From Candidatus Gastranaerophilales bacterium (GTDB lineage Bacteria > Cyanobacteriota > Vampirovibrionia > Gastranaerophilales > Gastranaerophilaceae), in assembly GCA_944324455.1 (NCBI GenBank), contig CALUWJ010000002.1, positions 62,001-126,000 of the forward strand: a DNA stretch of 64,000 bases, given 5' to 3'. Numbering within the stretch: the stretch's first letter is position 1; every line of letters starts with the position of its first letter. Shown one piece after another: positions 1-64,000 of this stretch. A program made the translations under genes and the position numbers. The notes under the pieces are model-generated. The model was not told where the DNA came from. It saw only the letters and a list, made by a program, of their open reading frames with translations, and did not search any database.

Positions 1-1425
1 GCTTGATGTCAGTTGTTTAAGTGAATATATCATTAATCCAGTGCATGAAATTACGCCTAAAATAGGAAATAATGGAACAAATGGTACTTTGAAAGGTCTT
101 TTTAAGTTTGGTTCTGTTTTTCTTAAAATAATTACCGCAACGCAAATTGCAATAAAAGCTGTAAATGTTCCATAATTACATAATTCAGCCGATATATTTA
201 AATCCATAAATAAACTGCAAACTATAATTACAAGCCCTACACTCCAAGTTAATACATGTGGAGTTCTGTGTTTTTTGTGGATTACTCTTAATACTCTTGG
301 AAGAAATTTGTCTCTACTCATGGCGTATAGAATTCTTGTTGAAGCTAGTTGACATATTAAAAATACGCTTGCCAAAGCGCAAACAGCAGCTACCGAAATA
401 AAACCTGCTAAATAGTCTTTATTTATAATATGAAGCGCTGCAGCAATCGGAGCAGATGAATTTATTTGATTTATTGGAGCAATTCCTGTTAATACAAGTG
501 CAACCAGTATATATAGAACCGTGCAAAATAAAAGTGTTCCCAATATTGCAATAGGTAAATCCTTTTGTGGATTTTTGGTTTCTTCTGCGGCTGTTGAAAC
601 TGCATCAAACCCAATGTATGCAAAAAATATAATAAATGCCCCCATAAGTATTCCTGATAGTCCGTTTGGAGCAAATGGCACCCAATTCTCGGGTTTAATA
701 TAAAAAGCGCCTACAACCACAAATGATAAAATCATAAATAGGTTTAAACACACCATAACGGTCGCAAATCTTGTAGATTCTTTTATTCCTTTTATTAAAA
801 CAAGTGTTACTATGAGTGTAAGTAAAACTACGGGAATATTTATTGCAAATGGAATTTTATCAAACAAGAATGGCATTTTATCGTGTACATCCAAGCCATA
901 TTTTGCGCACATATTATAAATCGAGCGTACGTCGCTTCTAAGCCATAGAGGAAAATTAACTATAAAATCAGGCAGGTAATTTGAAAACCCTTTTAATAAT
1001 TGGGTTAAGTATCCGCACCAAGAGCTTGCTACTGTTACATTTCCTATAACATAATTTAACATTAATACCCAGCCTATTATCCAAGCGGCAAATTCACCCA
1101 GTGTTGCATAGCAATATGTATAAACACTACCTGATACAGGAATGATTGAGGCAACTTCACTATAACATAATGCTGAAAATACACAAGCTATTGCAGCTAG
1201 TACCATTGAGATTATTATTGCAGGACCTGCACCCGGGCTTTCGGCACTTCCTTGAATTGCTGTTCCAACAATGGTTAAAATCCCTGTACCTACAACGGCG
1301 CCAATCCCTATGATGAATAAATCAAATGCGTTTAGGGTTTTTTTTAGTGAACCTGTTTTTGCTCTTTCGATTAATTCTTGAGCTGTTTTTCTCGTAGATA
1401 GGTTGGAAGCGATTTTTTTAAGCAT
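1..1425 (-). CDS. APC-superfamily amino acid permease, C-terminus beyond window edge
   Basis: A reading frame of 475 codons starts at the ATG at 1425 and stays open to base 1, so the C-terminal end is missing. The protein is a multi-pass transporter of the cationic amino acid transporter type (AA_permease_2 family). The first membrane segment carries the substrate-site motif IGIGAVVGTGIL at about residues 39-50, and YIGFDAVSTAAEETKNPQ, typical of the family, follows later. It is a tandem paralogue of the next gene upstream: the segment PENWVPFAPNGL is shared exactly. Its ATG overlaps the end of that gene by 8 bases (ATGCTTAA), so the two are probably translationally coupled. The substrate cannot be told from sequence. 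It would import or exchange amino acids at the inner membrane. Confidence 0.9.
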   Translation of the reverse strand, partial: MLKKIASNLSTRKTAQELIERAKTGSLKKTLNAFDLFIIGIGAVVGTGILTIVGTAIQGSAESPGAGPAIIISMVLAAIACVFSALCYSEVASIIPVSGSVYTYCYATLGEFAAWIIGWVLMLNYVIGNVTVASSWCGYLTQLLKGFSNYLPDFIVNFPLWLRSDVRSIYNMCAKYGLDVHDKMPFLFDKIPFAINIPVVLLTLIVTLVLIKGIKESTRFATVMVCLNLFMILSFVVVGAFYIKPENWVPFAPNGLSGILMGAFIIFFAYIGFDAVSTAAEETKNPQKDLPIAILGTLLFCTVLYILVALVLTGIAPINQINSSAPIAAALHIINKDYLAGFISVAAVCALASVFLICQLASTRILYAMSRDKFLPRVLRVIHKKHRTPHVLTWSVGLVIIVCSLFMDLNISAELCNYGTFTAFIAICVAVIILRKTEPNLKRPFKVPFVPLFPILGVISCTGLMIYSLKQLTSS

Positions 1426-3013
1426 TGTTTGTCGTATTTCCTTTGTCTGTTGTTTCTTTTTGTGCAAGTCTTTGTTGTTTATAGCTGTAAGCAAAGTAAA
1501 GCACAATTCCAAGTATTACCCAAATAGGGAATAATATTCTTGAAGTTTTTAGAAATTGCATCGAATAAAGCATAAGTCCAGAACAGCATATTATACCCAT
1601 TAAAGGTAAAAAAGGTGAAAAAGGAACTTTGAATGGCCTTTGTCTGTCAGGATCTGTTTTTCTTAAAATCAAAACCGCAACGCAAACAATTATAAATGAT
1701 GCAAATGTACCAAAATTGCATAATTCTGCTGCTGTTGAAATATTTAATAAAAGTGAACCTATTATACAAATTACGCCAACAATTAATGTCAAAATGTGTG
1801 GAGTTTTATATTTAGGATGAAGTGTTTGTAATATTGAAGGCAAAAATCTGTCTCTGCTCATTGCATAAAGAATTCTGGTGCCGGCTAGCATTAAAACAAG
1901 CAGAACTGAAGTTAAACCTGTTAAGGCGCCAATAGATATTAAACCTGCTACCCAATTTTGTCCTACCATTGCCATAGCAGATGCTATTGGCGCGTGTGTA
2001 TCTATTTGATTTATAGGTACAACTCCTGTCAATACTAATGCAACAAAAACATAAATTATTGTGCAGACACCCAATGAGCCAATTATACCAATTGGAAGGT
2101 TTTTTTGCGGGTTTTTAGTTTCTTCTGCTGCTGTTGCTATTGCATCAAAGCCAATATAAGCAAAAAATATAATAAAAGCCCCCATGAATATCCCGTTTAA
2201 TCCATTTGGAGCAAAGGGCACCCAATTCTCGGGTTTAATATAAAACATGCCTGTTAAAACAAATAAACCAACTACACCTAATTTGATTGCAACCATTACA
2301 CCGGCCATTTTGGTTGATTCTTGCATGCCTCTTATTAAAGTTGCAATAATATAAAGAGTTATTAATATTCCCGGAACATTTATGCATATAGGAATTCCGT
2401 GAAAATTTGGAATAACCGTATTTGGATCTATTCCTTGACTTGATAATTCTCTTACAACCGTTGAATAGTCATGGATTAAATATATTGGAGGATTGGTAAG
2501 CCAATCAGGTAAAAAAGTAAACCCTTTTATAAATTGCATAAAGTAGCCGCTCCATGCGCTAACTACAGCAATATATCCAACTAAATATTCAAGCATTAAT
2601 ACCCAGCCGATTAGCCAAGCCATAAATTCTCCCATTGTAGCGTAAGTGTATAAATATGCGCTTCCTGCAACAGGTATCATTGAAGCGAATTCGCTATAAC
2701 ATAATGCTGAAAATACACAAGCTAATGAAGCTAAAATCATTGAAATTACTAGTCCTGGACCTGCTCCTGCGGATTCAGCCGAGCCTGCCGCGGCAATACC
2801 CACAACCGTAAAAATACCGCTGCCTATTATTGCCCCAACACCCAATATGATTAAATCAAATGCACCAAGAGTTTTTTTAAGTCCGCCTTCTTGTGCTTGT
2901 TTAAGCATGCTGTCAGGATTTTTTAGTGTAAGTAAGTTTTGTACAAAGTTGTTAAGTAAATTCAGTTCTTTTTCTTCTGAACCTGATGTAAATTCTTTGT
3001 TGTTAGTGCCCAT
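1418..3013 (-). CDS. APC-superfamily amino acid permease
   Basis: This 531-residue transporter has a hydrophilic N-terminus of about 50 residues and then about 12 to 14 hydrophobic segments. The motif GVGAIIGSGIF at about residues 58-68 is the unwound helix-1 substrate site of APC transporters, and FAYIGFDAIATAAEETKNPQ is typical of the cationic amino acid transporter (YfnA/CAT) group. A basic C-terminal tail follows. It lies 14 bases downstream of glyQ and overlaps the following paralogue, so aroF, glyQ and both permeases may form one transcription unit. Amino acid uptake is a sound call. The exact substrate is unknown. Confidence 0.92.
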   Translation of the reverse strand: MGTNNKEFTSGSEEKELNLLNNFVQNLLTLKNPDSMLKQAQEGGLKKTLGAFDLIILGVGAIIGSGIFTVVGIAAAGSAESAGAGPGLVISMILASLACVFSALCYSEFASMIPVAGSAYLYTYATMGEFMAWLIGWVLMLEYLVGYIAVVSAWSGYFMQFIKGFTFLPDWLTNPPIYLIHDYSTVVRELSSQGIDPNTVIPNFHGIPICINVPGILITLYIIATLIRGMQESTKMAGVMVAIKLGVVGLFVLTGMFYIKPENWVPFAPNGLNGIFMGAFIIFFAYIGFDAIATAAEETKNPQKNLPIGIIGSLGVCTIIYVFVALVLTGVVPINQIDTHAPIASAMAMVGQNWVAGLISIGALTGLTSVLLVLMLAGTRILYAMSRDRFLPSILQTLHPKYKTPHILTLIVGVICIIGSLLLNISTAAELCNFGTFASFIIVCVAVLILRKTDPDRQRPFKVPFSPFLPLMGIICCSGLMLYSMQFLKTSRILFPIWVILGIVLYFAYSYKQQRLAQKETTDKGNTTNNA

Positions 3014-3027
3014 GCTTATTCTTCTCT

Positions 3028-3903
3028 CTATTTTTTAATTAATGGGAAGCCTAATTTTTCCCTTTGTTCTACATATAATTTTGCTACTTTGGATGCAAGA
3101 GTACGAACTCTGTTGATATAGTTAACACGTTCGTCTTTTGAAATTACGCCTCTGGCATCAAGAAGATTAAATGTGTGTGAACATTTTAAAACCCAATCAT
3201 ATGCAGGTAGTACAATACCTTTTTCCATACAGCTGTTTGCTTCATCAGAAGCTAAATCAAACATTTTAAATAGGCGCTGCGGGTCGGAATATTCAAAGTT
3301 GTATTTTGATTGTTCGATTTCATTTTGAAGATAGATATCACCGTATTTTAAATTTTCATTCCATTTTATATCAAATACGCTATCGACATTTTGTAAGTAC
3401 ATTGCAATACGTTCTAAACCATAGGTTATTTCAAGAACAACCGGTTTTACTTCTAAGCCGCCGACTTGTTGGAAGTATGTAAATTGAGTAATTTCCATAC
3501 CATCAAGCCATACTTCCCAACCAACTCCTGCTGCGCCAAGTGTTGGTGATTCCCAATTATCTTCAACAAAGCGAACATCATGTTTTTCTAAATCTATACC
3601 CATTGCGCTTAATGAGTTTAGATATAGGTCTTGAGCGTTATCGGGAGAGGGCTTTAAAATTACTTGATATTGAAAATAATGTCCAAGACGGTTTGGATTT
3701 TCACCATATCTGGCATCTGTCGGGCGCCTGCAAGGTTCAACCATAGCGCAATTAAATGGTTCAGGTCCCAGTGCTCTTAAAAAAGTAGCCGGATTCATTG
3801 TGCTTGCGCCTTTTTCGATATCGTACGGCTGTTGTATTACACAATTGTTGTCAGACCAATATTTAGATAAATTTAATATTAATTCTTGAAATGTTAAAGC
3901 CAT
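3028..3903 (-). CDS. glyQ: glycyl-tRNA synthetase alpha subunit
   Basis: The 291-residue product is the catalytic alpha chain of the bacterial alpha2beta2 glycyl-tRNA synthetase, which charges tRNA-Gly with glycine using ATP. It begins with [16 protein letters not shown], and the active-site stretches [20 protein letters not shown] and [20 protein letters not shown] are intact. Length matches the family (about 290-300). The beta subunit gene (glyS), which often sits next to glyQ, is not in this window and must lie elsewhere. The gap to aroF upstream is 45 bases. I saw no T-box leader in it. Confidence 0.97.
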
Positions 3904-3948
3904 AATTTTTCCTAAATTCTATAATATTACAAATGTAATTATGTGCAA

Positions 3949-4986
3949 CTATTTGAGATTTTTGTTATCGTAGTCAATTCTTCCGATTAATTTATTCAGT
4001 TGTTTTGTAACTGATTTAAATTGTTCTATATTAAGGCTTTGTGCGCCATCACACATGGCATTATCAGGGTCATGGTGAACTTCAAACATTAACCCATGGG
4101 CTCCTGCAACAAGGGCAGCTTTTCCCATAGGCTCAATTAAATATCTTTTTCCTGTGCCATGTGATGGGTCAACAATAATAGGAAGATGTGAATACTTTCT
4201 TATTATTGGAACAGCGGCAATGTCAAGAACATTTCTTGAGAATTGCGTATCAAATCCTTTTACGCCTCTTTCACACAGTATAACATTTGGATTACCGTTA
4301 GAAACAACATATTCTGCTGCTAGCAAAAATTCTTTAATTGTTGAAGCAGGTCCCCTTTTAATCATGACAGGTTTTTTTATTCTTCCTAACGCTTTTAATA
4401 GCTTAAAGTTTTGCATATTTCTTGCACCAACTTGTAATACATCTGCGTATTTGCAAAGTAGTGCAATATCCATTGTATCCATTACTTCTGTTACTACTAA
4501 TAAACCAGTTTTTTCTCTTGCTTTTGCAAGATATTGCAAACCTTTTTCTTCCAGTCCTTGAAAATCATAAGGGCTTGTTCTGGGTTTGAAAGCACCTCCT
4601 CTTAGGAATTGACAACCCATTTCTTTTGCTGCCATCGCAACTTGCAAAAGTCCTTCAAAATCTTTTTCAACAGAGCATGGTCCGACCATTAAAACAGGTC
4701 TTTCCAATCCGCCAATTTTAACGCCGTTTGGAAATTTAATTACAGTATCTTCAGGATGTGCAACTCTAGAAACAAGTGTGTAGGGTTCTTGTATTTTTTT
4801 AACTTCTCTAACGCCATCGAGTGCGGCTATATTTTCAGCATTTAAATCTTTTTTATCTCCTAATACAGCAACAACATTTAGTAATTCGCCATTATTTACT
4901 TGGGTTCTCAGTCCTCTATCTTCAACGTATTTTATAACCTTGTTTAGTTGATCTATCGTTGCATTGTGTTCCATTACAATAATCAT
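3949..4986 (-). CDS. aroF: 3-deoxy-7-phosphoheptulonate synthase, type I-beta
   Basis: This 345-residue enzyme joins phosphoenolpyruvate and erythrose 4-phosphate to make DAHP, the first step of the shikimate pathway to aromatic amino acids. Residues 1 to about 70 form the small ferredoxin-like regulatory domain found in the I-beta subgroup (MIIVMEHNATIDQLNKVI). The barrel follows with GPCSVE, GGAFKPRTSPYDFQG, the metal and substrate motif KRGPASTIKEFLLAAEY, and DPSHGTGKR. The start at 4986 matches the usual MIIVM beginning of homologues, with GGAG about 11 bases upstream. It heads a minus-strand run with glyQ and the permeases. In relatives the N-terminal domain carries feedback inhibition. 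Confidence 0.95.
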   Translation of the reverse strand: MIIVMEHNATIDQLNKVIKYVEDRGLRTQVNNGELLNVVAVLGDKKDLNAENIAALDGVREVKKIQEPYTLVSRVAHPEDTVIKFPNGVKIGGLERPVLMVGPCSVEKDFEGLLQVAMAAKEMGCQFLRGGAFKPRTSPYDFQGLEEKGLQYLAKAREKTGLLVVTEVMDTMDIALLCKYADVLQVGARNMQNFKLLKALGRIKKPVMIKRGPASTIKEFLLAAEYVVSNGNPNVILCERGVKGFDTQFSRNVLDIAAVPIIRKYSHLPIIVDPSHGTGKRYLIEPMGKAALVAGAHGLMFEVHHDPDNAMCDGAQSLNIEQFKSVTKQLNKLIGRIDYDNKNLK

Positions 4987-5081
4987 AAGTTGTTATCTCC
5001 AGTCATAGAATATCAGTCGCATTTACCATTCAAACACAAATATGATTATCTGTATATATGTTATTAAGAAATGTTGTTTTA

Positions 5082-5090
5082 TGGTATTAT
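5082..5090 (+). promoter_or_regulatory. extended -10 element of rnhA, probable leaderless start
   Basis: TGGTATTAT fits an extended -10 (TGnTATAAT) and ends 6 bases before the rnhA ATG at 5097. Transcription would begin at or next to the start codon. No Shine-Dalgarno sequence is present. The -35 region is poor, as is common for extended -10 promoters. Confidence 0.45.
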
Positions 5091-5096
5091 TTTTTT

Positions 5097-5582
5097 ATGG
5101 ACATGCCTATTGTTGAAATTTATACTGATGGTGCTTGTGCATCAAATCCCGGCCCCGGTGGCTATGGGATTATAATGCTTTATAAAGATAAAAATAATGA
5201 AATCCACAAAAAAGAGTTTTCAAAAGGCTTTAGATCTACTACGAATAATAGAATGGAACTACTCGCAGTTATTGATGCACTGAATTTATTAAAAAAACCT
5301 TGTAAGATTTCACTTTATTCAGATTCAAAGTATGTTGTTGATGCAATAAATCAAAAATGGCTTGAGTCTTGGCAAGAAAAGAATTGGAAAATCAATTCAA
5401 AAAACCCTGTTAAAAATATAGATTTATGGAAAAAATACTTGCAAGCATCTAAACCCCACCAAATTACTTTTTTTTGGGTTAAAGGTCATGCTTCAAATAA
5501 ATTTAATGAAATGTGTGATAAATTGGCAGTAAAAGCAAGAAGTTCTGGCAATCTCGAAATTGACGACGGCTATCAAAACTAA
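5097..5582 (+). CDS. rnhA: ribonuclease HI
   Basis: The enzyme cuts the RNA strand of RNA-DNA hybrids, for example R-loops and primers. The four catalytic acidic positions are visible: the Asp of YTDGACASNPGPGGYG, the Glu of NNRMELLAVIDAL, the Asp of LYSDSKYVVDAI and the Asp of NEMCDKLA, with the HASNKFNE loop before the last. The start at 5097 gives 161 residues, close to the family's usual length of about 155. A frame open from 5058 would add 13 hydrophobic residues not seen in RNase HI and is unlikely. No ribosome binding site is visible. The last 4 bases overlap a small convergent frame. Confidence 0.96.
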   Translation: MDMPIVEIYTDGACASNPGPGGYGIIMLYKDKNNEIHKKEFSKGFRSTTNNRMELLAVIDALNLLKKPCKISLYSDSKYVVDAINQKWLESWQEKNWKINSKNPVKNIDLWKKYLQASKPHQITFFWVKGHASNKFNEMCDKLAVKARSSGNLEIDDGYQN

Positions 5583-5785
5583 AACATTCTTCTTACATTG
5601 CAACAAGGTAGTGCTGTTGTGTGAATAATAAAATCGTTTAGAGGTTGAATATATTTAATCATGAATTTTTTATTTTTTATTTTTTCACGACAAATTTGAG
5701 TATCAAGCTCTTGGATTAAATATGTGCTCAATGACTTTTGTTTTTTTGTTTTGGGGTAATCTTTAAGTAATTTTATGATTTCCAT
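5579..5785 (-). CDS. small basic protein of unknown function
   Basis: A frame of 68 codons starts at an ATG (5785) and runs to a stop overlapping the end of rnhA by 4 bases. The frame extends up to 5824 (81 codons) if an earlier ATG pair is used. GGAGG lies 15 bases before the 5785 ATG, which is too far for an ordinary start, so the true start is uncertain. The product is lysine-rich and predicted helical (LLKDYPKTKKQKSLSTYLI), ending in CCNVRRMF. I recognise no family. It follows rmuC on the same strand. It may be real or a chance frame. Confidence 0.35.
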   Translation of the reverse strand: MEIIKLLKDYPKTKKQKSLSTYLIQELDTQICREKIKNKKFMIKYIQPLNDFIIHTTALPCCNVRRMF

Positions 5786-5848
5786 TATAATTATAATAAT
5801 CCTCCAAATGGAGTATTTCATCATAAAATTTTTAAAAATTTACATAAG

Positions 5849-6832
5849 TTAATTAAGAAAATCAGAATGAATATTTATCTCGCTTATTTTTTTACCGTTT
5901 TTAATGTTTAGCGGTTTGATACCAAATTCTTTAAGCTGAGAAGCAGATTTAAAAATTTTATTTTCTTGTGTCATTTTTTTATATTCTTTATTGAATAATT
6001 CAAGATTGGTTTCCATTTGTTCTTTTATTTTATAAAGATTTTGAGAATGTTGTGCGATTAATTCATAAATATTTTGAGAAATGTTAATTATATTTTCAAT
6101 ATTTTTCTCTTGTGTATCTTGTGCCCAGAGTAATTTAGTCAGCTTTATTGTAGTTAATATTGAGGAGTTACCTACAATTATTATGTTTTTTTCTGAAGCA
6201 TTTTTTATAACACTTAAAAAATCTTTGTCTGTATAGATATGTGTTAATACAGGTTCCAGTGGTATATACATTAATATGAAATTAGCTTGAATTAGATTTT
6301 TAGCTTTTTCGTATTTTTTGTTTGAAAGGGAATTGATTGTTGAATTTAAATCTTTTATAAATTCATTCTTTTTTTGAAATTTAATTTCATCAGAACTTTC
6401 TTTGAATTCAATATATTTTTCAAGATTTAATTTGCAATCTATTAAGATAGATTTGTTATTTGGTAGTTTTACCAAATAATCTGGTCTGATTGATTTATTA
6501 TCCTCGTTTTGCGTTTCAAATTGTTTTATATAATCTATATTTTCTTGAGGATATATCGCTTTTAGTATGTTTTCTAAACAGTCTTCGCCATATTGACCTT
6601 TAAGATTTTGATTTGTTGTAAGTATTTTAACAAGCTCTGATGACGTTTTTATGGCGTCTTTTACTTCTTTTGTATTGATTTCATTTTGTATTTTGTATTC
6701 GTCAATTGATGCTTTGAAATCTTTTAAAAGCAAATATAAAGCAGAATTTTCATTTTTTATTTTTGAAATTAAAAAATGAAAAAGATATCCTAAACTAAAA
6801 AATATTATTGCAATTATGATATTATTATACAA
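5849..6832 (-). CDS. rmuC: RmuC-family DNA recombination protein
   Basis: This 327-residue protein has an N-terminal membrane helix (about residues 3-22), a helical coiled region and then the RmuC nuclease-like domain. Family marks are GQYGEDCLENILKAI, RPDYLVKLPNNKSILIDCK with the PD...DxK-type core, and LEKYIEF. In Escherichia coli RmuC limits inversions at short repeats and is thought to be a nuclease; the biochemical role remains poorly defined. The protein is shorter than the E. coli one (about 475), mainly in the coiled coil. It is a single gene here with no obvious operon partner. Confidence 0.88.
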   Translation of the reverse strand: MYNNIIIAIIFFSLGYLFHFLISKIKNENSALYLLLKDFKASIDEYKIQNEINTKEVKDAIKTSSELVKILTTNQNLKGQYGEDCLENILKAIYPQENIDYIKQFETQNEDNKSIRPDYLVKLPNNKSILIDCKLNLEKYIEFKESSDEIKFQKKNEFIKDLNSTINSLSNKKYEKAKNLIQANFILMYIPLEPVLTHIYTDKDFLSVIKNASEKNIIIVGNSSILTTIKLTKLLWAQDTQEKNIENIINISQNIYELIAQHSQNLYKIKEQMETNLELFNKEYKKMTQENKIFKSASQLKEFGIKPLNIKNGKKISEINIHSDFLN

Positions 6833-6927
6833 AAGAGCTCCTTAATTTTATTTTACAAATTATAGCTTTTTTTAAAGTTTTTTGCAATTTTGACGTAAAC
6901 TATTCTATATCCTTTGGAGGACAATAA

Positions 6928-7338
6928 GTGAAAAAATTTTTATATATCATTTTTGTTTTGTTTTTTATAAATATAAATGCCAATGCAATAGAGTGGGTAA
7001 ATTTAGTTTCTCCTAACGGAAGGGCTGTTGCACTTGATAAGGACAGTATTTTAGAAAAAGAGGGCTATTATTTTTATAATATAAAATTCACACAAAACGG
7101 ATATTCCAATCCTATTGTTATCACTATGCAATCAGGTGTTTCTCATCCTTTTTCTGCGCGTATTAAGGCTTATAGCGAAGATGAATATAACGGTTTAAAT
7201 GGTGATTATAATAATATTATGTCTAATAAAACAAAAAAATTAGAGCCGGTTACTTATGATTCAATCGTAAATACTTGTTATAAAACTGTTAAAGAAATTA
7301 AACATCCCGTATCGAGCAATCTTATTATTTTAAATTAA
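6928..7338 (+). CDS. secreted small protein of unknown function
   Basis: The start is a GTG with a clear GGAGG 7 bases upstream. Residues 1 to about 20 are a Sec signal peptide (KKFLYIIFVLFFININANA), leaving a mature periplasmic or exported protein of about 116 residues. The pattern EWVNLVSPNGRAVALDKDSI resembles small one-domain beta-rich proteins of the surface-adhesin E type, but I cannot assign it firmly. One cysteine is present near the end. It precedes the zinc-ribbon membrane protein by 89 bases. Confidence 0.75.
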   Translation: MKKFLYIIFVLFFININANAIEWVNLVSPNGRAVALDKDSILEKEGYYFYNIKFTQNGYSNPIVITMQSGVSHPFSARIKAYSEDEYNGLNGDYNNIMSNKTKKLEPVTYDSIVNTCYKTVKEIKHPVSSNLIILN

Positions 7339-7427
7339 ATCAATTTTAAAACAACTTTGATGTGATTATGTTTTTGTTTGTGTTATAAATATGACAAATT
7401 CAGTTGTAAATAATGGGTAGGTTATTT

Positions 7428-9404
7428 ATGAAAAATAAATGTCCAAAATGTGGTTATGAATACGGTGAATTTGACATATACTGTTCAAGATGTGGTCAAA
7501 AAATTGAGAATAATAAAGAAATAAGTGAAAAAGATATTCCCTCATTTCAGTTTTCTGATAAAAAGAATAATTTAAAAAGCGATAAAACGCCGAGGAAGTT
7601 TGAATTTTTTAATTCAAATGCAAAAATAAAAGACAATGATATGGTGTTAAATTTTTCTATTTTTCTATTGTTTGCCTGTGTTGTCGTAATTAGTGCTGTT
7701 TATTTTTCACTGAATCATTATAATGAACAAAAATTAGTTTTAAAATATAAAAATTATATGAATAACCCCCAGCAAATACCTGAATTAAAAGAACCTAACA
7801 GTTATATTGATTTATATAATAACTTAGCTGATGTACAGGCTTTTTTAAAGCTTTATTTAAAATATTCTAATGATTCAATTGAAAAAAAAGAACAGGTTTT
7901 TATATCTTATTTAACTGAAATTAATAAATTACCTCATATTACAAATGAAAGTATTTTAAAAGATGATGCAACCGGTTGCAAAGGTGTGCTTAGTCAACAA
8001 AGGGCAGCTAAATGTGTTAGTGAATTAAATAATAAATTTAAAAATATTGGTGTTAAGGTATATCGTGATTATAATACTATATATTTATATCCCGATAGTA
8101 AATATAGCGAAAAAACATATTCAAGATATTTGTCTTATTCTTTTAAACAATATTTAGAGTTACTTTCTGATTATAATATCCCAACTTCAGTTGGTTTGAA
8201 ATTATATATAAAACCTAAAAAACTTGCAGATAAAATATTTGATTTTGAAACATTTGCTAATACAACTCAAAATCAATATATTCAAGATGAAATTTACAAT
8301 ACAATTTATAGTGACTTTAGAAAGTTTATTTTTTCACCTGAAATATATGCAACTACGACTCAAGAAATGAAAAAAGAATTTAAGAATGCTTATAATTATT
8401 ATTTAAAACATAAGAAAAATTCTGCATTGTGTTCTGTTATAATGAGTTATTTAGATAAACAAAGAAGCTACAGTGAAGAAAATTTTAAAAATGATTATCC
8501 TTATAAGATACCTGAATTAAATTTTGAAGAAAACGTTGAAAAAACAATTTTATCTGACGTTTTTGCGCAATTAAGAAAAAGTATTTTTTCAAATATTGCA
8601 GATTTAAAATTATCTTATGTGTATAATTTTCAAACTAATACTTGGGATAATTTTAAGCAAGGAGTTGAATTAAAAGCAAACGAATTTGTCATATCCGAGC
8701 CTGATGAAAATAATAATATTTTTATATACAATAACAGATTTTCTCCATTTCAGGAGTTAAATATATCGAAATATTCTACATTGTTTTTGGTAAATAGACA
8801 TTTATATATTTATAATTCTGATAAATTATCAATTTCAAAAATTACATTTAACTCAAGAACGTTTAATATTATGAATTTATCTTCATCGGATGTTTCATCT
8901 ATTTTCCCTGGTATAAATGTAATTAATATTGATTCATATAATGATTACAATATTAATATTGAAAAATTAAACCATAAATCAAGTTATATAGTGCTTTCAA
9001 AACATTCTAAAGGTTTTTCTTCATATGTTTTGAGTCCTGTAAGAGGTCAAATTTCTACATTATTGCTTCCTAATATGTTTAGTGTTGTTGGTGATGAAGG
9101 GGCAATAGTTTCGTTCCATGGTCAAGATATTAATCCTGAGGAAACATCAGAAAATTCACCAACATATAGGTTTGTTGTATATACAAACAACACGCCTCAA
9201 TCGAATGTTCAGTCTGACGTTGTTCAATATGCTCAGTATGATGAAAAAACGGCAAAAGATGAACAAAATTCAAATTCTGATTATAAGCCTGTTATTATGC
9301 CAAAAATTAAACAAGAACTTAAACCCAAGGTGGAATTAAATAACGAGGAGCTTCTTTCTCCTGCACCTGAACAAACAATTGAACCGCCAAAAGAATCTGA
9401 TTAA
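7428..9404 (+). CDS. zinc-ribbon, single-pass membrane protein of unknown function
   Basis: The start at 7428 is preferred to the in-frame ATG at 7413 because a GGTAGG-like ribosome site lies between them. Residues 1 to about 26 form a zinc ribbon with two CxxC pairs (CPKCGYEYGEFDIYCSRCGQ). After a charged linker comes one membrane helix at about residues 72-94, then about 500 residues that would face outside, and a Pro/Glu-rich tail. The layout recalls zinc-ribbon envelope proteins such as YvbJ/TcaA-type proteins of Gram-positive bacteria, but I see no convincing shared outer domain. Its function is unknown. Confidence 0.8.
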   Translation: MKNKCPKCGYEYGEFDIYCSRCGQKIENNKEISEKDIPSFQFSDKKNNLKSDKTPRKFEFFNSNAKIKDNDMVLNFSIFLLFACVVVISAVYFSLNHYNEQKLVLKYKNYMNNPQQIPELKEPNSYIDLYNNLADVQAFLKLYLKYSNDSIEKKEQVFISYLTEINKLPHITNESILKDDATGCKGVLSQQRAAKCVSELNNKFKNIGVKVYRDYNTIYLYPDSKYSEKTYSRYLSYSFKQYLELLSDYNIPTSVGLKLYIKPKKLADKIFDFETFANTTQNQYIQDEIYNTIYSDFRKFIFSPEIYATTTQEMKKEFKNAYNYYLKHKKNSALCSVIMSYLDKQRSYSEENFKNDYPYKIPELNFEENVEKTILSDVFAQLRKSIFSNIADLKLSYVYNFQTNTWDNFKQGVELKANEFVISEPDENNNIFIYNNRFSPFQELNISKYSTLFLVNRHLYIYNSDKLSISKITFNSRTFNIMNLSSSDVSSIFPGINVINIDSYNDYNINIEKLNHKSSYIVLSKHSKGFSSYVLSPVRGQISTLLLPNMFSVVGDEGAIVSFHGQDINPEETSENSPTYRFVVYTNNTPQSNVQSDVVQYAQYDEKTAKDEQNSNSDYKPVIMPKIKQELKPKVELNNEELLSPAPEQTIEPPKESD

Positions 9405-9652
9405 GCAAACCATTCATGTTTATTTAGCGCATTTGCAACTTCATTTGCTAAATTTTCATCAAGAAAATTAGAAGTTGCTTCTTGGAGTGTCTTGTTTGGA
9501 TTTTTAGAAGCGTGGTATTCAAGAATTTCTTCTTGAAGTTTGTTTGCTTCTTGTGATGTTAATACGTTTGGTTTTGCTTTGGGTTGAGAGTTAATATCTT
9601 GTTGTGCTGATTTAAAGTATCTGTAATAATCCCCGTTGTTAAAATTAATCAT
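9401..9652 (-). CDS. hypothetical protein, 83 residues
   Basis: A small soluble protein, mostly helical (LQEEILEYHASKNPNKTLQEA and FLDENLANEVANALNKHEW). The ATG at 9652 is preferred; a GTG at 9661 is possible but sits on top of the purine-rich AAGAGAG ribosome site. It ends with a 4-base overlap with the convergent zinc-ribbon gene. No family was recognised. Confidence 0.65.
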   Translation of the reverse strand: MINFNNGDYYRYFKSAQQDINSQPKAKPNVLTSQEANKLQEEILEYHASKNPNKTLQEATSNFLDENLANEVANALNKHEWFA

Positions 9653-9750
9653 AAACACCACACTCTCTTTATATCATTACTACTGCTTATTTATCGGCAT
9701 TTTGGGTTAATTTCTTTAATATTTTAGAGATAATTGTTACAAAAGTTATT

Positions 9751-9780
9751 AAAAAATATCCTCCCGCAAAGGAGGATATT
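9751..9780 (-). terminator. rho-independent terminator of ftsH
   Basis: A perfect 10-bp stem AATATCCTCC / GGAGGATATT with a 6-base loop is followed on the minus strand by six T residues, 20 bases after the ftsH stop. Confidence 0.9.
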
Positions 9781-9800
9781 TTAGTTAATTTTTATAAGAT

Positions 9801-11717
9801 TTATGAATTTTCTCGTCTTTGTTTTACTTTTTCTATTATTTCATCAAATTCTTCTGCACTTATTGTTTCATGCTCTAACAATGACATTGCCAATTCATTT
9901 AAAATATCCCTGTTATCGGTTAATATTTGTTTTGCTAAAAGATATTTTTCATCTATTATTTTTTTAACTTCTGTATCTAATTCATAGGCAACCTGTTCTG
10001 AATAATCTTTAGTTTGCCCGAAATCGCGTCCCATAAATACGTGTTCTTGGGGTTCGCCATAGGTCATATTACCCATTTTATCAGACATGCCCCACTGGCT
10101 AACCATTTTTCTTGCTATTTTTGTTGCTCTTTGCATGTCATTTGATGCGCCTGTTGAAACGTTATCTCCATATACAAGTTCTTCTGCTACTCTACCGCCC
10201 AAAAGGTCTGTAATGTGTGCTAATAATTTTCTTTTTGTTTGATGTTTTGAGTCATCTTTAGGTGTATACCAAGTTAAACCTAGGGCCCTGCCTCTTGGGA
10301 TAATAGATATTTTTTGAACTTCTTCGCAATCCTCAAGAAGTTTTAAAATAACAGCATGACCTGCTTCATGATAACTAGTTCTTTCTTTATCTTCTTGAGT
10401 TAGAACGGTTGATTTCTTTTCGATACCTGCAATGACTCTATCAATTGATTTATCAATGTCATCCATTGTAATAACTTCGCCATCGTTTCTTGCTGCTAAA
10501 AGAGCTGCTTCATTTAAAAGATTTTTTAAATCAGCACCTGTGAAACCTGGGACTCTTTTAGCTAGTGCTTTAAGGTCTACATCAGGAGCAAGTTTTTTAT
10601 TTTTTGCATGCACTTTAAGAATTTCTTCTCTGCCTTTAACATCGGGCTCATTTACATATATTTGCCTATCAAAACGTCCGGGTCTTAATAGGGCGCTATC
10701 TAGAATGTCTGGTCTATTTGTTGCGGCAATTACAATTATATTCGTATTTTCATCAAAACCATCCATTTCAACAAGTAATTGGTTTAAGGTTTGTTCTCGT
10801 TCATCATGTCCGCCACCCATGCCGGCACCCCTTTGACGTCCGACAGCATCAATTTCATCAATAAAAATCATACAAGGTTGATGTTTTTTTGCTTGTTCAA
10901 ATAAATCCCTAACTCTGCTTGCGCCGACACCGACAAACATTTCAACAAAGTCTGAACCTGAAATTGAAAAGAATGGAACTCCTGCTTCACCTGCAACAGC
11001 TTTAGCCATTAATGTTTTACCGGTACCTGGAGCTCCAACCAAAAGTACGCCTTTTGGAATTTTTGCTCCCAGTTTTGTGTATTTTTCACTGTTTTTTAGA
11101 AAATCTACTATTTCTTCAAGTTCTTGCCTTTCTTCATCAATCCCTGCAACATCTTTGAAAGTAATTTTAACTTTATCATCTGCCAATAATTTTGCTTTTG
11201 ATTTGCCGAAGTTAAGCGCTGATGAACCTGTTTGTTGTATTCCTTTTAAAATCAATATTATCATTATTGCAACAAAAACAATGGGGATTACAACAGTTCC
11301 CAATATGCTCATCCAAGACCCGTCTTGAGGTTTTTGAATGTTTATTTCAACGTTTGATTCTTTTAATACATCATACAAATCTTCATCATTAGATGGAATT
11401 TCAACCCTATATTGGTTTTTAGGTTTTTTTGTCTGTAAATCATTTATATTTAGAGGGTTTGTTGTTTTGGGTTGCTTGTTTAATTCTTTTGTGTTTTCCT
11501 GTATTTTTTTGTCTTCAGGTGATTCTTTAGGTGTTGCAATTAGTGTATCTTTAGATATTACAACACTTTCAATATTTCCCATTTGAACTTTATTTAAAAA
11601 TTGCGTATAAGAAATTTCGCTGGTTGATGTTTGTGGACCTTCAAAAGCTATTGAAAGCAGTGCTATCAGAATTATAGCAACTATTACAATAATGCCTGTT
11701 GATTGATTTTTATTCAT
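9801..11717 (-). CDS. ftsH: ATP-dependent zinc metalloprotease FtsH
   Basis: FtsH is a membrane-bound AAA+ protease that degrades misassembled membrane proteins and some regulators. Starting at the ATG at 11717 (AGGAG just upstream) it has 638 residues. Membrane helices lie at about 9-25 and 139-158, flanking a periplasmic domain that contains a Lys/Thr-rich stretch (about 63-100). The Walker A GAPGTGKT is at about 228-235, the Walker B IFIDEID at about 284-290, and the zinc site HEAGH at about 450-454. The longer open frame upstream to 11882 runs through the promoter and into folK and is not coding. The gene is divergent from folK, with overlapping promoters. Confidence 0.97.
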
Positions 11718-11742
11718 AGACTCCTCTTGAAAAACTAATATA

Positions 11743-11771
11743 TTGATATTATAACAAAAGAAATATAAAAT
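11743..11771 (+). promoter_or_regulatory. promoter of the folK operon
   Basis: TTGATA (11743-11748), a 17-base spacer and TAAAAT (11766-11771) make a good sigma-70 promoter, with a start near 11778 and folK at 11800. It overlaps the ftsH promoter on the other strand. Confidence 0.6.
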
Positions 11772-11776
11772 GTTAA
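11748..11776 (-). promoter_or_regulatory. promoter of ftsH
   Basis: Read on the minus strand: TTAACA (11776-11771), a 17-base spacer and TATAAT (11753-11748) preceded by TGT, an extended -10. The ftsH ATG lies 31 bases downstream of the -10. Confidence 0.65.
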
Positions 11777-11799
11777 ATATATAAAGAGGTATATTATTA

Positions 11800-12303
11800 A
11801 TGGCAAGAGTTTTTTTATCAATTGGTTCAAATATGGACGACAGAGCGGCAAATATACAGCATGCGGTTGGTTTACTTGCCATGAGTGATAAAATAAAAAT
11901 TGTTAAGACCTCTTCTTTTTATGAGACAGAACCTTGGGGAAATAAAAATCAAAATTGGTTTGTAAATGCGGCTCTTGCGATAGATACGGATTATACTCCT
12001 ATGGAATTATTAGATTATTGCAAGAATGTTGAATTAAAATTAGGTAGAACAAAAACTGAAAAATGGGGTCAAAGAATAATAGATGTCGATATTTTAATGT
12101 ATGACAATAAGATAATTTCAAATGGTGATATATTAACAATACCTCATCCTTTTATGCATGAAAGAGCTTTTGTATTGGTACCTATGTTAGAAGTTAAATC
12201 AGATTTAGTTCATCCTGTTTTTAATAAAACTATTTCAGATTTATATGATGAATTGCAAAATCCGGAGGACGTATTTTTATATGGCACGGTTTTACCCAAG
12301 TAA
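11800..12303 (+). CDS. folK: 2-amino-4-hydroxy-6-hydroxymethyldihydropteridine pyrophosphokinase (HPPK)
   Basis: HPPK transfers pyrophosphate from ATP to the pterin alcohol, a step of folate synthesis. The 167-residue protein starts with MARVFLSIGSNMDDRAANIQ and contains TSSFYETEPWG, the NWFVNAALAIDT segment and the signature WGQRIIDVDILMYD, whose two Asp residues bind magnesium; IPHPFMHERAFVLVPM follows. An AGAGG ribosome site precedes the ATG. It overlaps the next gene by 23 bases. Confidence 0.96.
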   Translation: MARVFLSIGSNMDDRAANIQHAVGLLAMSDKIKIVKTSSFYETEPWGNKNQNWFVNAALAIDTDYTPMELLDYCKNVELKLGRTKTEKWGQRIIDVDILMYDNKIISNGDILTIPHPFMHERAFVLVPMLEVKSDLVHPVFNKTISDLYDELQNPEDVFLYGTVLPK

Positions 12304-13399
12304 TATTAAAATTGCAATAGTCGGCGCAGGTCCGTGTGGTATTTATTGTGCTATTCATATTTTGGACGAATTTAAAAAAAATAACTTTAAAAATTTTACT
12401 CTGGATATTTTTGATAAAAGTCAGGTACTTCGCACAATTCTTCCTACGGGGAATGGAAGATGTAATATAACAAATTCCATAGATGATATTAAAGATTTTG
12501 CTAAAAATTATCCTCGTGGAGAAAAGTTTTTATATTCGCTTTTTTATAAACATTCAAATTTTGATAGTATTGATTTTTTTAATTCAATTGGTATTGAAAC
12601 TACTGTTGAACCTGATGGACGAGTTTTTCCTAAAAGTCAAAATTCTAAAGATGTTAAGGATAAATTATTAAATAAACTAAAGTCTTATGATAAGGCAAAT
12701 TTGATAAATAAAAAAATCAATTCAAAAGATGATATCTTAGACTACGATAAAATCATTGTTTGTGCAGGTTCAAGAGGTACTAAACAATTAATTGAAAGCT
12801 TTAGTCATACATGTATCGATTTTAAAAAAGCACTATGCGGTTTAAAGATTGAAAATTCTTCTATTTTTCCAAAAGGGGTTAGTGTAAAATCGCTGGATGG
12901 TGATTTTATATTTACTAATGAGGGAGTTTCAGGACCTTTGATTTTTAAAATTTCTTCACTAAATGCATATAAAAATTTTCCTTATGATATTGAAATTAAG
13001 CTATTTCAAGCAGATGATTTGATTAAACTTGTTGAAAAATATCCTAAAAAATCAATTTCAAATTTAATTTCTAATTTTATTCCAAAATCTTTAGCAAAAG
13101 CAATCGTAGCAAACGATGATAAAAATGCTTGCGAGGTATCTAAAGAAAAATTGAATTTATATTCAAAATTAAAACTAAAAGTTTTATCAAGTGCATCTTG
13201 TGGTGAAATTGTAAATGCAGGCGGTGTATTACTTGATGAATTGGATAAAAATTGCAAATCAAAGTTAAATGATAATTTATGGTTTTGCGGTGAAATTTTA
13301 AATATTGATGGTTTTTGCGGTGGTTTTAATTTACAAAACTGCTGGTCTTGCGGATATGTTGTTGCAAAAGATGTGGTTAGTTCTATAATAAAAAAATAA
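12281..13399 (+). CDS. HI0933/YhiN-family FAD flavoprotein
   Basis: A 372-residue flavoprotein. The FAD-binding Rossmann motif IAIVGAGPCGIYCA is at the N-terminus, GNGRCNITN is the family signature, and the C-terminal motif LWFCGEILNIDGFCGGFNLQNCWSCG closes the FAD site. YhiN-like proteins are widespread and mostly uncharacterised; one clostridial member (BaiN) reduces bile acid intermediates. The start at 12281 is chosen because GGAGG lies 12 bases before it and the Rossmann strand begins soon after. It overlaps folK and is followed 17 bases later by the lpd-like gene. The reaction is unknown. Confidence 0.85.
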   Translation: MARFYPSNIKIAIVGAGPCGIYCAIHILDEFKKNNFKNFTLDIFDKSQVLRTILPTGNGRCNITNSIDDIKDFAKNYPRGEKFLYSLFYKHSNFDSIDFFNSIGIETTVEPDGRVFPKSQNSKDVKDKLLNKLKSYDKANLINKKINSKDDILDYDKIIVCAGSRGTKQLIESFSHTCIDFKKALCGLKIENSSIFPKGVSVKSLDGDFIFTNEGVSGPLIFKISSLNAYKNFPYDIEIKLFQADDLIKLVEKYPKKSISNLISNFIPKSLAKAIVANDDKNACEVSKEKLNLYSKLKLKVLSSASCGEIVNAGGVLLDELDKNCKSKLNDNLWFCGEILNIDGFCGGFNLQNCWSCGYVVAKDVVSSIIKK

Positions 13400-13416
13400 G
13401 ATTTTGGAGATTAAGT

Positions 13417-14733
13417 ATGTATGATTTAGCAATTATAGGTTTGGGTCCTGCCGGATTAGAAGCTTGTGAAATTGCAATAAAAAATAATTTAAAAGTGGTT
13501 GCTTTTGAAAAAAAAGAACTTGGCGGGACTTGCCTGAATGAAGGCTGCATTCCAACAAAAGCAATTATGCATAGTGCAAATTTAATAGATGAATTATCTG
13601 ATTCTCAAAACCTTGGAATTCAGCTGTTTTCAAATCCAAATTGTGATTGGAATAAAATTCTTCAAAGAAAATGTGATATCGTTTCAAAATTTACTAAAGT
13701 TTTAGAGCCGTCATTAAAAAGAAAAATTAATCTTGTCAAATCTGAAGCAGAGATTTGCCTTATTGATAATGAAATTCAAATTTGTGCTGATGATAATTAT
13801 TATCTGGCTAAAAACATAATAGTTGCGACAGGGTCAAAGCCACAAGAATTAAAAGAATTAAAAATTGACCATAATTTTATAATTAGTTCCGATGATATTT
13901 ATAAAATAAATACTCTGCCAAAAAATTTAACCATAGTTGGTTCAGGTGCAATAGGTTTAGAATGGGCGATGATAGCAAGTGCACTTGGTGTAAATGTAAA
14001 ATTAATTGAAAAAGCATCTTCAATTGCTCCTATTTTTGATATTGATATACAAAAAAGGATTGAGCGAATATTAAAATCTAAAAATATTGAATTTTTTAAA
14101 GATGACTATATTGTGGATATTAAAAATAAACAAGTTACCTTGAAATCAAATAATTCATTTGAAACAGACTTAATTTTGATGGCAGTAGGAAGAACTCCTA
14201 TATTGCCAAGTGTTATTGTTGCAGGTTGTCAGGAGAATTTTAAATTAAAAGTTTATGATGATTATACAACAGATTTTGATAATCTTTATGTTATAGGGGA
14301 TGCTAATAAAGAAATTATGTTAGCGCATGCTGCAAGTTATCAGGCAAAATCTGTTATTAATAAAATTTTATTTAATAAAGAAATAATCAAAAAACCTGTT
14401 CCATCTGTAATATACACCAATCCTTCAATCGCTTCTGTTGGTTTAAGAGAGCAAGACATAGTAGATAAGAATGAATATCTAATTAAAAAAGTATTAGTAA
14501 GTTCAATAGCTAAATCTTGGTGTGATAATGCTTCTGATGGTATGGTGAAAGTTATAATCAAAGATAATTTGATAAAAGGTGCTCATGTTGTTTCTAAAGA
14601 TGCAGATTTATTAATTACAATTTTTAATATACTGATTGATAATCAAATCACTATTGATAAAATCGATGATATGATATTTCCGCACCCAAGTTTTAGTGAA
14701 TTAATTCCGGAGGTTATTAAAAATGGCAGATAG
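13417..14733 (+). CDS. lpdA: dihydrolipoamide dehydrogenase-like flavoprotein disulfide reductase
   Basis: This 438-residue class I flavoprotein disulfide reductase has the FAD motif IIGLGPAGLEA, the redox disulfide GGTCLNEGCIPTKA (two Cys, four residues apart), the NAD motif VGSGAIGLEWAMIASALG, the second FAD motif VIGDAN, and the C-terminal HPSFSE with the catalytic His-Glu pair. E3 enzymes reoxidise lipoamide in 2-oxoacid dehydrogenase or glycine cleavage complexes. The 11-base overlap with lipA supports a lipoate-linked role. No E1, E2 or glycine cleavage gene is in the window, so the complex served is unknown. It is slightly shorter than usual (about 460). Confidence 0.88.
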   Translation: MYDLAIIGLGPAGLEACEIAIKNNLKVVAFEKKELGGTCLNEGCIPTKAIMHSANLIDELSDSQNLGIQLFSNPNCDWNKILQRKCDIVSKFTKVLEPSLKRKINLVKSEAEICLIDNEIQICADDNYYLAKNIIVATGSKPQELKELKIDHNFIISSDDIYKINTLPKNLTIVGSGAIGLEWAMIASALGVNVKLIEKASSIAPIFDIDIQKRIERILKSKNIEFFKDDYIVDIKNKQVTLKSNNSFETDLILMAVGRTPILPSVIVAGCQENFKLKVYDDYTTDFDNLYVIGDANKEIMLAHAASYQAKSVINKILFNKEIIKKPVPSVIYTNPSIASVGLREQDIVDKNEYLIKKVLVSSIAKSWCDNASDGMVKVIIKDNLIKGAHVVSKDADLLITIFNILIDNQITIDKIDDMIFPHPSFSELIPEVIKNGR

Positions 14734-15601
14734 AGCCAGATTACCGCAATATTTAAAAACTAAAATTGCTTCTTTAGATAACAAAGAATATCAGGAAGTT
14801 AAAAAAATTATTCAAAAAAATAACCTGCATACTGTTTGTGATGGGGCAAGATGCCCTAATAAATGTGAATGTTATTCATCTAAAACAGCAACTTTTTTAA
14901 TACTTGGCGATACATGTACAAGAAATTGTGCTTTTTGTAATATTTCTCAAAAAACTCCGCTGAATTTAGATGAAAACGAACCTTATAATGTTGCACTAGC
15001 TGTTAAAGAATTGGGGTTAAAATATTGTGTAATAACATCTGTAACTAGAGATGATTTAAAAGATAATGATGATTATGGCTCAATTCGTTATGAAAAAACG
15101 ATTAAAGAAGTTAGAAAATTAAATCCTGATGTCAAAATTGAAGTTTTAATTCCTGATTTTAAAGGTTTTTGTAACGCACTTGATAGAGTTATTAATCAGA
15201 AGCCCGATGTTTTTAATCATAATATTGAAACAATTAAAAGATTGTATCCTAAAGCACGTTCTATGGCAGATTATAATTGCACTTTAGATGTTTTAAAATA
15301 TGCAAAAAGCAAAGGTATGATTACAAAATCCGGCTTTATGCTTGGATTAGGCGAAAATCTTGATGAAATAAAAGAATTAATTCTTGATTTAGATAAAACA
15401 AAACTTGATATTGTTACTGTTGGCCAATATATTCAGCCGTCAAAGCAACATTTAAATGTTGAAAAATATTATAGCTTAGATGAATATAAAACTATTGAAG
15501 ATTTTATAAAAAATAATACTAATATTCTTCCAATAGTGGCACCATTAGCCAGAAGTTCTTATAAAGCTTATGAATCATACAAGAAAATTGTAAAAAAGTA
15601 A
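14723..15601 (+). CDS. lipA: lipoyl synthase
   Basis: LipA is a radical SAM enzyme that inserts two sulfurs into octanoyl chains on carrier proteins. The auxiliary cluster motif CDGARCPNKCEC (CX4CX5C, starting near residue 39), the radical SAM motif CTRNCAFC and the late RSSY motif (cluster ligand serine) are all present in the 292 residues. A CCGGAGG ribosome site lies inside the end of the lpd-like gene. Genes for lipoate attachment (lipB or lplA) are not seen here. Confidence 0.96.
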   Translation: MADRARLPQYLKTKIASLDNKEYQEVKKIIQKNNLHTVCDGARCPNKCECYSSKTATFLILGDTCTRNCAFCNISQKTPLNLDENEPYNVALAVKELGLKYCVITSVTRDDLKDNDDYGSIRYEKTIKEVRKLNPDVKIEVLIPDFKGFCNALDRVINQKPDVFNHNIETIKRLYPKARSMADYNCTLDVLKYAKSKGMITKSGFMLGLGENLDEIKELILDLDKTKLDIVTVGQYIQPSKQHLNVEKYYSLDEYKTIEDFIKNNTNILPIVAPLARSSYKAYESYKKIVKK

Positions 15602-15606
15602 TTAAG

Positions 15607-15999
15607 TTATTTTTTGGCTTTTCTTCCTCTGTTTGAGGATTTTTCTACGTTATTTTTTTGTATTGTTTTATCTATGTTTGCTAATTTTGCAACTTTATTT
15701 ATGTATTCAAGATAATCTTTAGGTTCAATTTTATTTTCTTCCAGTATAGCAAGAATTATTTTGACACCAGAAAGATTAAGTGCTAAATTCCTTGTTAAAA
15801 ATAAAACCAGTTTAGCTTTTTCGAGGTCGTCAATGCTATAATTACGGCGATTTTTATCGGACCTTGTCGGTGATAATATTCCTTCTTTATCATATATCCT
15901 TAGTGTTCTTTGGTGAATGCCAAGAGATTGAGCGACAGAGCCAATGGGTAAAATTGCTAATTTTGTGTCTATTAATTCCTTATCAGTTTTTTTGTGCAT
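15607..15999 (-). CDS. MerR-family regulator, HspR-like
   Basis: The 130-residue protein starts best at the ATG at 15999, with GAGAG 6 bases upstream; a TTG at 16011 is an alternative. Residues about 18-85 form a MerR helix-turn-helix and wing: LPIGSVAQSLGIHQRTLRIY, then RSDKNRRNYSIDDLEKAKLV. The segment LTRNLALNLSGVKIILAI matches HspR-type repressors of chaperone genes. The lysine-rich tail is also common in HspR. No dnaK, grpE or clpB is nearby, so the target is inferred only. It converges on lipA with a 5-base gap. Confidence 0.82.
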   Translation of the reverse strand: MHKKTDKELIDTKLAILPIGSVAQSLGIHQRTLRIYDKEGILSPTRSDKNRRNYSIDDLEKAKLVLFLTRNLALNLSGVKIILAILEENKIEPKDYLEYINKVAKLANIDKTIQKNNVEKSSNRGRKAKK

Positions 16000-16033
16000 A
16001 ATTGCTCTCAATTATCTATTATCCGTTCTTAAA

Positions 16034-17338
16034 TTATACCACACCATATAAATCATAGCATGTTGCTTTTGTTATTGTTACATCGACAATATCGCCCGGT
16101 GTTAAATATTCGTTTGATTTAATATATACAAGACCATCTACTTCGGGTGCATCTTTGTAACTGCGAGCTACAATTCTTCCATCAGAGTGTAGTTCTTCTA
16201 TTATACACGGAATTGTTTTTTTTATGAAGCTTTTATTTATATTTAGTGAAATATTTTTTTGAATTTTCATTAATTCGCTTTTTCTTTTGTTTTTAATTTT
16301 CGCCGTAATTTGCGGTTTTAGATTGTAAGCATAAGTATTTTTTTCTCTTGAATATGCAAATACGCCAACTTTATCAAATTTTATTTTTTTGACAAAATCA
16401 CATAAATGTTCAAATTCTTCTTGTGTTTCTTGCGGGTATCCGACAATAAAGCTTGTTCTTATTGATACATTTGGAATTTTATTTCTAATTTTTTTGATAA
16501 ATTTTTCATAATCAATTGCAGGACGTTTCATTCTTTTTAAAACATCCGGATGTGAATGCTGCAGGGGAATATCGATATATTTAACAACTTTATTAAGTGT
16601 TGCTATGGCATTTATTAGTTCATCATTAAAATTAGTCGGATAAGCATACATAACTCTTATCCAATTAAGATTATCAATATTGTTCAACTCTTTCAAAAGG
16701 GTTGCAAGCATTGGTTTTTTATAAATGTCCAGTCCATAACTTGTGGTATCTTGGGCTATTAAGATGATTTCTGATACACCTTTATCAGCAAGCTCTTTTG
16801 CTTCATTTACAATGTTTTCAATTTTTCTTGATTTGTATGAGCCTCTAAGTTGCGGAATAACGCAATATCCGCAGTTATAATAGCAGCCTTCAGCAATTTT
16901 AATATAGCTTGATGAACCTACGGTTATTTGTTCTCTTTTAATGTCTTCTCTATAACAATAGCTTGGTTCTTTTGAAATGTTGATATATTTTTTATTTTCG
17001 ATTGCTTCAATGATTTTATCGTAATTGCTAACTCCGATGAAATTTGTGATTTCAGGCAGTAGTTTTGTTAATTCTTCTTGATACTTTTGAACAAGACATC
17101 CTGTCAAAATAATTCTTTTGTTTTTGGATATCATATCCATAATTGCTCTTATACTCTCTTTTTCGGCGTCATGAATAAAAGAACAAGTGTTGATTATAAC
17201 CGTTTTAATATTTTCATCGTCAGGGTTAAGGCTGTATTTATAGCCGTTTTTAACTAATAAACCTATCATTAGCTCCATATCGACCAGATTTTTTGCACAT
17301 CCGAATTGTAAAATACCTATTGTTTCTTTATTTTTCAT
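16034..17338 (-). CDS. rimO: ribosomal protein S12 methylthiotransferase RimO
   Basis: A 434-residue radical SAM methylthiotransferase that modifies an aspartate of ribosomal protein S12. The N-terminal cluster cysteines lie in FGCAKNLVDMELM, NTCSFIHDAEKES and LTGCLVQKY; KNLVD is typical of RimO rather than MiaB. The radical SAM motif is CYYNCGYCVIPQLRG. A C-terminal TRAM-like domain (about residues 370-434) follows. It begins inside the last codons of the upstream membrane protein (11-base overlap). Confidence 0.94.
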   Translation of the reverse strand: MKNKETIGILQFGCAKNLVDMELMIGLLVKNGYKYSLNPDDENIKTVIINTCSFIHDAEKESIRAIMDMISKNKRIILTGCLVQKYQEELTKLLPEITNFIGVSNYDKIIEAIENKKYINISKEPSYCYREDIKREQITVGSSSYIKIAEGCYYNCGYCVIPQLRGSYKSRKIENIVNEAKELADKGVSEIILIAQDTTSYGLDIYKKPMLATLLKELNNIDNLNWIRVMYAYPTNFNDELINAIATLNKVVKYIDIPLQHSHPDVLKRMKRPAIDYEKFIKKIRNKIPNVSIRTSFIVGYPQETQEEFEHLCDFVKKIKFDKVGVFAYSREKNTYAYNLKPQITAKIKNKRKSELMKIQKNISLNINKSFIKKTIPCIIEELHSDGRIVARSYKDAPEVDGLVYIKSNEYLTPGDIVDVTITKATCYDLYGVV

Positions 17339-18905
17339 TTCTTTTAAATATTAAAACCTTATAATTGTCTTCTAATATTGCTATTCTTGTATAATTATCC
17401 ATAACATATGTGCAAAAATCAACACCATAGTCATAGCAAATTGAAATTTTGCCATAATCCATTGTATTTCTTGGAAAGAATATTATATAAGGGGTTTTGT
17501 TTGTTTCTAGTTTGTTGATTAATTGTTCATCTTTAAAAGTTTCAAAATCTAAGGGTGTAAATGTTGAATTATAAAATTCCCAAGGTTTTTTATGGATATA
17601 GTTAAAAATTTGACCCTCTGGAATAACAATAAAGTTTTCGTCTTTTTTGATATTTTTTTCTATAAAATCATTTGTTTTGTTGAAAATTTCTGTGTAATCT
17701 TTGGTTAAATATATTCCATTTGTTTTTGTTTTGGTTTTAGGGTTTTTTATATAATACATTGCATTTGATATATTTTGTGAAATTAGAAGCATTGTGATAA
17801 ATAAAATCAAATATTTTTTTGAAATAAAGTTTGAGCAAACTATAAACGTGCTAAACAATATAAAAATATATCCAAAATTCCCATATCCTAAATATGATGT
17901 ATTAAAAAGTGCCTTAGAAGATAAAATTAGCGAAAAAACTATTAAAAGCAGTGTTTTTTTATTTAATTTTTTAAAGTTTATTATAGCTAAAATTATTAAT
18001 AATATAGCTCCTAAGGAATATAAATGTCCGTCTTGATTAAATAAGAGCATTGTTAATAGTATAAATAATACTGATGAAATTTTGTAATTTTTTTTATAAA
18101 AAATATAGCCAATACCAAATATTAAAATATATATTATTAATTCTTCTATATTTTGAATGAAATATTTTTTTGAGAAAAAAACACCTGTTATTTCGTATAG
18201 ATTTTTAATTGCTTGAGTGCTTGACATTAATTTAATAAAATTAAAATTGACAACCAAATCATCTAGACTGATTTTATTTGTAATCAAATAAATTAAATTT
18301 AAAAATGGAAATAATAGCACCCATGGAAGATTTTTTAAAAAATTTATTTTTTTTATACACAAATAAATTATTGTTGTAATGAAAAATAAGATAAAAAGCT
18401 CTAATCTGTTCACAAAAATCAACCCTAAAAATAAAAATACAAGATTTAAATTTTTTTTGATTAAAAAATAAAACATATAAATTCCACTAAAAACAGCCCA
18501 AATCATCGAATATGAATATGGCATTACAAAAGAAAATATTGAATTAGAAAAAATATTTATACTAATAAAAAATATTGTAAAAATAAATGCATAATTTCTC
18601 TTAACATAATTTATTGCAATTAAATAAAAGCCAATTGATGATAAGTAAGCTAATAAATGCGCTTCAAACAATAATATTTTATGATTTAGAGATATTTTAT
18701 ATAAAAAACTGTTGATAAAATATCCCCAAAAACCGTATATTTGAAAAATATCTTTAGAAAGAGCTTCTTTAGTAAGCATTTGATAGGGGATATAAGCCTC
18801 TCTTGAAAAATCGATAAGCATATTTCCTGTTTTGCCAAAGAGTAAAAAGCTTAATATTAAAAATATTATTGTTATTAATGAAATATGAAATTTTATTTTC
18901 TTCAT
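17328..18905 (-). CDS. polytopic membrane protein, GT39-like glycosyltransferase fold
   Basis: A 525-residue protein with about 11 to 13 hydrophobic segments and a hydrophilic C-terminal domain of about 130 residues. The early segment MLIDFSREAYIPYQMLTKEA followed by DIFQIYGFWGYFINSFLY matches the first outer loop of PMT/GT39-type lipid-linked sugar transferases, where an Asp is catalytic. Such enzymes move sugars from polyprenyl phosphate carriers to lipid A, glycans or proteins at the outer face of the membrane. The substrate is unknown. It is strongly AT-rich and Ile/Phe/Leu-rich. It is coupled to rimO by overlap, with no clear functional link. Confidence 0.7.
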   Translation of the reverse strand: MKKIKFHISLITIIFLILSFLLFGKTGNMLIDFSREAYIPYQMLTKEALSKDIFQIYGFWGYFINSFLYKISLNHKILLFEAHLLAYLSSIGFYLIAINYVKRNYAFIFTIFFISINIFSNSIFSFVMPYSYSMIWAVFSGIYMFYFLIKKNLNLVFLFLGLIFVNRLELFILFFITTIIYLCIKKINFLKNLPWVLLFPFLNLIYLITNKISLDDLVVNFNFIKLMSSTQAIKNLYEITGVFFSKKYFIQNIEELIIYILIFGIGYIFYKKNYKISSVLFILLTMLLFNQDGHLYSLGAILLIILAIINFKKLNKKTLLLIVFSLILSSKALFNTSYLGYGNFGYIFILFSTFIVCSNFISKKYLILFITMLLISQNISNAMYYIKNPKTKTKTNGIYLTKDYTEIFNKTNDFIEKNIKKDENFIVIPEGQIFNYIHKKPWEFYNSTFTPLDFETFKDEQLINKLETNKTPYIIFFPRNTMDYGKISICYDYGVDFCTYVMDNYTRIAILEDNYKVLIFKRNEK

Positions 18906-18935
18906 TTACAATTTATAACAAAATATTTTATTTAA

Positions 18936-18971
18936 GGGCAATTTTTTAATAAAAAAATACTTTATTATAAT
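18936..18971 (+). promoter_or_regulatory. promoter region with shared box, copy A
   Basis: GGGCAATTTT, 7 bases, then AAAAATACTTTATT and TATAAT at 18966-18971. The first 31 bases match the region upstream of the gene at 20982 with identical spacing. TATAAT is a perfect -10, and transcription would start near 18978. Confidence 0.5.
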
Positions 18972-18992
18972 ATGTTTGAAGGATTATATGGT

Positions 18993-19586
18993 ATGTACGG
19001 TAATAGAATTTCTGACGTCGGCGGAAGACGTGTCTTAGGCATGGGGGGTTCACTTAATGCCTATATTAGAACCGGTAACGCTTATGCTGGTATTGGCAGC
19101 GCACAAAATGATGCTTTTATTAAAAAAACCAAGACTAAATCAATAATAGATAAATTTATTACTTTTCTTTCTTTGGCCGGAATTACTGCAGGTGTTATTT
19201 TTGGCTTAAAAACTAAAAAATTAAACAAAGAGTCAATTAAAGATGCATTTTTAAAAACCAAATCATTATTCTCTTCATTTAAGATTAAAAAAGCTAATAA
19301 AAGCAAAGGTGGTTTGTTTAGTAAACTAAAATCAAGAAAAGCCAATAAAAGCAAAGGCGGTTTGTTTAGTAAATTGTTTAGCAAATTTAAATCTAAAAAA
19401 CAAAAAAATGATGGAATGGGTTTTATGAATACTGTTAGAGAAGAAGCTTCTAGAACATCTGACAGCTTTAACAAAAATATTAATCCATCAGATATTGTGC
19501 CTGTTAAAACCGATGTTGATATTATTGATAAATCAGGTAATGTTGTTGCTCACACAGATACAACAATAAGATATCTCCATGATTAA
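18993..19586 (+). CDS. lysine-rich repeat protein with one membrane helix, unknown function
   Basis: The start at 18993 is preferred to the ATG at 18972: GAAGGA lies 9 bases before 18993, and the -10 box directly abuts 18972, so the earlier ATG would lie upstream of transcription. The 197-residue product has a hydrophobic segment (FLSLAGITAGVIFGL, about residues 51-65) followed by a very basic region with two near-identical copies of KANKSKGGLFSKL (codons at 19290-19328 and 19338-19376). The C-terminal part (IVPVKTDVDIIDKSGNVV) may be a small beta domain. No family was recognised. Its last 4 bases overlap the convergent Spy-like gene. Confidence 0.7.
   Translation: MYGNRISDVGGRRVLGMGGSLNAYIRTGNAYAGIGSAQNDAFIKKTKTKSIIDKFITFLSLAGITAGVIFGLKTKKLNKESIKDAFLKTKSLFSSFKIKKANKSKGGLFSKLKSRKANKSKGGLFSKLFSKFKSKKQKNDGMGFMNTVREEASRTSDSFNKNINPSDIVPVKTDVDIIDKSGNVVAHTDTTIRYLHD
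19290..19376 (+). repeat. in-frame 39-base tandem repeat, 48-base period
   Basis: Two copies (19290-19328 and 19338-19376) differ at only a few mostly silent positions (gct/gcc, ggt/ggc, cta/ttg) and encode KANKSKGGLFSKL twice. The silent differences argue for selection on the peptide. Confidence 0.85.
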
Positions 19587-20041
19587 TTATTTTTTTTATT
19601 GTTTTTAGACTTAAACTCGTTTTTGATTTTTTCAAATTCGGATTTTTGATTCTGTGTTAATATTTTTTCAAATTCTTCTCTGTGTTTTTTTCTCAAATTA
19701 TCAGCTTCTTGTTTTAACAATACTAACTGCATCTTTTTGGTGCTTGATTTAATATCTGCTTCAAGTTTTGAATTTGATGAAAGATAAATAGATTTTATCT
19801 CTTTTGTTAGTTTTTCCATTTTATTTAGAATTTTTCTTATTTCTTTTTTATTTTTTTGGCGATTTTTCTTTAATATTTCTTTTTGTTCATCAGTAAGATT
19901 GAGTCTAGAATCGATCATTTGGATAAATTCTTTTTTATCGGCGCAGGGTTTGTTATCCGTTTTTATTTGATTTGCATTTGTTATTAAAAAAAGATTTGTA
20001 AATATTAATATTGAAGCTAAAAGGTAAATAATTTTTTTCAT
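19583..20041 (-). CDS. Spy/CpxP-like periplasmic protein, candidate CnrX-type sensor
   Basis: The 152-residue product has an N-terminal signal or anchor (residues about 4-23) and then an all-helical, highly charged domain with two LTxxQ motifs, LTDEQ at 49-53 and LTQNQ at 128-132. These are the mark of Spy/CpxP-type proteins, which include periplasmic chaperones and the metal sensor CnrX. Its ATG overlaps the stop of the sigma gene by 1 base (TAATG), so expression is coupled. Possible ligands are a Cys at 33, Met at 42, 75 and 104, and His at 120. It may sense envelope stress or metal for the sigma factor. That role is inferred from operon structure. Confidence 0.78.
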   Translation of the reverse strand: MKKIIYLLASILIFTNLFLITNANQIKTDNKPCADKKEFIQMIDSRLNLTDEQKEILKKNRQKNKKEIRKILNKMEKLTKEIKSIYLSSNSKLEADIKSSTKKMQLVLLKQEADNLRKKHREEFEKILTQNQKSEFEKIKNEFKSKNNKKNN

Positions 20042-20544
20042 TAATTTTCATCCTCTGTGATTAAAAAACTAAGTTTTTCTTTTAGAATTTTTCTTGCATT
20101 ATTTATTCTTGATTTAACTGTTCCTTGTGGAATTTTTAGTTTTTGCGAAATTTTTTCGTATGAATAATCTTCAAATTCATAAAGAATAATAACTTCTTTC
20201 ATTTTTTTAGGCAGTGAATCAACTTCCCTTAAAATAATTTTTTGTCTCTCTTTCTTTGTTAATTCTTTTTCAGGGTTTTGGTTGGATTTTATTGAGTTTA
20301 GTGTAAATTCATCATTTGTTGCAATACTTTGATTTTTAAAATATGAACTTTTTAAATAATCTCTGCAGATATTTGCTGCAATTGTAGAAATCCATTGAGA
20401 AAATTTATTTTGTTCTTGATATTTATCCAGATGTTTATACGTTCTTATATAGACTTCCTGTTCTAAGTCTTCATTTTGCGTGCCAATAAATTTCTTGATT
20501 ATTTGACGAATTTTTAGTTTATTTTTGTTTATTATATCTTTCAA
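20041..20544 (-). CDS. ECF-type RNA polymerase sigma factor
   Basis: The 167-residue protein has sigma region 2 (NEDLEQEVYIRTYKHLDKY, then FSQWISTIAANICRDYLK) and region 4 (LPKKMKEVIILYEFEDYSYE, then KISQKLKIPQGTVKSRINNA). It starts with TTG one base after the stop of the small membrane protein gene, with AAGG about 9 bases upstream. Gene order is small membrane protein, sigma, Spy-like protein, all coupled. No zinc-finger anti-sigma gene is adjacent. The small membrane protein is the likely anti-sigma. An ECF-type promoter precedes the operon, which fits autoregulation. Confidence 0.92.
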   Translation of the reverse strand: MKDIINKNKLKIRQIIKKFIGTQNEDLEQEVYIRTYKHLDKYQEQNKFSQWISTIAANICRDYLKSSYFKNQSIATNDEFTLNSIKSNQNPEKELTKKERQKIILREVDSLPKKMKEVIILYEFEDYSYEKISQKLKIPQGTVKSRINNARKILKEKLSFLITEDEN

Positions 20545-20772
20545 TTATTTTACCTTTTGCAGTGCAAATTCATCCTCAAGAAGTTGCTTTTGCAATGTGT
20601 TGCTATTTAAAGACAAGTACAACTCTGTTCCTTCATTGTATATATGCATTGCACTTGAAAATAGAAAAGCAGGAATAAACATTATGACAAATAACTTCGC
20701 CATAGCTTTTCGTCTTTTTCTTTGTCTGTAGAGTGGTCTTGCCTCTTTTAATAAATCTGATAATTTATCCAT
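20545..20772 (-). CDS. small single-pass membrane protein, candidate CnrY-like anti-sigma factor
   Basis: The ATG at 20772 has AAGGA 8 bases upstream. The frame is open up to 20859, but that part covers the promoter. The 75-residue product has a basic cytoplasmic N-terminus (MDKLSDLLKEARPLYRQRKR), one membrane helix at about 28-45 (LFVIMFIPAFLFSSAMHI) and about 30 periplasmic residues. This is the layout of CnrY, the minimal anti-sigma factor that clamps its sigma with a short N-terminal helix; the DKLSDLLKEAR pattern recalls, from memory, the start of CnrY. The protein is the first gene of the sigma operon. Anti-sigma function is inferred. Confidence 0.72.
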   Translation of the reverse strand: MDKLSDLLKEARPLYRQRKRRKAMAKLFVIMFIPAFLFSSAMHIYNEGTELYLSLNSNTLQKQLLEDEFALQKVK

Positions 20773-20791
20773 TTTTTTATTCCTTATATTT

Positions 20792-20821
20792 ATTATAACG
20801 ATAAAATTTGAAATATGTTCA
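20792..20821 (-). promoter_or_regulatory. ECF-type promoter of the sigma operon
   Basis: Minus strand: TGAAC (20821-20817), a 16-base spacer and CGTTA (20800-20796). This fits the ECF pattern GAAC/GAAAC-N16-CGT. A TATAAT at 20797-20792 overlaps it, so housekeeping sigma could also use the site. Confidence 0.5.
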
Positions 20822-20916
20822 TAAATATTGCTTAATAATTTGTAATATTTTAATTTCAAGCTATACTTGCTTTTTAGACATTATTTTTAAAGTATATAAA
20901 AAATATTTAAAAAAAT

Positions 20917-20953
20917 GGGCAATTTTATATCTTAAAAATACTTTATTTATATA
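20917..20953 (+). promoter_or_regulatory. promoter region with shared box, copy B
   Basis: GGGCAATTTT, 7 bases, AAAAATACTTTATT and then TATATA, matching copy A at 18936. The sequence TATATATAAGAGATA at its end also occurs upstream of the coiled-coil gene at 24784 on the minus strand. Confidence 0.45.
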
Positions 20954-20981
20954 TAAGAGATATTAATTGAGAGAGTAAAAA

Positions 20982-21245
20982 ATGACACGATTAAAACAAT
21001 ACAGAAACGTTTTTGAAGAAGAAGTATTCAATCCGTTCGAGGTGAAGGATAATACTGATTCTTTAAGAAGAACACTTGAGCGAATTGATAATAGAGATAT
21101 CAGAGGCAAATTCAAATGTGCTCAAGATCCAATAAATATTGCATTTAGAAGAATTGAAGATATATCATTAAAGACTTTGGCTGTAGATTTTGTAAAGGAA
21201 AGCTTTATTGATTTTGTATCTTATGTAAAAGATGTATGTAAATAA
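20982..21245 (+). CDS. hypothetical protein, 87 residues
   Basis: A small soluble protein, rich in charged residues and probably helical (DSLRRTLERIDNRDIRGKF, then FRRIEDISLKTLAVDFVKES). A GAGAG ribosome site lies 6 bases before the ATG. No domain was recognised. It is monocistronic, with its own promoter and a terminator at 21299. It shares its upstream box with the gene at 18993, so the two may be controlled together. Confidence 0.75.
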   Translation: MTRLKQYRNVFEEEVFNPFEVKDNTDSLRRTLERIDNRDIRGKFKCAQDPINIAFRRIEDISLKTLAVDFVKESFIDFVSYVKDVCK

Positions 21246-21298
21246 TTAATATTAATTATTTATCTGAAATGGGGGATTGTAGTTAGGTTTACAAATAC

Positions 21299-21325
21299 AC
21301 TGCCTTAATTTGGGCAGTTTTTTTT
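21299..21325 (+). terminator. rho-independent terminator
   Basis: ACTGCC / GGCAGT stem with an 8-base loop, followed by eight T residues, 54 bases after the gene at 20982-21245. Confidence 0.85.
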
Positions 21326-21330
21326 GTATT

Positions 21331-21368
21331 AAAAAAGACAGATATATAATTATATATCTGTCTTTTTT
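21331..21368. terminator. bidirectional terminator (fusA)
   Basis: A perfect 38-base palindrome, AAAAAAGACAGATATATAA and its complement. It has T-runs in both directions and ends 14 bases before the fusA stop. Confidence 0.9.
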
Positions 21369-21382
21369 AATTATTTTAAATA

Positions 21383-23473
21383 TTAATTTTCAGAAGCTGC
21401 TGATTTTGAAATAATTTCTTTTTCAATATTAGCAGGAACTTGTTCATAACATTTAAATTCCATAGAGAATGTGCCTCTGCCTTGAGTATTTGAACGCAAG
21501 TCAGTTGCATAACCAAACATATTCGCAAGAGGAACAATTGCTCTAACTATTACGTTACCGGTATTTCCTTGAGGCTCTTGACCTTCAATTCTTCCGCGAC
21601 GTCTTGATATGTCACCAATGATTGTACCCGTGAATTCATCAGGAATTTCGATTTCAACTTTCATCATTGGTTCTAATATACAAGGTTGTGCCTTTTTGGT
21701 ACCTTCTTTGATTGCCATTGAACCGGCGATTTTGAATGCCATTTCAGATGAGTCAACTTCGTGATAGCTTCCATCATAAAGTTCAACTTTAACGTCAATC
21801 ATAGGATATCCCGCTAAGATTCCGCCTTCAAGCGCTTCTTCCATACCTTTTCTAGCAGGTTCAATATATTCTTTTGGAATTGCACCACCAACAATTTTAT
21901 TTTCGAATACAAAACCTTCATTTTCGCCAGCAGGAGAGATTTTGATTTTAACATGGCCATATTGACCTTTACCACCTGATTGACGGATGAATTTAGAATC
22001 TTGGTCAGCTGTGCCTCTAATTGTTTCACGGTATGCAACTTGAGGTTTACCAATGTTAGCTTCAACTTTAAATTCTCTTAGCATACGGTCAACAATGATA
22101 TCTAAGTGTAATTCACCCATACCTGAAATAATTGTTTGACCTGTTTCAGTGTCTGATTTAACTCTGAAAGATGGATCTTCTTCAGCTAGTTTTTGTAGCG
22201 CAATACCCATTTTATCTTGGTCAGCTTTTGTCTTTGGTTCAATAGCAACTGAAATAACAGGTTCAGGGAAGCTCATTCTTTCTAGAATAATAGGAGCTTT
22301 TTCATCACAAAGGGTATCACCTGTTGTTGTGTCTTTTAAGCCAACTGCAGCACAAATGTCACCTGCAAAAACTTCTTGTTCTTCAAGACGTTGGTCAGCA
22401 TACATTCTAACTAATCTTGAGATACGTTCTTTTTTGCCGTTTGTTGCATTTAAAACATAAGAGCCAGATGCAATTGAGCCGGAATAAACTCTTAAGAAAG
22501 TTAAACGGCCAACAAAAGGATCTGTCATTACTTTAAATGCTAATGCTGAAAATGGTTCATCGTCAGATGAATGACGCTCTGTTTTTGTACCATCTTCTAA
22601 TTCACCTTCAATAGCTTTTACATCAACAGGAGATGGCATATAGTCAACAACATTGTTTAATAAAAGTTGTACACCTTTGTTTTTAAATGCTGTACCACAG
22701 CATACAGGAACAATTTTATTGTTGCATACTGCTTTTCTTAAGCCTGCTTTTAGTTCTTCAACAGTAATTGTAGATGGATCTTCAAAGAATTTTTCCATTA
22801 AAGAATCATCTTCTGCGGCAATCGCTTCAACCATTGCATCTCTATATTCTTGAGCTTTTTCTTTTAAATCTGCAGGAATATCTTCTTCTTTGATATCTGT
22901 TCCAAGGTCGTTTGTATAAATTTCAGCTTTCATTGTCATTAAGTCAACAAGACCTGTGAATTTATCTTCAGCACCGATTGGAAGCTGGATAGGAACAGCA
23001 TTAGCACCAAGTCTATTTTTAATTTGGTCAACTACGCGATAGAAGTCAGCACCGGTTCTATCCATTTTGTTAACAAAAACCATTCTTGGAACTTCGTATC
23101 TGTTTGCTTGACGCCATACGGTTTCTGATTGAGATTGTACACCACCAACTGCGCAAAATACTGCAACTACGCCATCTAATACACGAAGTGAACGTTCAAC
23201 TTCAATTGTAAAGTCAACGTGACCGGGGGTGTCAATAATGTTTATTTGGTGTCCTTTCCAGCTTGCAGTTACTGCGGCTGATTGGATTGTAATACCTCTT
23301 TCTCTTTCTTGTTCCATAAAGTCAGTTACAGCTGCACCATCGTGTACTTCACCGATTTTATGTGTTTTACCTGTATAGAACAAAATACGCTCAGTTGTGG
23401 TGGTTTTGCCGGCATCAATGTGCGCTGCAATACCGATATTGCGGATTTTTTCCAATGCTGTTTTTCTTGGCAT
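21383..23473 (-). CDS. fusA: elongation factor G
   Basis: EF-G drives ribosomal translocation and, with RRF, ribosome recycling. The 696-residue protein carries G1 ([19 protein letters not shown]), G3 ([15 protein letters not shown]), G4 ([10 protein letters not shown]) and the C-terminal domains IV and V ([20 protein letters not shown]-like [18 protein letters not shown]). Length and motifs are normal. Here it is monocistronic, away from rpsL, rpsG and tuf of the usual str operon. AAAGGAAA precedes the ATG. Confidence 0.98.
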
Positions 23474-23506
23474 ATTGAATTTCCTTTTCTAAAAATTGTA
23501 TCTCTA

Positions 23507-23533
23507 ATTATAGTTTAATTCTCTCATAAACAA
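23507..23533 (-). promoter_or_regulatory. promoter of fusA
   Basis: Minus strand: TTGTTT (23533-23528), a 15-base spacer and a perfect TATAAT (23512-23507), giving a leader of about 30 bases before the fusA ATG. The spacer is short, so the exact -35 is uncertain. Confidence 0.45.
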
Positions 23534-23598
23534 GACTATTGGCAAGTGATATGTTACATAAATTCTTTTAATATTAATTTTTTCATTCATTTATTGGG

Positions 23599-23626
23599 TT
23601 TACTTTTTTTAAAAAAACATTAAAAT
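23599..23626 (+). promoter_or_regulatory. promoter of the EF-hand gene
   Basis: TTTACT (23599-23604), a 16-base spacer and TAAAAT (23621-23626), 28 bases before the ATG at 23654. Confidence 0.45.
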
Positions 23627-23653
23627 GAAAGAAAATATATTAGAGGTATTATT

Positions 23654-24193
23654 ATGGCAAATTTGATTGGTTCGAGTTTATTTACGGGAGCAATTTCTGG
23701 GTTAAATGCAAATTATCTTTTAATGTTAAACGGAGCAAATGGGCTTTCTATGGAAAAGTTGTTAAATCCAGATTCAGACGCAATCAGGTATACAGTTAAT
23801 CAAACCTTTAGAAGTTATTTGATGACTAACTTTAATCAAATTGATCTTGATGGTGATGGATTAATTACAACCGAAGATATGACAAATTATTCAGCTAAAT
23901 TACGCTCTCAAGGTATGACATATAATGAATTATCGCAATTATGCGTTTCCGGTGGTTCATCAATGTCATCATTATTAGACACTGTTTTATCTAATTTTAC
24001 CGAAATTGATACAAATCATGATGGCAGAATTACTCAAGGCGAGATTAACGCATATCGTATAAATCAAGAAATTAAAGATGTAAAGGATAAATATCCAAGA
24101 ATTGATCCAACGCAAATGTCTATGTTCTATGAATCTCGTGTAAATGATACAGATTCTACATCGGATAAAGAAGATAGAGTGTTCGGTGGCTAA
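23654..24193 (+). CDS. EF-hand calcium-binding protein
   Basis: The 179-residue protein has two canonical EF-hand loops: DLDGDGLITTED (about 64-75) and DTNHDGRITQGE (about 119-130), each with the expected acidic residues, central Gly and Ile. The N-terminus is small-residue rich (LIGSSLFTGAISGLNANYLLM) but is not a clear signal peptide. AGAGG lies 8 bases before the ATG. The gene precedes a cluster of coiled-coil proteins, two of which also carry EF-hands, on the other strand. A role in calcium binding or sensing is likely. The partner is unknown. Confidence 0.85.
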   Translation: MANLIGSSLFTGAISGLNANYLLMLNGANGLSMEKLLNPDSDAIRYTVNQTFRSYLMTNFNQIDLDGDGLITTEDMTNYSAKLRSQGMTYNELSQLCVSGGSSMSSLLDTVLSNFTEIDTNHDGRITQGEINAYRINQEIKDVKDKYPRIDPTQMSMFYESRVNDTDSTSDKEDRVFGG

Positions 24194-24200
24194 AAAATTA

Positions 24201-24229
24201 AAAAGCGGAGTATATAACTCCGCTTTTTT
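24201..24229. terminator. bidirectional terminator
   Basis: Stem AAAAGCGGAGT / ACTCCGCTTTT with a 5-base loop and T-runs on both strands. It separates the convergent EF-hand and coiled-coil genes. Confidence 0.9.
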
Positions 24230-24256
24230 ACACTAAACTAAAGAGGTTTAATTAAA

Positions 24257-24784
24257 TTATGATAATTTAATTGTTGAAGATTGGATTTCAGAGCTTATTG
24301 CTTCTGATACTGCTTGCATTTCTTGGCTTACATTTTCCATTAATGTTTCAATTTCAACTTGTTCTTGATCAAGAGTTGTTTCTGTGTCATTTGATTCTTC
24401 TTCAATCATTGCAAGTTCATCTTCCCAGTATGATGTTGCTTCACCTGTTTGATAAGTGTAATCTTCTTTTAAGTCATTAAGTTGATTTTGTAAATCAGTC
24501 ATTGTTTGACCGTTGTATTCATAAGTGCTTGATGATTCATCTGCTTCTTTAGCAGCAGTTCTTAAATCTGACATTGCATCATAAATTGATTGCTTTTCTA
24601 AATCGTAATTAGTTTTGATGTCACTAATTTCTGAATTCTTGTCATTTTCAACGCTGACTTGTTCTGCGTGGTATTCTCTTGCCATTCTCCTTTTTTCTCT
24701 TGAGATTTTTAAATCTTCTAATTGATATGTGGCATGAGTTCTTTTTAACTCCGTTTTACGTAGTGCTAACGTTACCCAACCCAT
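24257..24784 (-). CDS. acidic coiled-coil protein of unknown function
   Basis: The 175-residue product starts MGWVTLALRKTELKRTHATY and is almost wholly helical: a basic N-terminal third with heptads (LEDLKISREKRRMAREYHAE), a middle with MSDLRTAAKEADESSSTY, and a strongly acidic Glu/Gln/Ser-rich C-terminus. No signal peptide or membrane segment is visible. There are no cysteines. A GAGG ribosome site and TATATATAAGAGATA lie upstream. It sits in the EF-hand/coiled-coil cluster and could be a structural or secreted component. I recognise no family. Confidence 0.75.
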   Translation of the reverse strand: MGWVTLALRKTELKRTHATYQLEDLKISREKRRMAREYHAEQVSVENDKNSEISDIKTNYDLEKQSIYDAMSDLRTAAKEADESSSTYEYNGQTMTDLQNQLNDLKEDYTYQTGEATSYWEDELAMIEEESNDTETTLDQEQVEIETLMENVSQEMQAVSEAISSEIQSSTIKLS

Positions 24785-24927
24785 ATTTTCCTCTTTCTTG
24801 GTTTAGTGTGTATGTTATCTCTTATATATATAAAAAAAATTTATTTTAAATTATTGTCTATGGTATATCTGTAATATATATTCCGTCTATATTTTTTTGT
24901 AATATTTCTTAATATATTAAAATGTAT

Positions 24928-24957
24928 AAAAATAGGGGTTGCGAGCCCCCTATTTTT
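24928..24957 (-). terminator. rho-independent terminator of the EF-hand transglycosylase gene
   Basis: AATAGGGG / CCCCTATT stem with an 8-base loop, followed on the minus strand by TTTTTATAC, just after the stop at 24976. Confidence 0.85.
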
Positions 24958-24975
24958 TATTTTATTTTATTTTAT

Positions 24976-27063
24976 TTATGCAAGACCGTATTTTTTTAAT
25001 ACTTCTTGATATTTTGCACTTACTCTGTTGCTTAATTCGCTTTTTGTAATTTGACCGTCTTTATTTGCATCAAGTCCTTTGTTGCCAGAATAATAGCCTT
25101 CAGATGAGTTTGTTAACACTTCTCTTTGAGCTCTGCCCGGTAAGAAAGTATATGCATATAAATCACCGCCTGATAATTCTTGACCTGAGCCTTTAGTCCA
25201 TTGATTATAATATTTTTCAACATAATCTAATTGTTCAATTGCGCTCATATTTGATAGGGCAGAAGTTGAAGTTCCCAATGATTTTGCGGTTGTCGGTGTG
25301 AATTGAATTAATCCTGTTGCATTACAGTAGTTATTAACTGCGGCGGGATTTAAACCGGATTCACTTTGCATCATACCAATTAAATCGGCAGCGCTGCAAT
25401 TTAATTTTTTTGCAACTTCTTCTACTTTTGCACTAAAGCCTGCACCTAGCTTTTCATCAAGTTTTTTAGCCAATTCTTCGGGAATTGTGCCGTTATATGA
25501 TGAAGTTTCGGATTTTTCTTCAGCTTTTTCATCTTGTTTATCCTCAGTTGTACTATCTGCGCTTTTTTCGGTATTTGCCTCAGTTTTTCCTGATTCTTGT
25601 GCTGTTCTTTTGTTGATTTCTTGGTTAACTTCTCTAATATCAGCATTTGCAGTATTTAATACTGCTCTTGTGTCTTGAAGGATTTGTTTGCTTTGAGCAA
25701 GTTGTGTTTCCGCTTGTTCCATTTTTTCCATAGCTTTCATAACAGGGCTATCGGGGTTGTCCTTACAAGCTTCTTGTATTTCTGTTTCGATTTGTTCTTG
25801 TTGTTCTTGTAAATTTGCAAGATTTTCTTCTTGTGCTTGTAATTGTTCTGTTAAGCTGCTTATTTGTTCTTCACAAGCTTGTATTTGTTGTTCATCAGCT
25901 TGAATTTGCGCTTCCATTTGTGCTATTTGAGCTTGAATTGCTTGTCTTTGAGCTTCTATCGCAGCTTGAGCTTCAGGATCATCAGAGCTTGCGCTTTGTA
26001 AGCTTGATAATTGGGATTGCAAATCGCTTAAAGCGCTTGTGTGAGTGCTTAGGTTTTGATTTGCGGTTGATAGTTGAGATTCAGCGTCTGATATACTTTG
26101 ATTTGTTTGAGTAATAGTTTCATTTGCTTCTGTAATAGCTTGAGTATTTTCTTCACTTTTTTGTTTTAGCTCATCGCTTATTTCTTCACTTTTTTGAACT
26201 TCTTCATTATAATCATTTAATGAATTTTGATAGTTGTCGGTTTGTGAATTTACATTTGACTCAGCTTGGCTTACATTGTTTTGAGCTGTTGTAGCATTAT
26301 TTTTTCTTACATCTTGTTCATTTTTAAGTTGATCCATGTTTAATTCGGATAAATTATCAGCAGTTTCTTGCATTGCTCCCATTCCACCACCTAGGGCTCC
26401 TGCTTCTTCCATAGATTCATCTTCAACTGGACCCATTGAACCGCCGCCGCCGGCACCTCCGGCAGCTCCTGCTTCTTCCATTTCATCTATTGACTCATCT
26501 TCTGCTTCTTCATCAATATCGTTTTCTCCAAATAGTGATTTTAATATTTCTTCAGGGTTATATTCAAAATCGCCATTTTTCATACTTTCAAAAGCTTCTT
26601 CTAAGTCTGCTTTTGTCAATTCTTTTTTATCACCTTGTACATAGGTTTCAAAAAGTTCTTTTTCAAGGTCGCTAAGTTCGCCGCTATTATCTATATCTAG
26701 ATATTTTAATGCGTCATCACTTGAATAAATTGTTTCTAATAAGTCTTCAATTTCATTTTGGTTATTGTCAAAGTTGTTTGAATTTGGCATATTAAAATCA
26801 TATGTTTGCATAATTGCTGGCACATTTTGTATATTTTGATAGGATTGTTCAAAAATTGAACCATTATCATTTCCGCTATCTTCAACATAAGTATTATAAT
26901 CATGACTGGACATGAAAGACACGGAATTGTTGTTTTGTGCGTTCATGTTATCAAATATACTGTTATTTAGATTTTGGTTTAAATTTTGTGGAATTTCTTC
27001 GTTATTTGATTGTTTTTTTAAGTATTCAAGAAATTTTGGATCATTTATGGATAATTTATTCAT
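24976..27063 (-). CDS. EF-hand, coiled-coil protein with C-terminal lytic transglycosylase (SLT) domain
   Basis: A 695-residue modular protein. Residues 1-105 are Asn/Ser-rich; an EF-hand loop DIDNSGELSDLE lies at about 123-134; an acidic region with a Gly/Ala linker (AAGAGGAGGGGS type) covers about 180-230; a long Gln/Glu/Ala coiled coil covers about 240-480. The end holds a lysozyme-like SLT domain with MMQSESGLNPAAVN (catalytic Glu), ATGLIQFTPTTA and a second EF-hand DANKDGQITKSE near 665-676. SLT domains cut peptidoglycan glycan strands. No signal peptide is visible, so export must use another route. Its N-terminal and coiled-coil parts are paralogous to the next gene upstream. Confidence 0.88.
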   Translation of the reverse strand: MNKLSINDPKFLEYLKKQSNNEEIPQNLNQNLNNSIFDNMNAQNNNSVSFMSSHDYNTYVEDSGNDNGSIFEQSYQNIQNVPAIMQTYDFNMPNSNNFDNNQNEIEDLLETIYSSDDALKYLDIDNSGELSDLEKELFETYVQGDKKELTKADLEEAFESMKNGDFEYNPEEILKSLFGENDIDEEAEDESIDEMEEAGAAGGAGGGGSMGPVEDESMEEAGALGGGMGAMQETADNLSELNMDQLKNEQDVRKNNATTAQNNVSQAESNVNSQTDNYQNSLNDYNEEVQKSEEISDELKQKSEENTQAITEANETITQTNQSISDAESQLSTANQNLSTHTSALSDLQSQLSSLQSASSDDPEAQAAIEAQRQAIQAQIAQMEAQIQADEQQIQACEEQISSLTEQLQAQEENLANLQEQQEQIETEIQEACKDNPDSPVMKAMEKMEQAETQLAQSKQILQDTRAVLNTANADIREVNQEINKRTAQESGKTEANTEKSADSTTEDKQDEKAEEKSETSSYNGTIPEELAKKLDEKLGAGFSAKVEEVAKKLNCSAADLIGMMQSESGLNPAAVNNYCNATGLIQFTPTTAKSLGTSTSALSNMSAIEQLDYVEKYYNQWTKGSGQELSGGDLYAYTFLPGRAQREVLTNSSEGYYSGNKGLDANKDGQITKSELSNRVSAKYQEVLKKYGLA

Positions 27064-27106
27064 TGTTCACACCTCTTGTATGTTTTATAATTCCTAAATT
27101 ATTTAA

Positions 27107-28771
27107 TTAATATGGCATCATTATATTTTTATTGCTAAAACCATTTGCATATGTGGTTTTTGGCTGAGATGATGCTTTTTCGTACTTACTTAGTTGTGCT
27201 TGAGGATATCTTTTGCTGATTTCCATATTCACTTCTTTTACTTCGGAATTAGCACTTGTTAAAACATCTCTGGAGTCTTGAAGTTGTTGTTTGGCTTCAG
27301 ATAATTTAGCCTCGCTTGCTTCAACTTTTTCCATTGCTTTCATAACAGGGCTATCAGGATTATCTTTACAAGCTTCTTCTATTTCTTGATTGATTGCTTC
27401 TTGTTCTTCTTGAAGTTTTGCAAGAGCTTCTTCTTGTGCTTCTAATTGGGCATTTAAGCCTTCTTCACCATTTAGTTGTTCTTCTAAGCTTTGAATTTGT
27501 TCTTCATCGGATTGAATTTGAGATTGCATTTGTGCAATTTGAGCTTGAAGTGCTTGTCTTTGTGCTTCTATCGCAGCTTGTGCTTCAGGATCATCAGAGC
27601 TTGCGCTTTGAAGACTTGCTAATTGGGATTCTAAATCGCTTAATGAAGCTGTATGTTCGCTTAATTGTTGGTTAGCAGTAGTTAATTGTGATTCTGTTTG
27701 AGATATTTGATCGTTAATAGATGTAATAGTATCATTTGCAGCTTTTATTGCTTCTGTGTTTGCTTCACTTTTTTCTTTTAATTCTTCATTTAATTCTTCA
27801 TTTTTTTGTACTTCTTCATTAAAATCATCTAGGGCATTATCATATTCCCCTGATTGTGATTTAACATTTGATTCGGCATTTGATACATTGCTTTGAGCTG
27901 TATCAGCGCTACCTTGTCTTTTATCTCTTTCAGCTTCTAATTGTTCTAAATCCATTTCAGCTAAATTAGCTGATGAAGATTCAACAGCCCCCATAGAACC
28001 GCTTCCACCGCCAGTAGCAGCTGCTTCTTCAGTTTCTTCAGTTTCACCTGTTTCTTCTGTTTCTTCAACTTCTTCTGTTTCTTCTGTGGCTTCAGTTTCT
28101 TCTAGGGCTTCTTCTTCCGAAAGTTCATCTTCTTCTTCAACACCGCCCATTCCGCCTCCGCCACCGGCACCGCCGGCTCCAGCTGCTTCTTCTGATTCTT
28201 CAGCTTTTTCAGTTTCCTCTTCTTTTTCTGATTCTTCTTTATCAACTTTTTCAGAATTACCTAGTTCAGGCATATTTTGACCGAAAATCATTTCTAAAAG
28301 CTCTTCAAAGTCATATTCAAAATCGCCTTTTTGCATACTTTCAAAGGCTTTTTTTAAGTCATCAATACTTAGTTCTTCTTTATCACCTTGTACATAGGTT
28401 TGGAATAATTCTTTTTCAAAGTCACTTAGTTCTCTATCTGTGTTAATATCAAGATATTTAAGTGCTTCATCACTTTCATAAATAGTATCTAGTAGTTCAC
28501 TCATCTCATCAGATTTGTCAGTGTTGTTAGTATCGGTTTTATTTGATGATGTACTTGAATTGGTAGTATTACTTGTATTTGTTGAATTTTCCTGTTGGTC
28601 AAAAATAGTACCAGATTCATCTCCTTTTTGCGAAATCATAGCATTTAGCTCATTTACATCCATAAATACGTTTAAATTAATGCTTGACCCGCTTTCAGGA
28701 GAAATTTTTCCATCTTTCACCAATTCAAGGTATTTTTCATAAATTTGATTAATAGAAGATATATTTTCCAT
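27107..28771 (-). CDS. EF-hand-like coiled-coil protein, paralogue lacking the transglycosylase domain
   Basis: The ATG at 28771 has AGGGG 6 bases upstream; a GTG at 28777 is less likely. The 554-residue product repeats the plan of the downstream gene: Ser/Asn-rich start, EF-hand-like loop DINTDRELSDFE (the central Gly is replaced by Arg), a very acidic stretch of Glu/Thr repeats, a Gly/Ala linker, and a long coiled coil with SSDDPEAQAAIEAQRQ and EACKDNPDSPVMKAMEK shared with the paralogue. It ends with a short basic tail (about 50 residues) instead of an SLT domain. No signal peptide is visible. The 43-base gap to the next gene suggests one operon. Confidence 0.85.
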   Translation of the reverse strand: MENISSINQIYEKYLELVKDGKISPESGSSINLNVFMDVNELNAMISQKGDESGTIFDQQENSTNTSNTTNSSTSSNKTDTNNTDKSDEMSELLDTIYESDEALKYLDINTDRELSDFEKELFQTYVQGDKEELSIDDLKKAFESMQKGDFEYDFEELLEMIFGQNMPELGNSEKVDKEESEKEEETEKAEESEEAAGAGGAGGGGGMGGVEEEDELSEEEALEETEATEETEEVEETEETGETEETEEAAATGGGSGSMGAVESSSANLAEMDLEQLEAERDKRQGSADTAQSNVSNAESNVKSQSGEYDNALDDFNEEVQKNEELNEELKEKSEANTEAIKAANDTITSINDQISQTESQLTTANQQLSEHTASLSDLESQLASLQSASSDDPEAQAAIEAQRQALQAQIAQMQSQIQSDEEQIQSLEEQLNGEEGLNAQLEAQEEALAKLQEEQEAINQEIEEACKDNPDSPVMKAMEKVEASEAKLSEAKQQLQDSRDVLTSANSEVKEVNMEISKRYPQAQLSKYEKASSQPKTTYANGFSNKNIMMPY

Positions 28772-28801
28772 ACACACACCCCTTATTCTACTACATTTAG
28801 T

Positions 28802-28829
28802 CTATCGGCAAAGTTATGATAAAACTTGA
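28802..28829 (-). promoter_or_regulatory. sigma-28-like promoter
   Basis: Minus strand: TCAAGTTT (28829-28822), 12 bases, GCCGATAG (28809-28802). The enterobacterial FliA consensus is TAAAGTTT-N11-GCCGATAA, so each half matches 7 of 8, with a spacer one base longer. It precedes the coiled-coil gene by about 30 bases. Confidence 0.35.
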
Positions 28830-28865
28830 GGATATGTAAAGAAATGTTACATGGTTTTTAAATTG

Positions 28866-28902
28866 TGTTTAAAAATAAAAACAGGGGGAGCATAAGCTCC
28901 CC
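28866..28902 (-). terminator. rho-independent terminator of the cysteine-rich pilin gene
   Basis: GGGGAGC / GCTCCCC stem (28885-28902) with loop TTAT on the minus strand, followed by TGTTTTTATTTTT, 63 bases after the stop. Confidence 0.85.
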
Positions 28903-28965
28903 AGATATCAAAACACAAAAAATAACATAAACTCATGTAAACAAAAATCGCAATTCGATTTATAT

Positions 28966-30327
28966 TTATATATCAGACACACATCGGACTGATTTTGCAT
29001 AGAACTCATTCTCTCCATAATCTTCTCCCCAATCACCTTTAAAAAGAGAGTAAGTGGTAAGTCCAAGACTACTAGCTCCCGTTGTCCATATTGAAAAAAC
29101 ACTGCAAACCCCTGAGCGAGAACAACCCCAATTATAAGCACATTGAGTTGATGAATAACCAGAATATGCATCACATAATTGCAAACCGCCAGCTCCTTTT
29201 CCTATAGAGTACGCAGCAAATTTACTTGCCTCATTCAAGCTTGGTAAACGCCATGGTCTTGAACCAATCTTTAATTTTGAACAAATATCTTCAGCAGCCC
29301 AATAATTACAAACTGTTCTATTACAGCCTGAATAGTCTCCATAAGCGCTATCACAAGAACCAGGCATTCCCGTTTGGCCTTTCCAACATATAGGTGTATC
29401 GTTTGAATCATAATTATTGCCGGCTGAAACAGTAAGTGTAGAATATGGGATGGTTAAATCTGGATGATCGCCTATATTATATTTAGTAACCATTAGATTA
29501 CCAACAGCCATATACGGAGATGATTTGCAAGCAGGATTTTGTGACGGATTAGAGCTCAATTCATACCCGCCCGTACAAGTTGCACATGCACTAGCCGTAC
29601 AACTTGTACAATTAGCTCCAAATAAAGCATTACAATCAGGTACACAAGTATTTCCACTTAATTTATACCCGCTTATACATCCTGTACATGCGCTAGCTGT
29701 ACAACTAGTACAAGTACTTCCAAATTTAGTTGGACAATTAGCTACACATCTGCCATTAATTAAATCATATCCACCGGTACAAGTTGTACAATTATCAATA
29801 TTACATGCTGTACATGCTGAACTAAATAATGTTGTACAATCTGGAACACAAGCTCCATTATCCAGTTTATAATTAGTCTTACAAGTCTTACATTTTACCT
29901 CATCACATGTAGCACAATTAGGATATTTTGTATCACAATTAGTACATGTATTTCCATTAGGATATTTACCATCTTTACAACTTAAACATCCGTCACTACT
30001 ACATGTTAAACAATCAGTCCCATAATCAATAGAACAATCTATACATTTACATTTAGCTAAATTTCTATATTGACCAGATGGACATGATTCAATAGAACAC
30101 ATAATACAATTATCTTTATAGCAAAGCTTACAACTAGGTGAAATATCCTTACATTCATCACTCCAACCGTTTGAACTGCCTCCACCACCAAAAACACCAC
30201 TTGAAAATTTCTTTGTGATAATCGGTGTAAAAGCTGCTGTGATACAACTAATCACAATTAAGCTGATTAATAGCTCAATTAGTGAAAACGCTAATTTTTT
30301 AGAATACATTTTAAATCTTCTTTCCAT
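28966..30327 (-). CDS. type IV pilin-like protein with a cysteine-rich repeat body
   Basis: The N-terminus is a prepilin: KKLA followed by FSLIELLISLIVISCITAAF, with cleavage expected after the Ala and Glu at position 5 of the mature chain. The start at 30327 has GGGGA nearby; an ATG at 30309 (MYSKK) is also possible. After the helix comes a Gly/Ser hinge and about 215 residues with 38 cysteines by my count, about 13 of them in CxxC pairs, arranged in repeats of about 40-45 residues such as CTSCTASACTGC. These resemble furin-like or Giardia VSP-type repeats. The C-terminal domain (WRLPSLNEASKFAAY) resembles the DUF1566/Lcl-type domain of bacterial surface proteins. The mature protein is probably surface exposed or on a pilus. 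Confidence 0.82.
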   Translation of the reverse strand: MERRFKMYSKKLAFSLIELLISLIVISCITAAFTPIITKKFSSGVFGGGGSSNGWSDECKDISPSCKLCYKDNCIMCSIESCPSGQYRNLAKCKCIDCSIDYGTDCLTCSSDGCLSCKDGKYPNGNTCTNCDTKYPNCATCDEVKCKTCKTNYKLDNGACVPDCTTLFSSACTACNIDNCTTCTGGYDLINGRCVANCPTKFGSTCTSCTASACTGCISGYKLSGNTCVPDCNALFGANCTSCTASACATCTGGYELSSNPSQNPACKSSPYMAVGNLMVTKYNIGDHPDLTIPYSTLTVSAGNNYDSNDTPICWKGQTGMPGSCDSAYGDYSGCNRTVCNYWAAEDICSKLKIGSRPWRLPSLNEASKFAAYSIGKGAGGLQLCDAYSGYSSTQCAYNWGCSRSGVCSVFSIWTTGASSLGLTTYSLFKGDWGEDYGENEFYAKSVRCVSDI

Positions 30328-30348
30328 AATTCCCCAAGATAATATAAT

Positions 30349-30375
30349 TTATAAGTTATATATTATAACTTATAA
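30349..30375. promoter_or_regulatory. operator 1, perfect 12-bp inverted repeat
   Basis: TTATAAGTTATA, spacer TAT, TATAACTTATAA. The half-site TTATAAGT also occurs in operator 2. It covers the -10 of the pilin promoter. It is a likely binding site for the adjacent XRE repressor. Confidence 0.7.
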
Positions 30376-30397
30376 CACTCTTAAATTTATAAGTCAA
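30369..30397 (-). promoter_or_regulatory. promoter of the cysteine-rich pilin gene
   Basis: Minus strand: TTGACT (30397-30392), a 17-base spacer and TATAAG (30374-30369) with an upstream TGT. The -35 lies within operator 2 and the -10 within operator 1. Confidence 0.6.
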
Positions 30398-30416
30398 TAT
30401 TTATATACTTATAAAT
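30385..30416. promoter_or_regulatory. operator 2, 10-bp inverted repeat touching the XRE start codon
   Basis: ATTTATAAGT and ACTTATAAAT with a 12-base spacer. It contains the same TTATAAGT half-sites as operator 1. It spans a TATACT -10 (30404-30409) for the XRE gene, whose ATG follows at 30417, so repression of both divergent genes is expected. Confidence 0.65.
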
Positions 30417-30641
30417 ATGGATAAAGAAAGTTTATTGAAAAAATTCGGCAAAAATGTAAAAATAGAAAGAATTAAAAAAGATTTAACACAAGAGCAACTT
30501 GCCGAAATAATGAATGTATCACAAAATTATATTGCCAATATTGAACGGGGAAAGGCAAATATGTCATTAGCAAAAATATATGAACTATCTAAATTTTTAA
30601 ATGTTAATATTGAAAAATTGCTCGTTTTTAGCGAGAATTAA
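30417..30641 (+). CDS. XRE-family (Cro/CI-type) transcriptional regulator
   Basis: The 74-residue protein is a single helix-turn-helix domain: FGKNVKIERIKKDLTQEQLA, then EIMNVSQNYIANIERGKANM and LAKIYELSKFLNVNIEKLL. It is small and has no extra domain, like Cro or antitoxin-type repressors. No ribosome site is visible, and a -10 box ends 7 bases before the ATG, so the mRNA may be leaderless. It is divergent from the pilin gene with two inverted-repeat operators between them, which supports control of both itself and the pilin. Its end overlaps the convergent NUDIX gene by 14 bases. Confidence 0.9.
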   Translation: MDKESLLKKFGKNVKIERIKKDLTQEQLAEIMNVSQNYIANIERGKANMSLAKIYELSKFLNVNIEKLLVFSEN

Positions 30642-31206
30642 TTCTCTCCAGTGCATAATAAACTCCGCAAACAAGTGCTGCAGCAACAGAAATTTCTTTT
30701 TGATTAATTGTTTTTAAATATTGACTTACGTTATTTATAGGAATAAAAAAGCGCTCCTGTATAACTCCTCCATCTGAAACAGGTTTTTGGACGATATTAT
30801 AAGAATTGCATATTGCAGTTATATATGTCAAAGTTTCACTAGATAAACCTGCGCTTGTTGATGAGTTTTTTAACTCAATATAAATTTCATCTGCAATAAG
30901 CCCTGTTTCTTCTAATAGCTCTTTTTTGGTGCACTCTAAAAGCGTTTCATCTTTATCGATATCAGCAATTAGACCAGCCGGAGATTCAAGGCAATATTTA
31001 GCTTTATTTTCGGATGTGATAGGAGGTCTATTTGTTTTCATAAATAGAAAATTATATTCATCATTAATTTTAACTATTGTAGTTATAGCAACAGCGCTGT
31101 CTAAATTTGGTTTATCGTTAGTTCTTTTAACATAATACCAATCATGACCGGATGGCGAGATTGCGGATTTAAAGTCCAGATATTTTGATGTATTAATTAT
31201 TGGCAT
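30628..31206 (-). CDS. NUDIX hydrolase
   Basis: The 192-residue protein carries a NUDIX box, ETLLECTKKELLEETGLI, with Lys in place of the first Arg of REuxEExGu and the leading Gly three residues further upstream than usual. PAGLIADIDKDE precedes it, as in the ADP-ribose/ADP-sugar pyrophosphatase group, and SSETLTYITAICNS follows. It would hydrolyse a nucleoside diphosphate linked to another group. The substrate is uncertain. GAGGTG precedes the ATG. It overlaps thiE by 14 bases and follows it in the same operon. Confidence 0.85.
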   Translation of the reverse strand: MPIINTSKYLDFKSAISPSGHDWYYVKRTNDKPNLDSAVAITTIVKINDEYNFLFMKTNRPPITSENKAKYCLESPAGLIADIDKDETLLECTKKELLEETGLIADEIYIELKNSSTSAGLSSETLTYITAICNSYNIVQKPVSDGGVIQERFFIPINNVSQYLKTINQKEISVAAALVCGVYYALERINSR

Positions 31207-32218
31207 TATTTAGCACCTCATTGAATTTAGAAACGGTTTCATTGATGTCATTAGCATTCATTAATGCTCTAATTGCAGCAACTCTTGTAGCACCTGCGTT
31301 GATAACTTCATTTATATTTGTTTCATCAATTGAACCTATTGCATAAAATGGAATTTTGATGTTTTGACTAACCCATTTAACATATTCAAGACCGACAGGC
31401 GTTGTGGTTGGTTTTGTAGGAGTTTTAAATACCGGACCGACTCCTATATAATCAGCATTATTTTCTTGAGCAATAATAGCGTCATCGGGTTTATGAGTTG
31501 AAATTCCGATTATTTTATCTTCACCTAATAATTTTCTTGCAGAATTTATATCGATGTCGTCTTGACCTAAATGAACACCATCAGCGTCGACAATTTTTGC
31601 TATATCGATTCTGTCATTTATTATTAATAGTGCGTCATACATTGAGCATAATTGGCGGAGTTTTTTTGCGATATTAATCATTTCTTTTGCGGTTTTATTT
31701 TTTTCTCTATATTGAATTAACTTAACTCCTGCATTTAATATTAGCGCAATTCTATCAATAAATTCACTGTCATCCATATCGTTTTGAGACGTTATAAGAT
31801 AGATATTTTTATTATTTAAAAGCGCTGACTTAATATTTGTCTTTTTTTCTATATTTATTAAATTCATAATTTCTTTTTCTATTTCATACATTTCATATCT
31901 ATATTTATCATCAAGCGTTCCATATTCATTTAGAACCCTTAATGCTTGTTGAGTTCTTTTTATATTGGCTCTTAAAACATCAGATTTATTATTTTCTTTT
32001 GTTATATTTTGAATATCTACACCAACATCATTTACCACATTTCTGGAATTAATCAAATTTTCATAATCTTTTTCAAAAAATTGTGTAATCTGGTGGCGTA
32101 AATTTTTGAGTTTTTTTGAAAGATTTTTATTATTTAGTATAAACCTGGTATATTCTTCAATGTTTCTAAGGCCCTCTGTTGCTCTATTTAAGTTAGCGTC
32201 TATTATTCTGAAATACAT
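31193..32218 (-). CDS. thiE: ThiD2-ThiE fusion, thiamine phosphate synthase
   Basis: The 341-residue protein has two domains. Residues 1 to about 130 (MYFRIIDANLNRATEGLRNI, then EYTRFI) form the ThiD2-type domain, reported in the literature as a hydroxymethylpyrimidine phosphate kinase and typically fused to ThiE in cyanobacteria. From about residue 135 comes ThiE: YLITSQNDMDDSEF, YREKNKTAKEM, DRIDIAKIVDADGVHLGQDD, GISTHKPDDA, YIGVGPVFKTPTKPTTTPVG and YAIGSIDETN. ThiE joins the pyrimidine and thiazole phosphates. The fusion supports the lineage call. I saw no TPP riboswitch in the 68-base upstream region. Confidence 0.94.
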   Translation of the reverse strand: MYFRIIDANLNRATEGLRNIEEYTRFILNNKNLSKKLKNLRHQITQFFEKDYENLINSRNVVNDVGVDIQNITKENNKSDVLRANIKRTQQALRVLNEYGTLDDKYRYEMYEIEKEIMNLINIEKKTNIKSALLNNKNIYLITSQNDMDDSEFIDRIALILNAGVKLIQYREKNKTAKEMINIAKKLRQLCSMYDALLIINDRIDIAKIVDADGVHLGQDDIDINSARKLLGEDKIIGISTHKPDDAIIAQENNADYIGVGPVFKTPTKPTTTPVGLEYVKWVSQNIKIPFYAIGSIDETNINEVINAGATRVAAIRALMNANDINETVSKFNEVLNNANN

Positions 32219-32256
32219 AAAATTACCTTGTTGATTATATATATTTGATTATAGCG

Positions 32257-32283
32257 AAACCAGTTAAAATTTAATAGTCTTAA
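32257..32283 (+). promoter_or_regulatory. ECF-type promoter of the second sigma gene
   Basis: GAAAC (32257-32261), a 16-base spacer and GTCTAA (32278-32283) match the ECF pattern. The -10 ends 3 bases before the ATG at 32287, so transcription would begin at or just inside the start codon. This suggests autoregulation and a leaderless mRNA, or a start codon further in. Confidence 0.45.
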
Positions 32284-32286
32284 TTT

Positions 32287-32853
32287 ATGAACGAAGATAA
32301 AATTGAAATAATAAAAAGGGCTATTAAGGCTGATAAGCTGGCTTTGATAGAGCTTATTAAACAAGAACAAGATAATATATATGCAACTCTTTTTTATATG
32401 AAAAAAGATGAAAATGATATAGCGGATATTATGCAGGATGTTTTAATTAAATTGAGCAAAAAAATTACTCAATTAAAAAATCCTAAATATTTTAAAACTT
32501 GGCTAAATCAGATTATTATAAATTCATATTATGATTATCTTAGAAAAAATAAGAAAAAATCAACAGAAGTTCCATTAATTAAAAATGATGACTCATCTGC
32601 TATCGAAGTGCCTGATTATGATTCCAACCCGCAAGAAACTGTTTTAAATAATGAACTTGATTTAATTATCAAAACATCAATAGAAAATTTACCCTTGCAT
32701 TATAAAATTCCGATTACTTTAAGAGAAATTCAAGGTTTAAGCTACGATGAAATTTCAAATATAACAAATACAACGGTTGGCACAGTTAAATCTCGTATTG
32801 CGAGGGCAAGAGCAATAATAAAAGATGATATTAATAAATATTCAAGAGGATAA
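32287..32853 (+). CDS. ECF-type RNA polymerase sigma factor (second)
   Basis: The 188-residue protein has region 2 (DENDIADIMQDVLIKLSKKI, then YFKTWLNQIIINSYYDYLRK) and region 4 (LPLHYKIPITLREIQGLSYD, then EISNITNTTVGTVKSRIARA), joined by an acidic linker. It belongs to the SigW-like ECF group in general layout. The next gene starts one base after its stop and is the likely anti-sigma factor. No ribosome site is visible before the ATG. Confidence 0.92.
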   Translation: MNEDKIEIIKRAIKADKLALIELIKQEQDNIYATLFYMKKDENDIADIMQDVLIKLSKKITQLKNPKYFKTWLNQIIINSYYDYLRKNKKKSTEVPLIKNDDSSAIEVPDYDSNPQETVLNNELDLIIKTSIENLPLHYKIPITLREIQGLSYDEISNITNTTVGTVKSRIARARAIIKDDINKYSRG

Positions 32854-32854
32854 T

Positions 32855-33187
32855 ATGATTTCTACAGGCGCACTAGAAGATAAAATTAATGAATATTATG
32901 ATGAACAAATGAATTCTTCGCAATTATTGAACTATGAAGCAAGAATTGCGAATTCGCTGTTAATTAAAGAATACACATATCAAAGATGTTTTGAATTTTA
33001 TAAAATCTCTAATTCAATTAAATTTACGAAGAAAAGACTGAAACCAAAAGCTCAAGAGATAACAAAGAATATTTTAGTAAATATACAAGATGATTTATTC
33101 TTCGATATCAATTCCGTTTTTTCTAAGAGTGTCAATAAACATTTGCGCAGCTTTCTTTTGAACCTCAGGAGGCACAACTCTAAGTAG
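32855..33187 (+). CDS. probable anti-sigma factor lacking zinc ligands
   Basis: The start at 32855 has AGAGGA 5 bases upstream and is coupled to the sigma stop. The 110-residue product begins LEDKINEYYDEQMNSSQLLN, then YEARIANSLLIKEY, which follows the helical pattern of zf-HC2 anti-sigma domains, but the HxxxCxxC zinc ligands are absent (only one Cys, in QRCFEF). No membrane segment is present, so it would be a soluble anti-sigma. The C-terminal 31 codons overlap a convergent gene by 93 bases. The anti-sigma assignment rests mainly on position. Confidence 0.65.
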   Translation: MISTGALEDKINEYYDEQMNSSQLLNYEARIANSLLIKEYTYQRCFEFYKISNSIKFTKKRLKPKAQEITKNILVNIQDDLFFDINSVFSKSVNKHLRSFLLNLRRHNSK

Positions 33188-33418
33188 TTCAATTGTTCTT
33201 GATATAACAGGGTCTTTATCATACCATCTTGAACCGCCATTAATAGGTTTGACCATATGATAGAATTTTTCTATGGCCTCTTTAGAAACTTTTTTTTCAA
33301 CTGAATTCAAGAACTCCTCAGCTTGTTCCTTAAGCTCTGATTGGTAATCCTTTAACATATTTATTACTTTTAATAATAACGGATCATAGTCATACCATCT
33401 TTTATATTCTTGTGCCAT
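33095..33418 (-). CDS. small protein with a duplicated RWYDxDP motif, unknown function
   Basis: The ATG at 33418 has GAGAGG 4 bases upstream, inside the end of murA (17-base overlap). The 107-residue product contains two copies of a motif of about 35 residues: RWYDYDPLLLKVINMLKDYQ in the first half and RWYDKDPVISRTIELLRVVP in the second, each followed by a helix ending in AEEFLNSV or AQMFIDTL. No named domain was recognised. The duplication argues for a real gene with two similar helical modules. It follows murA in the same transcript. Confidence 0.78.
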   Translation of the reverse strand: MAQEYKRWYDYDPLLLKVINMLKDYQSELKEQAEEFLNSVEKKVSKEAIEKFYHMVKPINGGSRWYDKDPVISRTIELLRVVPPEVQKKAAQMFIDTLRKNGIDIEE

Positions 33419-34718
33419 CAGCCTCTCCAATCATTTTGTCGGAAGTATTATCATTAACTCTTATTGCATCTATGCCTAATCCTCTTAGTTTTTCAACAAA
33501 ATTTTCATACCCTCTATCGATATGATTTAGTGCGCCGATTTCTGTTTCGCCGCGAGCCATAACAGCAGCAGTAACTAATGCTGCTCCTGCTCTTAAATCG
33601 GTTGATTGGACTTGTGTTCCAACTAAACAATCAACACCTTTTATAATTGCATGTTTTTTATTAACAATTATATTTGCACCCATTTTCCATAATTCAGGAA
33701 TATGCATGAAACGATTTTCATATAAACTTTCAGTTACAACAGAAATTCCATCAGCACAACACAGTAATGCCATAGCTAAAGCTTGTAAATCTGTTGGAAA
33801 ACCGGGGTAGGGTTGTGTTATAAAATTCATTGCTTTTAATCTTTGATTATTAGATACTTCCATTGTATTTGGGTCGATTAATTTTATTTTTGCGCCCATT
33901 TCAAGGAGTTTTCCCGTAAAAAGTGTAAGGTGATTAGGGAAAATATTTCTTATAATTCCACTACCTCTTGAAGCTATTATAATACTCATGTATGTACCTG
34001 CTTCAATTCTATCGGGCAGTGTTGTATACTCACATCCTTTTAAATCCTCTTGATTAACTCCTGTTATTATGATTTGATTAGTTCCGGCACCTTCGATATC
34101 AGCCCCCATTGATTTAAGAAAATTCGCTAAATCAACAATTTCGGGTTCTTGTGCTGCATTTTGAATTATAGTTGTACCATCAGCCAGTACTGCTGCCATC
34201 ATAACGTTTTCTGTTGCACCCACAGAGGGAATATCAAAACAAACTGTTGCACCTTTTAAATTATTTGTTTTAGCAATGACATATCCATCTTCAATTTGAC
34301 ATTTGCACCCTAGTGCTTCAAGACCTTTAATATGAAAATTAACACGTCTTTCACCGATTTTGCATCCGCCCGGTAGGGCAACTTTAGCTTCATTTAATCT
34401 GCCTACCAGTGACCCAAGAACGCAAAAACTTGCACGCATTTTAGACACATGTTCTTTTGACGCTGTGCAATTAGTAAGATTAGATGAATCTATTTCAACT
34501 TTTTTTAATTCCTTGTCATAAATGCACTTTGCACCGAGTTCAGACAGAACTTCAAGCATAATTTCTACATCTGATAAACAAGGAACATTATATATTACAC
34601 AAGTATCTCTACACAAAAGTGAAGCTGCCATCAGTTTTAGGACTGAATTTTTAGCCCCGCTGACACATACTTCACCTTTTGTAGGAATTTGACCTTTAAT
34701 TATTAGTTTTTCGCTCAA
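33402..34718 (-). CDS. murA: UDP-N-acetylglucosamine 1-carboxyvinyltransferase
   Basis: MurA transfers enolpyruvate to UDP-GlcNAc, the first committed step of peptidoglycan synthesis. The 438-residue sequence has KNSVLKLMAASLL, the catalytic-loop LPGGCKIGERRVNFHIKGLE with the fosfomycin-binding Cys at residue 119, GATENVMMAAVLADG, EPEIVDLANFL and FPTDLQALAMALL. With Cys present, the enzyme is expected to be of the fosfomycin-sensitive type. It is followed by the RWYDxDP protein and preceded by yidC (86-base gap). Confidence 0.97.
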   Translation of the reverse strand: MSEKLIIKGQIPTKGEVCVSGAKNSVLKLMAASLLCRDTCVIYNVPCLSDVEIMLEVLSELGAKCIYDKELKKVEIDSSNLTNCTASKEHVSKMRASFCVLGSLVGRLNEAKVALPGGCKIGERRVNFHIKGLEALGCKCQIEDGYVIAKTNNLKGATVCFDIPSVGATENVMMAAVLADGTTIIQNAAQEPEIVDLANFLKSMGADIEGAGTNQIIITGVNQEDLKGCEYTTLPDRIEAGTYMSIIIASRGSGIIRNIFPNHLTLFTGKLLEMGAKIKLIDPNTMEVSNNQRLKAMNFITQPYPGFPTDLQALAMALLCCADGISVVTESLYENRFMHIPELWKMGANIIVNKKHAIIKGVDCLVGTQVQSTDLRAGAALVTAAVMARGETEIGALNHIDRGYENFVEKLRGLGIDAIRVNDNTSDKMIGEADGTRI

Positions 34719-34804
34719 AGCAATTACCCTTTTCTAACTGATTTTAGTATAAAATGTTGACATTTTAAAGCTAATAGGCAAAAAATAAAATTTTTGTAGG
34801 ATAT

Positions 34805-35917
34805 TTATTGCTTATCTTTTTTTTCGTCTACAACCTTTGAATCAATTACTTTAGCATCGATTATACCTTTCTGCTCGTCAGTTTTTATAGTTTTTTTATG
34901 TTCTTCAATTTCTAATTGCTTATTTATAATGACCGTTTGAGCAATTTGGAAGATATTGCTTGTAACAAGATACAATAAGGCACCTGCAGGAATAGGAATA
35001 AATACAAAAGTTAAAATTATCATTACAGGCATTATTGTGCCCATTGATTTTTGAATTGCTTCTTGGGTAGCGTCTTGTCCTTTGGCTTTTGTAGTTGCCA
35101 TCATTACTTTTTGAGATAGCCAAATTGTTAAACCAAACAATGCAACTAACAATATTACATCATAATGTATTGCATTTTGTGCAGGAATTGTCGGAACAGA
35201 AGCAACTAAAATATCGCCTCTACGAGTAAATTCAATATTTTCAGTTTCTTTTGTCATTATATTCATTACAGATAAATCTGCTTTTTGAATTTTATCAAGT
35301 TGTGCAAATTTAAGATTTAGGCTATCTAGTGAAATTTTAAGCTCAATTGGTTTATTTTGTTCAATTTCTCCTTGGATTGAAACAGCCTTTTGAGGTTTTT
35401 CGATTTTCACATTTTCAATTATCTGATTGTTTGCTAAAAATACTTTTGCTGATTTACCTGCTTGGAATTGGGCATTTTTGCCAACAGAGAATTTACCATC
35501 TAGCGAAACTCCTGCATTTGATTTAATTGTGGCATCAAGTCTATTTATAAAAAGAAAATTAGTATTTCCTGCCATTTGAATGAATTGCGGGCTCATTAGA
35601 GCGCTATATAACATAATAAAAACAGGAATTTGAATTAACATAGGTAAACAGCCTGCAGTAGGGTTGAAATTATGTTCTTTATAAAATTCCATCATTTTTT
35701 GCTGCATTAATTGAGGATTATTTTTGTATTTTTCTTGTATCATTTTCATTTTAGGGGTTAAATTTTGCATGTTTTTCATGGAACGTTGTTGTGAAACATT
35801 TACAGGCCACAAACAAAGACGCATTAATATTGTAAAAATTATAATTGCCATACCGTAGGAACCTGCAAAAGAGGCTAGTTTGTTTAAAATTTCTATTGTT
35901 AATGTTACAAAATCCAT
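34805..35917 (-). CDS. yidC: membrane protein insertase YidC/Oxa1 family
   Basis: YidC inserts and folds inner membrane proteins. The 370-residue protein has the Oxa1 core: the first core helix with its conserved Arg (about residue 33, TILMRLCLWPVN), the cytoplasmic hairpin MQNLTPKMKMIQEKYKNNPQ, and CLPMLIQIPVFIMLYSALM. There is no large N-terminal periplasmic domain of the proteobacterial kind. Instead about 120 beta-rich residues (about 131-250) are inserted after the second helix, on the outer face. The last three helices follow, then a Lys-rich tail. It is divergent from mnmE, a common neighbour in bacteria. Confidence 0.94.
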   Translation of the reverse strand: MDFVTLTIEILNKLASFAGSYGMAIIIFTILMRLCLWPVNVSQQRSMKNMQNLTPKMKMIQEKYKNNPQLMQQKMMEFYKEHNFNPTAGCLPMLIQIPVFIMLYSALMSPQFIQMAGNTNFLFINRLDATIKSNAGVSLDGKFSVGKNAQFQAGKSAKVFLANNQIIENVKIEKPQKAVSIQGEIEQNKPIELKISLDSLNLKFAQLDKIQKADLSVMNIMTKETENIEFTRRGDILVASVPTIPAQNAIHYDVILLVALFGLTIWLSQKVMMATTKAKGQDATQEAIQKSMGTIMPVMIILTFVFIPIPAGALLYLVTSNIFQIAQTVIINKQLEIEEHKKTIKTDEQKGIIDAKVIDSKVVDEKKDKQ

Positions 35918-35976
35918 ATATTCTCCTCGTTAATATAAAAAGTCTAAATTATTTAAGTTTAATTTTACTATAAACA

Positions 35977-35985
35977 TGATAAAAT
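35977..35985 (+). promoter_or_regulatory. extended -10 element of mnmE, probable leaderless start
   Basis: TGATAAAAT is an extended -10, ending 6 bases before the mnmE ATG at 35992. No ribosome site is present. Confidence 0.45.
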
Positions 35986-35991
35986 TATCAT

Positions 35992-37320
35992 ATGGAAAAT
36001 AATTTTGATACAATTTGCGCAACATTAACTCCACAAGCCCTTTGCGCTGTGGGTATAATTAGAATTTCAGGCGAAAATGCATTTTTGATTGCAAATGAAA
36101 TTTTTTCAAAAAAAATTAATCCAAAAATGATTAATTATGGCTTCATTCTTGATGAAGCTAAAAATAAACTTGATGAAGTAATTTTACTTCCTTTTGTTGC
36201 GCCTCATAGCTATACAGGCGAAGATGTTGTTGAAATTCAAACCCATGGAAATCCTGCTATAATAAACTCAATTTTAGAGCTTATCTTATCAAAAGGAGCA
36301 AGAATAGCTCAAAGAGGAGAATTTACCAAGCGTGCTTTTTTAAATCATAGAATAGATTTATCGCAAGCTGAAGCAGTTTTAGATGTCATAAGTGCAAAAA
36401 GCACTAAATCAGCTCAAAATGCTCTTAATAATTTAGGCGGATATTTAAAGGAAAAGATAAATTTAATTAAAACTGATTTAGTTGAAATTTATTCAAAAGT
36501 TATTGCTTCAATCGATTTTCCCGAAGATGTTGCTGAAGTTGATAATAAAGCAATCGTTTCGATATGTAGTGATAAAATTCATCAGATAGAAGATATATTA
36601 AAGAATGCAAAAAGTCATGATTTTATAAGAGATGGTTTAAGCGCTTGTTTAATTGGTGTACCAAATGTGGGCAAGAGTTCATTATTTAATTCTCTTTTAA
36701 ATTACTCAAGGGCAATTGTAACTGATATTGCAGGTACAACAAGAGATACAATTAAAGAAACGATTAATCTTGACGGTTATTTGATTAATTTTATTGATAC
36801 TGCCGGAATAAGAGATAAAAATAAAGCAGATTTAGTTGAACAAATTGGAATTGAAAATTCAATTAAAGCAATCCAAGAGTCAGATATAGTACTATTTTTA
36901 TATGAAAAAAGTTTTTCTGAAATTGACAAAAAACTGCTTGAAATTGCCAAAGATAAGCAAATTCTTTTTATTAAAACAAAAGCTGATATTATCCCTAAAA
37001 ATGATGATATCAATGCTATTGAAATCAGCTCAAAAAGTGGATTTGGAATAGATATTTTAAAAAATAAGATTTCATCATTGATTAAAAATTTAATAATAGA
37101 AGATACTAATTTTACAACAAATAAACGTCAACAAAGCTGCCTAATAAAAGCCAAGGATGCCCTTGAAAACGTTATAAAGACTTCAAATGAATGTGATTTA
37201 GCTGATTTATATGCTATGGATTTAAAAGGTGCTATTTTGGCTCTTGATGAAATTACCGGTGAGGTTTTGACTGACGAGATATTAGATAATATATTTTCAA
37301 ATTTCTGTATTGGAAAATAG
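35992..37320 (+). CDS. mnmE: tRNA modification GTPase MnmE
   Basis: MnmE works with MnmG to build cmnm5U at the wobble base of some tRNAs, using methylene-THF. The 442-residue protein has the N-terminal folate domain, the helical domain and an inserted G domain: G1 GVPNVGKS (about 222-229), DIAGTTRDT, DTAGIRD, and the C-terminal CIGK tail. Length is normal. It overlaps the convergent FAD oxidoreductase by 24 bases. No terminator separates them. Confidence 0.96.
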   Translation: MENNFDTICATLTPQALCAVGIIRISGENAFLIANEIFSKKINPKMINYGFILDEAKNKLDEVILLPFVAPHSYTGEDVVEIQTHGNPAIINSILELILSKGARIAQRGEFTKRAFLNHRIDLSQAEAVLDVISAKSTKSAQNALNNLGGYLKEKINLIKTDLVEIYSKVIASIDFPEDVAEVDNKAIVSICSDKIHQIEDILKNAKSHDFIRDGLSACLIGVPNVGKSSLFNSLLNYSRAIVTDIAGTTRDTIKETINLDGYLINFIDTAGIRDKNKADLVEQIGIENSIKAIQESDIVLFLYEKSFSEIDKKLLEIAKDKQILFIKTKADIIPKNDDINAIEISSKSGFGIDILKNKISSLIKNLIIEDTNFTTNKRQQSCLIKAKDALENVIKTSNECDLADLYAMDLKGAILALDEITGEVLTDEILDNIFSNFCIGK

Positions 37321-38589
37321 TTCATTTTTAATGTGTTTTGCGACTGCTTCACCCATAGACATACAGCTTTTTTGGACTCTTAGAGCACTATGTGCGCTAA
37401 AATCTGCACCAACCAGTTTGCCTATTGCATATAGGTTATCAATTTCATCGCTCATCAATGATTCAATTGGAAGTTGATAATTCAGTGTTTTAGTTAAGAT
37501 TGAGCCGTCTTTTTTATCTGAATGAATATCAATTGGGTAATTTGCTTCTAAGACAGGGGTTTTAAACTTTTTAGCAGATAAAATATCTTCTTTAGAATAG
37601 ATGTATTTAGATTTTATTCTATTTTGCTCTCTAATTCCTGTTTGGGTTGCGATATTTACTATTATTGCATTTTCAAAACCATCAAAATATTTTTTTGTAA
37701 ATTCATAAAATCTATATATTGCTCTTCTTGCTTCTATTAATTCAAGTGAATATTTAAAGGGGTTTTCAATGTAATTATTAATTCTGGGGCAATTAAATGC
37801 AACTTCTCCTTTAGCACCTGCAATTGAAAAAATCTGAAAATAGCTCCTGTCGGGTTCTTTTAAGATACCTTCATTGACCCCTTTTTTTAAATATTCATCT
37901 AAAGCCCAAATTTTTGAACTATCCCAAGTAGAAGCCGTAGTAAAATGAATTTCATTGTTTGTATCTCTTTCGTTTCGATAGGTATTGGTAATATCTTCAT
38001 TATTATCTATCTTTAAAATAAATTTTGTAAATTTATCTATATCTATATTTCCTAATATAAATCTGAGCGTATTTTGTTGTTTTTGATCTGTATCCGTTAT
38101 GAAATTACATCCGCAAAGTTGAGAAAATTCTCCTGAGCCTGTTGCATCTACAAAATATATCGCTTCGATTGGTATTGATAATAAATTTGTTTTTAAAATT
38201 ATGTTTTTAATTTTTCTATCTTCTTTTATAACATCCAATACTTCTGTTTCAAATAAGATATCAAGATTATTATATTTAGATAATATATCATCTAAGACAA
38301 TTTTTAAAAGTTCAGGATTAAGCCATCCATCATTTTTATCTTTATATGTTATTTGAGCACTAAATTTTTTTGCTGTTTGTATGAGTTTATTATAGTAATC
38401 GCAATTATAATTTTTAGTTGATGATTTCATAATAGGTACGACCAAACCTGCTGTCATTAATCCACCAAGAAAATTATTTTTTTCAATTAATAAAGTTTTT
38501 AAATTGTTTTTAGCGCAATTATAAGCACAAGCGCACCCGGATGTGCCGCCCCCAACTATTACAACATCATATTTTGTAGAATTCTGCAT
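37297..38589 (-). CDS. FAD-dependent oxidoreductase (FAD_oxidored family)
   Basis: The 430-residue flavoprotein starts with the Rossmann motif YDVVIVGGGTSGCACAYNCA and continues GGLMTAGLVVPIM, typical of the PF12831-type oxidoreductases. FVDATGSGEFSQLCG is the second FAD contact, and the end LYAIGKLVGADFSAHSALRV closes the site. The physiological substrate is unknown. Family members are often found near carbohydrate genes, which is not the case here. It is a single gene, convergent with mnmE. Confidence 0.85.
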   Translation of the reverse strand: MQNSTKYDVVIVGGGTSGCACAYNCAKNNLKTLLIEKNNFLGGLMTAGLVVPIMKSSTKNYNCDYYNKLIQTAKKFSAQITYKDKNDGWLNPELLKIVLDDILSKYNNLDILFETEVLDVIKEDRKIKNIILKTNLLSIPIEAIYFVDATGSGEFSQLCGCNFITDTDQKQQNTLRFILGNIDIDKFTKFILKIDNNEDITNTYRNERDTNNEIHFTTASTWDSSKIWALDEYLKKGVNEGILKEPDRSYFQIFSIAGAKGEVAFNCPRINNYIENPFKYSLELIEARRAIYRFYEFTKKYFDGFENAIIVNIATQTGIREQNRIKSKYIYSKEDILSAKKFKTPVLEANYPIDIHSDKKDGSILTKTLNYQLPIESLMSDEIDNLYAIGKLVGADFSAHSALRVQKSCMSMGEAVAKHIKNELFSNTEI

Positions 38590-38933
38590 GATTTAATTAT
38601 AACATTTTTAATTAACTGGTGCATTTATTTTTACTAACTTCTTATACTTTTTATTATTCTTGATATTATTGGCTTTTAATACAATATCCATGCATGTCGA
38701 TTGGTTATGATAATGTATATTATGTAACAAGGCGATTAAATTACACAAGTATATGATTTATACGTAAATACGATTTAAAGTGTCTTAAAAGTCAATTTGA
38801 AGGGTGTAATTTGGATAAATATAAAATCTGCTTCAAATTTAAATTACTGTTATAATTATTCACTTTAATTTTAGATATGTAATGCATTTTAAAAATCATG
38901 CTGTTAATCTAAATGAAAAATAAAGGAGATATC
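38590..38933 (+). promoter_or_regulatory. 344-base intergenic control region of the response regulator
   Basis: No gene or structured RNA is seen. An extended -10, TGTTATAAT (38848-38856), lies 78 bases before the ATG. Upstream is a 9-bp inverted repeat, AATTTGAAG (38794-38802) and CTTCAAATT (38831-38839), with the second arm about 11 bases before the -10, where a regulator could bind. The rest is AT-rich without clear pattern. Confidence 0.4.
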
Positions 38934-39623
38934 ATGCAAAATACTATAATTAACAATAATGAAGAAAAAATCAGATTAATGATTGTTGATGACCATAAAT
39001 TATTTCGCTGCGGTATAAAATCATTATTTAAAAATTCGTCTTGTGTTTGCGTAGTAGCTGAAGCTTCAAACGGCAAAGAAGGTATAAGCAAAATTGTTGC
39101 TCAAAACCCTGATGTTGTCTTGTTGGATTTAGAATTAGGTGATATTAACGGACTTGATTTAATTGAAAAAGTTGCTTCTCAAAAGCCTAATGTTAAATTT
39201 GCAATTTTGACATCCCATATTAATGAACATGTTATAAATAAAGCAATGAAAATGGGTATTTATGGTTATATTTTAAAAGATATTAATGCCGAATTACTTG
39301 ATATGATTGTTAAATCAGTTTCAAGAGGTGCAATGTGGATAGATAAAAAAGTGGTGCAGATTTTAAGAGAATTAAATCCAAACGTAGTACCGAATACGCA
39401 AGTAAGCAGGTCAAATTTTAAACAAACTCATGCAAATTTAACAGCAAGAGAATACGAAGTTTTAAAATTGGTGGTTGACGGTAAATCAAATCAGCAAATC
39501 GCAGATGAATTAAATATATCAGAACATACCTCAAAAGCGCATGTTTGCAACATTATACAAAAATTAGTTGTAGATGACCGCACTCAGGCTGCAGTAAAAG
39601 CGATAAGAGAAGGTATTGTTTAA
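38934..39623 (+). CDS. NarL/LuxR-type response regulator
   Basis: The ATG at 38934 has AAGGAG 7 bases upstream, so the earlier ATG at 38913 is rejected. The 229-residue protein has a receiver domain (IRLMIVDDHKLFRCGIKSLF, phosphoacceptor Asp in DVVLLDLELGD, Thr in AILTSH, Lys in GYILKDI) and a C-terminal LuxR helix-turn-helix (LTAREYEVLKLVVDGKSNQQ, then IADELNISEHTSKAHVCNII). No histidine kinase is adjacent, so it is an orphan here. A rhodanese gene follows after 81 bases. Confidence 0.95.
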   Translation: MQNTIINNNEEKIRLMIVDDHKLFRCGIKSLFKNSSCVCVVAEASNGKEGISKIVAQNPDVVLLDLELGDINGLDLIEKVASQKPNVKFAILTSHINEHVINKAMKMGIYGYILKDINAELLDMIVKSVSRGAMWIDKKVVQILRELNPNVVPNTQVSRSNFKQTHANLTAREYEVLKLVVDGKSNQQIADELNISEHTSKAHVCNIIQKLVVDDRTQAAVKAIREGIV

Positions 39624-39671
39624 TATATTATCAATACCTATCTAATAGATGTATTCTATATATTATCAATA
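39624..39671 (+). repeat. direct repeat of 13 bases, 35-base period
   Basis: TATATTATCAATA occurs at 39624-39636 and again at 39659-39671, followed in each case by a TAGATnnATT-like stretch. The pair lies between the response regulator and rhodanese genes, just upstream of the rhodanese ribosome site, and could be a tandem regulator site. Confidence 0.5.
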
Positions 39672-39704
39672 TCAGTCGACTAGATACATTATAAGGAGGA
39701 AAAA

Positions 39705-40094
39705 ATGGAAATAAAATATTTAACTGAAAATACGAAAAAAGCAGAAGAATTTTTCTTAAACGAATTATCTTTTATTATGTCACCTTTTGAATTAAAAAGA
39801 AAAATTGATGATGACATTGAAGACATCAATATTGTGGATGTAAGAAAATATGATGATTACATAGATGGACACATTCCTTTTGCTATTCATGTGCCATTCG
39901 ATAGTCTTGAAGAACACCTGGTTATGTTTGAAAAACACAAATTAAATATTATATATTGTCAGAGTCAATTATGCTCTCTTGCATATAAAACCGCCTATGA
40001 AATCTCTAAAAAAGGCTATATGGTAATGGTTTTAGCCGGTGGTTATAAAACATGGGAAAAATTAGGCTATGATACTGTTAAAACGGCAGAATAA
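39705..40094 (+). CDS. rhodanese-like domain protein
   Basis: A strong GGAGG ribosome site precedes the ATG. After about 35 N-terminal residues with a helical stretch, a single rhodanese domain follows: NIVDVRKYDDYIDGHIPFAI, then IIYCQSQLCSLAYKTAYEIS and VLAGGYKTWEKLGY. The active-site loop has Cys residues in YCQSQLC; the first is the expected persulfide Cys, the second is extra. Rhodaneses carry sulfane sulfur. The adjacent response regulator may control it. The product has 129 residues. Confidence 0.9.
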   Translation: MEIKYLTENTKKAEEFFLNELSFIMSPFELKRKIDDDIEDINIVDVRKYDDYIDGHIPFAIHVPFDSLEEHLVMFEKHKLNIIYCQSQLCSLAYKTAYEISKKGYMVMVLAGGYKTWEKLGYDTVKTAE

Positions 40095-40171
40095 TAATGT
40101 TATTGTCTATAAATAATATATATGTAGTATTTCTATATTTGTAGCGCGTAGTATAATTATGCTTGTAAAAA

Positions 40172-40194
40172 AAAGCCCAATTTAATCGGGCTTT
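40172..40194 (-). terminator. terminator of rex
   Basis: AAAGCCC / GGGCTTT stem, with eight T residues after it only on the minus strand. It therefore ends transcripts from rex, about 145 bases after its stop. Confidence 0.75.
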
Positions 40195-40226
40195 AAGATT
40201 TACTAACGATACAAGACTCATTATAT

Positions 40227-40266
40227 AACCGGTTTTGAAATAAATTCAAATTCGGTTTTTTTTATA
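40227..40266 (+). terminator. terminator of the rhodanese gene
   Basis: AACCGGTTTTGAA pairs with TTCAAATTCGGTT with two mismatches, loop ATAAA, followed by a run of T residues on the plus strand. A further small hairpin ACCTC / GAGGT lies at 40265-40281. The remaining bases of the 243-base gap hold nothing else that I recognise. Confidence 0.7.
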
Positions 40267-40337
40267 CCTCATTTTCGAGGTGCATTATTTATGATATCTA
40301 AAAAATATTTTTTTGCAAGAATTTTTTTTAAGGAAAA

Positions 40338-40961
40338 TTATTTAATATTTTCTATTGCGCAAAATTGAATAAAACTACCTATAATATTTTCGTGCCAAAC
40401 TTTTACGTTTTTAGGAACAATTAATATACTTGGTGCAAAATTCCAAATATATTTTATACCGGATTCAACCAAATAATTGCATACGGTTTGTGCTACTTTA
40501 TTGGGTGTTGTAAGAATAGCAATATTAATTCCGGTGTTTTTTACTTTGTCTTTTAGCATTGCTATATCAAAAATCTCTTTGCCGTCAATTATTTTACCAA
40601 TTTTTTCATTATCTGAATCAAATAAACATTCTATTTCAAGTCCAAATTCACTGAATTTGGAATATTTAGATAAGGCGACACCAAGATTGCCGGCTCCAAT
40701 AACAAAGGCTTTTTTAATAACTTTATAATCAAGTATGTTTTCAATTATTGCTTTAAGCTCAACAACGTTATAACCAACTTTGCATTTACCTTTGCAATTA
40801 ATACTTTTTATATCTTTTCTAACTTGCGTTTCGTCAATATCAAGCAGTTGGGATATTTGAGAGGATGTTATGTTTTGTATATTTTTTTTGAAATAGTCTC
40901 TTAATATCGTATAGTATTGAGTTAATCTGTTAATAGTTCTTTGAGAAAGCGTGCTTTTCAT
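40338..40961 (-). CDS. rex: redox-sensing transcriptional repressor Rex
   Basis: Rex binds DNA when NAD+ is high and lets go when NADH rises, releasing fermentation genes. The ATG at 40961 (AAGGTG upstream) gives 207 residues; the open frame up to 41000 includes the adhE terminator and is rejected. The N-terminal winged helix reads TSSQISQLLDIDETQVRKDI, GKCKVGYNVVELKAII, and the Rossmann motif is VIGAGNLGVALSKY. It lies 70 bases downstream of adhE on the same strand, separated by a terminator. AdhE is the classic Rex target, which supports the link. Confidence 0.93.
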   Translation of the reverse strand: MKSTLSQRTINRLTQYYTILRDYFKKNIQNITSSQISQLLDIDETQVRKDIKSINCKGKCKVGYNVVELKAIIENILDYKVIKKAFVIGAGNLGVALSKYSKFSEFGLEIECLFDSDNEKIGKIIDGKEIFDIAMLKDKVKNTGINIAILTTPNKVAQTVCNYLVESGIKYIWNFAPSILIVPKNVKVWHENIIGSFIQFCAIENIK

Positions 40962-40982
40962 AATTCTAAACACCTTATTTAT

Positions 40983-41016
40983 TAAAAAAGCAAGGCTCAA
41001 TAAACAAGCCTTGCTT
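40983..41016 (-). terminator. terminator of adhE, between adhE and rex
   Basis: AAGCAAGGCT / AGCCTTGCTT stem, loop TGTTTAT-like on the minus strand, followed by six T residues. Partial read-through would feed rex. Confidence 0.85.
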
Positions 41017-41031
41017 TACGTATTATATTAA

Positions 41032-43656
41032 TTATACATTACCATTGAATGCATCAATATATAGTTGTTTCATATCTTCCATTAAAGGATATACAGGGTT
41101 TGCACCTGTGCATTGGTCATCAAATGCTAGTTCAACCATTTCATCTAATTTAGCATAGAAATCTTCTTCTGATACACCAAATTCTTTAATTGATTTAGGA
41201 AGTTGAACATCACTCATTAATTTATCAATAGCATTAATTAATAATTGAGTTTTTTCTTCGTTTGTATTTCCGCCCAATTTTAATTCATCTGCAATTTGAG
41301 CATATCTTTCAACTGCACATGGGTATTTATATTGAGGGAATGTTGCTTGTTTTTTAGGGCAATCAGTTGCGTTATATTTAATAACTTGTCTGATTAATAA
41401 TGCATTTGCAACACCATGTGGTACATGGAACATAGCACCTAATTTATGTGCCATTGAGTGGCATAATCCTAAGAATGCATTTGCAAATGCCATAGCTGCT
41501 ATTGTAGCTGCATAGTGCATTTTTTCTCTTGCAATAGGATCATTTGCGCCTTCATGGTATGAGCGACCTAGATATTTAAATACTAATTTTGTTGCTTCTA
41601 AGGCGTTTGAATTAGTAAAGTTTGTAGCCATGCATGATACATAAGCTTCAATTGCGTGAACAAGAGCGTCAATACCTGAAGCAGCAGTTAAGCCTTTTGG
41701 CATTCCATCTACAAAGTTAGGATCAACAATTGCCATTGATGGTGTTAGGGCATAATCTGCAATTGCATATTTTACACCTGATTTATCATCAGTAATAATT
41801 GAGAATGGTGTAACCTCAGAACCTGTACCAGAAGTAGTTGGAATAGCTACCATAAGAGCTTTTTTACCAAGTTCTGGAAGTTGACAAATTCTCTTTCTGA
41901 TATCCATAAATCTCATAGCAATATCTTCAAATACTGTATCAGGTTGTTCATATTTTAACCATAAGATTTTAGCAGCATCCATTGGTGAACCGCCACCTAA
42001 TGCAATAATTACATCAGGTTCAAAAGGCTTCATAATTGCAAAAGCATCTTCGATTGTTGATAGAGTCGGATCAGGTTTAACATCAAAGAATACTTCATGG
42101 TCAATTCCGATTTCATCAAGAACTTTGATAATTTGGTCAGCAGCACCGGAATTAAATAAAAATCTATCAGTTACGATAAATGCTTTCTTTCTGCCTTGTA
42201 ATTCACGAAGTGCCAAATCGGTTGCACCACGTTTAAAGTAAACTTTTTGTGGAACCTTAAACCAAAGCATGTTTTCTCTCCTTTCAGCAACTCTCTTGTA
42301 GTTTAATAGGTCTTTTACGCCAACATTACCTGATACTGAGTTTTTACCCCAAGAACCGCAACCAAGTGTTAAAGATGGTTCCATGCGGAAGTTATATAAA
42401 TCACCAATACCGCCTTGGCTTGAAGGTTGGTTAATTAATACTCTGCAAGAAGGCATTTTCTTGGCATAAGTATCAATTCTGTCTTTTTTGCGTTCATCTG
42501 TATATAAAACAGATGTATGACCTGCGCCACCTTTTGAAACAAGAGTGTATGCCATATCAGCAGCTTGTTCAAAATTTTCTGCTCTATACATAGCTAAAAT
42601 TGGAGATAATTTTTCTCTTGAAAATGGATCAGCCCAATCTACAGATGGTCTTTGAGCAATTAATACTTTTGCGTTTTCAGGAACTTCAAAACCTGCCAAT
42701 TTAGCAATAGTATGTGCACTTTGACCAACTATTTTAGGATGAGCTGTGCCTCTTTGCGGATCAATAAACGGAAGGTCAATTAATTTTTGCATTTCGGAAT
42801 CACTTAATAAATAAGCACCTCTATATGCAAATTCTTTTCTAACTTCTTCATATATACTATCAACAACAACAACTGATTGTTCAGAAGCACAAATCATACC
42901 GTTGTCGAACGTTTTAGACATTAAAACTGAAGAAACAGCCATTTTAATATCTGCGGTTTCATCAATAACAGCTGAAGTATTACCTGGCCCAACACCTAAA
43001 GCAGGGTTTCCTGATGAATAAGCAGCTGTAACCATTCCCGGGCCGCCTGTTGCTAAAATACAAGAAATTTTCTTGTCTTTCATCAAATATCCTGAAAGTT
43101 CGATTGAAGGTACATCAATCCAACCAATGATATCTTTTGGGGCACCAGCTTTAACAGCAGCATCTAAAACAATTTTAGCAGCTGCAATTGTGCATTCTTT
43201 AGCTCTTGGGTGTGGAGAAAAAATAATTGCGTTTCTTGTTTTAAGAGCAATTAATGATTTAAAAATAGCCGTTGAAGTAGGATTTGTAGTTGGTACAATA
43301 CCTGCTAAAATACCCAAAGGTTCGGCAACAATTTTAATACCATTTGCTTTATCTTCTTCAATTACACCGCAAGTTTTAGTGTTTTTGTGTTTGTTGTATA
43401 TGTATTCAGATGCAAAGTGGTTTTTAATAACTTTATCTTCTACAATACCCATACCTGTTTCCTCATGAGCCATTCTGGCAAGAGGAATACGAGCCTTGTC
43501 TGCTGCAGTTGCAGCTGCTTTAAAGATTTTATCAACTTGTTCTTGAGAAAAAGTTGCATATTCTTTTTGTGCAGCGGCAACTCTGTCGATAAGAGCTTCT
43601 AACTGTTCAACAGTTTCAACCAATTCGGTTGTTTTCTTTTCTTCAGTAGCTGTCAT
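41032..43656 (-). CDS. adhE: bifunctional acetaldehyde-CoA/alcohol dehydrogenase AdhE
   Basis: AdhE turns acetyl-CoA into acetaldehyde and then ethanol, regenerating NAD+ in fermentation. The 874-residue protein has an N-terminal aldehyde dehydrogenase half with catalytic Cys in DNGMICASEQ, a linker, and a C-terminal iron-dependent alcohol dehydrogenase half with GGGSPMDAAK, TTSGTGSEVTPF and the iron-binding His residues in GLCHSMAHKLGAMFHVPHG. Length is typical. AdhE proteins assemble into spirosome filaments. The promoter at 43695-43722 has a perfect -35. The Rex gene follows it. Confidence 0.98.
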   Translation of the reverse strand: MTATEEKKTTELVETVEQLEALIDRVAAAQKEYATFSQEQVDKIFKAAATAADKARIPLARMAHEETGMGIVEDKVIKNHFASEYIYNKHKNTKTCGVIEEDKANGIKIVAEPLGILAGIVPTTNPTSTAIFKSLIALKTRNAIIFSPHPRAKECTIAAAKIVLDAAVKAGAPKDIIGWIDVPSIELSGYLMKDKKISCILATGGPGMVTAAYSSGNPALGVGPGNTSAVIDETADIKMAVSSVLMSKTFDNGMICASEQSVVVVDSIYEEVRKEFAYRGAYLLSDSEMQKLIDLPFIDPQRGTAHPKIVGQSAHTIAKLAGFEVPENAKVLIAQRPSVDWADPFSREKLSPILAMYRAENFEQAADMAYTLVSKGGAGHTSVLYTDERKKDRIDTYAKKMPSCRVLINQPSSQGGIGDLYNFRMEPSLTLGCGSWGKNSVSGNVGVKDLLNYKRVAERRENMLWFKVPQKVYFKRGATDLALRELQGRKKAFIVTDRFLFNSGAADQIIKVLDEIGIDHEVFFDVKPDPTLSTIEDAFAIMKPFEPDVIIALGGGSPMDAAKILWLKYEQPDTVFEDIAMRFMDIRKRICQLPELGKKALMVAIPTTSGTGSEVTPFSIITDDKSGVKYAIADYALTPSMAIVDPNFVDGMPKGLTAASGIDALVHAIEAYVSCMATNFTNSNALEATKLVFKYLGRSYHEGANDPIAREKMHYAATIAAMAFANAFLGLCHSMAHKLGAMFHVPHGVANALLIRQVIKYNATDCPKKQATFPQYKYPCAVERYAQIADELKLGGNTNEEKTQLLINAIDKLMSDVQLPKSIKEFGVSEEDFYAKLDEMVELAFDDQCTGANPVYPLMEDMKQLYIDAFNGNV

Positions 43657-43694
43657 TTTATATTCTCCTTTTCGTGAAAAAAATCTCTATTAAA

Positions 43695-43722
43695 ATATTA
43701 CATCAAAATTAATTAATGTCAA
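43695..43722 (-). promoter_or_regulatory. promoter of adhE
   Basis: Minus strand: TTGACA (43722-43717), a 16-base spacer and TAATAT (43700-43695). The leader is about 32 bases, with AAGGAG before the ATG. TTTTCACGAAAA-like sequence in the leader (near 43670) is weakly palindromic. No clear Rex consensus site (TTGTGAAnnnnTTCACAA) was found. Confidence 0.65.
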
Positions 43723-43811
43723 TAATACACTATTAATTTTTATGACTACATTCCATAATAAGCGCAACTTTTTTCCTTTTCATGTGTTATAATCAAAAAA
43801 AGGAGGTGTGT

Positions 43812-44123
43812 ATGCCAAAAATATTTTCAATAGGTCAAATGAATACAGGTAAAAATGGTAGAACATCCTATATTGCAAAAAGCGTAGCCGTAAGTGCAGG
43901 TTTAGGTGCTTGTGTTCAAGGCGTATATGATTTAGGATATTATTTAAAAAATTCTAAAGCCATTAAAGAAGCAGGAAGCAGCAGTGCATATTTAAAATCA
44001 ATTCCAAAATCTGCTCTGTATTCTGCAGGATGTTCTGCATTGTTAGGCGCTGTACTTTCTGGTGCATACATACTAATCGATAAAATTAAAAATTCTAAAA
44101 GTAATACAACAAAAGTAAACTAA
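43812..44123 (+). CDS. small membrane protein of unknown function
   Basis: The ATG at 43812 has AAGGAGG close upstream, so the earlier frame start at 43782 is rejected. The 103-residue product has two moderately hydrophobic segments (VAVSAGLGACVQGVYDLGYY and LYSAGCSALLGAVLSGAYIL) separated by a short basic loop with many Ser and Ala, and a Lys/Asn/Ser tail. It looks like a small two-helix membrane or membrane-associated protein. No family was recognised. A TATAAT lies 22 bases before the ATG. Confidence 0.72.
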   Translation: MPKIFSIGQMNTGKNGRTSYIAKSVAVSAGLGACVQGVYDLGYYLKNSKAIKEAGSSSAYLKSIPKSALYSAGCSALLGAVLSGAYILIDKIKNSKSNTTKVN

Positions 44124-44134
44124 CTTATATTTAA

Positions 44135-44159
44135 AGCGGCTGCGTAATAAACAGCCGCT
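44135..44159 (+). terminator. strong hairpin between two plus-strand genes
   Basis: AGCGGCTG / CAGCCGCT, a perfect 8-bp G+C-rich stem with a 9-base loop, ends 6 bases before the next ATG (44166). No T-run follows, so it may slow or attenuate transcription or affect translation of the TOPRIM gene rather than stop RNA polymerase fully. Confidence 0.5.
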
Positions 44160-44165
44160 ATTTAA

Positions 44166-45134
44166 ATGATTATGAAATTTAAAAGAATACCAAGAGAGTA
44201 TTTTACGACAATATTAGACAGATTATCTCGTTTTGAACCTGCATATATAAGATATAGCAGGGTTTTTGAAGATATTATTAATAAATTTTACTTGGATAAT
44301 AAATCTAGAAATCTTGACTTAAAAACCAAAATTAAAATTGTTGAAGAGATTTTTAATTCATCCTTAATTTCATACAATAATGATTTTAAAATTAATAGTG
44401 TATTATTCAATCTTGAAGATACATATTTTGCCTCTAATGAAATATCTTATCAATACCTATCGTCTCGATTAAATATTTCTTCAATGCTTAATGAAATTGA
44501 CGAAAGTCAAATTAATGCAAAGAATTTATTTTGGCTCAAGAAAATCAATTCCAATCATGACAATTTAATTAAATTGAGAAATAAATATTCATTATTATAT
44601 CCAATAGAAAAAATTATTTTATGTGAAGGCCAGACCGAATTTACGCTATTAAATGCAATCTTTAAACTTTTTAATGTTGATTTAAATAAAATTGGCATTT
44701 TAGTTATTCCGGCCGGTGGCAAAAATCAAGTTGCAAGAAAATACTATTCTATGATTGAATATGTTAAATTACCTTTTTTTATACTCCTTGATAAAGACGC
44801 ATCGCAAATTGAAAATATAATTAAACCAAAACTTAGAAATAATGACTTTATATATTTAATTAAAAGTGGTGAATTTGAAGATTTAATACCAAAAAAAATA
44901 CTTTTAGGCACTATAAATTATATTCATAAAAATGATTTGAACTGCAACTTTGATGATTTTAATACAGAATGCACAATGGTTGAAAATCTTGAAAATATTT
45001 ATAAAAAATATGGTTTTGGTGAATTTAAAAAGGCACAATTTGCACTTCAACTCAAGGGGTTTATCGAGGATAATCTTCCAAAACAAGATTTTATAAACAC
45101 AGAAATCGAAACTATTGTCAAAAATCTCGGATAA
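44166..45134 (+). CDS. stand-alone OLD-type TOPRIM protein
   Basis: The 322-residue product has a helical N-terminal half (about 1-145) of no known family, then a TOPRIM domain: IEKIILCEGQTEFTLLNAIF (catalytic Glu at about 154), ILVIPAGGKNQVARKYYSMI, and FILLDKDAS with the DxD at about 209-211; SGEFEDLIP adds acidic residues. The pattern fits the TOPRIM half of OLD-family nucleases, but the ABC-type ATPase half is missing. ATG at 44166 or 44172; no ribosome site is visible. It lies 15 bases before the SDR-like gene. A nuclease role is possible but unproved. Confidence 0.7.
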   Translation: MIMKFKRIPREYFTTILDRLSRFEPAYIRYSRVFEDIINKFYLDNKSRNLDLKTKIKIVEEIFNSSLISYNNDFKINSVLFNLEDTYFASNEISYQYLSSRLNISSMLNEIDESQINAKNLFWLKKINSNHDNLIKLRNKYSLLYPIEKIILCEGQTEFTLLNAIFKLFNVDLNKIGILVIPAGGKNQVARKYYSMIEYVKLPFFILLDKDASQIENIIKPKLRNNDFIYLIKSGEFEDLIPKKILLGTINYIHKNDLNCNFDDFNTECTMVENLENIYKKYGFGEFKKAQFALQLKGFIEDNLPKQDFINTEIETIVKNLG

Positions 45135-45149
45135 AATTAAAATAAAAAT

Positions 45150-46016
45150 ATGGATAAGATATTAGTTACAAATACAGGTGGTATTTTAAGCACCAATCTG
45201 GCATATAAATTTTTAGAAGAAAACAAATTGGTCTATGCTCCAAATAATTGCCCTGAAAATTTATTTTCCAATATCACAGGTCTGCTTAGAAATCAAAATT
45301 ATATGCTTGTTGATAAAAATATTGAATACAATAATTTAAATACTGTTGATTGCATTTTTTATCTTGATTTTCTAGATACAGACGGATATTGCGAAGATAA
45401 ATATAATTACTTAATAAATCTAATCGAAAAAACAAAAAATATGTTATCTTGCACTTACCAAACCGGTTCTAAACTAATGATAGTTTTGCCTTTTTGTGAT
45501 TATCAAGACATTAATAAAGAGTTTTATGAATATTATAATTTAATTAATTTTATAATTGATTTAGTTAATAATTACAGTAAAAAATATAAAATTAATACTC
45601 AAATTGTAAGAATATGTGATATATACGGTGCTAATTCAACTGTATATTCTAATAATCATATTGCATTGCAAATATATAATGCACTATTAAATAATACTAT
45701 AACAACATCAAACAAAAGATATTATTTGATGAATGCTTCAGATGTTGCAGATATTTTAATTGCTATTTCAAATAAATTAAAAACAGATAGCATAATCGAT
45801 ATAGCAAGTGTTAAACCCTATTTAGACAGCGATATTACAAATTATATAATAAACTACACAAATTCCAAATCTAAAATAATAGAAGAAAACCTCGATGCTA
45901 AACCCTGCTATACACCGGATTTAGCCTATTTAAATAGTTTAAATATTAAATACACAACCATCGATGAAGGTATTAAAAACACAATAAATTTTATTAGGCA
46001 AATTTATTTTAGCTAA
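45150..46016 (+). CDS. degenerate NAD-dependent epimerase/dehydratase-like protein (extended SDR fold)
   Basis: The 288-residue protein keeps the extended SDR outline: ILVTNTGGILSTNLAYKFLE in place of the usual TGxxGxxG loop, IVRICDIYGANS, DVADILIAISNK and a C-terminal TTIDEGIKNTINFI typical of sugar-nucleotide epimerases and decarboxylases. At the active site the YxxxK pair seems to read YNLIN, so the catalytic Lys is lost. It may bind but not turn over a sugar nucleotide, or have another role. It follows the TOPRIM gene with a 15-base gap. It converges on nadC with a 2-base gap. Confidence 0.7.
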   Translation: MDKILVTNTGGILSTNLAYKFLEENKLVYAPNNCPENLFSNITGLLRNQNYMLVDKNIEYNNLNTVDCIFYLDFLDTDGYCEDKYNYLINLIEKTKNMLSCTYQTGSKLMIVLPFCDYQDINKEFYEYYNLINFIIDLVNNYSKKYKINTQIVRICDIYGANSTVYSNNHIALQIYNALLNNTITTSNKRYYLMNASDVADILIAISNKLKTDSIIDIASVKPYLDSDITNYIINYTNSKSKIIEENLDAKPCYTPDLAYLNSLNIKYTTIDEGIKNTINFIRQIYFS

Positions 46017-46018
46017 AC

Positions 46019-46879
46019 TTATTTAATGTAGTCAAATGCTAAATCGAGTGTTGGAGCTTTCATAACAATAGCGCTCGTTGAAATTATATCTACACCTGTT
46101 TTAGCTATTTCTTCAATATTATCTAGTGTTACACAGCCTGATGCTTCAACAATTGCTTGCTTATTGATTAAACGAACACATTCAGTCATTAAATCAGGTG
46201 TCATATTATCAAGCATAATTATATCAACGCCATTGGCTAACGCTTCAATAACTTGCTCTTTTGTATCGCATTCTACTTCTATTTTATGAGCATGGGAAAT
46301 ATTTTTTCTAACTTCACTTACTGCTGATGTTATTGAGCCGCCTAATAGGGCAATATGATTGTCTTTTAACATTACACAATCTGATAAATTAAATCTATGC
46401 AAATGGTTCCCCCCGACTTTTACTGAATATTTTTCAAATAATCTGAAATTTGGAGTATTTTTTCTTGTGTCAACAATTTTTGCACCATATTTAGCAATTT
46501 TATTCTGAAATTTTCTTGTATATGTCGCAATACCAGACATTTTTTGGACAAAGTTAAGAGCTAATCTTTCACCGGTTAAAATAAATCTTGCTTCACCTTG
46601 AATATGTGCGATTTTATCACCCCTTTTTATTTCATCCCCGTCATTAAAAAAAAGGTCTATTTTAACCTTATCTTCGCACAATAACTCAAAAACTCGCCTG
46701 AAAACATGGGTACCACATAATACGCCATCACATCTTGTTGTTAAATATAGCTCAAATAATGGCTTATTTAAATTAGCACATACGGCTTGCGTTGTAATAT
46801 CGCCATAATACATATCTTCTTTTAGTGCTGAAATTATAAAATCATCAATAGCAAAGTTATTTAACCAATATTGTGTCAT
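46019..46879 (-). CDS. nadC: nicotinate-nucleotide pyrophosphorylase (carboxylating)
   Basis: NadC (quinolinate phosphoribosyltransferase) turns quinolinate and PRPP into nicotinate mononucleotide in de novo NAD synthesis. The start at 46879 has AAGGA 6 bases upstream and gives 286 residues; the longer frame to 46942 lies inside nadB. Visible are EDMYYGDITTQAV, ERLALNFVQKMSGIATYT, VDTRKNTPNFRLFEKYSVKV, GGNHLHRFNLSDCVMLKDNH and IEVECDTKEQ. It overlaps nadB by 23 bases. NadA is not in the window. Confidence 0.96.
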   Translation of the reverse strand: MTQYWLNNFAIDDFIISALKEDMYYGDITTQAVCANLNKPLFELYLTTRCDGVLCGTHVFRRVFELLCEDKVKIDLFFNDGDEIKRGDKIAHIQGEARFILTGERLALNFVQKMSGIATYTRKFQNKIAKYGAKIVDTRKNTPNFRLFEKYSVKVGGNHLHRFNLSDCVMLKDNHIALLGGSITSAVSEVRKNISHAHKIEVECDTKEQVIEALANGVDIIMLDNMTPDLMTECVRLINKQAIVEASGCVTLDNIEEIAKTGVDIISTSAIVMKAPTLDLAFDYIK

Positions 46880-48476
46880 ATTTTCCTTTTCTTTCATGTC
46901 TTTGAACATCTTTTTTGGCTTCATCATCTCGATAATGTGCACCGATTGAAGTTTCTCTTTTTAGAGCTGATTGTGCAATTAGCTTAGAAACGCATAGCGC
47001 ATTTTGTAATTCAAATTTAAGCCGTGAATTTGAAGCTTGTAATTTGCTTAAATCGAAAGTAATTTCATCAATTTTAGATATAGCAAGCTCAAGATTTGAT
47101 TTGTTTCTTACTATACCTACATTTTGACTCATTGTAGTTTTTAATTCATCAAATAATTTTTGAATTTTTTCATTTTCATCTTGCATATCATCATCGAAAT
47201 TAATATATTTATTTATTGAATCCATTAATTTGGCACCATGTTTTTTAGGTGGAGCCATATTATTGTGTATTAACTCTTGAGCAAGTGAATCTGCAAAAAC
47301 CACACATTCTAAAAGTGAATTTGATGCAAGTCTGTTTGCGCCATGTAATCCTGTTGAAGCGCATTCGCCGATTGCATAGACGTTATTAATTGATGTTTTA
47401 GAGGATAAATCAGTTTTAATTCCTCCCATAAAATAATGCTCAGACGGAACAACAGGAATTAAACCGCTTTCAAGGTCTATATCATTATCAAGGCATAATT
47501 TTGTAATAGTTGGAAATCTATGTTTAAATTTTTCTATTCCAATTTGTGAAATGTCCAAATTAACATAGTTAGAATTTGTATTTATCATTTCTTGACGAAT
47601 GGCCCTTGCAACTACATCTCTTGGAGCTAAATCAGCTAAATAATGGTAGTTTTTCGCAAAATATTCGCCATTTATATTCACGAGTTTTGCTCCTTCGCCT
47701 CTTACTGATTCAGAAACTAAAGGGCTTGTTTTTTTGTTTTTGACATATAAAGCAGTCGGGTGAAATTGCACAAATTCCATATCTGATAATTCTGCTCCTG
47801 CTCTATATGCCAAAGCAATACCATCAGCAGTTGATTCTATTGGGTTCGTAGTATTCTTGTAAATTTGCCCTATTCCGCCTGTTGCAATTACAATATTGCT
47901 TGTATATATAACTTCATAGTTATCATTCATCCAATTATAAGCAATAAGTCCTTTTGCAGAATTATCATCATCAACTAATAGTTCTATTGCCATTGTATTT
48001 TCATATAAATCAATATTTGAAGCTTTGTCCAATCTTTTGCATAAAGCTTCTTCGATAATTCGCCCCGTAGAATCACCATTTGCATGAAGTATCCTCGGAC
48101 AACTGTGTGCACCTTCTAGTGTAAAATTTAATTTATGATTAGAATTTTCATCAAATTTTACGCCAAAATTTATTAAATCCTGCGTAACTTTAGATGATTG
48201 TTTTGAAACATATTGAACTGCAGATATATTATTTAAACCACATCCGGCATCAATAGTATCTTTTATATGTGATTCTATTGAATCCTTTATATTAAGCTCA
48301 GGAATTACACTTACTATTCCGCCTTGTGCCAATGATGAAGAACCTGAAAAAAGTTTATCTTTAGTAATAATTAAGATTCCATCATTAAATTCACTGCATT
48401 GGGCCAGCTTATTAGCAAGAAACAATCCGCTTATACCGCTACCGATAATAGCTACGCTATATTTAGAATATTTCAT
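46857..48476 (-). CDS. nadB: L-aspartate oxidase
   Basis: NadB oxidises aspartate to iminoaspartate, the first step of de novo NAD synthesis. The FAD motif VAIIGSGISGLFLANKLA, the SSLAQGGIVSVI segment, GHAN-type HANGDSTGRIIEEAL, EFVQFHPTAL, RDVVARAIRQEM and SEHYFMGGIKTD are present. The ATG at 48476 is preferred (AAAGG 9 bases upstream); an ATG at 48485 is possible. The protein has 539 residues, normal for the family. In anaerobes fumarate can serve as electron acceptor. It is coupled to nadC. Confidence 0.95.
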   Translation of the reverse strand: MKYSKYSVAIIGSGISGLFLANKLAQCSEFNDGILIITKDKLFSGSSSLAQGGIVSVIPELNIKDSIESHIKDTIDAGCGLNNISAVQYVSKQSSKVTQDLINFGVKFDENSNHKLNFTLEGAHSCPRILHANGDSTGRIIEEALCKRLDKASNIDLYENTMAIELLVDDDNSAKGLIAYNWMNDNYEVIYTSNIVIATGGIGQIYKNTTNPIESTADGIALAYRAGAELSDMEFVQFHPTALYVKNKKTSPLVSESVRGEGAKLVNINGEYFAKNYHYLADLAPRDVVARAIRQEMINTNSNYVNLDISQIGIEKFKHRFPTITKLCLDNDIDLESGLIPVVPSEHYFMGGIKTDLSSKTSINNVYAIGECASTGLHGANRLASNSLLECVVFADSLAQELIHNNMAPPKKHGAKLMDSINKYINFDDDMQDENEKIQKLFDELKTTMSQNVGIVRNKSNLELAISKIDEITFDLSKLQASNSRLKFELQNALCVSKLIAQSALKRETSIGAHYRDDEAKKDVQRHERKGKYDTILVK

Positions 48477-48552
48477 TTTTTTCATCCTTTATTATTCAAT
48501 AGTAATATAAAAATAAATTAAATAAAATCCATCTTGTTAGTGATTATTTTTC

Positions 48553-48580
48553 TTGATAAAATGTGTTAGTAAAATTTAAT
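48553..48580 (+). promoter_or_regulatory. promoter of gpmI
   Basis: TTGATA (48553-48558), a 16-base spacer and TTTAAT (48575-48580), 13 bases before the ATG with AGAGG in between. Confidence 0.5.
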
Positions 48581-48593
48581 AAAAGAGGATAAT

Positions 48594-50132
48594 ATGACAG
48601 ATATTAAAAAAAGAGCACTATTGTGCATACTGGACGGATGGGGTATTTCTAAAGACACTAAATATAATGCAATCTATAGTGCAAATACTCCAAATTTTGA
48701 TAAATATTTTAATCAAATGCCATCTACAACTATTCATGCTGATGGACTAAGCGTTGGTTTACCTGAAGGTCAAATGGGAAATTCGGAAGTAGGGCATTTA
48801 AATATTGGTGCCGGCAGAATTGTATATCAAGAATTAACCAGAATTAATAAAGCAATTGATGATGGTGAGTTTTTCAATAATGAAGAATTTTTAAATGCAA
48901 TTAACCACGTAAAGAAATATAATTCAGCTATGCATATATATGGACTTGTTTCACCTGGCGGCGTTCATAGCTCTATGAAACACCTAAATGCACTAATTAA
49001 AATGATGGCAGATAATGGATTGAAAGATGTATATGTTCACGCTTTTCTTGATGGCAGAGATACTCCTCCATCATCAGCTGTTGAGTATTTAGCTGAAACA
49101 GAAGAAGAATTAAAAAAATACAATCTTCCAAAAATTGCCTCAATAATAGGAAGATATTGGGCCATGGATAGAGATAAACGTTGGGATAGAGTTGAGCGCG
49201 CATATAATTGCTTAACCCTAGGAGAAGGAGTTAAAGAAGAAGATTCACATGCAGCAATAGAAAATTCATATAAAAATAATATTACAGATGAATTTGTTGA
49301 ACCAACAGTTATATCACAAAGAAGAATAAATGATAATGATGCTATTATATTCTTTAACTACAGACCCGATAGAGCTCGTGAGATAACAAGAGCGTTTAAC
49401 GATAAAAACTTTGACGGTTTTGAAAGAAAAAAAGTTATCAATAATCTTTATTATGTGTGCATGACTCAATATGATGAAACTTTTGATGTTCCGGTTGCAT
49501 TTAAACCGCAAACGCTTGTTAATATCTTGGGCGATGTTTTAGATGAAAACAACATAAAACAATTCAGAACAGCTGAGACAGAAAAATATGCCCATATTAC
49601 ATTTTTCTTTAATGGTGGAGTAGAAAAATCTGGTAAACTAGAAACAAGAGCGTTAGTAAATTCACCTAAAGTTGCCACCTATGATTTAAAACCGGAAATG
49701 AGCGCTTATGAAGTTTGTGACAATGTTTTAAAAGCTATTGATAACCCTGAATATGGTTTTATTTTAGTTAATTTTGCAAACCCTGATATGGTTGGTCATA
49801 CCGGCGTTATGGATGCAGCAATAAAAGCATGTCAAGCTGTTGATGAGTGTGTAGGTAAAATTGCACAAAAAGCTCTTGAAAACGATATAACAATGATTAT
49901 CACGGCTGACCATGGTAATGCTGAATGGATGTATAATGAAACTACGCATGCGCCGCAAACTGCCCACACAACCAATGTTGTTCCATTTATCATAGTTTCA
50001 AAAGACAAATATGAACTAAATAAAGACGGCGCTTTATGTGATATTGCTCCAACAATCCTAGATATATTAAATATCAAAAAACCGGATGAAATGACTGGTC
50101 ACTCAATGATAAAACAAATGGCAGCTAAATAA
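48594..50132 (+). CDS. gpmI: 2,3-bisphosphoglycerate-independent phosphoglycerate mutase
   Basis: GpmI interconverts 3- and 2-phosphoglycerate in glycolysis using two manganese ions. The 512-residue protein has DGWG near residue 14, the phospho-acceptor Ser at about 64 in EGQMGNSEVGHLNIGAGR, DGRDTPPSSA, GRYWAMDRDKRWDR, NYRPDRAR, and the metal sites VNFANPDMVGHTG and ITADHGNAE. Length is usual. It converges on lgt with a shared bidirectional terminator. Confidence 0.97.
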   Translation: MTDIKKRALLCILDGWGISKDTKYNAIYSANTPNFDKYFNQMPSTTIHADGLSVGLPEGQMGNSEVGHLNIGAGRIVYQELTRINKAIDDGEFFNNEEFLNAINHVKKYNSAMHIYGLVSPGGVHSSMKHLNALIKMMADNGLKDVYVHAFLDGRDTPPSSAVEYLAETEEELKKYNLPKIASIIGRYWAMDRDKRWDRVERAYNCLTLGEGVKEEDSHAAIENSYKNNITDEFVEPTVISQRRINDNDAIIFFNYRPDRAREITRAFNDKNFDGFERKKVINNLYYVCMTQYDETFDVPVAFKPQTLVNILGDVLDENNIKQFRTAETEKYAHITFFFNGGVEKSGKLETRALVNSPKVATYDLKPEMSAYEVCDNVLKAIDNPEYGFILVNFANPDMVGHTGVMDAAIKACQAVDECVGKIAQKALENDITMIITADHGNAEWMYNETTHAPQTAHTTNVVPFIIVSKDKYELNKDGALCDIAPTILDILNIKKPDEMTGHSMIKQMAAK

Positions 50133-50143
50133 TTTAAAATATC

Positions 50144-50178
50144 AAAAAAGAGAGGAATTAATAATTCCTCTCTTTTTT
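50144..50178. terminator. bidirectional terminator between gpmI and lgt
   Basis: AAAAAAGAGAGGAATTA paired with its complement, T-runs both ways. The lgt stop codon and last codons lie inside the hairpin. Confidence 0.9.
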
Positions 50179-50964
50179 ATATAAAATATATCCAAGATTT
50201 ATAATAGCGTATATCAAGATTAAAATACTTATAAATGATGCAATATGGATATTATTTATCGTTAAAACACTATCTAGTCTAATATTTTCAACAAAAAGCC
50301 TGATTAAAGAATAAAAAATTAAATATACAGAAAAAATAACACCATTATTAATATTTTTAAATTTGAGAAAAATAAAAAATAAAATCAAAAACAAGATAAA
50401 GTTCAAAAGACTTTCATATAAAAAAGTCGGATGAAAATATGAGAAATTTTTATATTCAAATGGTCTATAATATTCTTCAACAAAAAGCTTAATAAACCCG
50501 TTATAAGGCAAGCCAAACGCTTCTTGGTTAAAGTAATTGCCCCATCTGCCAATTGCTTGAGATAATGGCATAACCACAGCAAAACAATCGCAAAATCGAA
50601 AAAAAGAAAGTTTTTTATTTTTGCAATATAAAATAAAAAATATAATGGCAAAAAATATGGCACCATATATTGAAAGACCGCCATGGTTTACCATTATTAT
50701 TTCTTTTGGATACTGTAAGTAAAAATCTAAACTTCCGACAACATAAAATAATCTGGCTCCCAGTAAGGAAAAAAGAATCAAATATGATGAATTATCCAAA
50801 AAATCTTGGGCAGCAATTTTGCTAAATCTTTTTTTTAATATAAAATAAACTGAAATTATTCCAACAAAAATTGCAAACGTTAGGCATAATCCATAATATT
50901 TAATTGGATAATTAAATATATAAAATGCGACTGAACTGCTTGGATTTGGTATTACAAAAGACAT
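50158..50964 (-). CDS. lgt: prolipoprotein diacylglyceryl transferase
   Basis: Lgt moves diacylglycerol from phosphatidylglycerol to the lipobox cysteine of lipoproteins. The protein has seven hydrophobic segments, the GRWGNYFNQEAFG signature (here IGRWGNYFNQEAFGLPY), the HPTFLYES motif and a late ENIRLDS. The ATG at 50964 is preferred over a TTG at 50970. It lies 11 bases downstream of a TPR protein with a Cys near its signal peptide end, which may be a substrate. Length is 268 residues. Confidence 0.95.
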   Translation of the reverse strand: MSFVIPNPSSSVAFYIFNYPIKYYGLCLTFAIFVGIISVYFILKKRFSKIAAQDFLDNSSYLILFSLLGARLFYVVGSLDFYLQYPKEIIMVNHGGLSIYGAIFFAIIFFILYCKNKKLSFFRFCDCFAVVMPLSQAIGRWGNYFNQEAFGLPYNGFIKLFVEEYYRPFEYKNFSYFHPTFLYESLLNFILFLILFFIFLKFKNINNGVIFSVYLIFYSLIRLFVENIRLDSVLTINNIHIASFISILILIYAIINLGYILYKKERNY

Positions 50965-50975
50965 TATCAACTTTC

Positions 50976-51539
50976 TTATTGCTGATTATATTTAACTTTC
51001 ATTTCAGATAATTTATCATCATTTTGAGTAATTAATCTCGAAACTTCACTTGCATCATCTGCTGCAGGTAAAATTGAAATGTATTTTTTATAATTTTCAT
51101 TTGCTTTTTGTAAATAGTCTATAAATTTAACACCTGCACTATATTCATCAGCAGGGTTTGTATATTTGATTTCTTCGATCTCATTATCATCGTTTCTTTT
51201 TTCAAATAAAGCATGCGCAGCACAATCGTAAGCAACACCCAAAGTATAATTGATTGCAGGTTCATCTTTAATTAATTTATTTGCAATTTCAGCTTGCTGT
51301 ACTGCTTTTTCGCACTGATTAACTCTAACATAAGCAACTGCAAGATTGTAATGTGATTCATAGACATTTGGATCTAAATCAATTGATGATTCAAGTCTTG
51401 AAATTGCAGAAGATGGGTCACCCTCATCTAAGTATTTGGCTGCAATTTCATTTAATTCTTGCACAGCAAGAGTATGAATACATGCGCTTGAAAATACCGC
51501 ACAAAATAACAAGGAAACAAAAACAAATAATTTTCTCAT
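50976..51539 (-). CDS. TPR-repeat lipoprotein
   Basis: The 187-residue protein has a signal peptide ending in VFSSAC, with Cys at about 20. The -3 residue is Ser rather than Leu, so the lipobox is imperfect. Then come about three TPR units (DEGDPSSAISRLESSIDLDP, YESHYNLAVAYVRVNQCEKA and a third). TPR lipoproteins in the envelope act as scaffolds, for example in pilus or outer membrane assembly. It is in operon with lgt, 11 bases downstream. Confidence 0.82.
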   Translation of the reverse strand: MRKLFVFVSLLFCAVFSSACIHTLAVQELNEIAAKYLDEGDPSSAISRLESSIDLDPNVYESHYNLAVAYVRVNQCEKAVQQAEIANKLIKDEPAINYTLGVAYDCAAHALFEKRNDDNEIEEIKYTNPADEYSAGVKFIDYLQKANENYKKYISILPAADDASEVSRLITQNDDKLSEMKVKYNQQ

Positions 51540-51648
51540 AATAAAATCCTACTTTGTAAAAAATATATTAAGGTTATACTATTATAAGAATATTTATGTT
51601 AAATTAAAATGTAAATCATTCATTTGATTAGTTTTTTGTGCGGAATTT

Positions 51649-52440
51649 ATGGAAAATAATAATTTACTAATACTGGAATATCAGGATAACTTTGCAGACA
51701 ATCTTTCAATATATGCCTACGGTAAAATTCTTGAAAAAAAACAAAAAAGAAAATGCTTTTATGAAAATAATACCCAAAAAAGAGTTAAATTTGAAAATTC
51801 CATGGCATTTTTTAACCTTGATTGTGGTTATATATCGACCAACAGGGTAAAAAATCTTACAAAAGAAGCTTTTTATTATAATCAAATCATAATAAATGAC
51901 AAAAAAATTGATAAAGAGATAAAATCAAAGAAATCAAAAAATAAAATTCTTGATTTAAAACATTTTAAGATTGATGATATTCCTTTAATTACAGATGATA
52001 TTCTTAAAGCATTAGAATTCAACAATTGTGATTTTGTCAAAAACTATATTTTGCTTGAAGAAATTTCCACAGTTAATTCAATAGGAGTTTATGTAAGTCC
52101 TAGCGATGTTATTAGTAATGGTGTAGATTGGGAATATATTTCAAAATCAGCTTATAGGCTTAATAAATATATTAAAAAACCAGTTTTATATGTATTTTCT
52201 ACAAAAGATATTTCAAATAATATAAATGTTGATATCAAAACAAAATTTATTTGTTTAAATGATTGGAAAGAAGAATTCTATTTGCTTAGCGCTTGTAAAC
52301 ACAAAATACTGCTTGATTCACCAATGTCTTATTCGGAAAATTTTTGGTCGATTGTTTTAAATCAAAAAGAATATTATTTAAATGCTTTTAATAAAAAATT
52401 AAAAGTAAAAAATAAACCTTTAAATTGGATTAGAATATAA
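51649..52440 (+). CDS. degenerate GT11 (alpha-1,2-fucosyltransferase)-like protein
   Basis: The 263-residue protein follows the GT11 outline. At the N-terminus NLSIYAYGKILEKKQKRK stands where the family has GNQMFQYAxGKxL. A central SIGVYVSPSDV stands where the GDP-fucose motif HxRRGD is expected, so the His and both Arg are replaced. PVLYVFSTKDI and FYLLSACKHKILLDSPMSYS, then NFWSIVLN, match the late family motifs. Fold retention with loss of key residues suggests an inactive or re-purposed enzyme. A weak GCGGA precedes the ATG. It ends directly before the convergent GerMN gene. Confidence 0.6.
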   Translation: MENNNLLILEYQDNFADNLSIYAYGKILEKKQKRKCFYENNTQKRVKFENSMAFFNLDCGYISTNRVKNLTKEAFYYNQIIINDKKIDKEIKSKKSKNKILDLKHFKIDDIPLITDDILKALEFNNCDFVKNYILLEEISTVNSIGVYVSPSDVISNGVDWEYISKSAYRLNKYIKKPVLYVFSTKDISNNINVDIKTKFICLNDWKEEFYLLSACKHKILLDSPMSYSENFWSIVLNQKEYYLNAFNKKLKVKNKPLNWIRI

Positions 52441-53070
52441 TTAGTCTAAAGGCTGTTTAATATATACTCCATCACCGCCAAGGTATTCAACTTGAGTACC
52501 ATCTATATATAAATAAACACTTTTATTAGGGGCATATAATTTAACCGTCTTTGATAATTGCTTAACCCTGTTTTCTATACTTTGAGATCCGCCGCCATTT
52601 CCAAAATTAGACGAAAGATTAACGATAACTTTGTTGTTTTGATTTTGCACTGATATTAAATCAACATTTGGAGGTATTTCAGAGTAATAACCGTTTTTTG
52701 ATTCAGATATAACAGGACCTCTTAATAAAATATTTAGTGCTTTACTTAATCCCACAGGGTTTTGAAATTCTCTTTTAACTAGGGTCAATTTACCGCTGTT
52801 GCTATAAAAACAAACCTTAGAATAATAAACAGGTTTTTTATTGTCTTGTTTTATAGGTTCAGGGGTTTGATTTTTTATTTCTTTAGATGTATCTTGTTTT
52901 GTTTCATTATTTTCCTTAGCTTTTAATGGATGGTCATCATGTATTCCAAACACCGGATTATTAGATGACAATTTTAATCCGCTATAACTGTCGGATGACA
53001 CATATTGATAGAATAAAAAACCCAAGGCTGCTATTAAACATACAAAAAAAGTTTTAAAAAAAGTATTCAT
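52441..53070 (-). CDS. membrane-anchored GerMN-domain protein
   Basis: The ATG at 53070 gives 209 residues (a TTG at 53076 is possible). An N-terminal membrane helix at about 5-24 is followed by a Lys/Asn/Thr-rich linker and a C-terminal GerMN domain (about 85-205): VCFYSNSGKLTLVKREF, LSKALNILLRGP, EIPPNVDLISVQNQNNKVIV, NLSSNF and KSVYLYIDGTQVEYLGG. GerMN domains occur in GerM and LpqB and are found in envelope proteins. Their ligand is not well known. It overlaps truB by 4 bases. Confidence 0.85.
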   Translation of the reverse strand: MNTFFKTFFVCLIAALGFLFYQYVSSDSYSGLKLSSNNPVFGIHDDHPLKAKENNETKQDTSKEIKNQTPEPIKQDNKKPVYYSKVCFYSNSGKLTLVKREFQNPVGLSKALNILLRGPVISESKNGYYSEIPPNVDLISVQNQNNKVIVNLSSNFGNGGGSQSIENRVKQLSKTVKLYAPNKSVYLYIDGTQVEYLGGDGVYIKQPLD

Positions 53071-53918
53071 TTGCAACTATCCTTAAATATTTTCTTTGGT
53101 TTAATTAAATTATCCGATAAAACTGCAAATGATACAAGTTTGTTATTATTTGTTAATAGAATTTTATCAAAGTTTATAGCTTGTCGCGGGCTAATAAAAT
53201 TGCCATTTACAATTTTTTTAAATTCATCATCCTCAAGTTCATATTTATGAAACATGAGTACATCTAATGGATTTATTAAATTATATTTTTCATCATCAAG
53301 ATTATTAGCACTTTCATACAAAAAATTACCTGCTTTTGTCCTTATCAAATCTGTTAAATATGCACCACATCCTAATTTCATACCTAAATCATGAGCAAGA
53401 GAGCGAATATAAGTACCTTTTTTGCAATTGACTTTAATTTTTACTTTGTCAAAATTATTAAAATCAAGAATTTCAATTGCGTAAATCTCAATTTTTCGAG
53501 AAAAAGACGCAATATCAATATCTTGATTTTTTCTTGCTATATCACATAATTTTTTGCCATTAAATTTTATTGCAGAATATTTTGGGGGAATTTGCATACT
53601 TTCACCTAAAAAAGAATTAAGCGCGTTGTGCAGTATTGATATTGACACCTCTGGCTTTTTGATAAATATCTTTTCACCTTCGTCATCGTATGTTGTTGAT
53701 TCATAACCCAGACAAATATCTGCAATATATTCTTTATCGGAATTTAAATAATCGAGCAATTTTGTTGCAGAACCAACCCCAACCTGCATTACACCTGAAG
53801 CCAAAGGATCAAGTGTGCCGGAGTGTCCAATTTGTTTAATATTAAGCCTTTTTCTTAATTTTCTTATTAAATCAAATGAAGTTATACCTTTAGGCTTAAT
53901 TATATTTAAAAAATACAT
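53067..53918 (-). CDS. truB: tRNA pseudouridine(55) synthase
   Basis: TruB makes pseudouridine 55 in the T loop of tRNAs. The catalytic Asp is at about residue 37 in QIGHSGTLDPLASGVMQVGV, with KPKGITSFD before it; other family marks are YIADICLGYESTTYDDEGE, PPKYSAIKFNGKKLCDIAR and KGTYIRSLAHDLGMKLGCGA. The 283 residues include a shortened C-terminal part. It shares one base with rbfA (TAATG), in the conserved infB-rbfA-truB order. Confidence 0.96.
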   Translation of the reverse strand: MYFLNIIKPKGITSFDLIRKLRKRLNIKQIGHSGTLDPLASGVMQVGVGSATKLLDYLNSDKEYIADICLGYESTTYDDEGEKIFIKKPEVSISILHNALNSFLGESMQIPPKYSAIKFNGKKLCDIARKNQDIDIASFSRKIEIYAIEILDFNNFDKVKIKVNCKKGTYIRSLAHDLGMKLGCGAYLTDLIRTKAGNFLYESANNLDDEKYNLINPLDVLMFHKYELEDDEFKKIVNGNFISPRQAINFDKILLTNNNKLVSFAVLSDNLIKPKKIFKDSCK

Positions 53919-54268
53919 TAAATTTCGCCGCGTTCTATTTTGTTTATCAAATCCATCATTTTTGCGCCATGTTCTAAAGAATCATCAAGAATAAATAATA
54001 ATGACGGAGTTTTTCTTAATCGTATTCTTTTGCCTACCTCATGACGAATTTGGCCTGTATGTCTTTCTAATGCAATAGACGTTTTTTTCTTTTGTTCATC
54101 AGTTCCATATACACTATAAAATACTCTTGCAGCAGAATTGTCAGATGAAACATCAACATCAACAATTGAAACCATACCGCATATTGCAGGGTCTTTTATC
54201 TCGCGAAATATAATATCTGATATTTCCCTCATTAAAGCTTTTCTAACTCGTTCATTTCTTAAAGACAT
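53918..54268 (-). CDS. rbfA: 30S ribosome-binding factor A
   Basis: RbfA helps mature the 30S subunit and 16S 5' end. The 116-residue KH-type protein has RVRKALMREISDIIFREIKD and VDVSSDNSAARVFYSVYG. The C-terminal HEVGKRIRLRKTPSLLFILD, then DSLEHGAKM is typical. Length is normal. It follows infB by 14 bases. Confidence 0.96.
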   Translation of the reverse strand: MSLRNERVRKALMREISDIIFREIKDPAICGMVSIVDVDVSSDNSAARVFYSVYGTDEQKKKTSIALERHTGQIRHEVGKRIRLRKTPSLLFILDDSLEHGAKMMDLINKIERGEI

Positions 54269-54282
54269 ATATATTCTTTCAT

Positions 54283-56781
54283 TTACACAAGTGTCTGTGG
54301 TTCAACTTCTTTTGTGGTAGATACTTCTATAATATCACCTTCTTGAATATCATTGAATTTAGAGAATGATATACCGCATTCAAAGCCTTCTTTAACTTCC
54401 TTAACGTCATCTTTAAAACGTTTTAATTGGTCAATTTCGCCTTTAAATATTTCTTCGCCATTTCTTATTAAACGGGCAGTTTTAGAGCGAACAATCTTGC
54501 CTTCTGTTACGTAACAACCTGCAATTTTAGTTGTTTTGCCAATAGTAAATACAGCCCTAACTTCAGCTTTACCTAATTCAACATCTTCAATTTCAGGAGA
54601 TAACAATGATAACATTGTTTTTTCAATATCTTCTAATACTTGATATATAATATCATATTTTTTAATTTTAACACCTTCTTTTTGCGCTGAAATTAAAGCA
54701 TTAGAATCTTCTTTAACCGTAAAACCAAGAATAATTGCATTTGATGCACTGGCTAACATAACATCCGCTTCAGAAATATCACCAACACCAACATGAACAA
54801 TTTTAGGCACCACTTTAGATGATTTTACATTTTGAATAGCTTGAGAAACAGCTTCAGCTGAACCATTTGTATTGGCTTTGATAATTAAATTCAAGTTAGT
54901 TACCTCGCTATCCGCCATGGCCTCTTTTTGAACATGTGCTGCTGTCATAGCTTCAAGCCTTGTTGAGCGTTCTTGCTGTTTACGTTCTTCAACAATTTGC
55001 TTCATAATTTTTTCATTTTTAACAACTTCAAACAAATCACCTGCTTGAGGAACTTCGTTTAAACCTAAAATTTCTACAGGTGTAGATGGACCAGCAGTTC
55101 GAACTCTTTTGCCGGAGTCATCTAATAAAGCTCTAACTTTACCACCAACGGTACCAACAACAATTGAATCACCAACTTTTAAAGTACCATTTTGAACAAG
55201 CATTGTTGCAACAGGGCCTTTTCCTTTGTCTAAGTTAGCTTCAATGATAACACCTGTTGCAGGGCATTTTTCAACTGCTTTTAATTCTTGCATATCTGCA
55301 ACAAGCAAGATATATTCAAGCAATTCATCTATTCCTGTTTTTTGTAATGCTGATACCGGAACACAAATTGTATCTCCGCCCCATTTTTCAGGAATTAAAT
55401 TATGTTCTGTTAATTCTTGTAAAACTTTATCAGGGTTAGCATCTGGTTTATCCATTTTATTTATTGCAACGATGATAGGAACTCCAGCTGAACGAGCATG
55501 TGATATACTTTCAACTGTTTGGGGCATAACGCCGTCATCGGCCGCTACGACTAAAACAGCTATATCTGTTGATTGCGCACCTCTTAAACGCATTTGTGTA
55601 AATGCTTCATGTCCCGGAGTGTCGATAAAAACAATTTTTCTTTTATCCAACCAAACTGTATAAGCACCGATGCTTTGCGTAATTCCGCCAACTTCAGTAT
55701 GAACAATTTTATGTTTAGATGCTCTAATCGAATCCAATAAGGTTGTTTTACCATGGTCAACGTGACCCATAACGGTTACAACGGGAGCGCGCTTAATAAT
55801 ATCCTCAGGTTTTGCATTTAAAAGATACTTATTTACTTCTTCTTTTTCTTCTTCTTGGGCAATAAATGCCTCAATATCTTCTTCTAAAACTTCGATTTCA
55901 AAATTTTGAGCAACTTTTTTAGCTGTATCGGTATCTATAGGGGTATTAACAGTAACCATAATACCTTCAAGCATTAAGAATTTTATTATTTCAGCAGGAG
56001 TTTTTCTAATTTTTTCGCTGAGTTCGCCAACGGTCATTGGTTTATTGATTACAACAGAACTAACATCTTCTTGTGCGGCAACTTCTTGAGTATGCTTTTT
56101 GTGTTTATTTTGAACAGCCTTTTCTAAGCTTATTCTTTCCTGTTCTTCTCGCTTGTTTGAATTTCCGTAATCCTTTTTCTTTTTCTTGCCATTACGGCTT
56201 TGATTAGCATACATTTCTTGCGAAATAATATGTCTTTTAATCGGTTGATTTTGTTGCGGTTCTTTTTGTTGTTTTGGTTTTTTATCTTGCTTTTCAGTCT
56301 TCTGTTCTTGAGGCTTAGGCTGCTTAGAAAAATTCTTTCTGGTCATTGAGGGCAAACTTGACAATTTATCAGTTGAATTTTCAATTTGAATTTTTTTATC
56401 CGGTTGTTTTTCCGAAACAATCTGAGTTTTTGAATGTTCAAGTTGTTTTTCTTTTTCAACTTTCTGCTTATTTTCAACCGCGTGTGACGCGCTTCTGACA
56501 ATTTCAAGTTTCGATACAGTTTTAATAATTGGAGCTTCATTATTTCGTTTTTGTTCAACTTGCATTTCTTCAGATTGTTTTTGCTTTTTTACAACAAATG
56601 CTTTTGGTTTAATTGTTGTCTTTTGAGAAGGATTAGCATAAAAAGACCTGATTTTTGAAATATAGCTGTCTCCAACTGTTGAGCTATGCGACTTCAAAGA
56701 CAACCCCAACATCTCGTTTGCCTTTTCAATCAGTTCTTTTGATGTTATATTTAATTCTTTTGCAAGTTCGTGTACTCTCAT
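54283..56781 (-). CDS. infB: translation initiation factor IF-2
   Basis: IF-2 is the GTPase that brings initiator tRNA to the ribosome. Start at the ATG at 56781 (GGAGC upstream), giving 832 residues, with the IF2_N domain MRVHELAKELNITSKELIEK at the front. A Lys/Gln-rich low-complexity linker spans about 55-240; a second IF2_N-like domain (MTVGELSEKIRKTPAEIIKF) follows. The G domain has GHVDHGKT at about 339-346, DTPGHEAF, NKMD. Domains III-IV end the protein. The 51 bases open upstream of the ATG are not coding. nusA and rimP, often upstream, are not here. Confidence 0.97.
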   Translation of the reverse strand: MRVHELAKELNITSKELIEKANEMLGLSLKSHSSTVGDSYISKIRSFYANPSQKTTIKPKAFVVKKQKQSEEMQVEQKRNNEAPIIKTVSKLEIVRSASHAVENKQKVEKEKQLEHSKTQIVSEKQPDKKIQIENSTDKLSSLPSMTRKNFSKQPKPQEQKTEKQDKKPKQQKEPQQNQPIKRHIISQEMYANQSRNGKKKKKDYGNSNKREEQERISLEKAVQNKHKKHTQEVAAQEDVSSVVINKPMTVGELSEKIRKTPAEIIKFLMLEGIMVTVNTPIDTDTAKKVAQNFEIEVLEEDIEAFIAQEEEKEEVNKYLLNAKPEDIIKRAPVVTVMGHVDHGKTTLLDSIRASKHKIVHTEVGGITQSIGAYTVWLDKRKIVFIDTPGHEAFTQMRLRGAQSTDIAVLVVAADDGVMPQTVESISHARSAGVPIIVAINKMDKPDANPDKVLQELTEHNLIPEKWGGDTICVPVSALQKTGIDELLEYILLVADMQELKAVEKCPATGVIIEANLDKGKGPVATMLVQNGTLKVGDSIVVGTVGGKVRALLDDSGKRVRTAGPSTPVEILGLNEVPQAGDLFEVVKNEKIMKQIVEERKQQERSTRLEAMTAAHVQKEAMADSEVTNLNLIIKANTNGSAEAVSQAIQNVKSSKVVPKIVHVGVGDISEADVMLASASNAIILGFTVKEDSNALISAQKEGVKIKKYDIIYQVLEDIEKTMLSLLSPEIEDVELGKAEVRAVFTIGKTTKIAGCYVTEGKIVRSKTARLIRNGEEIFKGEIDQLKRFKDDVKEVKEGFECGISFSKFNDIQEGDIIEVSTTKEVEPQTLV

Positions 56782-56851
56782 AGTGCTCCATTTTATTTTC
56801 AAATAATAACTTGTAATTATAAAATAACACAAGCATACTATTAAGTACAGT

Positions 56852-58114
56852 CTAAATATTTAATTGTTCAATTTTTATTAAAGCCCAAGGACCATTTTTT
56901 ATTTTTTTTGCATAAAACTTGATAAAAACGGTATTTTTTATTTTAGGATTATTAATGTTAATTTCAGATGGTAATTTTATATGTACGTCTGACAACACAT
57001 CATAAAAATTTAAATTTAGCGTTTTTGAAATAATTTTTTTCTCTACAATATATTCTCTGGAATTTATAATTAATTCAATTTTTACATATAAAGAATTTAA
57101 AATATATTTCGTATTATTTTTCAAATCAAATAATAAGACATAGTTATCATTATTGTTAAACCATTTTTTATTATTTTTAATATAAACATTTTCAATTAAA
57201 ATATCGTCTTTATAAATATAATATTTTAAAAGCTGCTTTTTAAATCTGGATAACTTTGTAGAGTAATAATTAACACTTCCTAATTTATTTGCTGCTTTTG
57301 AATCATTTATTAAATCATTTAAAAGTTTATTGTATAAATAAGGATTTACAATATAGGGATTTTTATTAAACACTTCTGAAATATATCTGTCAGCTTGAAT
57401 TTTATCGATATCTACATAAATAAGACCTAATTTATATTTTGCAAGCAATTTTTCGGATAATTTGAGTGAATTATTTAAGTTTAAAATTGCATCTTGCGGA
57501 TTATTATTTTGAATATTGTAATCAGCAAGTTTAATATATGAATTTGCATACTTTTCTTTAATTATATTTAAATATTTGAAATCATTTAATGCTTTTGCAT
57601 ATTTGTATGCAACCTGATAAGCCTTGTTGGCTCCCTGAGGTTGATTATCTTTCTCTAGATTATCCCCAAGACTTTCATAGATTCGAGCCTTATATTGGTT
57701 ATGATATTTATTGCTCATATTCAATTCTTCTGCAATTATTGCAGATGTTGCATAAAGCGAATGCTTTGAACAAAAAATTGCATATCTAAACAGCGAATAA
57801 TCAGATCTTGAAGATTTTTTTAGAGCTGAATTATAAAATTCTTCCGCTTTATCTAGCTTATTTAATGATTCATATATTTCAGCCAATTTAATGTCAATAT
57901 AATAATTTAAAGGTTCATTCGATTGGCGTTTTTCTAATTCTCCAATTGTGCAAAAAGTCGAAAGATTGGCCATATTAAGTTCTTCTTCATTAACTTTTTG
58001 TTCACTTGTAAACAAAAGATTTAATTCAATACACAAACACAGAACTACAACGACAAATGCTGCAATTATAAATGTAAAAACATATTCTTTTATACCATTG
58101 TGTGTTTTATTCAT
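56852..58114 (-). CDS. membrane-anchored TPR protein
   Basis: Start at 58114 (ATGAATAA overlaps the mgtC stop region by 8 bases). The 420-residue protein has one membrane helix near residues 12-38 and then several degenerate TPR units (YYIDIKLAEIYESLNKLDKA, then EEFYNSALKKS; YESLGDNLEKDNQPQGANKA; IKLADYNIQNNNPQDAILNL). The last about 130 residues are beta-rich with basic patches and no known domain. Position just before infB is probably incidental. It may organise an envelope complex. Confidence 0.8.
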   Translation of the reverse strand: MNKTHNGIKEYVFTFIIAAFVVVVLCLCIELNLLFTSEQKVNEEELNMANLSTFCTIGELEKRQSNEPLNYYIDIKLAEIYESLNKLDKAEEFYNSALKKSSRSDYSLFRYAIFCSKHSLYATSAIIAEELNMSNKYHNQYKARIYESLGDNLEKDNQPQGANKAYQVAYKYAKALNDFKYLNIIKEKYANSYIKLADYNIQNNNPQDAILNLNNSLKLSEKLLAKYKLGLIYVDIDKIQADRYISEVFNKNPYIVNPYLYNKLLNDLINDSKAANKLGSVNYYSTKLSRFKKQLLKYYIYKDDILIENVYIKNNKKWFNNNDNYVLLFDLKNNTKYILNSLYVKIELIINSREYIVEKKIISKTLNLNFYDVLSDVHIKLPSEININNPKIKNTVFIKFYAKKIKNGPWALIKIEQLNI

Positions 58115-58805
58115 AATATTCTCTGATCTCAATGGATTCAACATTGTTTATTTGTTTGAAAATTTCATTTATATCTTTAATCGATTTTTTAGTAGAAACA
58201 ACTCCTTTAAAGCTTAATTCATTTGAATTTAGCAACTTTTTATTAAATTTAAATATTTTATGAAAATTTGTTTCAAAAATCTGCTGAATTTTATCGCATT
58301 CATCTAATGAAGCACAAATTGTTATTTCAAAAAGCGTATAAAATATTTTTCTTTTAGATAAAAAATTTTTTTCCAGTCTTCTAATTAAAATTAAAACAAC
58401 CAAAGTAACCAATGAGGCTAATATTGCTGTCATATATTCACCACAACCGCATGACATACCAATAGCAGCGCATATCCACAATGTAGCTGCAGTAGTAATT
58501 CCAGACACGCTAGTTCCATGACGCATAACAGTACCTGCACCGATAAAACCAATACCGGTAATAACTTGTGCTGCAATACGAGCAGGGTCATTGGTACCTA
58601 TAACATCAACTGCAATATGCATTTTAAAACCATAAATTGATAGTATCGTAAAAACGCAAGCACCCAATGAAACTAATATGTGCGTTCTTAAACCCGCAAA
58701 TTTTCCTGTTAATTCTCTTTCAATACCAGGGATGAAAGCAAGTAATGTGGCTAAAATAATTCTAAACAGTATAATAATATTTGGATCAAGTGCTGTTACT
58801 TCCAT
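58107..58805 (-). CDS. mgtC: MgtC/SapB-family membrane protein
   Basis: The 232-residue protein has about five membrane helices in its first 140 residues: FRIILATLLAFIPGIERELT, GLRTHILVSLGACVFTILSI, QVITGIGFIGAGTVMRHGTS and ITTAATLWICAAIGMSCGCG. These are the MgtC hallmark motifs. A C-terminal cytoplasmic domain (about 80 residues) follows. MgtC proteins help growth at low magnesium and affect the F1Fo ATP synthase in some pathogens. It follows the oppC-like gene by 17 bases in the same direction. Confidence 0.9.
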   Translation of the reverse strand: MEVTALDPNIIILFRIILATLLAFIPGIERELTGKFAGLRTHILVSLGACVFTILSIYGFKMHIAVDVIGTNDPARIAAQVITGIGFIGAGTVMRHGTSVSGITTAATLWICAAIGMSCGCGEYMTAILASLVTLVVLILIRRLEKNFLSKRKIFYTLFEITICASLDECDKIQQIFETNFHKIFKFNKKLLNSNELSFKGVVSTKKSIKDINEIFKQINNVESIEIREYYE

Positions 58806-58822
58806 ATTTAATTCCCTATAAA

Positions 58823-59887
58823 CTATGTTTTCGGATCAAGAATATCTCTTATTTTATCGCCTAATACATTAAAAGACAAAACTGCAATAAAAATTAAAAA
58901 ACCGGGGGTCAAAAGCCAAGGTCTATATATAATATTTGCAAATTCTTGAGCTTCTCTTAACATATTTCCCCAACTTGCATCCGGCAACTGAATTCCGAGC
59001 CCTAAAAAACTTAAACCGGATTCGGCAAGAATATATGATGGCACCGATAAAGTTATTGCTATTATGACATAGCTTGATGTTTGAGGCAAAATATGCTTTA
59101 ATATTATTCTTTTTCTTGATGCACCGATAGTTTCAATAGATTTAATGTATTCTTGATTTTTAATAGATAAAACCATGCCTCGTATAACTCTTGAAAAACC
59201 AGCCCAGCCAATTAAAGCCAATATTGCGGTAATCAAAGTAAATCTTTGCACTGATGTCATATTAGAAGGTAATATAGATGCTAAAATAATTAATAAATAA
59301 AAACTTGGAATAGACATTATAGCTTCAGCAACTCTCATAAAGATTTTATCTGTAAGTCCACCAAAATACCCCGAAATACCGCCATAAATTGCACCAATCG
59401 GGAAAGAAATTAATAAAGCCAAAAAACCAATTGTAAGAGAAATTCTTCCGCCAAAAAATAACCTTGAATAGACATCATGCCCATTGATATCAGTTCCCAA
59501 TAAAAATAAATTGCAATCGTCCGGTTTTGAAATTAAATGTATATTTGTTTTAAAAATGCCAAGTAATTTATATTCGTATCCTTTACCAAAAAGACTAATC
59601 GGATACTTTTTATCTCTATTTTGTTTGTATTCTATTGTCAAATAGTCTTTATTAAAAGATTTAATGTAGTTATATGTATACGGATGTTTTACAATTTTAT
59701 TATTCTTATCAAGAACATAAATGTTACTTGGCGGTTGATACGCTAATTTGCGATTTGCATATGTAGAGGGATAAAGTGCAAAAAAATCAGCAAACAAAAT
59801 TAAAACATACATTAAAATAAGTATAATTAAAGCAATAAAAGGAATTTTATCTTTTTTTATCTTGATAAAAAAATCGCTAAATTTCAC
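58823..59887 (-). CDS. peptide ABC transporter permease, OppC/DppC type
   Basis: The 354-residue permease has an N-terminal helix (KIPFIALIILILMYVLILFA), a soluble loop of about 100 residues, and the ABC permease core with GTDINGHDVYSRLFFGGRIS, the typical OppC start, and the EAA motif IETIGASRKRIILKHILPQT. The long N-terminal loop resembles OppC-type permeases with inserted periplasmic segments. It starts immediately next to the oppB-like gene (0-base gap). Binding protein and ATPase genes are not in the window. Substrate probably peptides or a nickel/peptide-like ligand. Confidence 0.92.
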   Translation of the reverse strand: MKFSDFFIKIKKDKIPFIALIILILMYVLILFADFFALYPSTYANRKLAYQPPSNIYVLDKNNKIVKHPYTYNYIKSFNKDYLTIEYKQNRDKKYPISLFGKGYEYKLLGIFKTNIHLISKPDDCNLFLLGTDINGHDVYSRLFFGGRISLTIGFLALLISFPIGAIYGGISGYFGGLTDKIFMRVAEAIMSIPSFYLLIILASILPSNMTSVQRFTLITAILALIGWAGFSRVIRGMVLSIKNQEYIKSIETIGASRKRIILKHILPQTSSYVIIAITLSVPSYILAESGLSFLGLGIQLPDASWGNMLREAQEFANIIYRPWLLTPGFLIFIAVLSFNVLGDKIRDILDPKT

Positions 59888-60853
59888 TTAAACCCTCACT
59901 CTTGGATCAGTTAATTTAAGTAAAATGTCAGCCAGTATATTTCCCATGATTAGCATAATCGCACCAAACATCAAGCTTGCCATTACAAGATTGATATCAG
60001 ATTGCATAACAGCTTCTAAGATTAATTTTCCAAGTCCAGGATATTGAAAAACATATTCTGTTAAGGCGGCACCTGATAATAAGCCTGCAAACTCAAAACC
60101 CAAAAGAGTTATTATAGGGTTAATTGCATTTCTTAGTGCATGCTTAATTATAACTTTTGTTTTAGTCAAGCCTTTTGCATAAGCAAATTTTACATATTCA
60201 GAATTTAAAACATCCAAAAGATTTGCTCTCATCTGACGAGCTAAGGATGATAGTGATATTGTTGTTAAAACAAATGCAGGTAAAAATAAATGCCAAGAAA
60301 TATCAATAAACTTTTGAAATATTGTCATATCTGAAAAATTGACACTTGTAAGTCCGCCGACAGGAAACCAACCCGTTTTCTGCGCAAATAATAACAAAAG
60401 TATCGCAAAGAAAAAAGATGGAATGGCCATTCCAATACTTGATAGCACAGTAAGCATTTTATCAAACAAAGAGTTATAATATACGGCTGCTAAAACACCC
60501 AAAGGAATAGCAATAATCCAACTGAAAAATACAACAACACTTGAAAGTAAGAGTGTATTTAAAATTCTACCTTTAATTTTTGTTGAAACCTTTGTATTAT
60601 CAGTACAATAACCCAGATTTCCGCTTATAAAATTCTTTGCCCATAACCCATATTGTATTATAACAGGTTTATCTAACCCAAGCCTTTTTGTTTCTTTTGC
60701 AATTGTTTCCTCGCTTATAGCCGGATTAAGTTTCAATTGCGCCAAAGGATCCACGGGAGATAATCTAATCAGAAAAAAACTGATTAGAGATACCATAAAT
60801 AATATTGGAATTGCGCCAAGCAATCTTCTTAATATATATATCCAAGTACTCAT
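59888..60853 (-). CDS. peptide ABC transporter permease, OppB/DppB type
   Basis: The 321-residue protein starts ILRRLLGAIPILFMVSLISF, FLIRLSPVDPLAQL, as in OppB/DppB. It has six membrane helices and an EAA-like segment YAKGLTKTKVIIKHALRNAI. The partner permease follows directly. The absence of oppA, oppD and oppF nearby means the transporter is assembled from genes elsewhere. Upstream a TPR gene precedes by 37 bases on the same strand. Confidence 0.94.
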   Translation of the reverse strand: MSTWIYILRRLLGAIPILFMVSLISFFLIRLSPVDPLAQLKLNPAISEETIAKETKRLGLDKPVIIQYGLWAKNFISGNLGYCTDNTKVSTKIKGRILNTLLLSSVVVFFSWIIAIPLGVLAAVYYNSLFDKMLTVLSSIGMAIPSFFFAILLLLFAQKTGWFPVGGLTSVNFSDMTIFQKFIDISWHLFLPAFVLTTISLSSLARQMRANLLDVLNSEYVKFAYAKGLTKTKVIIKHALRNAINPIITLLGFEFAGLLSGAALTEYVFQYPGLGKLILEAVMQSDINLVMASLMFGAIMLIMGNILADILLKLTDPRVRV

Positions 60854-60890
60854 TTTAAATAATCCTACAATAATTTTTTATAAATATAAA

Positions 60891-62483
60891 TTAGTTAAAT
60901 AGGTTATTTAGCCTTTCTTGAATATCGGATGGATCAATTTCATTTGTTATATTATTTACATCCATCGCTTGCTGGAAATATTTTGCTGCTTCAACATTTT
61001 CACCTTTAAGCGCATAACATCTGCCAAGATTATAATATGCAAGTGCATAATTTGGATTACATTCAATAGCTCTTTCAAAACAATCAACTGCATTTTGAAT
61101 TTGCACCAAATCATCAAGATAAATAACGCCAAGATTATTGTGAGCTATATCATAACTTTGGTCATATTTTATTGAAAGATGATATTCTTTTATAGCTTCA
61201 TCAATATCACCCATACCCCAATATAAATAACCTAAATTACAATGTATTTTTGAATTTTCAGGCTCAAGCTCTAATGCTCTACGATAAACAATTAACGCGT
61301 TTTTGTAATCTTCGTTATCATAAAATGCACTACCTAGAGAAATATATACATCAATTTCTTTTGGGGATAGTGAATTTGCTAAATGATAATTTGCTATTGC
61401 ACAATCCGTATTTTTCAACACATTTTGCTGTATATATCCTAATGTTTGAGCAACAATGCTTGTCCAATTTGGCTTTGGGTTAATTGTAATTGCAGCCTGA
61501 TAATGAGAAATTGCTTTTTGTGCTTCGCCTTTCATAAAATACAAATTAGCGATATTTGAATGCAAAACTGCATTATTTGGGTGAATTTTTATGTATTTTT
61601 TATAATATGAAATTGCATTTTCATAATCACCCAACTCCTCATAAGCTTGAACAATACCTGAGTATGCAGTGTAGTTCAATGAGTCAATCCACAATGACAT
61701 TTTATATTCTACGATAGCTTCTTCTAATTTTCCTGTTTTTCTGTACGCATCACCTAAAAGAGTGTACAAAATTGAAAAACCCGGCATTTTATCAATTGCT
61801 TGACTATACGCCTGAAATGCATGTTCAATATCGCCAGCCGCAAGATATCCATCCGCTTTTAAAAGAACAGGGATTATTTTAATCCATTTTGCTTTATCTT
61901 TTAAATTTTTTATCGCCTCTTTGTCAAAAGGCAATGTTAAATAAGAAAGCAATAATTCATAAATTGCTAAAATTTTCTTCTTTTTATTGGTAAAATACAA
62001 TGAATTTAAAAGTCTAAACTTTGAATAATGAAGTCTTGATGAATTTAAAAATACATGCTTTAATGCTAAATTCACATAATCAAGAGCATCTTGAAATCTG
62101 TCTTTTTTCTTTAAGCAATTAGAAATCATATAATAGGTTTGAGCTTTAGGCGCACTTTTATCAATTGCAATATTGAAATAATTAATGGCTTTATCTAATT
62201 CACCTTTATAATACAAAGCAAGTCCTATTTTATAATATATTTCACCATTATCTATCAAAACTTCAGCTGCTTTTTGATATTCCGTTATTGCTTCATCAAT
62301 ATATTGTTTAGCTTGATAAATATCTAAATGCCAATCCAGATATAAATCACCAAGTCTAATGTGTAAATTTGTATCATTCGGTTCATTAATTAAGAGATTT
62401 TGACAATATTCAATAGCTTTTTGAATGTCGCCGTTTTTAGTCATTTTATTAATTTCTTTGTTGATTTTTTTTATATTTTCCAA
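60891..62483 (-). CDS. large TPR-repeat protein
   Basis: The 530-residue soluble protein consists almost entirely of TPR units of 34 residues, about 13 to 14 by eye. Examples: AEVLIDNGEIYYKIGLALYY, AFQAYSQAIDKMPGFSILYT, AISYYKKYIKIHPNNAVLHS and NALIVYRRALELEPENSKIH. No signal peptide or catalytic domain is visible. Such proteins are scaffolds for protein complexes; relatives often serve in pilus assembly or as GlcNAc-transferase-like scaffolds. The partner is unknown. Confidence 0.88.
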   Translation of the reverse strand: MENIKKINKEINKMTKNGDIQKAIEYCQNLLINEPNDTNLHIRLGDLYLDWHLDIYQAKQYIDEAITEYQKAAEVLIDNGEIYYKIGLALYYKGELDKAINYFNIAIDKSAPKAQTYYMISNCLKKKDRFQDALDYVNLALKHVFLNSSRLHYSKFRLLNSLYFTNKKKKILAIYELLLSYLTLPFDKEAIKNLKDKAKWIKIIPVLLKADGYLAAGDIEHAFQAYSQAIDKMPGFSILYTLLGDAYRKTGKLEEAIVEYKMSLWIDSLNYTAYSGIVQAYEELGDYENAISYYKKYIKIHPNNAVLHSNIANLYFMKGEAQKAISHYQAAITINPKPNWTSIVAQTLGYIQQNVLKNTDCAIANYHLANSLSPKEIDVYISLGSAFYDNEDYKNALIVYRRALELEPENSKIHCNLGYLYWGMGDIDEAIKEYHLSIKYDQSYDIAHNNLGVIYLDDLVQIQNAVDCFERAIECNPNYALAYYNLGRCYALKGENVEAAKYFQQAMDVNNITNEIDPSDIQERLNNLFN

Positions 62484-62508
62484 AATAACTCCCGTATTTT
62501 ATATTGTT

Positions 62509-63087
62509 TTATTTCATTAATTTAAAAACATATTTCATTATCTTATCTTCATCATGAGAATTCAGATTATCATATTTTGCAACAAATTTATGTGCATTCA
62601 TCTTTATAATTATAGCATCACAACTAATATTTTTTCCTAAATCATTTTCACTAAATTTTATTTTTACTTTATCATTAATGTTAAAGTTGGGATAAGAAGA
62701 TGTAAAAGCGATTCCGCCAGCTGAAATATTTAATGCGACACAACTAATCGTTTTTGAATTAAATTCAATTACAAAATGAAGATTGCTGACAACTCTGGCA
62801 AATTCTCTTTTTTGTTCAATTTCAACAGCTTTATTGTTTTCAACAATGATACAACCATTATTATTAATAGTGCTTATTACTGATGAATACATATATTTAA
62901 TTCCCAAATGAGTAGCAACAATTAAATATAGATCATCAAGTTCTTTTAATGATTTAGCAGCCAATATATCTGTATCATCTATTTTAATCATGACTCTATC
63001 AAATGTATAATCTATAACACTGCCATTGATAACTTCATTTTTATTAAATTTTATTTGTAATTTTTGTGCTACCCTAATTTCATTCAT
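62509..63087 (-). CDS. PilZ-domain protein (c-di-GMP receptor candidate)
   Basis: The 192-residue protein has an N-terminal YcgR-N/PilZN-like beta domain (about 1-90) and a C-terminal PilZ domain. The two c-di-GMP binding motifs are intact: RxxxR as REFAR at about 94-98 and NxSxxG as NISAGG at about 120-125. This layout is typical of YcgR-like regulators of motility or surface attachment. It follows the cyclo-ligase by 49 bases, and a TPR gene follows after 25 bases. Confidence 0.88.
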   Translation of the reverse strand: MNEIRVAQKLQIKFNKNEVINGSVIDYTFDRVMIKIDDTDILAAKSLKELDDLYLIVATHLGIKYMYSSVISTINNNGCIIVENNKAVEIEQKREFARVVSNLHFVIEFNSKTISCVALNISAGGIAFTSSYPNFNINDKVKIKFSENDLGKNISCDAIIIKMNAHKFVAKYDNLNSHDEDKIMKYVFKLMK

Positions 63088-63136
63088 ATAACGATTTTAA
63101 AAGATTTTTAAAATTAAAGCAAATTATTTAGTTCAA

Positions 63137-63682
63137 TCAATTTAAATCAGAAATCAAATAATCGCATTTGATGTCATTTTCTTCTTGAAAATCAAAAGGG
63201 CAAATAAATTCACTAGAAATAACTGCTACCTTTTTTGCTTTTACATTGTTTTGTGCTAAAAATCTATCGTAAAAACCTTTTCCGTATCCGATTCTATAAC
63301 CTTTTTTATTAACCAATAAAGCAGGTATATATATTATATCTAAAATTTCAGGGTTAATTTTTTCTCCAACAGGTTCTAATATACCCCATTTTGACAATTG
63401 AAGTTTTTCAAATGAAACAAACTTCACAAACTCAAGATTATTTTTGCTGCATCTTGGTAAATAAAAATTTTTATTGCTTATTTTAAATAAACCCGTTATA
63501 TCAATTTCATTTTTTATTGGAAAATATAAGGCAACATTTTTTGCCATCACAAAATCTGATGATTTTATGATTTTTGTCAAAATTCTACATGACTTTGATT
63601 TAATTTCATCAACATAAGGATTGCTAAATCGCAACTTTAGTGCATCTTTTCTTAATTTTGTTTTTTCGATTGTTAATAACAT
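63137..63682 (-). CDS. 5-formyltetrahydrofolate cyclo-ligase
   Basis: The enzyme turns 5-formyl-THF into 5,10-methenyl-THF with ATP. The 181-residue protein has the N-terminal KTKLRKDALKLRFS, NVALYFPIKNEIDITGLF, YLPRCSK, and the family signature RIGYGKGFYDRFLAQ near the C-terminus (here as KKGYRIGYGKGFYDRFL). Length is typical (about 180-200). It starts one base after the stop of the HIT gene, so the two are coupled. Confidence 0.93.
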   Translation of the reverse strand: MLLTIEKTKLRKDALKLRFSNPYVDEIKSKSCRILTKIIKSSDFVMAKNVALYFPIKNEIDITGLFKISNKNFYLPRCSKNNLEFVKFVSFEKLQLSKWGILEPVGEKINPEILDIIYIPALLVNKKGYRIGYGKGFYDRFLAQNNVKAKKVAVISSEFICPFDFQEENDIKCDYLISDLN

Positions 63683-63683
63683 A

Positions 63684-63992
63684 TTAATCAGCCAAAATAT
63701 GGATATGCAAGTGCATTACTTCTTGACCTGCTTGTTTACCCGTATTAATTAAAGTTTTAAAATCAGAAATATTTTCCTGTATATTAATTTTTTTTATCGC
63801 CTCAAATAATTTTTTGATTAATTCCATATCATCAGCTTGAGCTAGTGATTCAATGTGTTTTTTAGGAATAACAAGAATATGCTTTTTTGCTTTTGGATTA
63901 ATATCGTTTATTGCAAAACAATAATCATCCTCATAAACAAACTTAGAAGGTATTTCTTTATTTAAAATCTTACAAAAAATACAATTTTCCAT
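63684..63992 (-). CDS. HIT-family nucleotide-binding protein
   Basis: The 102-residue protein has the HINT-type start CIFCKILNKEIPSKFVYEDD, DINPKAKKHILVIPKKHIES and the histidine triad HLHIHILAD, with the catalytic His residues. HINT-type proteins hydrolyse purine phosphoramidates. The chain ends right after the triad and so lacks the usual last 10 residues (GGRxxxWPPG-like), making it slightly short. It is the first gene of the minus-strand block in the window; more genes may lie upstream beyond the edge. Confidence 0.9.
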   Translation of the reverse strand: MENCIFCKILNKEIPSKFVYEDDYCFAINDINPKAKKHILVIPKKHIESLAQADDMELIKKLFEAIKKINIQENISDFKTLINTGKQAGQEVMHLHIHILAD

Positions 63993-64000
63993 TTTAATTT

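Follow-up and report, generated by a model that had tools for sequence, protein, structure and literature searches.

The YHX operon and its promoter

The window (the whole 64-kb stretch of Candidatus Gastranaerophilales DNA that was analysed) contains three coupled genes on the minus strand, here called Y, H and X. Y (20772-20545, minus strand) encodes a 75-aa N-in single-pass protein that is predicted to be a short-form anti-sigma factor. H (20544-20041, minus strand) has a TTG start and encodes a 167-aa ECF sigma factor. X (20041-19583, minus strand) encodes a 152-aa periplasmic LTxxQ protein with a signal peptide and a modelled Spy/CpxP/CnrX four-helix fold. The Y stop and H start codons abut in the same frame (TAA-TTG), and the H stop and X start codons overlap (TAATG). 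A ribosome-binding-like AAGGA, read directly from the sequence, lies before the Y ATG (20781..20785, minus strand). The TTG start of H is kept in most of the genus. Two plus-strand ORFs adjoin the operon, neither of which belongs to a Pfam family: one of 83-87 aa, divergent from Y, whose position opposite Y is conserved at many loci of the genus (20982-21245), and one encoding a basic protein of 204 aa in which KANKSKGGLFSKL units are repeated, and the end of which overlaps the end of X (18972-19586).

An ECF-type promoter, TGAAC-N16-CGTTATAAT (20792..20821, minus strand), begins 49 nt ahead of the Y ATG and is predicted to be an autoregulatory site. The strict pattern TGAACN15-17CGTT occurs only once on the two strands of the 64-kb window. 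The motif is shared by all 54 loci scored, being found upstream of Y in 33/33 loci with a short Y, as in the window, and in 21/21 loci with the long form described below. In each of the 54 it starts 47-64 nt ahead of the Y start, with a spacer of 16 nt (43 loci) or 17 nt (11 loci).

The Y-H-X gene order recurs across the genus, family and order. X directly follows H in 48 loci (scripted recovery; an X-like match in L206 was judged spurious and left out). Y was found in 23/39 relatives at single-sequence sensitivity, the two weakest matches being doubtful, and in 319/383 genomes of the order Gastranaerophilales by profile search. Four genus-mates without Y (G006, G010, G023 and G116) are also without H and have only the other ECF sigma factor of the genome. 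In a further genome (G011, loci L008 and L256), the sigma gene is in two frames and Y and X are apparently intact, which may reflect an assembly error or a decaying copy. The first-pass annotation had described three coupled minus-strand genes behind an ECF-type promoter and had taken the lack of a conserved three-gene linkage in relatives as grounds for refutation; the linkage is present, and the ORFs, their junctions, the promoter and the recurrence of the order all confirm this description. Y-H-X is a real, widely conserved system, far above chance.

H scores above the Pfam cut-offs for sigma-70 r2 and r4_2 and above the NCBIfam cut-off for TIGR02937. Its sigma-70 regions 2 and 4 without region 3, along with the ECF-type promoter, identify it as an ECF sigma factor. 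In both sequence and fold, its closest PDB relatives are sigmaE (RpoE), SigW and AlgU. CnrH is not among the sequence matches of H and is ranked 23rd by Foldseek. The only other ECF sigma factor found in the genome is encoded at 32287-32853 (plus strand). A 120-aa ORF downstream of it (32825-33187, plus strand) matches no Pfam family and may encode a regulator of that sigma factor.

X can be assigned to the Spy/CpxP (LTXXQ) family by its signal peptide, its two LTxxQ motifs and its match to the conserved domain PF07813 (35.7 bits, cut-off 24.3), a domain matched by 15/15 X members. The motifs, read from the sequence and from alignment A5, are LTDEQ (residues 49-53; 19883..19897, minus strand) and LTQNQ (residues 128-132; 19646..19660, minus strand). 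The sequence-nearest relatives of X are Spy and CpxP. The structural model of X (pLDDT 85) has CnrX as its top PDB match (3epv; Foldseek probability 1.00, TM 0.51/0.68, but E 0.19), and further matches are ZraP, CpxP, NccX and Spy. The combination of a membrane anti-sigma factor, an ECF sigma factor and a periplasmic Spy-fold protein, proposed from the window alone, is kept in the order Y-H-X across Gastranaerophilales.

Origin of the short Y protein

The short Y has three predicted parts. Residues 1-24 form a putative cytosolic segment, MDKLSDLLKEARPLYRQRKRRKAM (20701..20772, minus strand; alignment A1), that pairs with the long form from residue 37. A transmembrane segment at approximately residues 25-46 (20635..20700, minus strand) is predicted from hydrophobicity and the positive-inside rule and is helical in the fusion model described below. 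The periplasmic tail, at approximately residues 47-75 (20548..20634, minus strand), may be the site at which X binds; its terminal DEFAL block is aligned with GLPVDxYGL, the tail of the long form. Y is 72-78 aa long in this genus, where it is present in nearly every genome with H and missing where H is missing. The cytosolic segment is its best conserved part: after the start Met, the five invariant residues of the genus proteins (E10, A11, P13, L14 and Y15; alignment A1) all fall within positions 10-15.

The Y protein of the window has no family match in Pfam or NCBIfam, and a short-Y profile has no meaningful match among PDB sequences. The first-pass annotation had likened Y to CnrY, a kinship that does not hold: none of 21 short Y proteins matches the CnrY/NccY model NF033790 (NCBIfam) at E<=1, and Y corresponds to a truncated class I zinc anti-sigma domain. 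An AlphaFold2 model of Y fused to H (in-frame Y-TAA-H, with TAA read as Gln), made to judge whether a Y helix wraps both sigma2 and sigma4, has a low pTM of 0.41.

In most other genera of the order, Y is approximately 115 aa long. The additional N-terminus has four invariant residues in 21 long homologues (C6, H24, C28 and C31), with the spacing C...HxxxCxxC, and HxxxCxxC is also present in deep families. This spacing is the signature of zinc anti-sigma factors (PMC4598750). The long-Y profile matches B. subtilis RsiW from the SigW complex (5wuq; E-value: 2e-4) with HxxxCxxC in register. The RsrA model is weakly matched by 19/21 long Y proteins and zf-HC2 by 15/21, both below curated cut-offs, and the family matches agree in position.

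The short Y can be aligned over its whole length with residues 37-114 of its long counterpart (hhalign probability 99.3, E-value: 1e-20), and so can be read as a class I anti-sigma factor minus the sigma4-binding zinc bundle. Judged from its sequence, the Y protein of the window is a class I zinc anti-sigma factor without the zinc-bound front part. Because HxxxCxxC and the fourth Cys/His ligand are absent from it, as from every Y of the genus, it is classified as a truncated class I derivative and not as a full member. Class I anti-sigma factors are described with two contacts: sigma4 is bound by a bundle of the first three helices, and sigma2 by helix 4, which also blocks the beta-prime site (PMC7406223). 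Most predicted sigma contacts of the class I domain are on helix 4 (PMC7406223). The segment remaining in the short Y corresponds to the membrane-proximal end of the anti-sigma domain. Which helix of the domain it represents is uncertain, as the flexible linker that usually precedes helix 4 is not evident.

Zinc-type Y and H are found in families f3, f4, f5, f6 and f7, in most cases with the same promoter. In a sigma tree rooted on the deep zinc-form families, 34 short-Y systems form one clade (100/98) and one further short Y (G286) is placed beside a zinc-type neighbour (100/99). The two short/long changes on this tree are best read as two losses of the zinc bundle, of which the second, independent truncation (G286) retained the same Y segment. 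An earlier sigma tree with distant ECF outgroups and very long branches had suggested that the short Y was ancestral; it was replaced once zinc forms were found in f3-f7.

The short-Y clade includes one family f6 genome and six loci from gut Alphaproteobacteria MAGs. The latter have a G+C content of 37-43%, compared to 29-30% for the Gastranaerophilales loci; their alphaproteobacterial assignment is based on record titles and base composition. A host EF-G tree, which is a single quick marker tree, requires five changes of the short/long label. Together, the membership of the clade and these five changes point to horizontal movement of the short Y-H-X module between bacterial groups. On the same EF-G tree, the EF-G of a family f6 genome (L352, G036) falls inside family f1, which may reflect transfer or contamination.

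A broader history can be proposed, to which we give slightly less than even weight: the zinc class I anti-sigma factor would have shed its sigma4-binding bundle at least twice independently, leaving a segment of approximately 24 residues that inhibits via sigma2 alone, and the Y-H-X module would then have moved between families and into gut Alphaproteobacteria.

Predicted regulon

The strict promoter motif is also found elsewhere in the genome of the window, before the gene for a 101-aa Cys/His/Met-rich membrane protein. A variant of the motif, CGTTACAAT, precedes TolC, after which come MacA, an ABC ATPase and MacB. Among genomes of the genus, the motif precedes the 101-aa gene in 20/23 and TolC in 10/27 (including the genome of the window); homologues of the two genes also have the motif ahead of them in other genera. 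Some motif-preceded genes encode His-rich secreted proteins. A hydrophobic N-terminus is encoded by 27/28 genes behind intergenic sites, compared to 26% of long window ORFs; the choice of sites outside the genus for AT-rich spacers somewhat favours this fraction, but insufficiently to explain it. As total motif counts across the genus are not above those of a reversed-pattern control, only sites conserved between genomes or located before genes were used. G023 keeps the motif before the Cys/His/Met-rich gene although it is without H, G005 has H but not this motif, and the association of the motif with the presence of H is modest (p 0.067; 0.038 without the incomplete genome G006). The motif predicts an envelope regulon consisting of YHX itself, the Cys/His/Met-rich membrane protein and TolC-MacA-MacB.

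The Cys/His/Met-rich single-pass protein encoded downstream of an apparent hisB (G000:C4:60406-60708; L073, L115) is conserved in the family and is a predicted target; the tail of this protein looks metal-binding. A small secreted protein family (FFNNYVTAANSY...) is repeatedly found behind the motif (L320, L324, L328 and L315), and the one member searched has no Pfam match.

Proposed mechanism, alternatives and known systems

Y-H-X is probably an autoregulated transenvelope sigma switch in which Y brakes H, X supports Y and envelope stress frees H. The locus is best read as an envelope-stress sigma switch that is gated by a Spy-like protein and has an anti-sigma factor reduced to a minimum. 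The operon, its conservation and promoter, the homology of the short to the long Y, the zinc motif of the long Y, the fold of X and the predicted regulon come from computation. We infer the inhibition of H by Y, the binding of X to Y, the direction of signalling and the trigger; the steps would be the following. Y would sit in the inner membrane, its first 24 residues facing the cytosol, and this cytosolic remnant would keep H inactive, probably by shielding the sigma2 surface to which the beta-prime clamp of RNA polymerase binds. By analogy, X would bind the conserved C-terminal tail of Y and so keep the brake on. Envelope stress (unfolded envelope proteins, possibly metal) would draw X away or reshape it, and the loss or change of X would lead to the release or cleavage of Y. 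Freed H would then recruit RNA polymerase to TGAAC-N16/17-CGTTATA promoters. Its targets would be its own operon, the TolC-MacA-MacB efflux operon, and the genes for the Cys/His/Met-rich membrane protein and for further secreted proteins. The very short length of the remaining cytosolic segment makes inhibition by the short Y through sigma2 alone a tentative reading.

For CnrX and CnrY, the proposed mode of release is a conformational switch. Regulated proteolysis of Y by a site-1 protease, a site-2 protease and Clp, with X acting as an RseB-like shield, is a possible sub-version of the switch and compatible with it, and we hold it tentatively. Y has a short conserved periplasmic tail, and both RsiW and RseA, which are known relatives of the long Y and partners of the relatives of H, work by proteolysis (PMC4598750). 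In a different version, X would itself bind a transition metal, like CnrX, and free H through Y to induce metal handling and efflux. CnrX is the closest structural match of the X model, the most conserved second target is the Cys/His/Met-rich membrane protein, some targets are His-rich secreted proteins, and in many relatives the N-terminus of X has a high content of His, Met or Cys. However, X of the window has only one His and one Cys after its signal peptide, and no conserved set of metal ligands was found among the X proteins, in which the His, Met and Cys positions vary (the mapping to CnrX ligands is approximate). In sequence, X is closer to Spy and CpxP, with Metal_resist matched by just 3/15 members, and TolC and general secreted targets suit a broader envelope signal. 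Direct metal sensing is rather unlikely.

Less probable still is that the short Y no longer inhibits H and serves as a tether or co-factor, with H held by X via another partner or by its level of expression. In favour of such a role, the class I bundle that contacts sigma4 has been lost and the Y-H fusion model is of low confidence; yet the cytosolic segment, with its five invariant residues, is what conservation has favoured in Y, the short Y is kept with H and lost with it, and the second truncation preserved this very segment. True membership of CnrYXH, in which Y would be a class II anti-sigma factor of the CnrY/NccY type with two helices wrapping sigma2 and sigma4, can be considered very improbable. 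The three functions are the same, Y is a small single-pass protein and X has the CnrX fold, but the 21 Y proteins do not match the CnrY/NccY model, Y shares ancestry with a zinc class I protein, H is RpoE/SigW-like and the gene order is different.

The unusual feature of Y-H-X is a truncated anti-sigma factor with intact relatives for comparison. If the segment of approximately 24 residues inhibits through sigma2 alone, the short Y would rank with the smallest anti-sigma domains for ECF factors, and the sigma2 contact would have been separated from the sigma4 contact in nature. As the sigma4 contact has been removed while the operon, promoter and partner sigma factor have been kept, with close intact relatives as controls, the sufficiency of one contact is directly testable. 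The system also gives a conserved sigma factor of uncultured gut relatives of cyanobacteria a regulon that is predicted across species and centred on TolC-MacAB. In the papers searched for Melainabacteria or Gastranaerophilales with ECF or anti-sigma factors, nothing was found on the Y-H-X sigma factor, and none of them connects an ECF/anti-sigma pair of this lineage to a Spy-like gene.

Several known systems resemble Y-H-X in part. CnrYXH and NccYXH of Cupriavidus also combine a small single-pass anti-sigma factor, an ECF sigma factor and a periplasmic sensor with the CnrX/Spy fold in one autoregulated operon. The analogy drawn in the first-pass annotation stands with respect to X, which has the CnrX/CpxP/Spy fold, but not with respect to Y, which is unrelated to CnrY: it is derived from class I zinc proteins, whereas CnrY is class II. 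The sigma factor here is RpoE/SigW-like, the order is Y-H-X, X is without the conserved His/Met metal set, and the predicted targets are TolC-MacAB and secreted proteins. SigW-RsiW of B. subtilis and the zinc domains of RsrA and ChrR share the C...HxxxCxxC motif with the long Y, which matches RsiW, and H is closest to SigW and sigmaE. Unlike these, the Y protein of the window has lost the zinc-bound bundle, and the operon includes a Spy-like gene. In sigmaE-RseA-RseB and AlgU-MucA-MucB, as here, a membrane anti-sigma factor and a periplasmic partner are set over an envelope-stress sigma factor with an envelope regulon; the partner here is Spy/CpxP-like and not RseB-like, and the tail of Y is only approximately 30 residues long. 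In CpxP-CpxA-CpxR and Spy, too, a protein of the Spy/CpxP fold is presumed to act as a brake in the periplasm and as an envelope-stress effector, although the output here is an ECF sigma/anti-sigma pair and not a two-component system. Y-H-X is predicted to be an envelope-stress sigma system that works like CnrYXH but lies outside the CnrYXH family.

Follow-up and report, generated by a model that had tools for sequence, protein, structure and literature searches.

We conclude that the gene analysed here most likely belongs to a repertoire of disulfide-rod adhesins that are interchangeable, under regulation and brought to the cell surface via type IV pilin export. The gene lies in a stretch of 64,000 nucleotides (the window, G000:C2:62001-126000) of a Candidatus Gastranaerophilales genome. 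This genome is a 1.76-Mb draft of 40 contigs, and many copies of the gene family are located at contig ends. The gene is probably one of several copies in a family of surface proteins that is restricted to this lineage and uses the type IV pilin route for export. At the level of DNA sequence, we established that the proteins of this family have a prepilin N-terminus, a stalk built from six-cysteine units and, in some copies, a head; that gene conversion takes place between copies; that an XRE regulator is encoded divergently; and that a diversity-generating retroelement (DGR) acts on eight sister genes.

The window gene (28966..30327, minus strand) encodes a prepilin-like cysteine-rich protein of 453 amino acids, in which a leader and helix are followed by a stalk and a head. 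Over the part shared with the paralogs, it evolves as a coding sequence (dN/dS 0.22-0.57). Residues 1-40 (30208..30327, minus strand) make up a prepilin leader with a hydrophobic helix, which occupies residues 16-40 in the structural model. This region carries a class III leader of the form [G/A]↓F-S-L-[IV]-E and is near-invariant in the paralogs, with F14, S15 and E18 identical throughout the paralog alignment. In the Pfam scan of the window protein the N_methyl domain scored 19.8 bits, just below the cut-off of 21.2, and in the whole-genome Pfam scan the window gene scored 24.2 bits, above the cut-off, as the paralogs do. The residue at position -1 of the predicted cleavage site (KKLA↓FSLIELL) is Ala, while most paralogs have Gly. 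Prepilin peptidases less often cut after Ala, and this counts against our explanation. The same genome encodes a PilD-like prepilin peptidase (Peptidase_A24 at C8:82007) and PilB/PilT-like assembly ATPases (T2SSE at C8:63072, C22:14582 and C8:5542). The original prediction of a real open reading frame with a prepilin N-terminus, a cysteine-rich body and an Lcl/DUF1566-like C-terminal head was confirmed. Its suggestion of a displayed adhesin is supported indirectly by the prepilin signal, the PilB/PilT-like and PilD-like genes, the lectin-like head and the DGR-targeted sister genes.

The family has about fourteen members in this genome. Among the paralogs the pilin module is nearly unchanged and the first stalk units are 48-87% identical, and beyond them the sequences diverge. 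The total number of stalk units varies from 5 to 12, and the number of heads from zero to two. About half of the copies are head-less and finish in additional cysteine units. The window gene shares two exact tracts with paralogs, one with L031 (206 nt, residues 53-121; shuffle maximum 123) and one with L033 (205 nt, residues 75-142; shuffle maximum 63). Over about 720 aligned nt, the overall identity to the window gene is 91% for L031 and 82% for L033. Since the identical tracts far exceed the lengths obtained from shuffled mismatches, we attribute them to recent gene conversion between copies. When 146 genomes of the taxonomic family were searched, most matches at the level of the stalk fell within the genus of the window, and head or pilin matches were spread more widely; looser versions of cysteine-rich pilins are present in further related MAGs, and the relatives that carry names are Candidatus Gastranaerophilales MAGs. 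Because the stalk is lineage-restricted and its unit number differs between paralogs, the body of the protein does not belong to a common bacterial pilin family with a fixed repeat number, which the original prediction had named as the outcome that would speak against it.

A gene for an XRE (HTH_3) regulator of 74 amino acids (30417..30641, plus strand; Pfam HTH_3, 57.5 bits) is transcribed divergently from the window pilin. A distance of 89 bp separates the two start codons. Between them lies a 27-bp perfect inverted repeat, TTATAAGTTATA-TAT-TATAACTTATAA (30349..30375), which was matched in 0 of 200 shuffles and is a candidate operator. The XRE protein may repress the window pilin via this palindrome. 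When we counted regulators at the 13 family loci with independent upstream sequence, 11 proved to have an HTH_3 gene in divergent orientation at a distance of 100-360 bp upstream. The exceptions are L040, which has no regulator, and L039, where a repressor-like gene of the S24 type is found instead; the divergent regulator at L039:5020-5649 is an S24-peptidase (CI/LexA-like) protein and not a small XRE. Thus, 11 of the 25 HTH_3 matches in the whole genome stand back-to-back with the cysteine-stalk pilin family. None of the six pilins outside the family has a divergent XRE gene (Fisher p=0.001), and the rough expectation is 0.3% per gene. The same arrangement is present at most loci of relatives. 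The mutual identity of the regulators averages 28% (range 17-40), far below that of the pilins opposite them; such divergence speaks for a private specificity of each regulator. A search for a shared operator across all XRE-pilin pairs yielded an exceptional palindrome at two loci only, that of the window and L037. This counts against our explanation, as do the exceptions L040 and L039, the fold matches with E>0.01 and the draft state of the genome.

The NUDIX gene adjoining the window pilin is present in six sister species, and the pilin and XRE genes are absent there. In three of these species (G057, G107 and G127) NUDIX faces lepA. In the genome of the window (G000) NUDIX and lepA (window 30628-31206 and L040:2684-4579) lie apart on separate contigs, and a pilin of the family follows at both broken ends, that of the window at one and that of L040 at the other. 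We also looked for a clean empty site in the sister species; the pilin and XRE genes are missing, but the neighbours differ too. The simplest reading is an insertion followed by recombination between copies. On the 3' side, a terminator-like hairpin (28885..28902, minus strand) lies in a flank common to the head-less paralogs and the DGR template locus. Farther along, at 24976-28777, the window encodes two adjacent similar coiled-coil-rich proteins. The one at 24976-27063 extends into a transglycosylase-like and EF-hand-like end, and the one at 27107-28777 ends earlier.

These data bear on whether the family consists of ordinary minor pilins or pseudopilins, that is, tip proteins of a type IV pilus or of a T2SS-like system with structural heads. 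The XRE protein would then only adjust the dose, and the window gene would have no role in variation or ligand diversity. The prepilin signal, the type IV pilus genes and the purifying selection agree with such a function, as does a window head free of DGR change. However, fourteen copies with stalks of variable length, about half of them head-less, together with conversion tracts and DGR-targeted sisters, exceed the needs of a fixed tip, and the pilin with its regulator is missing at the window site in six sister species. We therefore regard this alternative as rather unlikely.

The stalk (residues 56-270; 29518..30162, minus strand) contains 38 Cys and 14 CxxC motifs in 215 residues. It turned out that 2000 shuffles of the stalk residues produced 6.5 CxxC on average and at most 14, so the number in the stalk exceeds what composition alone would produce. 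The stalk is built of six units of 32-40 residues in a regular register that is common to all paralogs. The unit is C-x2-C-x4-C-x2-C-x3-Y-x-L-...-C-x2-3-C, with six Cys in 32-34 residues; the first unit alone has 40. The density of cysteines and CxxC pairs was thus predicted correctly, and the proposed period of 40-45 residues was overstated. In an AlphaFold2 model of the whole protein (23 sequences, mean pLDDT 80.9), the stalk forms a rod-like chain of beta-hairpins. Among the PDB fold neighbours found by Foldseek, the best coherent group was R-spondin Fu1-Fu2, with a probability of up to 0.98 and E-values of only 0.015-0.05; the matches to viral models were repetitive and of low probability and were discarded. 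This weakly suggests a furin-like fold. Searches with the stalk sequence in Pfam, NCBIfam and PDB gave no match, although the composition bias correction of HMMER may hide a weak kinship. The furin-like body of the original prediction is consequently favoured by fold, weakly, and not by sequence.

CxxC motifs can bind Zn, Cu or Fe-S. The many such motifs in the stalk could accordingly belong to a metal- or redox-active surface filament, serving metal storage or electron transfer, and not to a structural rod. Against this, the six-Cys spacing leads to a furin-like fold in both the model and the fold search, and the repeat consensus does not include the CxxCH haem motif. In addition, the genome encodes a VKOR-family oxidase, and disulfides are therefore a simpler reading of the stalk cysteines than the metal binding named in the original prediction. 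An active filament of this kind seems improbable to us.

The genome contains one RVT_1 gene, on contig C12. A bAvd gene stands before it (Pfam 42.7 bits at a cut-off of 40; NCBIfam Avd 48.9 bits, under the cut-off of 80), and the reverse transcriptase carries IGNLTSQ, a motif usual in DGR enzymes. After the reverse transcriptase gene there are two tandem copies of the C-terminal part of the head. In L075 (G000:C12:50500-54488) these template-like repeats occupy 1329-1548 and 1766-1982 of the minus strand and have near-identical flanks. The second repeat (TR2) fits eleven variable regions in eight family genes on eight contigs, and the first (TR1) fits none found. Mismatches are adenine-specific in all eleven variable regions, with p from 3e-4 to 2e-15. 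For example, L038 differs from TR2 at 18 of 52 adenines and 0 of 124 other positions; the corresponding values are 25/55 and 3/151 for the internal region of L042, and 30/55 and 6/151 for the C-terminal region of L041. As far as the mismatch pattern in the sequences goes, it demonstrates that heads in eight genes of the family are rewritten by the DGR. The C-terminal targets L035, L040, L041 and L042 are followed by a TTGGGC-GCAA-GCCCAA hairpin, by analogy probably of the kind that DGRs use downstream of a target. Not all variable regions are C-terminal: five of the eleven are internal (L039, L040, L041, L042 and L043); each has stalk after it, and four of the five proteins have a second head.

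Related loci show further variants of these heads. The proteins at L090:8091-11156, L093:5011-8052 and L095:4930-8037 have four heads in tandem. The variable parts of their later heads are near-identical within a protein and different between proteins, as if homogenised per gene. In L099 (G021:C3) the copy adjacent to the reverse transcriptase and the cis variable region (2318-2530 and 4457-4669) differ at T, C and A. Because the differences go beyond A, genome G021 was not counted as proof of adenine specificity. A third template, rich in adenines, may have given rise to both.

The head of the window protein (residues 268-453; 28969..29526, minus strand) matches Lcl_C below the Pfam cut-off (E=0.011, 16.4 bits). 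It is homologous to the paralog heads, which score 39-41 bits, above the cut-off. AlphaFold2 modelled the head alone (24 sequences) with a pLDDT of 90.4 and a pTM of 0.88. The Foldseek matches include PvdO, EgtB, the DGR variable protein TvpA (2y3c) and C-type lectins, at E 0.02-3. Like those of the stalk, these matches are weak by E-value (E>0.01), yet they form coherent groups, and they suggest an FGE/C-type-lectin-like fold.

Part of this head (28978..29181, minus strand) is homologous to the DGR variable region of the sister genes. We considered the window head as a present DGR target and rejected this. Its mismatches with the template fall at 36 of 53 adenines (68%) and 80 of 147 non-adenine positions (54%), so that non-adenine positions differ nearly as often (p=0.06). 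Moreover, two features of the C-terminal targets are missing from the window head, the conserved CGCTGTGTCAC stretch and the flank with the GCAA-loop hairpin. We therefore regard this head as a diverged, non-targeted homolog. The same applies to the second of the two heads of L043 and to that of the other L039 gene. One could still suppose that the window head is a current variable region whose template lies outside this assembly, since the head is homologous, sister genes are targeted and the draft genome is split into 40 contigs. Given the mismatch pattern, the missing flank and the single reverse transcriptase gene of the genome, this is very improbable.

The original prediction also compared the stalk with the variant-specific surface proteins (VSPs) of Giardia, whose hallmarks are a GGCY motif, a C-terminal transmembrane segment and a CRGKA tail. 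The two are alike in having CxxC-rich repeats and belonging to a multigene family. In contrast to VSPs, the window protein is anchored by an N-terminal pilin module and has neither GGCY nor the CRGKA tail nor a C-terminal transmembrane or hydrophobic segment, and homology was not found. The one GGCY in the family, in L032, lies inside a repeat unit. No profile of a VSP or other cysteine-rich family in Pfam matched the window protein at E<=1, where composition bias correction may mask weak kinship. The similarity to VSPs is thus a mere resemblance. Because the hallmarks are absent and the graded relatives lie inside Gastranaerophilales, acquisition from a protist is unsupported, and convergence, the other origin proposed, fits the data. 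A gut-protist protein fused to a pilin, which the CxxC density and the GY-L spacing reminiscent of VSP/furin repeats might bring to mind, can hardly be credited with no Pfam cysteine-rich family matched, no VSP tail or anchor, and graded homologs in one bacterial genus with looser ones in related MAGs.

In a repertoire of disulfide-rod adhesins, PilD would cleave the leader, and the N-terminal helix would serve as the anchor, either in the membrane or in a pilus or pseudopilus of which the protein would be a minor (tip) subunit. The six-Cys units would fold into a stiff, disulfide-locked, furin-like rod that keeps the head off the cell, and the head would bind a ligand on another cell, a particle or the gut surface. 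The divergent regulator would bind the intergenic palindrome and repress the pilin until the block is lifted; which family members are displayed could then differ between cells or conditions. The window copy would be a member of fixed specificity, and the diversity of the set would come from the exchange and conversion of stalk units, from which member is chosen and from the mutagenesis of others by the DGR. A bolder version is bacterial antigenic variation on pilin stalks, in which disulfide-rod adhesins under private repressors vary at three levels: member choice, stalk-unit conversion and DGR rewriting, including that of internal heads. We put this forward tentatively and do not consider it likely as it stands. 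Gastranaerophilales are uncultured gut relatives of cyanobacteria, and little is known about their contacts with the host and neighbours. A genome of 1.76 Mb invests heavily when it maintains about 14 such surface proteins, devotes 11 of its 25 HTH_3 matches to them and has part of the set rewritten by a retroelement. The members of the family are concrete candidates for a function in attachment, or in evading immunity or phages.

Several known systems resemble parts of this family. DUF1566 is the commonest Pfam domain in DGR targets and has a reported C-type-lectin fold; pilin-linked DUF1566 targets and cases with multiple variable regions have already been described (PMC6642488). The head of the window protein appears to be of the family found in the DGR variable proteins with DUF1566/Lcl (PMC6642488, PMC8144416), with a C-type-lectin-like fold suggested by weak matches that include TvpA, and its sister genes are likewise adenine-mutated targets of a bAvd/RT DGR. 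It differs in that its own head is untargeted and stands on a long cysteine stalk. A large survey found the C-terminal position of the variable region to be near-universal (PMC8144416). The five internal variable regions in the genome of the window are unlike this, and they extend DGR targets to internal, multi-headed positions. In the literature searched we found no paper on a cysteine-rich pilin or on DGRs in Melainabacteria/Gastranaerophilales, which is not proof of absence. With type IV minor pilins (TIGR02532, PF07963) the window protein shares the leader and the FSLxE-type helix, and its genome the prepilin peptidase and ATPases. A pilin globular domain was not found in the protein, which has a cysteine stalk and a lectin-like head instead. 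The six-Cys beta-hairpin units may be similar to furin-like (FU) repeats such as R-spondin Fu1-Fu2, whereas the stalk is bacterial and matches them weakly by fold (E 0.015-0.05), not at the sequence level. Furin-like units, so far mostly eukaryotic, would here be joined to a bacterial pilin anchor. Thus, combinations of prepilin, DUF1566 and DGR are known already, and the furin-like stalk, the private XRE regulators, the gene conversion of the stalk and the internal variable heads are new.
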